Shown in pieces: positions 1 to 64,000 of a stretch of 64,000 nt of DNA. The stretch covers positions 6,684,001-6,748,000 of the forward strand of contig NC_089866.1 of assembly GCF_036373705.1 (NCBI RefSeq), given 5' to 3'. The position numbers and the translations under genes are program-made. The notes beneath the pieces were generated by a model. That model saw only the letters and a program-made list of their open reading frames with translations. It was not told the DNA's origin and searched no databases. Numbering within the stretch: the first letter of the stretch is position 1; each line of letters begins with the position of its first letter. Source of the DNA: Amia ocellicauda (taxonomy: Eukaryota > Chordata > Actinopteri > Amiiformes > Amiidae).

Positions 1-1628
1 GCTGTTGGAGAAACGGGGAGCAAGCAGAATGGGCCCAAGATACCTCAGTTGTATTTCTGTGGTTTAAGCATGGTCACATTTTCCAGCCCAGGGTAGTCTT
101 AAGATAGTTAGGAAATATGAAGATACCATACCCCAGATTGCTTCTATCTCTTGGTAGTCTTTCGTTACTTTGAAGTAAAACAAAAAAAGATCAAGCTTGC
201 AGCCTAGATGACACATTCGGTCTTGTTGGTTCAGTCTACTAGATCTTGACCATATCGATTGAATACACACAAATAATTCAAAATCTCCTTCTCACACCAC
301 CAATTTCATGCATTTTGAGCAAGTTCGCCTCTTATTGGAACAGATTAAAAGGAGGCACATTTCAGCAACAATGTAATCTGAATCGCTAATCACTCTGAGC
401 TGTGAAAGTGGATGAAGACACTGGCCATGTCAAGTACTAAGCAGCTGCCACCCGAGGGTTAGTAAATTACTTTATTTTTCGTTCCCTGTGAAAGATAATG
501 GTTTACCCACTTGGTTGTGATAACAGTTTCTACAGTTAAATTTGCAAATTAGACTCTTATTTTTTCCAATCTAGAAAAGACAGAAAGAATTTAATCTGAT
601 ACGCTGGAGTCCCATCTTTAGACGCTTTCCGGAATCTGTACTGTCACTAGCTCCTTATCACATTTTTAATTAGATTACACATTAATGCAAAACACTGTCA
701 CACATGGTGCACAATTATGAACGAAAGACAGATATGTTAGGAGAGATACAGGAGATCACATTTTAGGGTAATTATTTCTTACTGGATTAGGTACAAAGCA
801 CATTTTCTCTGGTGCAGGAATTGCAGGAGTAAAGTCTTTATGGAGGAGAAAACAAGTGTTCAGCATGAGTAGGAACTTTAATAAGGAACATGAGTATAAA
901 ATAAAGCAACACTTAAATCAGGGTTTGGAGATATTTGTAGGAGTGATCAGTATAAATAAATGTATAAACTGAGTATGGATTATAAATATTATGATTATTG
1001 TCTTATTGCGATTGTTAGCCTTTATTGTTAATATCTATACATTTGTGTTTAAATGTGTTGCACAGTGAGTAGCCAGTTAGTTGGTCAATTGCAACTCAAA
1101 AATTAAAATTTGACTAACATCAGTTTATTGAAATACTTCCCATCAAACCTGTTTCACTGCTCAAAAATATAATGCTTGTAAATTACTCACTACAAAATAA
1201 ACTGTGATTTGATGATTTTTTTATGAGGGGGTACAAAGAAATGACTCCAATATCAAATCGTATAAAATACTATATATTTTTTTCCTTCTAACTCTCTCAA
1301 GGCTCCAGTTTCCATATGTGATTCATGTTTTTATTAGTTCTTGCCCTGGTAGTGCCAAAAAAGACTTTGACTAATTGGCTGAAGCAATAGACAGTTCAAA
1401 TACAGTGTTCAAAAACTAATAAACATTTTGACTTTTAACATTAACCTAGATAGGGCAGAGGCTCTTATTCGATGATGGGATCACTGAATTTGAAAGCTCA
1501 TTTTTGGTTTGGCTTGTTTGCGTGTGTACAGATTGCTTGTGGAAGATACATATCAGTGTTGCTCTCTTTTAAACAAATTCACCCAGCCTATCTACACAGC
1601 CTCCAGCCAACTCAACCCTGTGTATTAT

Positions 1629-1629
1629 C

Positions 1630-1665
<36 letters not shown>
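1629..1665. repeat. (CA)n microsatellite
   Basis: About 18 uninterrupted CA dinucleotides are seen. This is a simple repeat with no gene association. Confidence 0.95.
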
Positions 1666-1667
<2 letters not shown>

Positions 1668-1790
1668 GTTTACCATTCCATTTAGGTCTTGCTAGAACAT
1701 CAGTGTCGTTCATGGCGAAGTGCTAGTGATCTTATCAATACATGTTTTCTTTCCTTATGCGTGATGGTGGCGGGTAGCGCTGGAGCACTG

Positions 1791-1804
1791 CTGCCATCTG
1801 GTGG
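1791..1804 (-). promoter_or_regulatory. CTCF-type binding motif
   Basis: On the minus strand the 14 bases read CCACCAGATGGCAG. This matches every position of the commonly used CTCF core CCASYAGRKGGCRS. It lies in a GC-richer island (about 1760-2000) in otherwise AT-rich intergenic DNA. Binding is inferred from the motif only. Weaker 13 of 14 matches lie at 6597-6610 and 59141-59154. Confidence 0.5.
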
Positions 1805-4800
1805 CCGCTGGGCGGAAATCGCAGCCCAAAATCGGAGTTACAGCAGCACTTTGAAGGCTGTGGCTTCTTGCTGTGCGTCGCAGTGCTTTTCTTGCGTTTG
1901 GTTTCTCTGGTCATGATATGTATTGCCGGGAGAGATAAAAGCGTTGCCATGGCGACATCCTCTTGCACAAAGCCACGAGGGAAGTTTGCTGTGGCATCTC
2001 GAGAGCCACAATTTGACTTCATGTTACTGGGAAACCTAATGACGCAGTTTTATTTTATTTTTCTTCTCCCTGCTTTCTTCCTCCAAAAAACCCCCTTTGC
2101 AAGGCTAGCATGACGAGTTCTGCACCCAAAACAACTCAGCTCACAACTTCTACTTAAGATTCATAGCTATAACTGAGGCAAATTTGCTGCATTGACAAAT
2201 TGCAGTTTCTGAAACCCAAGTGTATGATCAAACAGCTCCTGTATTCAATGCATGCTATGTTGCCTTTAAGTGCTTTCAGACTATTACTTTTACCCAGTGT
2301 TTTTTAGGGGAGCAGATTAATCTGTTTTCCCTATATACACGGTATACAATCATATAAACATTTTCAGTAAGAAGTCAACTGTAAGGATTGTATCGTAATT
2401 TTAAATGTGAAGATCTTCAAGGTTGTTTATTATATAGCACAGTTTTATGTCGTTTTCCTTTCGTGATAAAACCATGTAAATTCTGATTATGTGTGTTTTT
2501 GTACGGCATCTGCAGAGTTAATAGACCAGTGTGGATGAATCAATACAATTATTTTACAATTAGATTAATCCATGTGCATTTCTGCCTTCTTGCAGTAAAA
2601 TTTTGTCAGATATTACTCTCAACTTGTAAAAGATTTTTCAAAGGAAAAGGCGCTGTGATCACAAGCATATTTATCTTTCCCTTATTGAATAGCATTAGTG
2701 CCACATGTGTTCTGGTCTCCAACTCCAAAGATTATTGAAAGGTAAATCTGCAGATGTTCTCATTTCTGTTACAAAACAAACAGGGGTTTACGTCTCCGTT
2801 TTGTTTTCCATTCAGTTTCTCATTCATTAGATTTACTCAACTAAAGAGTTCAAACTCAATCATTTTGACCTACTAAAGCAAGCTGTAATCATTTTACCTG
2901 CCTATCTGCAGCAAAGTCCCTCAAGCATTTCATTTGATTACAAATAAAAAAACAACAACAAAAACAAAATTAAATTTCAGGGCTATGAAACAGCAGTGTG
3001 ACTTTCCATTCCTTCCCCATTTTGTATTGTTATTTTTTTGCAGCAACACTGTAAGAGTGTAATATTGCCAGCTGGAGATTTGTCATTTAAAAATCTATTT
3101 AAAAAGTGCAGCAGAAAGTTAGCTTTTAAATTTCACGTTGCAGTAACCCTGCCTTGCCAAAATGGAAACTAAATGGCTTCATCACATAGTAATTATCTGT
3201 AAATAAAATGGGTAGTTTCTCTTTTTTCCCATCTGAGAGAGACAATAATACTGGAAATATATTAGATGAATGTTGCTTCTTGTTAAATATGTGTGCACTA
3301 GAGTGCGGCCACTGGATTGTAAAGTGAGTAAATAAATAATCTGCAGTGATTTTATGTCTTTGACTAGGCGTAGATTCTCACTGAAAAGTAGATCAATCAT
3401 GTCTGTTTTATTGTCACAAAAGAGAAGGTCTGATTATGGAGAGCATTCACTTGTGCTCTAATCATTGCAAGTTACAATCAAGCTACAAAGTGAAAAGGTG
3501 ACCTGTAGTTGTATACCATGTACGCTGAAGCCAAATACAGTCAAAGCTAAAACATCTCAGTTAAATGAAGGGGAGGACGAGACACTTTGGCTTCAACAGG
3601 CTCTAGAACCGCGAAACGAACGAGACAAGTGTGTGTCGTTATCCATCCGTGGCGTTGCCTTCCCTCGGTTGTTCTCTTTCTCCTGCCGCTCCTGGGCCGG
3701 TTTTGTCTGAGGCCATATGGTGGGGCTGCTCTAACAAAGACCTGGAGGTCATGCGCTATGAACAGTGAACCAGAGGAGGTGTTTATGTTTCTCCACAGTT
3801 GGTGTTCATCATAATTTTGAGGTATCAGAACTGTGGAGAATAGCTGTTGACTCGTCAATCTGATGCTCATCAATCCATGGCCCACGAGTGGCGTCTTAAG
3901 AGTTATGGCCTTTAACCCACTATTTTGTCTCTGTCCTCGGGTGTACCTGCATCGTGTTTAGTTTAGGGACAGAGAGTTCTCAGTTTCACAACCTCGTTCT
4001 GAACACAGCTGTCATTTTTACAGCCCTGTAAGAGCATAACTAATGACAGGTAGAGACTGCTCAGGCTCCTGACAGAGGACAGCTTTCTTTCTCAATCTGG
4101 GCTAGAGCAATGAATCAGACTGTGCTCAGCAGATAAAGTGTCTGGAGTCTTCTATTTCTCACACTGTTGCTTTTTTTGTGTAAAAGTCATAGTAGGTGGG
4201 TTGTCAGTTTTATATACACAACAGGCAGGTCATTTCTAAAGTGAAAGATATCGTTTTTGATATTCTTATAGTATAGAAAGTTCATGAGAGGATTGCATGT
4301 GTCAACTTGAAGCGGAACAGTTTAGTTCGTGGCAAGAGAATAGATGCTTTTCACACGCTACATTTTCCAAGAACTGTGTGCTCTCCACGAAGTCACATCT
4401 ACCCGAAATGGAGGGGGCGGCCTGTGTCAGCCTGTGCCCAGGGCCCCCACCGATCTCACACTCCCACCTGCTTGCGTTAGTTTTGAATGGCTGTGGTGAG
4501 CTCTCCAGGAACCTCAGACAAGTGATATATTAATGTACAATAACCCAGAAACAACTAGCACGCCACGGGGCATTTTCTTTTCAAAGATAAGCAAATGACT
4601 CGAAAGATTAAAGAACAATAATGAATTCTGTTCCTTTGCTGCTGTCCACTACCAGATGCAATCTCTAAAACACAACATAAAAAAAGCATTTCTTTAAAAA
4701 AAAAATGACCACCCTCAAGACAAGGAACACCCCGTGTGGCGAGATTACCCCCAATTAGAGACTACTGATAAAAAGAAACAGCCAATCTGGGCTTGGCAAC

Positions 4801-7800
4801 CAGTCCAGATTTTCATGAGCTCTTTTTGGCTTCTCATATGTGTTCTAGTCAATTTCTGAAAAGTATTTTTGCAAACATAGTGGCTTGTTTAAAATAATAC
4901 ATTAATAAACAAAACCAAGTAAAAGATAATGGAAAGACTTTTTGAGTTATTTGTCACCATGATGGTATTAAGGCCGATGAGGGAACGCAGAACACACCCC
5001 TAACTCCACCACGATGATTCATTCAAAACCAACGTCTCCGGAGATGAATAAACACATTTCTGTGTTCTTGAAAACACAAAGCGTATCAGTGCCTGTTTTT
5101 CTTTGCAGTGTCAGCTGATGTAAGCAATCATCCTCTAACATCTGTCAACAGTTTTTTTCTTTCCACATGCTTACAGACAGGAGAAAATCCAAGATTAAAA
5201 GCCAATTGTTTGCATAATCATAATATTGACAAACTGTCAACATTATTATGTAGAGAAACTGTAATTCTTCTGATTATGTTGTAAACATGGAAGATACAAT
5301 AAACATGTCTCTAGCAGGATTTGAGATACCTTAAAAAAAAGTTTTGTTCATTTCAATGGTGATGCATAATTGTAAAGCTGTATAGAAAACATTATTTAGA
5401 TAATTAAACTATTTACAAATGTGCAATGCCACCTCGTGATTTGGTACCGCAGGACAAATAACAATAGGTTTTAATCTGGGATAGTATATTAATATAAAAA
5501 ATACAACAGGGCAGCACAGACAATTTACCGGCTGCTGTTGTTCCCTGTAAAGACCTGACAGTTCAAACACACACTGTTATGCTGGGTTCACCCGAATGAC
5601 ATCTTATCAGTGGTTTGGTGCGTAATTGTCTTCCTGTGCCCATGTCACTCTCTATCTAAGTGCCCTTTGGTCGGCTTCATCCCCGCGCCGGCTCCCTCCC
5701 CGGCTTGCTGCAGCGCACCGCATGTTTCTGTCCCACGGTGGCCGAGGGGCCGGGGTGTTTTCACAAGACCACGGTGGGGTGAGCAGAGTTTAAGCATGGC
5801 ACTGCTCCCAGAGCACAGGGGAGATGGGATCATGAACACACAGCTGTGTCAGGTCACTTGAAATTAGCCTTCCAGTCAACACCATAAAGGCCGCCCTCTT
5901 GCTTCACTTGCCTTTATGTAACTGTAAACAGAACGGGGATGAGGGGATTGTTTACCCTGCCCAGGCCTGCTTGTGTTATTTCACTTTCTGTATGTGCAAG
6001 GAGTTACTCTCCACACTGCTTATGTGAGCACAGCAGTCACTCCTTATTAGGCTGAGTCAATACCCATCTGCAGTGCTACAGGCATGACTATTTTAATAGC
6101 TGTAAATCCTGGTTGTTGGTTTATTTTTGCCCCCACACTGTTTTGTAATCTTTCCATATTCTGTGACTGAATCTACCAAAATCAAATACAGGGCACACAG
6201 TAGATTGGGGAAACACGAATATGGATTATAAAGAGATATAAAGGTATTTATTTATTTATTTATTTGTGCTTATTAATTAATTTATATTTAGGAGTGTCAA
6301 GATTCCAGTCCTTTTTATAGTTCTACATATGGAAATACCTTTTTCTTCCATGAATTTCCACTGCTGCAGCACTGTAACCTTTGTTAAGGAGATCCCACTC
6401 TAAGAATAATAAAAAATAACAATCACATTGTTACAGACTTTAATTCAGCCGACAATAACACAGTAACCGCTGACCTGTTCCATTTCAACTGATGTGCAAC
6501 TCAAGTATAAATATTTAACAAAAGCAAAAGAATGGGATCGGTGGTTTTACTCCTGGGAGACCCTTCATTTGTGGAGGATTTTTCTTTGTCATGTAGTGCC
6601 CTCTAGTGTCGTCTCAGGTACCTGCCATAGAAAATTCCCAGTTTCTTGAATGAACACACACACAATCCAAAGGCATGCACAACACTTATTTACAGCTGGC
6701 GGTGCAAAGAGTTAGGTTCATATGGCAGGGGAGGCACTAACCAAATGCCTGTTCAAACAATCTGTCAAAATGTATAACATTAAGATACACAATTCAATAG
6801 GGTCCTGCACCTTTTCCTTTTAATACGAGAATTAATCTCTCTGTCAAATACGTGTCACATTAAAAGACACTGAAGGATGTTCCCTATTACGTCCTCTCAT
6901 AGAACAGCCACCTGAAAAACAAACACTCCTGCTTAATGTAATATCAGAGAGTGTAATAACATCATTCCTCACAGTACACTATAGCACATGCACAAGCAAG
7001 CTATAAAGGAAATGGTTGCTTTGAGGTCATTTTAGTCAGATTTATTCCCCGAAGAGCAAGTAAATTCTTGGCCGGATCTTAATTCCTCTGTTTAGTTCAG
7101 GGATCACTCAATATATCCAAAGTCTGTTGTTGGCTTTCATCCTATTAATGATATTTTAATGGAAAAAGTCAGCTGAATTAATTTACTAATGGCTAAAAGT
7201 TAATGCGTTTCATAATGGCTTGTGACAATAGGGTTTTCTTTATTGCATTTGTGCTGCACTATAGGATATGGTCTTCCCGGTCAAATGGGTTCTGCAATAG
7301 AGATTCCCTGAGCAGATGTCAGATCCATGCAGTGGTGTCATGTGTACTTTTTAGAAGTAATTTCCTCGGGCCTCCCAGGACTCTGTGCTCCAGCTCCTTG
7401 GGCTTTAATTACTATAACAATATTGCACACCTCACAGTGATGGATGGCCAAAAGCTGTAAGCAGGAGACTCAGCATTTTCCCCCGATGGTACACAACATG
7501 GTTAATGCCTGCCACGGCTCAGTGACGGCTGAAAGAAAACCCTAGCCTGCACTGTTGCTTACATCTGGGTGGTACTAGTTACTATCAAGGAAAGGATTAA
7601 TGAATGATAAACCTTAATTCTCCCAGACACTTGCTGCCATATATACTAACCACGTGTGTTCTAGGTTAGCAGTTTTTTTTTTTATTTTGTCTCAATAGTT
7701 AAACTCTTTAAATATATGTGTGTGTGTATATATATCATTGCACGGTTAAATCTGAAATTGTTATGGGTCAATCGCAGCAAGCCTCCCACTCTTTTTGACA

Positions 7801-8489
7801 ACTTGTTAACACCTTTGACAAAGGCAGGCTGTTGAAAGGCAATGCTGTTGCTGAGCTCGGAGGAATGTGTGTGCGCAGTTGCTTTTCTGTTGCTCTATAT
7901 AAGATGAGACCATTTGCCCAAAGGGGGAATTTATACAGCACTCTTTTTGGATTGCAGCTAACAAGATGTTTTCTGTTTTGTTCCGTTTTGTGTTTTAATG
8001 TGTCGGTTCCTATCAGCACAGTTCTTTCTAAATCTTCAGTGAACTGGTGTAGCATTTTTGCACTGCTGGGGAGGGAGACTCACCATGTTTTAGTCTTACC
8101 TACAGAGAGGACAGTGCCTCATCTACAGAGATAACATTTACATATACTCCCACACACAGCTTAGATATGATCAGCTGCAGGGCCCAAACTGCAAGGCTGG
8201 AAATCAGCCGTGTTAAATGGCATTCAATATAGCATTATAAAAGCATGCTAAAGAATCACCAATGCAGTGTTAAACATGATCAAATGCACAGTAGGCATTA
8301 TCACTCGGTGAAGCACAGTCAGCTACTGTGGAAGAGCTGCTTCAAGACAAATTAAATTCAAAATAAGAGATTGTGTATTAAAATAAATTATTCAAATGCA
8401 ACATCCATGATTTGTATTTATTTATTCATTTATTAGAATTCTGCGTCATGCTCTACTGAATATAACTATAATTTAAAGAACTATCTGAA

Positions 8490-8790
8490 GATTATTCTGC
8501 ATGTGCCAATGTTGCTTTATAATTACACCTAATGGCAACATATATAAGGAACACCGCAAAGGATCCAATACAGAACCGTATGGGACACCAAAAAAAAAAA
8601 AAAAAAATACAATCTCCTTTTGAAACTAAGTCCCCAAAGGAAACGAAGTATTGTCTATTTGTGAGATAAGATCTGAACTGTTCCAAGACAGTTCCAGACA
8701 GACCTACCCACACTTTAATACGATCCAGTGAAATGTCATGGCCCACAGTGTCAAATGCAGCACTCAAATCTAAAAGGATTAATATATTAG
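8490..8790 (-). mobile_element. L2-type LINE reverse transcriptase fragment
   Basis: The minus strand encodes a piece of a non-LTR retrotransposon reverse transcriptase. It starts with ILILLDLSAAFDTVGHD, the motif A region that carries a catalytic Asp. It continues through VWVGLSGTVLEQFRSYLTNR and a YFVSFGD segment. An A-run at 8590-8606 (T-run on the coding strand) then breaks the frame where the conserved GVPQGS block is expected. A shifted frame resumes with YMLPLGVIIKQH. This wording is typical of L2-clade elements in fish. The fragment covers only the central reverse transcriptase domain, has no endonuclease or 3' tail nearby, and is dead. Confidence 0.8.
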
Positions 8791-11700
8791 TAGTAAATGA
8801 GACACTAATTTGAAATGCAACCCAGTGAATTCACTTGTCAATGTGACAGTTTAAACATATGGGTTAAGTGATTGTGTTTCATGTGATTGTATGTGAACTA
8901 TACACTTTCTGATTCAAATTGCTGTAAGGCTAGACCCATGAAAACAGGTCTCTGATCAGGCTGATAAAAACTGTCCCTGCATGAAAATCCCATTAATGCA
9001 GTTGATCACAAGTGCAGAAAGTGGTCCCTGACAAAGATAACCAGCATCCAAAGGAGCCATCAATTGCAACGTGTGAAAATCATGTGGTATTCTGATCATT
9101 TGGAGCAGATAGGACATTCAACAAGGAAACAAGAAACGTGTAATAAACATGTATAGCCTTTTTGTTTTAGCAACCTTCCAACTCTTTACAAAAGTCACTA
9201 CTGACACCAAGTGGTAGGAATGTGAATAAAAACATACTAGTATATATATTTTTTTATCTTGCAGTATATTCATTTTGATGAACATTAAACTGTGACACAG
9301 GATCATTAGATATATTTATAGCTATTTTGTAAAAGGAAATGGATCTTTGGTCCTGGTAAAGGAATTTGTAACCTAGAGACAGAATATCAGCTCTTTCAGT
9401 TTCTATAAAGCAGCAGATGCTGAGGAACAGTGAATGATTCTTGGGATTGTCACCAGTACATTATTCCCCTCCCCCTGCATATACAAGTGCTTACCAGCTG
9501 ACATAATCGAATATCTGCAAGTATTGAATATATTTGTCCAGGCAATTAAACAATGCATTAAACATTCCACTTAGGTTTTACACAAGTGTTGTTTGTTAAT
9601 ACCTACAGGTGTCCCTTTAAAACCATGCATATATTTATTTATTTATGATTTGTAGAAGGAATCAATTTTCATCATCCTACCTCTTTTCCTGAAGACCACC
9701 ACCTAGTGCGAGGGCTGAAGGAGTGGTTTCAGACAAGTCTGCTGATCAGTGGAAATCAGGAATTGGAACCCAAATTTCACCCAACTGAGGACAAACCACT
9801 GTTAGGTAATAATACTTGTATGTCTGGTAAAACAAAATGCTTTAAAAGAAGAGCCTTATCAATAATGGGACTTTGGAGATAACATTAATAAACTTTCCAT
9901 GACCAGGGTACAATATGGTAAATACAGATAAGGAGCATGTAATGAGACTGGGTGAATGATGAGGTATCATTAAAGATCTCAACCTAGTGAGCCTGAAGTT
10001 GCCATTAGCCAGAGTATTTGACACATTTCAACCCAGCAGACGGGTGGAGTATCAATCCACATAGCATGACACACATTGGGAACTACTTCCTGCTGCTCCA
10101 GGTGGATTAACCTGCTTCTGCATTTTCCTTCAGTGTGAATAGAAAACACCACCACTATTATGTGCATGTTAATTTATTAAGAAAACGTTCTAAGTTTGAG
10201 ATTTATGTCATAAGGAAATTTACTTTAAGGTTTACTTTTGGATAGGATTTTTTTTATTTTTCCGCCCCCCCAAAAAAATGCCAAGATTTAAACATGTTTT
10301 TAAACCATACAACCCTGCGATTTCATTAACTACCAACCCGTGGAAGAAACTGTGAATCTGAAAATGTAAGGGCAGAGAAAACAGACCGTCCTCGATATGA
10401 AATACTGACGCAAAGCAGTAACAATGTAGCCAGCCCTTCGGTTGTCATGGCAAAGTGTATTTTCTCTTCCATACGAGGCTTTGCGAGTAATTGCATGTTT
10501 TCTCATCTTGTCATATTGGGGTCTATACATTGAATCACTTAAGGGGGTGGGGAGTCAACCTAACAGGAAAAAATATTTAAATACAATAGTAAATGTACTA
10601 TCAGTGTATGGAGGGGGGGGGGGAATATGGACACTGTAGTTCTAAGCAGTTCTTTGTAACATTATCTACAACAAAAAATGTTTTTCTCCTCGTCTTTAAT
10701 ACCACCTCTCAGCCTCCAAAGTGGATATATGCCAACATAATTTCAGGACTGGTGCATTGAGTATGGAAACCCTCTAATAATGAATGAAGGCCATTAAAAA
10801 CAGAATTAAGAGTCAGGTTGAAGGACACCATTTAAGGTGATCCACACATTCCATCATTGTTTAATATAAATGGGTTCATCCGGGTAGCTTTACTTTTGTT
10901 ATAAATGGAGAATAAACCCTTCATTTTAATACAAGTGAAAAATGCTGTTAAAAAATAAACTTTCAAAATAAAAAGATACAGAGTTAATACTTAAAGGATA
11001 TAAGGTTTACTTTGCATATTTAAAAAAAAAAATCTATTGGTTTTAAATAACTTAAACTCATACATATGTAAATTGAAGGATAAAATAAAACATTTACAAA
11101 CGCAACAGCTCGCAGTGATTTTCAATGCAACTAACATTGTAATTTCCCCATCTTCCTTGAAAAAATATTGAAATTCCATTATAAACAGCAATGCACGATT
11201 CAGGAATTGATCTGAAGGTGGCTTTCCGACTCGCTGCCATATTCACAGATCAGCCGTGGAATCGCACCGCATACAAGCTAATATCTGATGCCATCTAGAA
11301 ATGTTTAGGGGTTTGTTAGAATTATTTTAGGCATTATTATACAGATAAAAATTAGTGCTCCACTAAAGTACATTATCACAGAAGTATGCATTCACTGCCA
11401 ATTAAACATTAAATCACACAGAATTTGACTTTAAGAGTATATGAGGGAGGTGCTGAAGATTGTAAAATAAAATGCAAACCTCTTAGGTGCACCATCCCGT
11501 TGCTTTTTCCCCTTTTCTCAGAGAAACCAGGAAACAAATCAAAACAAATAGTGAAATTGGCGTTCACACACTTTAGACCCCATGTGACCAATGCCAGTCA
11601 AATTACTCCTACATGCTGGAATAAAATAAATAAAAAAACAAAAGCTGCCATAACTCAAAAGTAAAGGTGAAATTCAAAACGCCTTTTACTCCAATATGGC

Positions 11701-12378
11701 ATGGATAGAAAATGTTTCTGCTAAAAACAGACAAACTAATTTAAAACTGAAGAATGACCCTAGAGCTACAAATCATATTCCCAGCTCTCAAATTGGAGTA
11801 GAAGACGCTGAAATCCCCCTCACTTTGCAATCTGTAGAGCCCATATATGGGTTGTCAATATGCAAGATCAATGATAGGACACTACTAACCAAGTTTAAAG
11901 GATATCTGAAGCCACCCAAAGTTAAAAGCTTGGTTTCTTTAATGCAATAATCATTATTACTATACATTAATAACTATTTAATGGTTTGCACTTTTTTTTT
12001 TTTTATACAATAATGTACCACATGTATCATACCAGCACCTAAGTTAAGTATATATACATTAGATATTCTTAACAGACTACTGACAAAAAGTTAAGTATTC
12101 TAAGAGATTACTTCTGAGGGGAAACATCTGATAATATTGTTACTTTGGAGCACTAAAAACACAAGTGAATCCAATAAAGATTATTGTCCAGTTGTACTAT
12201 GTATTCATTGCATGACCATCATAGCACCTCTTCACAATCCCACACAATCACCGGAACTAGCAGCTGCTTCAAACAAAAACAAAACAAAAAAGTCCAATAT
12301 TCTTACAAGTTGCAAACTGGCACTTTACAGAAACCAGCTGTATCCAAGTACTGTGCTGCTAAGAAAAATAAATTTAAA

Positions 12379-12463
12379 GTTGTGTGTGTGTGTGTATATA
12401 TATATACACACATACATATATACACACACACACACACACACATATATATACATATATAGATGT
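12379..12463. repeat. Compound TG/TA/CA microsatellite
   Basis: A (TG)n run passes into TATATA, then CACATACATATATACACA, then (CA)n and (TA)n. The arms are partly self-complementary, so the tract could form a hairpin. It probably lies in the HAPSTR1 3' UTR. Confidence 0.9.
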
Positions 12464-12870
12464 ATATAGATATAGAAGGCTGCAGATCAGACAAAATGCC
12501 ATGTTGAAAAATGCATTAAATCTTCAGTCATTAACTGGCAATACTTTTGAAGCAAATACTCAACACAGCAAAAAATAAATAAAAAAATAAGGGCAATAAG
12601 CATTTAACCAAAGTAACATCAGATATTATACCCTTTCAGTAAATAGGATACAAATAAGGTCACTTCAGCCTTAAAACTTGGAAATGTTCACCTATGATGA
12701 TCTTGCTAAGTACTAACTAACAAACTCTGCCTCTGCCTCAGGAGTGGAGAGAGAAAGCTATTAGAGGAATCTACAGCGATGGTTCAGCTTATGGCAAATC
12801 GTTATTGAATTCACTCATCTTTAAAAATGAAAAATGAAAAAAGATTTGATGGCCCTCTTGTTTCCTTTCA

Positions 12871-12912
12871 ATAAAAAAAAAAAAAAAAAAAAAGGGGAAA
12901 AAAAAAAAAAAA
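12871..12912. repeat. A-rich tract
   Basis: Two long A-runs are split by GGGG. It lies about 60 bp past the HAPSTR1 stop codon and reads as T-runs in the sense of that gene. There is no sign of an attached retroposed sequence. Confidence 0.85.
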
Positions 12913-12972
12913 GTGTTGAGGATTAAGTGGCTTTTATTTTAAGCAGCACGGTGCATTATCTGAGTATTCAGT

Positions 12973-15900
12973 TCAGATCATTCGATTGCGTTTGTGAGTC
13001 GGGGAGTCTGTGATGACATCGCCACACTGGGCTGAGGTCCGCTTCCTAGTGCCAGCATTGTCTAAGTGGAGTGCCATTTCCTCCGATATGAAAGTGTTCA
13101 AGTCCACGTCGTGAAGTCCATTTCTTCTACGGCTAGGGTTGGAGCCACCGCTCACGTGGGTTGGGGAACCCGGAGTACTTGAACGGACACTTATGCTCGC
13201 CATTGCACCACTAAGACCTGAAAATTCAGAAAGGAAGAATATTTAATTGGTTTGATTACATGGCATGATAGCTGGAACATGTCATAGCTGAACAAATTAT
13301 AGTGAGTAACTGTGTGGCTCAATATACAGCTGTCCATAGATTACATTCAACCCACCAAAGAGACAGGGCATGATGGAGTAATGGACAGTCAAAGACCGGA
13401 TTCTAAGTAAAGTGCTTGACTAACTCTAGAACTATGCTCTACTCTGTAAACATGTCCTAGTAGGATTTCTACAAACCCAAAAAGGATCAAGTTGGGGATT
13501 TTATAAGCCAAACTGCATTAACCTGCAAAGTTTTCAGACATGTGCCCATACTCCCTTTGATAACATTTAGTTTATTTATAATATTTGAAAACTCTCTTAG
13601 TATCAGATGCTCGTCCAGGCTACCCTGCAATGGTTTCTAATGTCTTGCCCTCTCCAGTGAACATCACTCTGGTTTCCTCCCACTATCTACAGAGGCCACA
13701 CACCCAGCCTGAATCCGTGTGGACACTTGTGTTCAGATCAACACAGGAAACAGCCGAGTTCCAGGGGCTCCAAGGTATTTCCACTGCCGACTTTGACAAC
13801 AAAACCCTCCCCCTCTCAAAGAGCATCACTGTCCCTTCCACAGAGATCAATCTCAGTAGTTACCCTAGTAAGCCCTAATCAACAGGTGTATTACATGGTT
13901 ACCACTGTGGTGGGTGTTACGCTTTATACACAGACAAAGCAGGTTTTAATGCAGCAACTTGTGCTGCAGGTTTAATTTCCTGCCTTTTAATGCTCATATA
14001 ATTAACAAATGTGATGTGTATCAAGAGCCTGTGAAGACTTCATTTTAGACACAGGCATTTAACACAAGTCTGCCTTAATAATGCCTAAACAATTTTTAAG
14101 CAAGACTACACTTCTCATATGCAAAACTTTCTTCCAGATATCTCTGAAGTGTAACAAATGTTATCACAGTCACTAGCTATTTTTATGAACACTGATTCAT
14201 AACTATAGATACAACTGCTATAAATGACTTCTTTCAAAAGAGGTTGTAGTAGTTTCAGTATGTACCAAATGTATCATTATGGTTAGAGCTTTTAACTTCC
14301 TTCGACAGATCTGACTGGCAATAAACTGCAATGGCAATTCAATTACAGAGAAAACTGAACTAGTATTTGAACAAGATGATGCAATTCACTTCAGTCTTTA
14401 ATTATATTTTAAATTGAGCAACACGAAGTTTTCTAATTGGATTACTTATAGTGTATCATAATTAAATCCTGAACTGAATTTAAGAGTTTCCAAATCATGC
14501 ATGCAAAATGTACAGCACAAAACTACCAGTTATGCTGCATGTACGATCCCTTGCTTAATACATCCTGTGCATAACAGAAGGTTTCTATTAAGTGTTATAA
14601 AAACCTGTCAATTTACCAAATTAAACAATGCAGTTTGGCTGGAAAATGCAGAGAACTGTTGATCCACACAAAAAAACTGCTTAATTCTTTATTTTAATTA
14701 GGTTACTAAGTAAGTGAGATGAAAAAAAGACAAAAGCAGTATTGGGAGAGACTACCACAGGGGGAAGGAAACAAAGTCAGATAAATTGCTCAGATTTTGA
14801 GAATTTATGGAGAAGTGCTCGTCTAACTAAAAAACAAAGATCTTCTCTAGCCAATTTACTATTACCATGTCTCTACATTTTATAGATCATAACTAAAACT
14901 GATCTTTAAATTTTATACATTTACATCATTCAAACACACACACACATTTTACCCATGGCTGTTAAATCTGTTGTGTCTGAGGGCGATGGCTTTCCAGCTC
15001 TACATCTGAAAAGCAGTTTGTGATCAACAGCCATGGCTGGAGAAGTGAAACGTGCATTTACCGATTCCACCGTGAAGAAATTCTTCGCCTTTCCATGCAA
15101 TTAATGTTTAAAAACATTTTTTAAACAGATCCTCAAAGCCTTGTATTGAAAAGTAGAACTCAAAGCTTGGGTACGACCTTTTTCACCCATTCACTTATTT
15201 ACTTGCAGGAATTGAAAAGGGTTGAAATTTACCATGCAAAGCTATGGCTTCTCGGAAGGGCTGTAAATCAGTCTCTACGGATGAGCTAGTTTCTGTTGAG
15301 GGTGCCCGATTCGGCGACACTACAGTCAGTCTTGGTGGAGCTCTAGAAGTCCTTGGTGGTGGTGCTTTCCCACACAGGAAACTGATCAAGTCCTCTCTGC
15401 GAATTGTTCTCCTTCGCTTTTTAACCCATGCCAACACATCCTTGTTGCGGCGCTGATAGCCAATCTGAATTCCTAGGTCATAACTTCTTTGATGTGCTTC
15501 CATGCTTTCTGCAAAGTGAAGAACAAAAAAACAAAACAAAAAATGATTGTGTTGTTTTGGTCAAATGTATCAGATAAATCTTTATATTGAAACTTTGAAG
15601 CTAAATGTTGAAAGTTATGAAAGACAATTCCTTCCCTTTTGTGTAAAATCAATGTATACCTATACTTAAGCTTAACATAAAATATAATTTCATCAGGTCC
15701 TAACATTTTACATTAGCAGAGTTCAAATCAGGAGGTGCTTCAAATACCCCACAGCTTAAAGAAATCCAAAATGGCTCTCTAATCGTGTGTCCAGCTGGAG
15801 AAACTGCTGGTGCAGCTCCCCTATTGAGGAGCAATGCATGAGTCATGCAAACCTTTGAAGGAGGATCCATGACGGCTCCATTTTACCAACTCAAGCAATA

Positions 15901-17609
15901 CAAAAACGAGCGGATTTTCGTGCAGCCCACATAACTTCACACACTACAGGGAGTGTGCAACTTTTACACGCAATAGAGACGGTTTTATTAAACAGCCTAA
16001 CGTGGCGGCCACAAACGCCCTTTCCATCAATTCCCATCATTAAGATTTAAATCTGACGTATTTATATATTCATTAAAAAAGCATTCCCGTCTTCTCCCAT
16101 TTGTCCAGCTATGCAGTTTAAAAGCACAATCTGGAGAGGTTTTACTCCTTCAAAAGCATCCGTCAACCTACACTTCATATTAGCGTCTGAGCAAATAAAC
16201 ACTGCAGAGCTGTGGAGCATATCCCCCCAGACGCCAACAATGGAAAGCGGCTTTGACTCAATGTGGGTTTAAATGCACATGTGTATAAACACACACATGC
16301 ACTGTCAGACACATGGGCACAAAGCGGACACGTCCGGCTGCTCGGTCCCGGTCCAGACAAAGCGGCTGACAGCAGTCAAACCCTGCCGTCCACACCGTGC
16401 ACACCATCGGAATGTGCTTTTCATTTTCAAACCGATTTCCTTAAATAGTCTACATCCAAAATGAACCTGAAATTGTTTTTTCCTCCAAAAAACAGCACCC
16501 CAGTGGTAACGAGGCGGACATTTACCTTTATACAGGTTGGTGACAGCTGTGGCAGCGTTTTGAAAAGGCACCCAAAGCGAGAGTCCCTGCTGTTGACACA
16601 CTCGGTCTGTGGGGGGAAAGCAGGCAAAGCAGTTAAAATAATGAAGATTTCCAAAGCATTATGAACACTCAGCCATATTTGATTTCGCCATTTTGTGTGA
16701 CCTCTCCCAATGCACTAACTCAATGCGATCTTTTTCACCGAATTGGAGACTGTGATCCAGGACTACAGCAAGCCCGGACCACAGCCTCGGTGGGACTTCA
16801 ATAAACTTAATCTGGCCGTAAAACACTTCTGACAACCGAAATGTTTCCCCCGTCCTTCCCTGCCAACGCCATTTTGTTTTGAACCACTTCTTTCTCCACC
16901 AAAACAAACGTCTACGTTGTTTATTTCGTCGACATGGGACACGTCTTGCTTTTCAAGCTCGGTGTTGTTTTATGAAAGCCCCTTCAATTAAAAAAATACA
17001 AAAAAACTGAAAAAGCACAGAATAGATATTTTAAGATCGCGATCCACTACGCCATTTTGTTTTGCGTCTATAGTTCCAGTCAGCTTTTTTTTTTTTTTTT
17101 TTTTTTTTTAAACCACCAGTCGCCATTTAAGATTTATCCCCAAATCTTTGAAAACAACGGTTTTCCTACACAAAGACCCCGAGGAGACCGTGTAGCCCTG
17201 GTATAACAGGACACTGCCCGAGTTATTTATGCCCAGACAACTCCTCCCAGGACTTCGCCATTTTGTTCCCGTTTCCTTCACACACAAACACCGGGCAGCT
17301 GTTAAACGGACACCAGTCTGTCTCCAGCAAGCAGACACCGAAATAACAAACCCCAATTCAATAAATACACCGGGGGAAAACCGTCCCCCGCCCTCGGCAC
17401 CGCCACCGACTACACAAACTATCTACATTTATTATGGTTTCCTTCGCCATTTTGTGCAGTTGGGCCGCTACCCTGTCGAATATGAATCTATAATCATAAT
17501 TACAATTTTTTAAACAATACGACCATCCATATACATATATCAACAACACTCTTTGTCTCGTTTCGATCTTTGTTGGTTGCCCTCTCACGGGGTGTGGGTC
17601 ATTTATATT

Positions 17610-17647
<38 letters not shown>

Positions 17648-17887
17648 ATTTGAAAATTTATTAACGGTCTTAAATGATAGTGGACTCGGACCTTTGTAGA
17701 GCTGCGCGACGGCCGTGGCCGAGTTCTGGAACAGGTGCCACAGCTTCTGCGGGCCCGGGTCCGGCTCCTCCTCGCCCGGCTCCTCTTGCTCGGCCTCTGC
17801 CAGGCACTGCCGCTCCCATTTCGAGAACCAGTGCTCAGGGCCGTGCTCCTGGATCTCCGACTCCCCCTCCTCTTTCTTATCCTCCAT
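12973..17887 (-). CDS. hapstr1: HUWE1-associated stress-response protein (C16orf72 orthologue)
   Basis: Coding exons on the minus strand: 17887-17692, 16606-16526, 15508-15233 and 13217-12973. All junctions follow GT-AG and every codon phase joins, giving 265 aa (about 275 in human). The N-terminus (EIQEHGPEHWFSKWERQCL), the centre (GLSLWVPFQNAATAVTNLYK, then GIQIGYQRRNKDVLAWVKKR) and the C-terminus (SPTHKRNRMI) are nearly identical to human C16orf72. The exon 1 acidic stretch is shorter than in human. HAPSTR1 is known as an oligomeric partner of the E3 ligase HUWE1 that tunes stress signalling and acts mainly in the nucleus. There is no enzyme motif. The exon 1 donor (GTCCGA) is weak after the GT. 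The gene diverges from USP7 as in mammals. Intron 1 holds a striking motif array, annotated separately. Confidence 0.97.
15835..15849. promoter_or_regulatory. 15-bp palindrome with AP-1 core in HAPSTR1 intron 2
   Basis: TGCATGAGTCATGCA is a perfect palindrome around a central G. It contains the AP-1/TRE core TGAGTCA with MAF-like flanks, and the next bases complete an octamer-like ATGCAAA. It lies 5' of exon 3 in intron 2. Function is inferred from motif only. Confidence 0.4.
16686..17454 (-). promoter_or_regulatory. Array of YY1-type motifs in HAPSTR1 intron 1
   Basis: The exact 10-mer CGCCATTTTG (plus strand) starts at 16686, 16867, 17050, 17256 and 17445. A partial copy, CGCCATTTAAG, starts at 17121. 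Read in the sense of HAPSTR1 each is CAAAATGGCG, which fits the YY1 consensus AANATGGCG. All copies share one orientation. The gaps between successive starts are 181, 183, 206 and 189 bp. Flanking bases differ beyond 1-6 positions, so this is not a simple tandem duplication. One more exact copy lies at 24471-24480 near the USP7 promoter. YY1 often binds just downstream of start sites, so a role in HAPSTR1 transcription is a reasonable inference. Confidence 0.6.
17086..17109. repeat. Poly-T tract
   Basis: An uninterrupted run of about 24 T lies in HAPSTR1 intron 1, between the third YY1-type motif and the partial copy. Confidence 0.9.
17603..17647. repeat. (TA)n microsatellite
   Basis: This TA-rich tract starts about 43 bp inside intron 1 of HAPSTR1 from the exon 1 donor. 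Confidence 0.9.
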
Positions 17888-18420
17888 CGCCGAGCTTTAG
17901 TCGGTCTTTTATCAAAAGACAAATGGTTATTGTTTTGTATTTTTATGTTTCGTTGAGGGGACCTGGGCGGAAGAAAAAAAATCTCCCGTCACGGACTCAT
18001 TAATGTCTGTTGTTTCACGCCGGCACTCATACAGGCCAACTTTCTCCCGAGGACTCCCAAACAAACTGAATCGATTACGCCACGGACCCGAAGCTATAAT
18101 GGAAACACAGTACCCTGCTGGCCCCCTGGTGCCCGCCTCTTTAGCGCCATCCTGCATCGGGATTGGCCACAAGGGCTCCCCTGGCGTGGTTTTTGAATGT
18201 GTATTCGAGGTGTGATTGGACAGGCGAGACATCTGTCCATAAACGTCACCAAAGAACGCCCGTGTAGCTAGGCAGAGCAGTTTGAAGAATCCGCTTTCTG
18301 CGCAAACTCACTAGTGCCGCCGTGCTGGACCACTGACAGCTGCGGTGGTGACGTCATCGTCTGTGACCCTCCGCGGAGAGGAAAACAAACATGTCACGTG
18401 TGGACAGGTGTTAAAAACAC
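17888..18420 (-). promoter_or_regulatory. HAPSTR1 promoter and 5' UTR region
   Basis: CpG-richer DNA lies directly upstream of the HAPSTR1 ATG. In the sense of the gene there are two CCAAT boxes (ATTGG on the plus strand at 18162-18166 and 18215-18219, 53 bp apart). A perfect CRE, TGACGTCA, lies at 18349-18356, and an E-box-like TCACGTG near 18393. No TATA box is seen at a useful distance. The arrangement suits a housekeeping promoter driven by NF-Y and CREB/ATF factors. The start site is not determined. Confidence 0.5.
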
Positions 18421-21400
18421 TTCCTGGGTTCCCGCTTTGCGCCGGTAAGTTTCCCAGTGGTGTGCGTGTCTGCTTTTAAAACCAGTACTGCAGCATTATG
18501 TTTTTATTTTATTTTATTATTTAACAATATTGCTGTGAGCATTTTAAAAATAGCTGGTAGGACGTTGGAGATGTGACGCGTTTACGAAATATTTCACCCT
18601 GTGACATTAGGGTGTTTTTAAATAACTATTATTATTATATTATAATTAATATTATGCATAATAATAATACTATTGTTGTTGCCATTGCTGCTGTTGGTGT
18701 TGTACTCATTGTTCACTCTTTTGGCCAGTCATGCCGATACAGTTATTATCGTTATGGTGCAGAAATTGGTTGGTCTCTTACCGTTAGAGGGAGTGTTGAC
18801 CGTTGCAATGCCTGTGTACTTTCCTGATGATTGGGTTTGTGGTCCGACATCTTGTGTGATAATAACCCCGTTACAGAAACCGCTGTAGCCAATGTTAAGA
18901 TGCACGTACACACAACGATTTCGGGGTTTAATGTAATTAGCCTCAATCAAAATAAAGCTGCGATAGTTTACCATTACATTACTATTTATCTCATGATGTC
19001 TAACTATTTCATCTATTTTGCTGCAAGCAAGATTACGATGTAACTTTTGTATTGCCTACCAATTTCTCAACGCTGTAATGAGCGTAGACTAGTGCTTAAC
19101 CAATCCAGGACAACATCAGACACGTCGAGACAGGAACTAAAAGTTGCCTGAAATAATTACATTTCTAAATGTAAACTTCAAAATCGTGTCCTGTAATTTC
19201 AGGTTGACCAGAATTTATGGATCTTGTTAGTCACCCTTTTTTTTTTCCAGTGATGCCGAAACACGATCTCCTATCCAGTCAATTTTGTCATTCAACCTTA
19301 ATTGCCAATTTCGACAGATTTGCGAACTCGCGGAAGTTATTGATCAATTAAGCAATTAACTCGTTCAATTAAGGGAATTCTGGTAATTGGAAAAAGGGTA
19401 GTTTTCTTTTTACCAAATCTCTAGATAACTTAATTTCACAAATCACCTGCTTAATCACATTGAAATGGTTACAGATGTTACGAAATTTGATAAAGGTTAC
19501 CTATAAAACTTGTTGGATAGGGCCCCTCGAAGATTGGGTTTGGGCAGCACTGCTTTAATCCCTTAATAATGCTAATCAGTATTGGGTTTTTTTAATTAAA
19601 TTGCAGATACTTATATTTAACTTTTATTAATAATGCCCCCCCCCCTCCCATATTTTAATTTCTATTCACATCTGTTTACAATATGTTTCTAACAAAATGT
19701 AACCCATAAAATACAGAATACATAAAAACAATGTACTATTATTAGGCTGTATAGGTTTATGTAATGTAAAACTGATTATAATATATTTATAGTCAATATC
19801 AGAATTAGAGTAAAACATCAATAATTACTGCTATCTGTTTACCCCCATGACTCCAACACTATGACTATACTTATTGTAGTTCCTTTATCCAGTGCAAATG
19901 TAAGCTATTTCATAATCATAACATAGAACAAGTTTATATCCAGGCATTATGCTCTGACATTATCATCTTTCAGGATCTTCTATGCATTCTGTCACAACTA
20001 GCAGTAACTGATCCAATAAGCATCATAATGGATTATAGTATGATCATTTACTATTAAAAGAATAAGGTCATTCAAGGTCAGAAGACACCTATTTTGTAAT
20101 GGGTTGTAAGGGTCTTGGTAAACACAGGGCTTGATTCAAGTCTCTGGTTTTAACCTGGTAAGCCTGCTAAACATACTGGTCAGCAGGCAGTGTGGATCTG
20201 CAATAATTCACTGATGCTCTGAGAAAGTGCAGCACCTAATATACACAAAAGCATGTTCTTGTCAGTGTTACATTGAATTATTAAATGATCTTTTATCCAT
20301 GACTATATGTGTAAAGATATTGAAATGCAATTAATTAAGGAAAAATAAACATACATTTAACAGCATTAAAAAAAATGTAACTGTGATGTACAGGTTTGTA
20401 GTTTGCTATTAGTGGGTGGGTCGATGTTTTGATTTAACCCTACCCATGGTCTTTGCAGATTAAAAGATATTTGTGAAGTGAATAACTGATTATTAATTTC
20501 AAATAGCATCATATTTTATTTTAATGTGTTCCAATGTAATATAAACTGATTGTTGTATGCATTTTACAGATAAAATAGTAGTACATTATTATATACTGAA
20601 AGCTGAACATTGACTTATTTTGTTGTATTATCTGTTTGGACTAGAGTAAAATCAATCTATCCCTGATTTTTTCTGCATTCATTATAATGTTTACTTCTGA
20701 CTTTATAATACCTTTGAATAGTGAATATTACTTTCTACTTTTGAAAAGGCTGAGCTTATTCATATTTAAATCATAATTAGACTGTAAATGCGTGTTTACA
20801 CTTGTACACTTGTATTATAACACACACCCTGTAATCCTCTACAGAAAATAATAGGATACCTGATAAATCAGAACTGTCACTCTTACAATCACTCTCTAAT
20901 GCCTTGGCAGGTTATGACATTATTATTATTTTTTATTTTTTTCTAGCACTGTATGTTAGAAAGGGGCATGTTTATCCAGTGTTTAGTATCGCTGTTAATT
21001 TAGCAGTGGCCGGATTTGTTGGGAGAAAGGATAGTGTCCAGTTCAGCACTAATACTTGCTGAGAGTCTAATGCAAATGGCCTCTCCTGATCACAGCAGCC
21101 CGGTCTTGTGATCTTCCCTCTTGGCTGGTGAGATCACATCTCCTGCATACCCTTGCAATCTCCCAGCCTGCACTTTTGTAGTGCAAGAGTAGCTCGCTTC
21201 ATGCAGGATTATGCTTATACAGGCTGGTGATTTAAAGTAGCAGTGCTGTAATGTAAGATTTTCTTACGACTGAAACTAGTCATGCATGTGTATGCTTGTT
21301 GCTGGATTTTTGTTGTTGTTATTTTGTTTTTTCAGGTATGAATTACTCCCCCAAAAAAATACCTCTATCTCCAAACTCTTTCTAAATCTTAATGTTGATC

Positions 21401-24400
21401 TTTGTTTGGAATTGAAGATAAAACTCAACTCAAACAACAAAGACACTCTTAACCTGCATTGGATTTTAATTTTTGGGGGCGGCAGTCTTACATTCTGATC
21501 CTGTGCCATTATTTTAGGAAAAGGTGAATAAGCTACCTGGCTAGACCTAAACAGCTGTCTTTTATGTGTAATAGAAAAGGTGTCTATCGTCACTCCTTCT
21601 TGTTCTTGAATTATGTGGTTTGAAAAGTAATTACTTTCTATCGATGTGAATCATAAATGTTTATTTTCACATGCCTACAGCTTGAAAGCATACTCTTTTT
21701 TTGCTTTGTATGTACATTTGCCAGCTAATCTGAACAGTTTTGTATGTGTCTGATGCACCAACATTATTTTTTTTTTTGGCTGCTGATAATACCCAGTAAT
21801 TTCCCCTTAATGTTTAACACAAAAGCATTACTAAATACAAAAGGAAATTCCACTGATGCTTTCCTTTAACACTCTTATGTATATATTTAAAAGATCGAAA
21901 TAATGGCAGTGAAAACGGGGCTCTGGTAATTAGCCCACTGGAGTTCATGCTGGCATCAAAGTCAGATAGCTAAGGCCTACATCTGCTCACTTAATCGCTG
22001 GTAATGCGGATGCCAGTTCTGATGAAGGGCTGAAAGAGGTGCCAACCATGTCTGTGAACAATTTTCCTTTTTCTCCTGAAGCACTGTGACACTCGGTATG
22101 TAAATAATACATGGAGAAATTTCATCTGCCAACTGTAGAAAACAACCTGGGAAGAAAACGTCTGTGAAAAGGGCTACAAGCCTACGTCGATAGAGTATTC
22201 TGTATTTAACATTTAAAGAATGAGCTAATGCACTGCAGTAATGTTTGTTTTGATGTTTGTCTTAGGATTTTTTTATTTTCTCTCTGTATGCAACTTATTA
22301 TTTTTTTCTGCATTTTTCCTTTCATAAAGGGAAAAGTCACAAATATCCTGTGAAATTGCTAAAACATAATCCTGCATTATACAATCAAGATCAGTCTAAT
22401 CACCCAGTTCTACAGTTCAACAAACAACTCTTATCCAGGTTTGTTTTCTTGTCCCCCCCATTTTTATGAACAGCAGACTAGCTTTCCTTCCTTTGCCTTT
22501 GTGAAAATGGTGGAGTCTATCCTGAGTTCAGATTTACTTACACTGAGGTAAGGTAGGCAACTGTGTTGATAATTGGTGGAAACCTAGATACCACCTCCTC
22601 TTTCAAGCAAATTTAATGATAAGGATGATAACTCGTGTGGTGTGACCCTAAAAAAGTAGAAATGCATGCACCCTCCATTCCATACACACTTCAATTGAAC
22701 ATTCAATCAATGTAATTAGTAATAAGTGATGACTATGCAATGAAGTGTACATCTTTGCTTTTACAATGATAACATATTATTGTTTTCTCTATGCAAATCA
22801 ATGTTATAGATTTTGATCCATGGAGAAAACTGCTTTTAAACTCATCCCATAGATAACATTTTGTAGTACATTATTTTGCAGCATAATTGACAGAAACCTC
22901 TACGAAGGATTCTTTAGAACAAAACACACGTCCTTTCACTTTTTCTTATGTTTTTATTTTTGTAAGATAAAGTGTCAAATGATTAGGGTAGAGATAATTG
23001 CCCTTATCAATTGTCTTATCAAACATAAAATAAAATGCTCAATTCAAAATACATGTTCTCTAAAGTAGTTCATCCTTAATGGGGTCTATAAGGGTTGAAA
23101 ATAGGAGACGTGTCCTAACGGTGTAAACTATTAAAAGCTATCTTCAAAATCTTAATTGTAGCAAGTTGGCAACATATTTTCCCCACTGGTAAGCTTGCAG
23201 GTAAGAGTGTATACAGTATATCTACAGATAACAAACACAAGCACTCCATGTCTCCCTCTTACTAGTACATACCTGTACAGTACAATTGTTAGTACTTTAC
23301 CGGTAGTTTATATTTAACACTACTGTAGTTTAAATCGCTCTGCCTGAGCTTTACATGTTACTAAATAAACTAATAAAAGCAGATTTTTTTATTAAGCTGT
23401 TAATGAGTATTCACTCATTTTGAATCAGTGAATACCAGTGTGGGCTTTAACCATTTTTAGAAGTTATTTTAGCAGGTACATCTGATCAGATAACAAGAGT
23501 AAGCTACATATCACATCAACTTTTCACTGTGCTGTTCATTCTGCACTAAACAAATCTATTTCTTCAACTAACGTGTTGTAATGCTGTTAATTTGTATTCA
23601 AATTCACAGTTACTAGTTACTGCTGTGCTAAACATTATTTTATTTTATACAGACATTAGACATTAATGCAAGCAAGAAAAGCATAAAACATGGAAGCAGT
23701 ACATGAAAACAGTTGACTAGGAAGGCTAGCACATTATTTACATACACTTGAGGATGGGCGTGCAAAAGATTAATAAAGAAACCGATGAGCCTATCATACA
23801 ACAGTTACAAACCTGATAATTCCCTGAAATGTAGCAGGTGCATGCTCAAGTAATACACCATATGTGTAATACAATAATAATAATAAAAAAATTAAAATCC
23901 AGTTGTACACCATTATTTTAAACTGTTAAATTTGCATGCAACTCAAAACAAGTAAATACATTACACGGTAATCTCTCTCTTTTTTTGTAACACAGTGGGT
24001 GTTTTGTTTGTTTGCATCTTTGCACAGAGATTTTAACTGTAGGCTATGTAATCAGGGGATACCTGAGAAGCCCTTTGGGGACCTTAATTGGCTATCAATT
24101 TACCCAGTTCCCTCATTGTATTTGCAGTAGAAATGTAACAGTAATGACATTTGACGTAATGATGCTTTGCCTAGTTAGCACCTAAGATCAACCGCAGAGA
24201 AACCAGTCATATTGTCAATCAACATGGGGATGCTGAGTAGTTTGTAATTATAATCTTCTGTGTATCTTTTTATAATATCATTATATTAAAACACGTTCAC
24301 ATGAATGCATGCTTCTAAAAATACAGATTTCAATCTATGTCTTTCATTAAAAAAGAGTGAACGGAGGTCAACGAGATTGTGGCTATTGACTGTCTTGACA

Positions 24401-24420
24401 GGCATGGCTCTCCCTGTGTG
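18421..24420. other. Intergenic stretch between HAPSTR1 and USP7
   Basis: No coding exon was recognised. The sequence is AT-rich with short unremarkable open frames. It contains a decayed interspersed repeat (about 19236-19560). The two neighbouring genes diverge from either end, so distal enhancers shared by both are possible but not demonstrated. Confidence 0.6.
19236..19560. repeat. Decayed interspersed repeat, unclassified
   Basis: The stretch contains repeated AATTAAGCAATTAA-like words and ends in GGATAGGGCCCCTC...GATTGGG...CAGCACTG. This wording is frequent at the edge of a short dispersed repeat in fish genomes. Related text appears near 54470-54860 and 57140-57290. No open frame or clear terminal repeat was seen, so the class is unknown. 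Confidence 0.35.
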
Positions 24421-25328
24421 CGAGAGCTCAGACCTCCATGCGGATGTGACATTTCAGAGCAGAGCGCGGCCGCCATTTTGAGTTTGTGCCTCAAACTGAA
24501 CATCACAAACAGAGGGAGAGGGAGAGAGACTCGGACTGGGACCGGGCTCAAGAGAAATTACACAGCGAATAAGCCTTTTAAATGCGAACCTTATTATCAT
24601 TTATTTATATAAATATAGTCCGGAATTTCAGAAAAGCCAAGCCGAAAACAGACTCGGGTATCGACAACGACTCAATATTGATGAATTAGTGCGATTCCAC
24701 ATTAGACCCGGTTTTGAATGGATAGATTTTTTCTTCGCTCTCCCCGAGTCGAGGGACAGTCGGAGGAGCAAACGGACTGGAAATATAGCCGGGAAATCTG
24801 CCTTTAAATCCTTTTAGTTAATGCATGAGCTTTAAAATAAATATAATTTTGCATCAGAGAATAAATTGACTATATCCAGGTCAGCTTTTCTCCGGTGGCA
24901 GGTTGTGGTGTTGAACTGTATTTCTCTCACCTCGCCTCTTCTTGCCCCATTTTTCAGGGGTAAAAGCCGGATTGATTTTCTGTTTGGGCTTCCTAGCGTT
25001 GAAGCCCTACTTATCCCCCCCCCCCATCGTCAGCGACTTGTACCCCCTTCCAGGCGCCGAGATTGGGCGAATAGCGAGCAAATACGTCCGCGTTTCTCTA
25101 CCTGCTCCCCCGCCGACCTCCCCTCCGCAGCCCCCGGCGCCGACAACAGGAAAGGCCGAGGTCGTCGTAGTACAGGCCCAGCCGCCCAGGCTCGACCTGT
25201 CTTCCCCTCCTCCGCCTTCCCCAACCCCCCATCTCCTGTCCCAGACTCGGCTCCCCCCGGAACCAGCATCGGGAAAGGCCGAGGGGAACGAAGACAGCCG
25301 GCACCATCACACCACAGCGGCCGCCGAC
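24421..25328 (+). promoter_or_regulatory. USP7 promoter and 5' UTR region
   Basis: GC and CpG content rise from about 24.42 kb to the USP7 start codon. An exact YY1-type motif CGCCATTTTG lies at 24471-24480, next to CGCGGCCGC. The last 400 bases before the ATG stay open in the USP7 frame but contain no in-frame ATG, so they are read as 5' UTR. The transcription start is not determined. Confidence 0.5.
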
Positions 25329-41178
<15,850 letters not shown>

Positions 41179-42480
41179 CATCTTCGACGTAACTGACCGT
41201 ACTAAAGACTTAACCAAACCTCTCGTGTGCGCCACTTTTAACAACCGCGAAACCTGGGTACACATGCACCATGTATGAAGTCTTCAGCAAAAGGATTTGC
41301 TGCTGATGCTACTTTTATTTTGTTGAGGCTGTTCAGTTTGGCTTCTCTGTATCTATTGACTGCCTATTTTGTCTGGAAGAATCAATTGGTTTTTATCAGG
41401 ATGAAAGGAAGATATAAACTGATAGGCTTTTTTTTTTAATTTTATGAATTGTTACAGCAAGAAAGCTGCTGCATTGGGAGGGGGAAGAAGATAGGAACAG
41501 ATGTTGCCATTCGCAAAAGGTTATCACCTCTTAACAAAATCAGCAGGTGGCATAAGGCTGCTAGTTGCCTAACGTGGTTGTCCTGATATCTCCTGGTCCT
41601 TTAGTGCAACTGGTGAACTTCGTTTACACACTTTTTCACTTAGTTTGGTTGGAGGAATTCAATTGGTCTTTTTTCCGCTAATCCTTGTATAAAGAATAAT
41701 CAATAAAAAATAAAAAAACATCCACAGCATAAGTAAAAAGCATCTGTACTTCATCTTGCACGTCGGCACTTAATATCAAAGATTGTACATTTATCAGTGC
41801 TGTTAAATGTAATCTTTGATAGTTTTCTTAAGTTGGGTTTCCTTTTTCTTTTTCCTTGTTTTTTATTCCTTTTCCTTCGGCTCCTCTGTCACTTTGCTGT
41901 GGGTTTATTCTGCTGATGCCATCAGTCCTATCTGATGGCTTTAGAGAAAGTTGGCAAGTTTTACTGTACTGTGCATCGGCAAACCGCTAAGAACACTTAG
42001 TTTACTGGTTGAGGATATAGAGAAACCAGCATTAATAACCGAAATACAGCCTTTTTAGCACAGAAGGCATGCTCACTAGCATTTAGTAAGCTGTTGACTT
42101 TGTAAAGATAAATTCAAATTGTATATTTAAAGAATGAACATGTAAAATTTTAACACTCAAAAGATAATTTTGTTGGGTGCAAATCAATTCACTGATGTTC
42201 ATATTCATTGTGTGTAGTTTTATTTTGGTCCCTGACTCCATTATATTTTATTCCTTTTTAGTTTTTTTTTTTTTTGTTTTGTTTGTTTTTTTAACTAATG
42301 GCAACAGCGTGTGTAGTTTGAGTGCAGTACAAACAATTGAATTCTGCAGATCACCTTTTTATTTTAATTTCTCCCGTCTTTTTAATTTCCTCCTGTAGCA
42401 GCAGTGTACGACAACTACTCCTGTATATTGCCTTTTTGCTGGAAAATGTTGTATGTTGAATAAAATTTTCTATAAAATCA
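41179..42480 (+). other. USP7 3' UTR with poly(A) signal
   Basis: The AT-rich sequence after the USP7 stop has no gene. An AATAAA signal lies at 42459-42464 and an earlier one near 41701, so two polyadenylation sites are possible. The facing LITAF-like gene ends about 0.8-1.5 kb further on, so the two genes converge tail to tail. Confidence 0.6.
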
Positions 42481-42883
42481 TTTGCGTATTAATCAGGGTC
42501 AAAAACAAAGTGTTTAGCTTTTATCTAGGGCTTTTCCTTAATTCTTATGGGCCATCTTCACAAGACAATTTTGATGTATTTTTAAGTGTGAAGCATCTTT
42601 TGATAATAGTGAGGGAAGAATCTGGCGATTTAATCCAGCTTTAATGTTCGACGTTCTTGACCGGGTAGTTCTCAGAATTGGTCAATGTTCTAAATTTTTC
42701 AATCATAATCTTCCCGTAAACACTGAAACCACAGGATCTAGCCTTTTGCCTTTTAACAGAACCAGACCCTCAGTGTTGTACTTGTAATTTCAGCTCTTTA
42801 AGCGAAAGATGAGCGTGATCTGCAACTTTTATAGAATGGGAGGTTGTTTTTTTTTTTATGTAGGTAGGGAAAAATAAGTTGGT

Positions 42884-42915
42884 GTATGTGTGTATATATA
42901 TATATAAATATACAC
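42884..42915. repeat. TG/TA/CA compound microsatellite
   Basis: A short tract of GTGTGT, TATATA and CACACA lies in the gap between the converging USP7 and LITAF-like genes. Confidence 0.8.
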
Positions 42916-43321
42916 ACACTATTTCCTTTTATTCTACAGTGGATTTAAATGAATCCACTTACAATTGTATTCGGGGGAGGAAAGAATTGGTGACCTACAT
43001 GCCCAGCTTTGTTGCTGGGATCTTGTAAACTCATCTGGGCATTAGCCAAGTGTAATTCAAAATTTCCACAGTAGGTGGTACCATCTCACTACAGGGTATG
43101 AAAACACAGTGCCTGTGTGGCCTGACTTTGAGTAAACATTACACAATGTTCACACGTGGAAAAAGCAAATCACACTGATTGTAATACATTGAAAATCCCT
43201 GTACAGCTAATCTTTGCTACATCTTATACAACCATACATGTAGTGTGGACTTAACTGAATTTCCACAATTCCTTACCAGTGTATGACAGTAACCACAGCT
43301 GTGCAATTAAGAGCTATATAC

Positions 43322-43327
43322 TTTATT
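43322..43327 (-). terminator. Candidate poly(A) signal of the first LITAF-like gene
   Basis: AATAAA on the minus strand lies about 600 bp past the stop codon at 43927. A second candidate lies near 43499. Which one is used cannot be told from sequence. Confidence 0.4.
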
Positions 43328-43926
43328 GAAATATATTGCACTTCAAACTTGTAAACTACTCCAATGTACAGCTACCCATCACAGGTGTAAAAGGCTCTCA
43401 ATCACTGCAAGGACTATTAGTCAATTGTTAGAAGTCTTCAAGTATTAAGAGTTTAGCAATAAATTGCTTGCTATTCCTTACATAAGGAGTTTGGGATTTT
43501 TATTTATTTAACATGTGCATAGTATTAGGTTAGTTAAATCACAAGTACTCCAGTCACCATACACCTAGATACAACAAGGGTAGTCAATGAATAAGTGGTT
43601 ATTTACATTTTTATACTTCATATAACAGGTACAATTTTATTAAGTCAAATGGATGGTCATAAGAGTTTCCATAGCACATTTAATCAACAGTTAAAATGTT
43701 CCTCACAGAACCCCCGAAACCCTTGAACAACAGGACTCTGGGATTAAGGCTTTTCCACATACATGCCACCTGCTTGGTCTTCCACAGGGTGACATTTTAA
43801 TTCATGCAACAAAAATATACATGTACACAAATTACTGAATCACCAATGTGACACTTGTACATCCCCTTTAATCTTATTACTGATTTTGTAAGGAAGAGGT
43901 GTGGGCATTGAAAGGCGTTAAGGCAG

Positions 43927-45644
43927 TTAATCACAGCAGCTCCTCTTGTGAATGTGAAGCATGCGCTGGCATTTGGGGCAGGTGTGATAAGCATCCTTGA
44001 AGAATTTAACAAAAAACGGGATCAGGCAGCAGCCAACGATGAGCCTGAAAAGGTAGAAGAACATTAGATGTTTCTTTGCATGAGATTCAGAAGTGATTAG
44101 TCCACCAGCCACACATCTCGGGTGCAGGACTAGGTCCACTCTAAACTGAGTGGGCCTGGCAAGTGGTCTCCCTAAAACAACTACTGAGTTTGGAGTCATT
44201 CTGGGAGACGGGAACCTCCTTCAACTGATTTCAGATCTGGCTGTGTATCATGGATCATGTACTTGAACACTAAAAGTCCTATGTTTTTTTTGTTTTTTGT
44301 TTTTTTTTATGCATTGGCAGTGCTTTTATGTTGAATACATAGACACTTAGGACATCAAAAAAAAAAAAAAAGTACACTCGCTCAAAATAGGTCCATATGA
44401 TCAGACATGATGGGGAATTTAGAAAAACATGTTATGAAAGAAAAAAAAAAAAAAATGTATTACAGGATTTTAAGCTTTTTAAAATTCCCTTTACAAGGTT
44501 TAGGAATATTTCTCATCATCATAAGCATATCAATCCACTGCTGGATGAAGGGCTCCCCAAGATATTTACATTTGCTTCAATCTATAGCCTCCCTTTTCAG
44601 GGTTTGTTTAATACAAAGTTTAAATTTAATCTTCCAATCTTTAATGTGGTCATCTTCTAGGTCTATTTTTCCCCAACTCTTGGGAATATACATTTATATG
44701 GATAATAACACATCTACTCTACTGACGATTGTGCTAGTAAAACAAATATAAAAGCTACAGCAGTACTTACCCACATAGTATAAAAAGCAGGCACATGAGC
44801 CAAGCATACGTTCCCACTTTGTACTGGACGTTGGTCAGGACCTGCTGACGGCAGTATATGCACGTTGTCATTCCCGGATTACGTCCCAGTTGTGTGTCAT
44901 CATAACTGACAAACTTGTTTGGGCTTTCTGAAGACTGGTTGTAGTCTGAAAAATAAAGCAGGTTTTTAAAGAGGATTTCTACATTGTGTATTATTCATCC
45001 ATTTTATTATAATGCATGCATGAAATGCTCTGCTGCTCTGAAGCAATGTAAAGTTCTGAAAATTGTAGACTGAGTACACTGGAATACTAATACTTACTGT
45101 ATTTATTTCAGTTAATCTGAATAGGAAACTATTAATATATGAATAGGACCAGCGTTAAGGAAACCTTAAAAAAAAAAAATGAACGCCTTAATGAGCAACA
45201 GGAAGTGATTTTAAAATTAAACTGGTAGCAATATTTCTGCCATTTCATGGTTGTTACATTTGATTAGTGGATCCTCTGCACGGAGGAAATGTAGGCTACC
45301 TACCTGCGATTTTGTTCTCGTACTCCCCATCTCTCGGTGGGGGTGGGCTAACTGGGGAGTGTAAATGGTAGACCGTCACACCAGAGGCACCAGTTTTGAT
45401 TGTACCACCTGTACAAGCAGGAAGGAAGAGTCAGGGTTGTAAAGTTAGTATCTGTTTTTATCCCCCCTTCATTATTGTATTTCAGAGAGAGAAATAAAAG
45501 TCCCATTTCTGTTACAAGCTATTGCAGACTTCGTTAGAGATTTAAGTTCTGCAAAGGGGAGCTCCCAAATCAGTAATCCTGCTTTTGAATGATGCCATGA
45601 CAAATGTCATAGGACTGAGATAGATGGATAGATAAAGATGCATG

Positions 45645-45694
<50 letters not shown>

Positions 45695-46042
45695 ATCTAT
45701 TCATATCCATATATCCACTAAGCTACAGCCAAGTCAAAGTTTCTAAAGATCACAGGAAGCTAAACGTGTCCTCCTTACACAACACATTGATTGTCTCAAG
45801 TCGAAACCAGACAGGCCTGTTCCCCTACACAGGACAGGCTCTGGAGACGCGTTACTAGAAGGAAGGCCTGAAGAAACACTTGCATGCATTCACCGTTATT
45901 AGCCATCGGGAGTCACTAATCGGATCTCTTGAATTGTAACAGCATGTGGGTGCGAGTGCAGGTACAATGAGGATGCCTTACCCGGTCCCCCATAGGGCGG
46001 TGGGGCGGGCAGCGTGTCCCCTGCTTTGGTCGTGGAGCTCAT
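43927..46042 (-). CDS. LITAF-domain protein (first paralogue)
   Basis: Coding exons on the minus strand: 46042-45982, 45408-45304, 44945-44771 and 44044-43927. They join in frame (61, 105, 175 and 118 nt) to 152 aa; human LITAF has 161. The N-terminal half is Pro-rich with a PPPY motif at 14-17, a WW-domain ligand as in LITAF. The LITAF domain follows: Cys84-x2-Cys87, a hydrophobic membrane-embedded stretch (about 102-129, including LIVGCCLIPFF), then His134-x-Cys136-x2-Cys139. The cysteine pairs bind one zinc in known members. LITAF proteins sit on the cytosolic face of late endosomes and lysosomes. The C-terminus is odd: it reads MLHIHKRSCCD where members usually have a GTYKR-like end. It could equally be named CDIP1-like; I leave the symbol open. 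Confidence 0.88.
45647..45692. repeat. (CA)n microsatellite
   Basis: About 23 CA units lie in intron 1 of the first LITAF-like gene. Confidence 0.95.
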
Positions 46043-46425
46043 CCTCGCCTCCTCACGGTGCTCTGCGGAGGGGAGGGGAGGGGGGTAATTATTTCTCTTT
46101 CTCGCTCTTTTTAAGAATCTGGAAGCTTGTAACCCACGTGTAACTGATAATGATTTCAGATACAAGTGCCTCTATAAATCATTAAGTACGCACGTCAGGC
46201 ATTAGTCACCGAGAAGGTGCGGTATTCTCTGTGATAGCGGCTCTTCTTATTGTGGCTTTTTAAATAAAGTTGCCTGATACATACATTCACATATGTATCA
46301 TTATCAGCAATTAAAACAATATTGGAGAGTGAATTGATGCACCGCTCCTTTACGGATTTTCAGGATATTTTTTCCCAGAAGGATCAAGACAAAAGAAAAA
46401 CGGACTCGCTTCAATGAGAAATGTA

Positions 46426-46497
<72 letters not shown>

Positions 46498-49400
46498 ACA
46501 TTTGCCATTTCTGATTGAGATGTGGTTTGAATTGGTGGGCTAGGTTAGTACTCCAAGCATTGCAACTGTAATACATCAATTAATCAATCAATCGATCAAT
46601 TAGTTAATTGTATGGTTTGCATGGACGATTATAGCCGAAACACAGCTGGAGGACTAGAATGTATCCACTGAGAAGCATCTCTGGCAGTAGCACTGAAAAC
46701 GTAGAAAGAGGAATGCTACTCTGCAGCATGTTTTTCTGTGACCCTGTGTAACATTGCAATTGTAATATTTACGATGTTAACCCTGCTGCCTTATAAAAGG
46801 CTGGATAGATACCCCAGCTTGAGTTGTCCATGCTTTGAACGGTTTGGTGAAGAGGAAGGTAGGGGTGCAATGTGGAAGAAACAGGTCAGATCCTTTATTG
46901 AAGTGGAGTAAATTACTGGTTTACTGGGTAAAGGACTGGAATTCATATCACATTCACTGATATTTGGCAAACTGGCAGAAAACCTGCAATGTGTTAGACT
47001 AAAGAGCTTCAGTTATAAAAAGTTATTTTCCTTACATGTTGATCAGTAAGAACAATAAACAAGCCATTTGTTCATAATAGTCTATACAACAAAGTAGGCC
47101 TCAGTGTATTGTTTTGAAAAACACTGAGAAATATCCACACTATATGATCCATATTAAACAAACTGGAAAACAAAACCCTCACCTATAATTGCTAGACTGT
47201 GTCAAACTTCCCCCCTCCCCACGCTTAAAATATTATTTGGACTCACTCCATGCATTTGATGTTTTTGTTTGTCATTGTTACTGCTAGGAAATAAACAACA
47301 CTGTTTTAATCTTCTCAGTGTGTTAAAACTGGTAAGGGTTGTTGAAATATCAGAGGACCTGCACACAATCTTTTTATCTGTGAGCTGTGGCCAGAGTGTT
47401 TTTCCGCTTGGCAGTGTTAAAATCCAGCCACAAACCTGATGGCTAACACCCAAAAAGAAGCACAGACTAGGGTGTGGTCTGGCTCAGACTCACAATGCAG
47501 AGGCACACTGTAGGCTTGGTTCAAGGTATGCTGAAATTGTCAAAGCAGGTCTTGTGATTTGGACACAACTCAAAATGAGCTATAGTGCAAATTCAGATTT
47601 TACCTTTCCACTTGATCAAGTATTTATTTCTTTTGAGCATATGATCATGTTTTCTCTGGAGTATTTCAGTATTTCATGTATGAAATTGGAAAATACAAAA
47701 CAAAACAAAATCACTGACTTGGTCACCATATTAACCTATTTTGTAAATCATTATAGTTTACTTCTGTGCAGCGACAACCAATCTAAAAACCAGCTAGATC
47801 AAAAAGCAGACTAAACCATTGCATTTCTTTTGCACGTCTCTTACTGTGAAGCAATGTTTTGTAATTATTACACTGAATAAAAATAGGTGTGTGTTTATTT
47901 TGTTAACATAGTTTGGAAGATAGAGGAGTTTGATATTTAGTATATACACTACCTCTACAGAAATGCAATTTAATTTTTATTATGGGGGTTTTGTTAAAAT
48001 ACATTATTTTACTCAGCAAAGACGGATAACAAAAAGGTGAAATTCTGAAACATACTTTGAGACCCACACAACGCCTACAAGGACACCTCCCTGTCCTCAA
48101 ACTAATATCAATGTGTAAGAAAAACTTTGTATAATGGTTCAGCAAAGCCTTAAGTTCTTGTTTTTATGCTAGTTCTAATCCTTACATGTTGCTGCTGTTT
48201 AAAAGAGCAATAATACCAATCCACTGTAGAAACCATCTTAATGACCAAGTTAATAATATAGAGAGTATGTTCTTACCAGTGAATAGTCAGGTGATCCAAA
48301 TCCAACGCAGCCCAAAGTAACACTGAGAAAAATGCAGGTGTTTCCACCAGTTTCTACTGCCACTCCTTTCTTGAAATTTGCATAGTATTTCATCTTCATT
48401 AAATATCAATGGGTGGGATCATGCGTATATGTTAATAGGAATGTCACACAAATGTATTACTATAACAAATGGTGTCTCAATAGATACATCATCATCATCA
48501 TCATCATAATCATAATCTCAGCATGATTTGTTCTACCTTACTACTACCGTGTAAGTAATCTAAGTAAGTAGTAGCAATAATAATGATGACGATAAGAAGA
48601 AGGTGAAGGTAGATATCCTGCCAGTTTTCTAAATAGAGACTTTAGCCTTGGTTTTGGCCATACACACAAAATGTCAGATTTACAACTATGTCACTGTTTT
48701 TTAAGTTGTTTGTAAGGCTGATTCGTTTTTTGTCCAATCAGAATTAAGCCTTTTAAGTTCAAATCAGTGCACCATCATTCCGTACACAGTATTCTGATTG
48801 TCGAACAAAACATGATTGTCTTCAATATTTTTAAATTGTACAGTGTCATGTGTTGAAGGGGTTCAAGGTTTCTGATAAACCTGTTTCTCTGGCGCATACC
48901 TGACAGTGATTCAGAAAACTTGCTTTTCCGTGAGCTGGAATGCATGTGGTCTTACGCTGAGATCTCGAAAGATAACATGTTCCCTTTCAAGAACAGACCA
49001 TGGATTCTTTGAATGCCATCAAATAGTGGAATTTTGCATTTTGTAGCTGGGTGTGTACATTAGAATAGCAAAGGCTTTATTTAGCAACATTAAATGATCT
49101 CTCCCCTATGCCATTTTAAATCTTTCTAAGTTTTCAACAATTACTTTTACTTGATACATCCCGTAAAACTGGTATGCCTTAGACATGGGAGTGTGCTCTT
49201 ACAAACATGACCATACCCATATATTAGTCATAATTAGATGATTGCTCTTCGTCGGTCTGTATTTTCTACTTGTGCTTTTAATTTGTATTAGTACACCTGT
49301 TCTTTTATTATATGTATTACCTGCTCACAAGGGTGACGTGTAAATGGAGAAAAAGGAGGGAACATCTTGAACATGACGTGAGGCTTCTGTTGCTGTTGAC

Positions 49401-50470
49401 GTCAAAGATTGTGACTATTTATTACCATGAAATAAAATGTTATAACCTAAATATAAACATTGTACAAAATAACATCTAGCAATTATGTGAATTGAGGGGA
49501 GACCTGTTTGGGAATATGAAATGGGGAAACTGTATTGTGCCTGTCCAGAGTGAATGACCTCAATCTAGCATGTTACTACTGTCCTCTAGTTTATCTTATT
49601 CATATTTAATTAAAAGTAATTATTACTAGGCAGATTTGAAGGACCAATTTAAGCTGTCTATTTGGAAACAGAAAATAAAAGCACCATGAATCTTTTATGA
49701 ACCTAAACAAAACTATAGATGTTAAGGTCAACTTTAATATATAATATAATTTCCATGCTATATGTGATACAAGACAAGTGTTGTTTAGCTCTCCTTCTCA
49801 AGTGTTTTGAAATATTTTCACTTGAACAATAAACAAAGGAACATCCGAAATAAACAGTCCATTATGATCAGCACACTTTCCTTTTGACGTGTTGTGCGGT
49901 AATTCAATCACGTGGCGTATTCATTCCATTCGTGAAGGCTAATGAATCACTGATAATTAGACTCATTAGATGGAGTTTTACAGCAGCACTGTATTGTATC
50001 AGAGACAGGAAAGGAAGACCAGCGGCAGAAATGAACACAGATTAAAATCAGAGAAAAACGATGGTGCAGTCTATGAGTAAAGCGTTTATTTTCAATATAG
50101 CTAGATGGACCAAGAGTACTCCTCTCATTTGTAATCTTTGTTGTCCTTAATAAAAACAGGCTGTGTGCTTTGATTCCCCTGGATTCCTCAGGGCCACACC
50201 CCTTACCCCTTATTGCCAAAGCAAAAGGCAGAAGATGACCTTACTAGGTGGCAGGCATGGAGTGTGAGCGCACAGAGATCTTTGGGAGGAGCTCACTGCA
50301 TTAAAGGAGGCTGAGATTGTTTGTACAGCTTAGATTGTAGTCAGACCTGTACTGCAGCATTCCAGATCCAAACCTCGACACATCCACTTTTCTGTTGTTC
50401 TTCAATAAAGTTTCTGTATGTTTTAGGCCTTACTCAAAAACGTAACCAGAATGTAAAATGGGCAGGTGGG
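46043..50470. other. Intergenic stretch, LITAF-like promoter to PDILT 3' end
   Basis: No coding exon is seen. The first 50 bp upstream of the LITAF-like start are GC-rich and probably 5' UTR or promoter. A TTA microsatellite lies at 46427-46494 and a CAT-unit repeat near 48487-48510. Close to PDILT, minus-strand AATAAA near 50087 is a candidate poly(A) signal for that gene. Confidence 0.5.
46427..46494. repeat. (TTA)n microsatellite
   Basis: More than 20 TTA trinucleotides lie upstream of the first LITAF-like gene. Confidence 0.95.
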
Positions 50471-53400
50471 CTACAACTCCTCCTTCTTCTCCTTCTCTTT
50501 TGCTTTCTCTGCCTCGGCTATTTTTTTTCTCTCCACCTCCTCCTGCAGGGGAAAGATCGTAAATAGACAATGGTGTGAGGGCTTGTAAGGAAGGTGCTTC
50601 AACTAATGTGATTGAACCATTTCATTTGGTTAATGTAAGTTGCTGGGTCGGTTGTGCAGCACGAGAATATGCTTTCAGCCTCTTAGATCAAGCCAACCGA
50701 GAGTTATTCAGATGAGAGCTCAAAGTTGTCGGAATAAATTGTCCCCAAAGGAAGCAAACCGGTTCAATATATTCAAAACATTTTTTGCCTTCAGCAGTGA
50801 AATCTGTCATCTTTAAATGCTTTTGTTTAATACCTGGATTCCAGGCACACAGAGAGCAGAATATCTTCACACACAACACGATCCATTTGTATTTTTAACG
50901 TCACCCACCTTTGCCTTTTCTTCCTTGGCTAATTCCACTTCACTTTCAACAAACTGAACAAAGTCTTCTAACGTTCTTTTTCCAGAATAGGGAACCACCT
51001 AGGAGACCGTGGGAGAAGATTGGAGGTAAAATCCCCATGCTGTAAATAGAGCAACTTAAATCTCTAACATTCACGTAGTGCAAGTTTCAAGGAGATAGTC
51101 AGGGGAGGTGCATTTGTTTTTTCAAGCACAAAGAGTTGATAACCCTGTGCCGAAGAGCTATTCTACTAGGCCAGTGATGAACAGAGAGTTGAGGGTGATG
51201 CAGATGGAGGATGTAGCTCTGTGAAGCTGGGGAACTATCGCAGTTGTGAGGAATGTTAAGGGCATCTTGAAAACCCTGTACTGATTGTTTAATTGCATTT
51301 AGGTGTTTTCCCCCGTCACCTGGCATTCACCTGCAAACTTCAAGAGGCCTGTACAAGGGAGTATTGCTAGCTCAGGATTTCACTCAAAGACATGTAGTGC
51401 AGACCTTTTCACCGTATACCGCTGGGAAGAACTTGAACATGGGGTTGCGCTCATGCAGCAGAGTGTGAACGTCGTTGGCTGTGCTGTCTATCCTAGCGAT
51501 CACCACAGACTCGTGGTTTTCGTACACCTTCCCCACTTTCTCCCACACAGGAAACAGATCCTTGCATTCCTGAGACCATGGCTTATCTGCAGACCACAGA
51601 GCGCAGGGAAGTAGGTGGAGTGAGGGAGTAGAAGAGAAAAGGCATTTTTGAAGACTGAGTATATTTCTGGTGGAAAATAAGTTATATCCTCATAGATTAC
51701 TTTATAATGACTTATATTTTGATTGGGATAAAGACCTGTGGGGAAAATGTTAATTTGTAAATGTAAACAGAGATTTTTCTTTCTCTAGTTTGTGTGTTTA
51801 TTTATATGTTACTTAATCAGTTCATGCATCCACCGATCCATTAATGTCATTGAATGTGTTTAAGGTTCCTATCAGTGGTCAAAAGGGGACTTTTATAAAA
51901 TCAAGATTAAGGTGTTATTGCTATTGGCATTTTGTGTGATCATCATCAACAGCTAGTGAAAATGTATTAATCTGAAAGTACAGTACTTGGATTACTAAAA
52001 TGTAAGTGACACGGCTTGGATTTGGAAGCAGACTTACAAAACATGACAAAAACGTTCCTCTCATCATTGAAAGCAACTCTTTCAAAATTCAGGCCCACAA
52101 GTTCCTTCACTGGTTGCTTGTCCCAGTTCTCAGGAATGGGTTGACTATCCAGCTTCGGCTGTGAAAGCATTAAACAAATTCAAGCTGAAAATGTTTAGTT
52201 GCAAGATGACAGCTAGCACGTAACTAAATACATTCTCTTAAGACATAAAACTTAAAGTAATACTGCAAGTAACGTCCTTCTTAGAGTTATCGGTTGCTGC
52301 AAAATGTGACTCTGGTGGTGAGCTATTATTTTGGTTTATTTTTATCACCATACAGTGAGGGGAAAAAAGTATTTGATCCCCTGCTGATTTTGTACGTTTG
52401 CCCACTGACAAAGAAATGATCAGTCTATAATTTTAATGGTAGGTGTATTTTAACAGTGAGAGACAGAATAACAACAAAAAAATCCAGGAAAACGCATTTC
52501 AAAAAAGTTATAAATTGATTTGCATGTTAATGAGGGAAATAAGTATTTGATCCCCTATCAATCAGCAAGATTTCTGGCTCCCAGGTGTCTTTTATACAGG
52601 TAACGAGCTGAGATTAGGAGCACTCTCTTAAAGGGAGAGCTCCTAATCTCAGCTCGTTACCTGTATAAAAGACACCTGTCCACAGAAGCAATCAATCAAT
52701 CAGATTCCAAACTCTCCACCATGGCCAAGACCAAACAGCTGTCCAAGGATGTCAGGGACAAGATTGTAGACCTACACAAGGCTGGAATGGGCTACAAGAC
52801 CATCGCCAAGCAGTTTGGTGAGAAGGTGACAACAGTTGGTGCGATTATTCGCAAATGGAAGAAACACAAAATAACTGTCATTCTCCCTCGGTCTGGGGCG
52901 CCATGCAAGATCTCACCTCGTGGAGTTTCAATGATCATGAGAACGGTGAGGAATTAGCCCAGAACTACATGGGAGGATCTTGGTGACTATGGTCCCAGCT
53001 GCCTTGAGATCATTAACAAGAAAACAATTGGTAACACACTACGCCATGAAGGACTGAAATCCTGCAGCGCCCGCAAGGTCCCCCTGCTCAAGAAAGCACA
53101 TGTACAGGCCCGTCTGAAGTTTGCCAATGAACATCTGAATGATTCAGAGAACTGGGTGAAAGTGTTGTGGTCAGATGAGACCAAAATTGAGCTCTTTGGC
53201 ATCAACTCAACTCGCCGTGTTTGGAGGATGAGGAATAACCCCAAGAACACCATCCCCACCGTCAAACATGAAGGTGGAAACATAACGATTTGGGTGTTTT
53301 TCTGCAAAGGGGACAGGACAACTGCACCGCATCAAAGGGACGATGGACGGGGCCATGTACCGTCAAATCTTGGGTGAGAACCTCCTTCCCTCAGCCAGGG

Positions 53401-53962
53401 CATTGAAAATGGGTCGTGGATGGGTATTCCAGCATGACAATGACCCAAAACACACAGCCAAGGCAACAAAGGAGTGGCTCAAGAAGAAGCACATTAAGGT
53501 CCTGGAGTGGCCTAGCCAGTCTCCAGACCTTAATCCCATAGAAAATCTGTGGAGGAAGCTGAAGGTTCGAGTTGCCAAACGTCAGCCTCGAAACCTTAAT
53601 GAATTGGAGAGGATCTGCAAAGAGGAGTGGGACAAAATCCCTCCTGAGATGTGTGCAAACCTGGTGGCCAACTACAAGAAACGTCTGACCTCTGTGATTG
53701 CCAGCAAGGGTTTTGCCACCAAGTACTAAGTCGAAGGGGTCAAATACTTATTTCCCTCATTAACATGCAAATCAATGTATAACTTTTTTGAAATGTGTTT
53801 TTCTGGATTTTTTTGTTGTTATTCTGTCTCTCACTGTTAAAATACACCTACCATTAAAATTATAGACTGATTATTTCTTTGTCAGTGGGCAAACGTACAA
53901 AATCAGTAGGGGATCAAATACTTTTTCCCTCACTGTATATGTCAGTTATTATTATTATTATT

Positions 53963-54040
<78 letters not shown>

Positions 54041-57000
54041 GATAAAGAAATACCTTTGCTTTGCCTGCAAAGAAATCCTGGCAGAAATCTCTCACATTGC
54101 GCACAGTGACCTCGTCTGCTGGCATCTGGTACTGCATGTTGTCCGTCAGGTTCAGCAGTCTGACCGCAGGTGTGTCCACGTCGCGCACCTGGAAATACTC
54201 AAAGATCCGCCCGTTCCTGCTTTCGTCCGTGTCAATGAGGATGAACAGCAGCTGGGTGAGACAAAATACTAATGATTAATAATGCCAGGTCTTCAGCCTA
54301 ACTCAGACATTCACTGTAGTTTAGCATACATTTGATGAAGTGTAGAAAAATGCAGCTACTCGGTTATGTTTACGATCTACCTGTATTATTATCTATATCC
54401 TATCCTATTTGAATGCTGTATTACTGGAATGTCAATGTACATTTCGGCTTTCAAGTTCACCGTGATTAATTAAACCAGAGGATTTTTTTTCATGTCAGTT
54501 TAGTTAATTGATAAAAACTTAGACCTGGAGGGGCTAGATTTAACTAATCATAGATTTAAGTGGACCAATTAAGCAAATAGGATTTTAACTGTGTTGATTC
54601 AATGAGACCTAACGTCTGCTGGACTGCAAGACCAGGTTTGGACATGGTTTAAGATTTACAGGGCTGTAGAGACACAGTTTATTAATATATTTTTTTCAAT
54701 TTTAAACCATTAACTTCTGAATTGATTCAATTATTGGGCTTAATTACATTTAAAAAAAAATGCCTTCAAGTTATTCAATAATTGATGATTTAGAAACAAG
54801 CATGAATGTGGCTCTCCAGGAATGGGATTAGAGACTATTGCTCAACCAAATTTAAATTACCCATAAAACCTACAGGGCTGCCTCTCTCCAGGAACAGAAG
54901 TGAGTTTCACTCTTTGAGTTGGAAGATATGTCTATGAAATTACCTTGCCCCTGAATTCAGCAGCAGTGCTTTCAAAGGTTTCGTAGAGGTCTCCAAAGTC
55001 TTCTGCACTCTTGTTTGCAAACAGTAGGATGTGAGTGGTCACGAGAGAGCCAAACACTTTTATTGAAGTCTAGCAAAAACAAACACAAACAAGCAAGATG
55101 AGATCAGCGTCATGGAGCTCCACGGCTGTGCTGTGTGGCTCGGGCGTGATGTGAATGTTTGACACCCACCTCTCGGTTATATTCTGTCACCAGGTCCATT
55201 TCATACACTCTTATGAACTTCATCAGACTCTCTTTGGTTGTTTCGCTGGAGATTTCATAGTCCGCAAATTTTTCAAACTGGAGTGAAAATGGATAAAGTT
55301 ATTTAAAAATAACAATCAAAGCTTAAGCTGAATCATATTTCTATTCTTAGAGTAGAAAACAAGTACTCTAACAGAGTACTTTAAAAGGAAAATAACTAAA
55401 AGGATACTGTAATCTCTTTCTGGTTTTGTTATTCAAATTAAGACAATAGCCCACACCTCAAAACAAAGGTCAGTTTTAAAGTCTTGAATTGATCTAATGG
55501 TCTTAAACCCCCACTGGGGTAGAGAAAGCAGAATGGGATGTGAAGTGATGGGGCAACGGGGTCTTAATGACTTTGTGGCCTTTACCTTTTTAAATAACAG
55601 GACTATGTCTTTTGTGACATTAAATTTATTAAAGACATTCTTATTCTTGGTCACTCCAAATGGCAGATCCGGGATATCCATAGCTGCTTCGTAAAATACT
55701 TTCACTGCCTCTTCTTCAAGATCCTAGAGCCGGAAAAATTAAAATAACAACAAAGTCAACAGGAAAACAAAGTTATTATAAGTTATTATAAGTCTATAAT
55801 CATTTTACAGCTACGTTCAGGGGACTTCAGTAAACCAACACGCACACACAGTTCTTACTGGGCTATTATTGTGTGTCAACTGTTTCCTTGTTCATTTATT
55901 TGGGATAGTGGGTTACTTCCTTGAAACTGCTATTCAATTCAAAAGTTACCTTAAAGAAGCCGAGTATGACCACATCCTCGACCTTCACAAAGATCTCTGC
56001 TTGCCTGCTGTCTTTGATGTGCTCAGCACTGTGGCCAGTCCTCCTCTTCAGCCAGGTGATGATGGAAGAGGCTGTTCTCAGCACTAAGGGACACCAAAAA
56101 AATATAAAAAATACAGTATCATAGTGTCTAGGAAATAAAAACTAAATATGTTTGGCCACCTAGTTAGCATTCTCTTAGGTTGCCACTCTTTGCTGTTTCT
56201 TCTGACAAAGAAGTCAGTTTGAGCTCATTAAAAAGTAGAGTAATCTGAAGGAAAAGTGTGCTTTGGAGTGAAGAAATGTGGAGGCAAGAGAAAGCACTTG
56301 ATTGGCAGAAGTTAGAAGACAGCTAACTGGTAAGGAAATGGATGTGGGTCCAGCAGCATTGTCTTCAGTGTGATCCATATTGTACCTGCATGAAAAATGA
56401 AGAAATTAATCAGTACCTGGGCAGATAATCGGATGTTCTTTATCACCCGAAATGAAGAACTTCAGGGCTGGATAGTCTGTGACATTGAGCTCCTTGGTGA
56501 GGTCCTTTTCTTTGGAGACGTCAATCGTCCCCAGGCGAATTGTGGAGGACTCGTTCCTGAGCTGGGCGGCTGCGCTGGTGAACTCCCGAGTCAAGCCCTG
56601 CGATTCTCCCGAGAGAGGAGCATCTATGGGGACGACACAGGGCAATGTGTGTTATTGTACATGCAAGGTTTCCAAGAAATTCCTGGCTTGTTTGTGTTGT
56701 TTTTACTGCAGGAAACGTCACCTATAATTTGTATGAGGTGCTTCTACATAGACACACACACTGGAGTCATTAACAATCTTTAGGTGTTCGGAGAGAGCAA
56801 CTTTGCTCTGAATCTAACTCATAACCCTTACCCTTGTAAGAGCAGTAGCATGTGGTGTACGGAGCAAGAATATCAATGACCAAGACCAGACACTTGATAA
56901 GAGGTCCCACAATGCTCTCGTTTGGACTAATAAACTCGGCACTAAACCTTGCTGGGTTTGATCTTATCAGGAGTTGGGCTTGATAAAGCATGTTGACTGT

Positions 57001-58038
57001 TACACTTAACTTTTCAATAAGGCTTTGTACATCTGGAAGTGGAAACAGTTAAGTTTGCTTTTCAGCTTAAAGATAGTGAGAATGAATGCCATGGAAATGC
57101 TTCTGATATATTGTCTGTAATTCTTTATAATTTATTATCATTAGATCAGGAGGGCCAACTCTGTTCTTGGAGAGCCACAATCCTGCAGGAATTACAGGTC
57201 TTTAAATCACCAATCACTGGATACCTTAACACGTGGAAAATTAACACATGGACAAATTAAGCCCAACAATTGGCTTGATACACCACTTAATGATTTGGAT
57301 AAAACAAAAATCACTTGATGTATATGTTTGCTTTGCTCGAGTGACATTCTAAAAGCCACTAAAGCAAAAAATAAATATCAATGATTTGGTTAGGTCGAAC
57401 ACATATGTAACCAATATTATATATAAGAACATCTCTGCTTAACTCCTGTGTAATGAAGTTGTAATATCATCTATTGTGTTTGCATCAGAGGACAAAGGAA
57501 TATTTGTAAAAAACATAATTGTCAACCATACTTCTTGTGCAGAAGAACTTAGACTGGCAATAGATTAACAACAAGGAATAACGTTTGCTCACTGGTGGCT
57601 TTACAGTATAACTTTAAATTCAATTACATACATTCATTTAGTTCTCATAGTTTTCTTGATATCCATGTTTCAAATGAAAAGCAACCTGTGAATGACAATG
57701 TGCCATTCAAAGTGCGGTTTCATTCTCTTAGCCTATCCAAGAGAATCAGAAAAGTGTATCTTTACTACCTGTAATAAAAAAAAAATCCTTGTGTGTTCTT
57801 GTATAAGGCAGAGATAGAAAGGCACAGATTCCCTGTACTTACGAAAGTTCACCAGCAAATGCTTATGCTGTTTGATCGCCTGCTCAAAGTTGTTCTTGTT
57901 CAGCTCCAGAACCCCCTTCTCTTCCTTGATTTTAATGCCTTTTGCTTTCTTTTTCTTGGAGGCTTTGCTGTCTGTGTCTTGCGTCGCGGCAGCCAGGACG
58001 CAGACTGTGACGAGCAGGAAAAACCAGAGCACCTTCAT
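50471..58038 (-). CDS. pdilt: Protein disulfide isomerase-like, testis-expressed type (PDILT)
   Basis: Coding exons on the minus strand: 58038-57843, 56623-56417, 56083-55950, 55723-55586, 55277-55170, 55069-54944, 54251-54054, 52158-52038, 51586-51405, 50998-50909 and 50542-50471. They total 1,572 nt, all in frame, giving 523 aa. A signal peptide ([20 protein letters not shown]) and a Lys-rich segment precede four thioredoxin folds a-b-b'-a'. In the a domain the usual WCGHC is LSGES (Ser70, Ser73), so both cysteines are lost. In a' it is WSQEC (Ser414, Cys417), an SxxC site as in mammalian PDILT. The protein ends in KEEL, an ER-retention signal. The b domain (ILGFFKDLEEEAV) also fits PDILT best. 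PDILT is a redox-inactive chaperone in mammalian spermatid ER. Without CxxC sites this one should not oxidise or isomerise disulfides. The exon 9 donor (GTCTGC) is weak. A Tc1 element sits in the intron between 54054 and 52158. Confidence 0.93.
52353..52556 (+). repeat. Left terminal inverted repeat of the Tc1 element
   Basis: It pairs with 53735-53935. The outer direct repeat lies at about 52363-52381 and the inner one at about 52536-52556. Confidence 0.9.
52582..52678. repeat. Long hairpin in the Tc1 leader
   Basis: Arms 52582-52627 and 52635-52678 are almost perfect inverted copies (CAGGTGTCTTTTATACAGG...), with a short loop of about 7 bases. It lies between the left terminal repeat and the transposase ATG. 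It would form a strong stem in DNA or in RNA read from either strand. Confidence 0.9.
52721..53729 (+). pseudogene. Tc1 transposase, broken
   Basis: The start ([20 protein letters not shown]) carries the paired-like helix-turn-helix that binds the terminal repeats. The DDE catalytic signatures remain: [20 protein letters not shown] and [11 protein letters not shown]. Several breaks kill it. A TAG stop at 52955-52957 sits where CAG (Gln) is expected. The 36 bp at 52982-53017 are inverted. The frame shifts between about 53300 and 53345: NITIWVFF reads in one frame and [15 protein letters not shown] in another. The last part, to the TAA at 53727-53729, is open. No active transposase can come from this copy. 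Confidence 0.95.
53735..53935 (-). repeat. Right terminal inverted repeat of the Tc1 element
   Basis: This is the complement of the left terminal repeat, with inner and outer direct repeats. It is followed by the TA duplication at 53936-53937. Confidence 0.9.
53946..54041. repeat. Palindromic (TTA)n(TAA)n(TTA)n microsatellite
   Basis: TTA units turn into about 20 TAA units and back to TTA, so the tract can fold on itself. It starts 10 bp after the Tc1 right end. It stops about 10 bp from the splice donor of the PDILT exon ending at 54054. Confidence 0.95.
54470..54860. repeat. Decayed interspersed repeat, unclassified
   Basis: Words such as CCTGGAGGGGC and GGACCAATTAAGC at one side and GTGGCTCTCCAGGAATGGGATT at the other resemble the copies near 19236-19560 and 57140-57290. 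It lies in a PDILT intron. The class is unknown. Confidence 0.35.
57140..57290. repeat. Interspersed repeat fragment, unclassified
   Basis: CAACTCTGTTCTTGGAGAGC followed by CACAATCCTGCAGGAATTAC and then ACAAATTAAGCCCAACAATT is the wording of a short repeat common in fish genomes. It lies in PDILT intron 1. It has no coding capacity. Confidence 0.45.
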
Positions 58039-58931
58039 CGTTGCTCCGCAGGACAGGAGAGGGAAATTGAGTTCAGACCACAGCCTTTGGATGTGGTGGT
58101 GGTAATAAAAAGAGAAAGAAAAAAAGAAAAGAACAAAAGAAATCTAACGTGGGCTTCACTGATTGTTCTGAGTTGCCACGTGAGTAAGCTCAGTTTTTTT
58201 CCCTGATAAGAGTGTGTACTTTGGTAATGGGATTAATCAGTCATTTCGTTTTACTCTAACAGTTTAAACAAGATGCAGAAGCAAGGTGACTCCACATAGT
58301 AACAGTCGAGCTGTTTCAGGGGTTTGAGTGGTGCTGTGTTTTAAGAAAAGAAGTTTGCAAAATATTTAGTGATTTCCCCACAAAGGAGAGGGGAATGTAT
58401 TGTTGGAGATGTACTTACTGGATGCTGTAGGGAGGTGGATGGATTTCAGGGTGGAGGGGAAGCTGCCATCCCAAGAACTAATCTGGCATCACTCTTGGTA
58501 TGCCTGACTCCTTCTTTTACCCAGCACCTGGGCCAATCATGGGAGCACTGCAGGTCAGGTGCTGCCACCTGCTAATTCATTCTCCAAGGCTTCTTTCAGG
58601 ATGTTATAACCATCCTATCACCGCACCACAGGAAAACCAAATACTCCTATTGTGCTCTTTGGAGAATCAGGTACCATAGGAGAGGACATTAAAATCCCAT
58701 TGCTTAGTATTTCATGCATTTTAGATTTTTCAACCTGCAGGCTTTTTATTAACATCAGTGCAGTTTGTTTCATAACCATGATGCGTGACCGGGGACTCGA
58801 ACTCTGAGTTGTAGAGATTTGTAGATCCCACAGAAACCTCGTAATCCTCCACTTCCACTCATGTTTTAAGAAGCACTTGTTTCCCCCCGTGAGACCCTTA
58901 ACCACGCCCAGGGTTGTGACATATTTGGCAT

Positions 58932-58966
58932 CCCCTGGAATCCTGCATCCCCTGACTGATTGCGCA
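58932..58966 (+). repeat. 35-bp inverted repeat, left copy
   Basis: It starts CCCCTGGAATCCTGCA and ends TGACTGATTGCGCA. It matches the complement of 59330-59364 at 33 of 35 bases. Sequence between the copies is not related, so this is either one element with inverted ends or two copies of a dispersed repeat. Confidence 0.8.
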
Positions 58967-59329
58967 GGAGAATTGCACGTTCATGGCTTTTCACCCAACT
59001 GTGCATGCTTTATTACATCAGTAATGTACATTATCTGCATCCATTTACAGGTAGTTTGAATTTAAATCATGTACATTTTGCCAATTGAAAATAAAGCTAC
59101 TTACTGTGACAACCACAGTAGGATGCACCTCCACATGTCCCCACCAGAGGTCGCCATCGCCCTCTCCATGTCACATAGCATGACATTGTGATATGAATTC
59201 AAATCTATTTTAAATTGAAGACCTCTCATTGAATTGTTTTATAAAGCCAAATGTGAAGTCAGTTGTATATAATGAAGATATTGTAATTATTGAGCTTAGT
59301 AGTTATATTACAATGTTTAAAACTGCGCA

Positions 59330-59364
59330 TGCGCAATCAGTCAGGGGGTGCAGTATTCCAGGGG
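59330..59364 (-). repeat. 35-bp inverted repeat, right copy
   Basis: This is the reverse-complement partner of 58932-58966, 364 bp away. Its inner edge carries TGCGCATGCGCA. Confidence 0.8.
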
Positions 59365-59875
59365 AGGCAGCAATCAGAATCTTGCCTTTCCAGTCTGGTG
59401 CCCCATCCCATCTCTTCCGAGCTGTGACATTGCTGTAATCTGGGAAAAGGCGAAGCGTGCAGCCACCGAGCTGCAGGGAGGAGCCACTCTGAGCTCCAGC
59501 GAGAATGGCCTGTTGATCGCTGTAATGCAGCAGCTTGAAAATCGAGGTCCGCAGCCTCTCTCTCATCCTTTCCACGTAGTACGTAGCACAGACTGTGGGA
59601 GGTCGGTAATGGTCTCCTTTCACTTTTTCATTGCAGGTGAAAAGACTAAGTATTTATCATGTTTCATTGCCATTGCTGATACTCTGTGTGTATTCTTCAA
59701 CTAATGGCTGAAAATTGCCAGGATAAAGATTAACGATATCAATTTTATTTTAAACATACATTTTCTTTTCATGATTTGCATTGTATATATTTAAAATTAC
59801 AAGTTTACGGAAAAGAAAAATGTGAGGAGGCCGGGGAACGATATGGTTCTAAACATAAGTGTTCACCTAACCTTG

Positions 59876-59948
59876 TAGGGCGGCCGGGACACGAACCCGT
59901 GACCTCAACATGTGTAGTGTGCACTCAACAACGTGAGCTTAGGGCGCC
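59876..59948 (-). repeat. tRNA-like sequence, probably a SINE head or tRNA pseudogene
   Basis: The minus strand has a B-box GGTTCGTGTCC inside a good T-arm (CGGG, loop TTCGTGT, CCCG). It also has a D-arm-like GCTC...GAGT, over a tRNA-like length of 73 bases. The acceptor stem pairs poorly, with at least three mismatches, and the D-arm is shifted by one base. So it is not a working tRNA gene. A tRNA-derived SINE is the simplest reading; the tail was not identified. Confidence 0.5.
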
Positions 59949-61743
59949 GCTCGGGCATCATGGGAAATCTGTCTCATAAATGGACACTTGGCCTATAGCC
60001 TACGTATTTCCGCTTCAATCTCAGCCAGCTCATGTACTTCCGGTTTTGGTCTCTCCATGCGATAGATATTGTTGCAATCGGAATTGTTTACTAACACTTA
60101 GATTTAGGACAAACATTCAATTTAAATAGATAACATTTACATTATTAATCTTTCAAATTACCCAGATGGCGAGTCATCATGAGTTCCAGAAAATTAAATT
60201 TGTGAGAAAATGCAAAATGTGTGGCAAAACCACACTGCTCAAGTCACAAAGTAGCCTATTCGGGTTATATGATTGACACGTTAACAGGTCTCCACAATAA
60301 ACCTCATGAATGTGTGATCATGTAAACAGTAGGTTTGGAATTAATTGATTCCGAATGACCAACTATTGTGCAACGTAGTCATTGTGGTGAAAGGGCATTC
60401 TGGTCTCAGTTTGTGGGACAGTGGTGGGCCATGCATTTAGGGAATAGTTTGGGAATTATATGGATCACTTTTTTTAAATTCCTGGTAAAGCTGTATGTAA
60501 GCATTTTTTTAAAGTTTAGAACTGAAGTCTTAGAGCCACATTAATATGATAATTAATAACCAATACATTAAAAGCCGTTTCCTCGTAGTCTTTCATCCAG
60601 ATATAACTTTGCAGATTAATTTTTGTTATGACAGGAGGTGAGGATTAGCACAGCATCCAGGGAATATCACTGATATCATTGAATATCATTCAGTTTGTAT
60701 TGAATGATGACTCATCCCTGTGCCTCTCTCAGCACCAGAGCAGGATACTTTTGGCAGGATCAGCTGCAGCCAAGAAAAAACATTTTCCGGCTTTGGATTG
60801 ACCTCTCCCCTCCTATAATTGCTACCTGGCTCTCGGACTTCAGAAACACTGTTCTGTACTCCACAGCCTGAATTAATGAGGCTCATCTGTCAACCATACA
60901 GGACCAGGACTTCCTTCCCATTATCTGTATTCTTATCCTTTTTATTTTATTGTGGTGAAAAACTTCATGCTTAGACAACATTACTTCCAATATTTTGTCA
61001 AGTTTGATTTATTCGCTTTTACATATATCAGGCATACAACGTATCAGCAGTCTAAACCACAAAGTTAAAGGATGAGTAACAGAAATAAAATGAGAACAGT
61101 GAGAGTAGCAACAAGCCTTAGTTAAGTTATGCATTTTTATTGTAGTTATTGGTAGGTTATCTTGAGCAAATGGAAACAGAATTCACAGGTTTGCAGGTAT
61201 AGATTAGGTTTTATTGGTAGGAGTGCTTAATCTTCAGCAGCTGGTTCTGAGGCAAGGTTATTCCAGCCCTTGAGTAACAGATTGTGCATGTGTTTGAAAA
61301 ATCACATTTAAGACATTTAATTTTACCCAGAGTCTTGTTTTTCAGATGTAGGTTATATATATACAGGGCATAGCCATTGCTATCTCTGACATGTTGGCTG
61401 TAGTAGTCAATGGCATCAATCTGTATTACCTGCAGGTAGTTGGGTGTAGAATACAGTATAAAAGCAAGTTGCAACAAAGAGCTGTACCCTTTATAAACAG
61501 CAGAGGGAGACAAAAAGATATGCTGCCCAATCAAATCACATTTCATGAAACCTCTTTCAATGATGCAAATTAGTGTAAATACTTTGCAGCTGACATATAT
61601 AGATATATCACCAGAAATCTGAATTCGATATAAAAGAAAAATCAGCTTCCCCCTCATCCTTTCCCCATTGTTGGTGTTTTCTCATTAGAAGATGCTGTCT
61701 TCTATCAACAACACCAGTCATGGACCATTCCTGTGGTGAAAGG

Positions 61744-63993
61744 TCATATTCGTCTATGAGTACCAAGGCGTTGGTGGCAATTGGGACAACTATGGTGAGC
61801 ATCCATAAATTTATCCACAAAGAAGGGGATAAGGCAGCAGCCACAGATCAATCTGAAAAACAGACATGGAGTATTTGTATTACTATCAGCCTGTTGCCTT
61901 GGCTTTTCTCCTGCTCTTCTTCACAATATGATCCATTTCTGTTCCAGGTTTTGCTGAGTCTCCTTCAGAATCCTCCCTGATTCATTTAACATTTCAATTT
62001 GTCACCAATAACTACTCTCAGCTGCTACCATTTAAATAATATGTCAGCTTAATATGATTTTTATTATGATTTTTTATTTTGACATTTGTCTCTGAATGTT
62101 AATGATAGCTGATTAATTGTCCTAGTAGAAAGTAATGTTACAGCCTACTGTTATCTCCTGTCATTTATCTATCTCTCTCTTTCTCAGGCCAAACCACATC
62201 ACTGCTCTGGTGACATTTTTAAAAGCCAATCTGTTTCTGTGTTCTTGAAAATTCCCAGCTGTAAACTTAAATACAGTAGCTCTTTTAAGAATATGACTGT
62301 CAAGCCCTTGACTTAATGCACTTACCCAAAAAGACAAAAAACAATGCATATCACCCAGGAAAAGGCCCCTGCTTTGTAGACCACATTAGTTGTGATTCTC
62401 TGTTGGCAGTTATAACATATTGTTTGGCCGGGATCCTCTCCAAAAATCTGGTTAGCCGCACCCTGTACAGGCATCGCCTGCACGTATTGAACTGTGGAGA
62501 GAGGGTGGCTTAATATTGAACTGGTAATAAAACATGCATTACACTAATTCTGGTTCCCCAGTGCTTTTCTGTCTACATCTGCAATCCTAATTTGCACAAC
62601 CAAATCTGAGATAGAGAATACTACCCAAAGAGGTGAGGTTATGCTTGCTGCTGGATCTCTAGATGTAGGATTGGGAAAGGTGTCCCTGTACATTCTGTTA
62701 CTCTGCAGTTACCTTGGTCACATTGTGTGTGGTCTTTAACTATATTAAGTCTGGTGATGGATAAGAATAGGCAGGTTGGCACAATGAGCCGACATATGAG
62801 TTTATCCTTTTTTCCTCTCTTTCTCTTTGCTTTCTCTTTCCACAGATTTCAGGCAAATATCGGGTTAATGCATGTAATAATAGTCTGGGAGAAGACAAAG
62901 GAAATCTTTTTTTATTTAATCCTGATCTTATTTTCATGAGGATTTGTCTGTTTATACTGTGTTATTGTTTCCAACTCTGCACCTCTCAGACCAATTTGAT
63001 ATTTGACCTTTTGTATAATCTGTACATAGAACATCTTACCTGTCTGAGCCTGGGGCTGTAGCAATATTTGAGGCTGTTGCAGTATTTGAGGCTGAGGCTG
63101 TAGAAGCATCTGTGGCTGTGGCTGAACTACTGTATATTGAGAAGTCGGAGCCGGGGCAGGTGGGTTGGCATTGACATTGTTTTCGTTGTATGAAAGATTA
63201 GCAGCCTTTTGTTCCATCATTTTAGGTAGACCTACAGAGTGAGGAAATAAAATAAAGTGGGTAAAAGAGGACCACATGCGCTTTCTCTGTGACCTCTGAT
63301 GTAGGTTGCATGTATAGGGGATATTGGGGATAATATAATATAAGTGACCAATGTCTGAGCTCTGTGGTAGGGTGTGGTCAGTTCAGATGTTTTCCAGGCA
63401 GTCAAGCAGAATTCCTGTTGAATTTGTTGCCATTGAATATATGTAATTATGTGTGGTCTGCTAGGATGCCTGTTTTTAATTGTTCTTGATGGATTACTGA
63501 ACATAAAGGTGTAATGTAATCACTTTCAAGATGTCGGATTGCATTCTTGTAGCTGGGAAGTTTCCCTGATGTTGCTGAATGTCTGTCATTGCCCAGGTCT
63601 GCAGGAAGAACAACTTCCTCAAAACCCTAATGCACCTGAATGCGTTACTGGCATTTCTCCCGCGGTTACTGACATTTCTCCAGCAGCGCTGATTGATATC
63701 AGACAGACAGAAGACACACTGGCACAACGAGGTGCAGAAATACAAGCTGAAAAAGTTATTGCATTAAACATGCAGCTTACAAACTAGTCCAAATGTGAAC
63801 AGAGTATAGTACAGTATAATACCATATATGGTTTAGAAACCAAAAGTAATTTGTTTATTTAAGCTTGACCCTATTTAATAACGTGTTCTTCCAATCATAT
63901 GAAATGATGGTTTGAATTTGTCGGTGCTTTACCTGTTTCTTGATAAGCTGGGGGAGGTGGGTATATTTCCCCAGATTTAGAAGAAGGATTCAT
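61744..63993 (-). CDS. LITAF-domain protein (second paralogue)
   Basis: Coding exons on the minus strand: 63993-63933, 63231-63040, 62491-62326 and 61852-61744. They join in frame (61, 192, 166 and 109 nt) to 175 aa. The N-terminus has PPAY at 14-17, a WW-domain ligand. A Gln/Pro-rich stretch (about 60-84) repeats QPQ-type units such as QPQMLLQPQPQILQQPQ. The LITAF domain shows Cys110-x2-Cys113, a hydrophobic stretch with LICGCCLIPFF, and His160-x-Cys162-x2-Cys165, ending GTHRRI, closer to the family norm than the first paralogue. Zinc binding and late-endosome location are expected from the family. The ATG is 7 bases from the window edge, so an upstream non-coding exon and the promoter cannot be seen. 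Exon phases are identical to the paralogue at 43927-46042. Confidence 0.88.
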
Positions 63994-64000
63994 GTAGTAT

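Follow-up and report, generated by a model that had tools for sequence, protein, structure and literature searches.

Why does the first intron of one gene of Amia ocellicauda carry five copies of a YY1-type motif, all on one strand and at nearly even intervals, and what could they do there? The sites were analyzed within a window of 64,000 nucleotides (64 kb), the whole stretch of DNA examined, and their sequence, number, orientation, gene context and CpG richness are direct observations. The minus strand of the window encodes a TAPR1-like protein with a match to PF15251 (Pfam E 5.1e-75, for a query of 185 residues joined by hand from three exon translations), and we take TAPR1 to be HAPSTR1/C16orf72. 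The initial annotation had named this gene as HAPSTR1 and had placed the motifs in its intron 1; the PF15251 match agrees with the first assignment, and all five sites indeed lie inside 17691-16607. Exon borders were placed from the protein reading together with splice signals, not from RNA. On the minus strand, the coding part of exon 1 runs from 17692 to 17887, intron 1 from 16607 to 17691 (1085 bp, from protein-level exon joins) and exon 2 from 16526 to 16606; exon 3 has its first base at 15508, and the C-terminal part of the coding sequence is found at about 13.2-13.0 kb. HAPSTR1 is a gene of stress-response control that is expressed broadly, and we know of no imprinting of it.

Intron 1 has a CpG observed/expected ratio of 1.01 (16611-17692), against 0.43 for the window, but its G+C content is 0.41, and it is best described as CpG-rich rather than as a classical CpG island. 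The promoter region of the gene is CpG-rich as well. Exon 1 ends in AAG, followed by GTCCGA; this 5' splice site (17686-17695) departs from GTRAG and looks weak when judged by eye. The sole GTRAG of the intron is 103 nt in, past an in-frame stop at 17609-17611.

The 10-mer CGCCATTTTG occurs in five exact copies on the plus strand, starting at 16686, 16867, 17050, 17256 and 17445, with start-to-start gaps of 181, 183, 206 and 189 bp. Every copy, position and gap given in the initial annotation was recovered, and the word common to the five could be extended to the 11-mer CGCCATTTTGT, directly 5' of which both plus-strand bases are A or T in 5 of 5 copies. In the HAPSTR1 sense (minus strand), each site reads ACAAAATGGCG and then two A/T bases, and the 10-mers start 237, 426, 632, 815 and 996 nt from the 5' end of the intron. 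Beginning with the site nearest exon 1, the minus-strand sites are located at 17445-17455 (sense CACAAAATGGCGAA, 237 nt into the intron), 17256-17266 (AACAAAATGGCGAA), 17050-17060 (AACAAAATGGCGTA), 16867-16877 (AACAAAATGGCGTT) and 16686-16696 (CACAAAATGGCGAA, 79 nt before exon 2).

All five match AAnATGGCG and are predicted YY1 sites, as had been proposed; the complementary form, CGCCATnTT, is the YY1 consensus as printed in PMC3680475. A weaker core at 17121-17130 (minus strand, sense TTAAATGGCG; CGCCATTTAA on the plus strand) is on the same strand as the five main sites, out of register with them, and misses AAnATGGCG by one base; the initial annotation had left it out. Clusters of the Peg3 type have 4-10 first-intron sites in one orientation, a range stated for imprinting control regions (PMC5526879), and the intron examined here has five, all sense. 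The shorter word ATGGC is found seven times in intron 1, always in the sense direction, and GCCAT is not found there at all. Across the 64-kb window there are 19 CGCCAT/ATGGCG cores, seven of which fit CGCCATnTT; five of these seven are the array sites, in a 1085-bp intron that makes up 1.7% of the window.

Other sites of this kind, and other genes, were noted in the same window. A core at 18145-18153 (GGATGGCGC, in the HAPSTR1 sense and one base off the YY1 consensus) lies in the presumed start region of HAPSTR1, close to CCAAT and TGACGTCA words. The neighboring gene on the plus strand has an N-terminal reading frame from about 25.3 kb and is presumably USP7; an ICP0-binding domain of USP7 falls within 38231-38554. 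The sixth copy of CGCCATTTTG in the window stands alone near USP7, at 24471-24480, as the longer motif with GC flanks (minus-strand CAAAATGGCGGCC), predicted to be a more classical promoter-type YY1 site; it is antisense to USP7, the presumed start codon of which follows after about 0.9 kb. A further consensus match, CGCCATTTTT at 26742-26751, is also antisense and lies in the presumed first intron of USP7. Farther along, three plus-strand ORFs at 52604-53729 are apparently the remains of a Tc1/mariner-like transposase (the third, the only one scanned, holds a DDE_3 domain), and minus-strand ORFs at 51384-58143 resemble what we take to be a protein disulfide isomerase gene; two of the three that were scanned had thioredoxin-fold matches, both below the Pfam cut-off.

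Could base composition or chance produce such a cluster? Dinucleotide shuffles of the whole window contained on average 0.08 copies of CGCCATTTTG, and 0 of 100 reached six. Intron 1 itself, dinucleotide-shuffled 2000 times, had a mean of 0.004 copies and never more than 1; in the 1000 of these shuffles in which all complex 10-mers were counted, no word occurred more than 3 times (a count reached in 3 of the 1000). Among 10-mers in the window, after prior removal of 29 low-complexity ones, only CGCCATTTTG and its one-base shift have more than three same-strand copies within 1 kb. With five copies observed and at most one in 2000 intron shuffles, chance is excluded for the count. The wider proposal that chance, composition or the relic of a motif-carrying transposon explains the array strikes us as scarcely credible: for the count nothing speaks in favor of it, although for the spacing chance could still play a part. 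As to a transposon, the only matches listed when the intron was compared with the window by blast were a T tract and a TA repeat, and a search for structured RNA gave no Rfam family at gathering score in 15500-18500, which likewise argues against a relic. The array is real and non-random and, by its sequence, of YY1 type.

The spacing of the sites is a separate matter. The gaps among the five are more even than random placement would give (P ~2e-4, by a test picked post hoc). With the same post hoc character, P is 0.003 when the ends of the intron serve as borders, 0.097 when the seventh ATGGC is included, and 0.016 with the 17121 core; the evenness is therefore weaker if that core is counted as a sixth site. 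The longest gap contains a T25 tract (17085-17109, plus strand), the removal of which gives gaps of 181, 183, 181 and 189 bp, again a post hoc view. Helical phasing was considered and rejected, as the mean vector was 0.15-0.57 over periods 10-11 (n=5), with no consistent phase. An old duplication, selection or luck could each account for the regular intervals, and we claim no function for them. That the spacing itself has been selected, with one YY1 site per nucleosome linker throughout intron 1 and YY1 setting a phased array of nucleosomes along the 1.1 kb that follow exon 1, appears improbable to us; if it were so, the spacers would be free to vary in sequence but not in length.

A more concrete origin for the regular intervals would be a tandem array of great age, in which a unit of about 180 bp with one motif was duplicated long ago and the spacers decayed to near randomness, the motifs being retained. 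The even spacing would then be inherited, the T25 tract having stretched one gap, and such an origin is compatible with YY1 function; the gaps of 181, 183, 181 and 189 bp that remain without the tract are what it would lead one to expect. A simple tandem repeat of recent date is ruled out, in agreement with the initial annotation. In intron 1, Tandem Repeats Finder reported nothing beyond the T tract and the TA repeat, a repeat search of 14000-20000 found no direct family longer than 27 nt, and 18 of 20 flank comparisons were at shuffle level, with at least 23 of 200 shuffles scoring no lower than the observed pair (3 and 7 for the other two). The flanks had also been described as different, which holds for these 18 comparisons and less well for the spacers, the four of which, untrimmed, are slightly more alike in register than when rotated (in a rotation test that preserves composition, the observed sum was equaled or exceeded 3 times in 2000). 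No unit was recognizable to the repeat finders, and the spacer alignments were mixed.

In more than one form the alignments lean toward common descent. Under three global scorings, with the T25 tract kept or shortened, 0-18 of 1000 rotations matched the observed likeness. Of 146 random frames, about 1 reached the untrimmed z of 2.99 and about 16 the trimmed z of 1.77. (For this calibration, which used one scoring scheme, 150 frames were drawn and those at the locus dropped.) The likeness is carried by units 1, 2 and 4, which taken together gave z of 3.95, 2.04 and 3.13 after trimming, a set chosen afterwards among four triples. Units 1 and 4 share CAGCAAGC and TTCAATAAA at lags of 534 and 535 with T25 removed. 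Against this, units 2 and 3 resemble each other less than rotations do (z -2.1 to -2.8), the effect is gone when unit 5 is included (312, 357 and 267 of 1000), and cutting 12 bases from each spacer end gives 40, 245 and 40 of 1000. Eight of ten spacer pairs were above the 5% shuffle level, with 4.0% and 4.6% for the others; 55 of 500 shuffles matched the total of the ten pairs, and the local score was null (906-947 of 1000). The frame was also moved to 989 further positions, filtered for G+C and simple repeats; 47 of the sums there equaled or exceeded the T25-free value, and 264 did so for the value with T25. With 20-base windows, one of four settings of the periodogram, a period of 178 ranked top of 240; the other three settings favored other periods, and with motifs masked the period 182 had z of -1.67 to -0.03 in all four. 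We read the in-register likeness as a faint, unproven trace of what may be decayed homology. Given this trace, a decayed duplication of about 180 bp is a possible origin of the array, if an unlikely one, and the trace bears on where the array came from, not on whether it works.

What the array does is best approached through genes in which similar clusters have been studied. We think it moderately probable, largely by analogy with these genes, that the sites form an orientation-dependent activator acting from inside the transcribed region. YY1 would most likely bind the five consensus sites as DNA in the CpG-rich intron, all of them pointing with transcription, and the bound YY1 would most likely boost HAPSTR1 transcription from within the gene, as in Peg3 intron 1 and the UbC intron. 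The array may also help to hold the intron 1 region free of DNA methylation. YY1 is reported not to bind its motif when this is methylated (PMC11602158), and a CpG observed/expected ratio of 1.01 fits an unmethylated intron without showing such a state. Consistent with this reading, the 11-mer is identical in the five sites while most flanks and spacers are at shuffle level. As in UbC, the predicted consensus sites lie within an intron near the start, the intron here being deduced from protein-level joins. YY1 sites are described as favoring the downstream side of starts (PMC11269187). In reporters, the Peg3 cluster gave 1.7-fold activation in the forward direction and none in reverse (PMC2615030), and a mouse with seven Peg3 sites mutated was interpreted as having lost an activator, with sex-dependent effects; methylation encroached in its sperm, and imprinting held (PMC5526879). 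Two YY1 sites in the UbC intron, both in the same sense as the HAPSTR1 array and one of them CAAAATGGCGGC, are needed for full expression, and this intron fails when shifted upstream (PMC3680475). The five-site cluster in the first intron of the YY1 gene is likewise required for promoter activity (PMC2743690).

Some observations do not favor activation. The array sites are without the GC tail of the longer YY1 motif seen in UbC and at 24471, the tail being A/T here. Knockdown of YY1 and half dosage raised Peg3 expression (PMC2615030, PMC5526879, PMC4361396), a response that points to a repressor and disagrees with what mutation of the Peg3 sites showed. In a human study, starts that go up after YY1 loss typically carry YY1 sites further downstream (PMC11269187), so that the direction of the effect is uncertain. 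The same Peg3 response to knockdown (PMC2615030, PMC5526879, PMC4361396) would agree with a silencer or Polycomb-type element, in which repeated YY1 sites recruit repressive complexes, and the human PIK3C2B first-intron element with its 25 YY1 motifs is reported to repress reporters and to recruit PRC2 (PMC3689693). Its motifs, with GCCATCAT, are in 25-bp tandem repeats, unlike the sites of the array. HAPSTR1 is moreover a broadly expressed gene with a CpG-rich promoter region, and we hold silencing to be very improbable here.

Alternatively, the sites might mainly promote removal of intron 1, with its weak-looking donor, rather than initiation, as a form of intron-mediated enhancement linked to splicing. 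They are all sense, they span the intron up to 79 nt from exon 2, and the donor, AAG/GTCCGA, departs from GTRAG. The YY1 sites of UbC are said to favor splicing; their mutation raised the unspliced fraction about 1.8-fold, and the enhancement required splice sites (PMC3680475). A single other gene is, however, a thin precedent, and the strength of the HAPSTR1 donor was judged by eye; we regard this explanation as rather unlikely and prefer an activator of transcription.

Has such an array been noticed before? In open-licence papers, covered by their titles and the opening parts of their abstracts, no such array was found for HAPSTR1 or C16orf72 with YY1, which fits the array being undescribed, without proof; the open-licence literature on position-dependent YY1 motifs likewise gave no match. 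Clustered YY1 sites have been searched for genome-wide in the published ECMFinder work. Three copies at intervals of 168-198 bases did not occur in a viral contig collection, and the exon 3 peptide of HAPSTR1 had no relative in 8 viral or 323 prokaryote candidate stretches, as expected there. The array is a known type of element in a gene where, as far as the literature was covered, it is undescribed, and its even spacing is unusual. If YY1 binds, there would be a Peg3-like array of one orientation outside mammals, in a gene without known imprinting, and such arrays would be separable from imprinting; the intron would also be a small system in which to study how transcription is set by the number of YY1 sites in an intron, their orientation and their spacing. 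Since HAPSTR1 acts in stress-response control, a strong booster within its intron would matter for the dosage of the gene.

Comparison with known YY1 clusters shows how far the likeness goes. The first introns of Peg3 and of YY1 itself, cited in the initial annotation, are valid precedents, but that list was too narrow, as the first introns of UbC and PIK3C2B belong to it too. Loci reported to have clustered YY1 sites include Peg3, Nespas, Xist and Tsix (PMC3563663). In Peg3, an 11-bp YY1 element is repeated, always in the same orientation, within a 2.5-kb CpG-island first intron (PMC2615030). Its cluster (CSE2) resembles the HAPSTR1 array in its first-intron location, CpG-rich surroundings, six to seven sites in mouse, single orientation and identical core (PMC2615030, PMC5526879); the likeness lies in the sites sharing one orientation, not in their direction relative to Peg3 transcription. 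In contrast to HAPSTR1, Peg3 is imprinted and has the core GGCGCCATCTT, and its sites are scattered irregularly over 2.5 kb with spacing that is free among mammals, several of them being imperfect in other mammals; the HAPSTR1 sites are denser and evenly spaced, and we do not propose that they control imprinting. The YY1 gene also has five YY1 sites in its first intron, in most vertebrates examined, but these lie within about 100 bp, in mixed though conserved orientations, and are autoregulatory (PMC2743690). UbC shares with the array the sense word CAAAATGGCG, a short 5'-UTR first intron (812 nt) and broad expression (PMC3680475), but has two sites rather than five, the second being GTTATGGCG. 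In PIK3C2B many YY1 motifs are packed into about 1 kb of the first intron, as here, but in tandem-repeat form, with the GCCATCAT core and acting as a silencer (PMC3689693). The promoter monomers of mouse L1 Tf contain repeated, synergistic YY1 sites in tandem units (PMC11602158); these are true tandem monomers of a retrotransposon, whereas the HAPSTR1 array is without a recognizable repeat unit.
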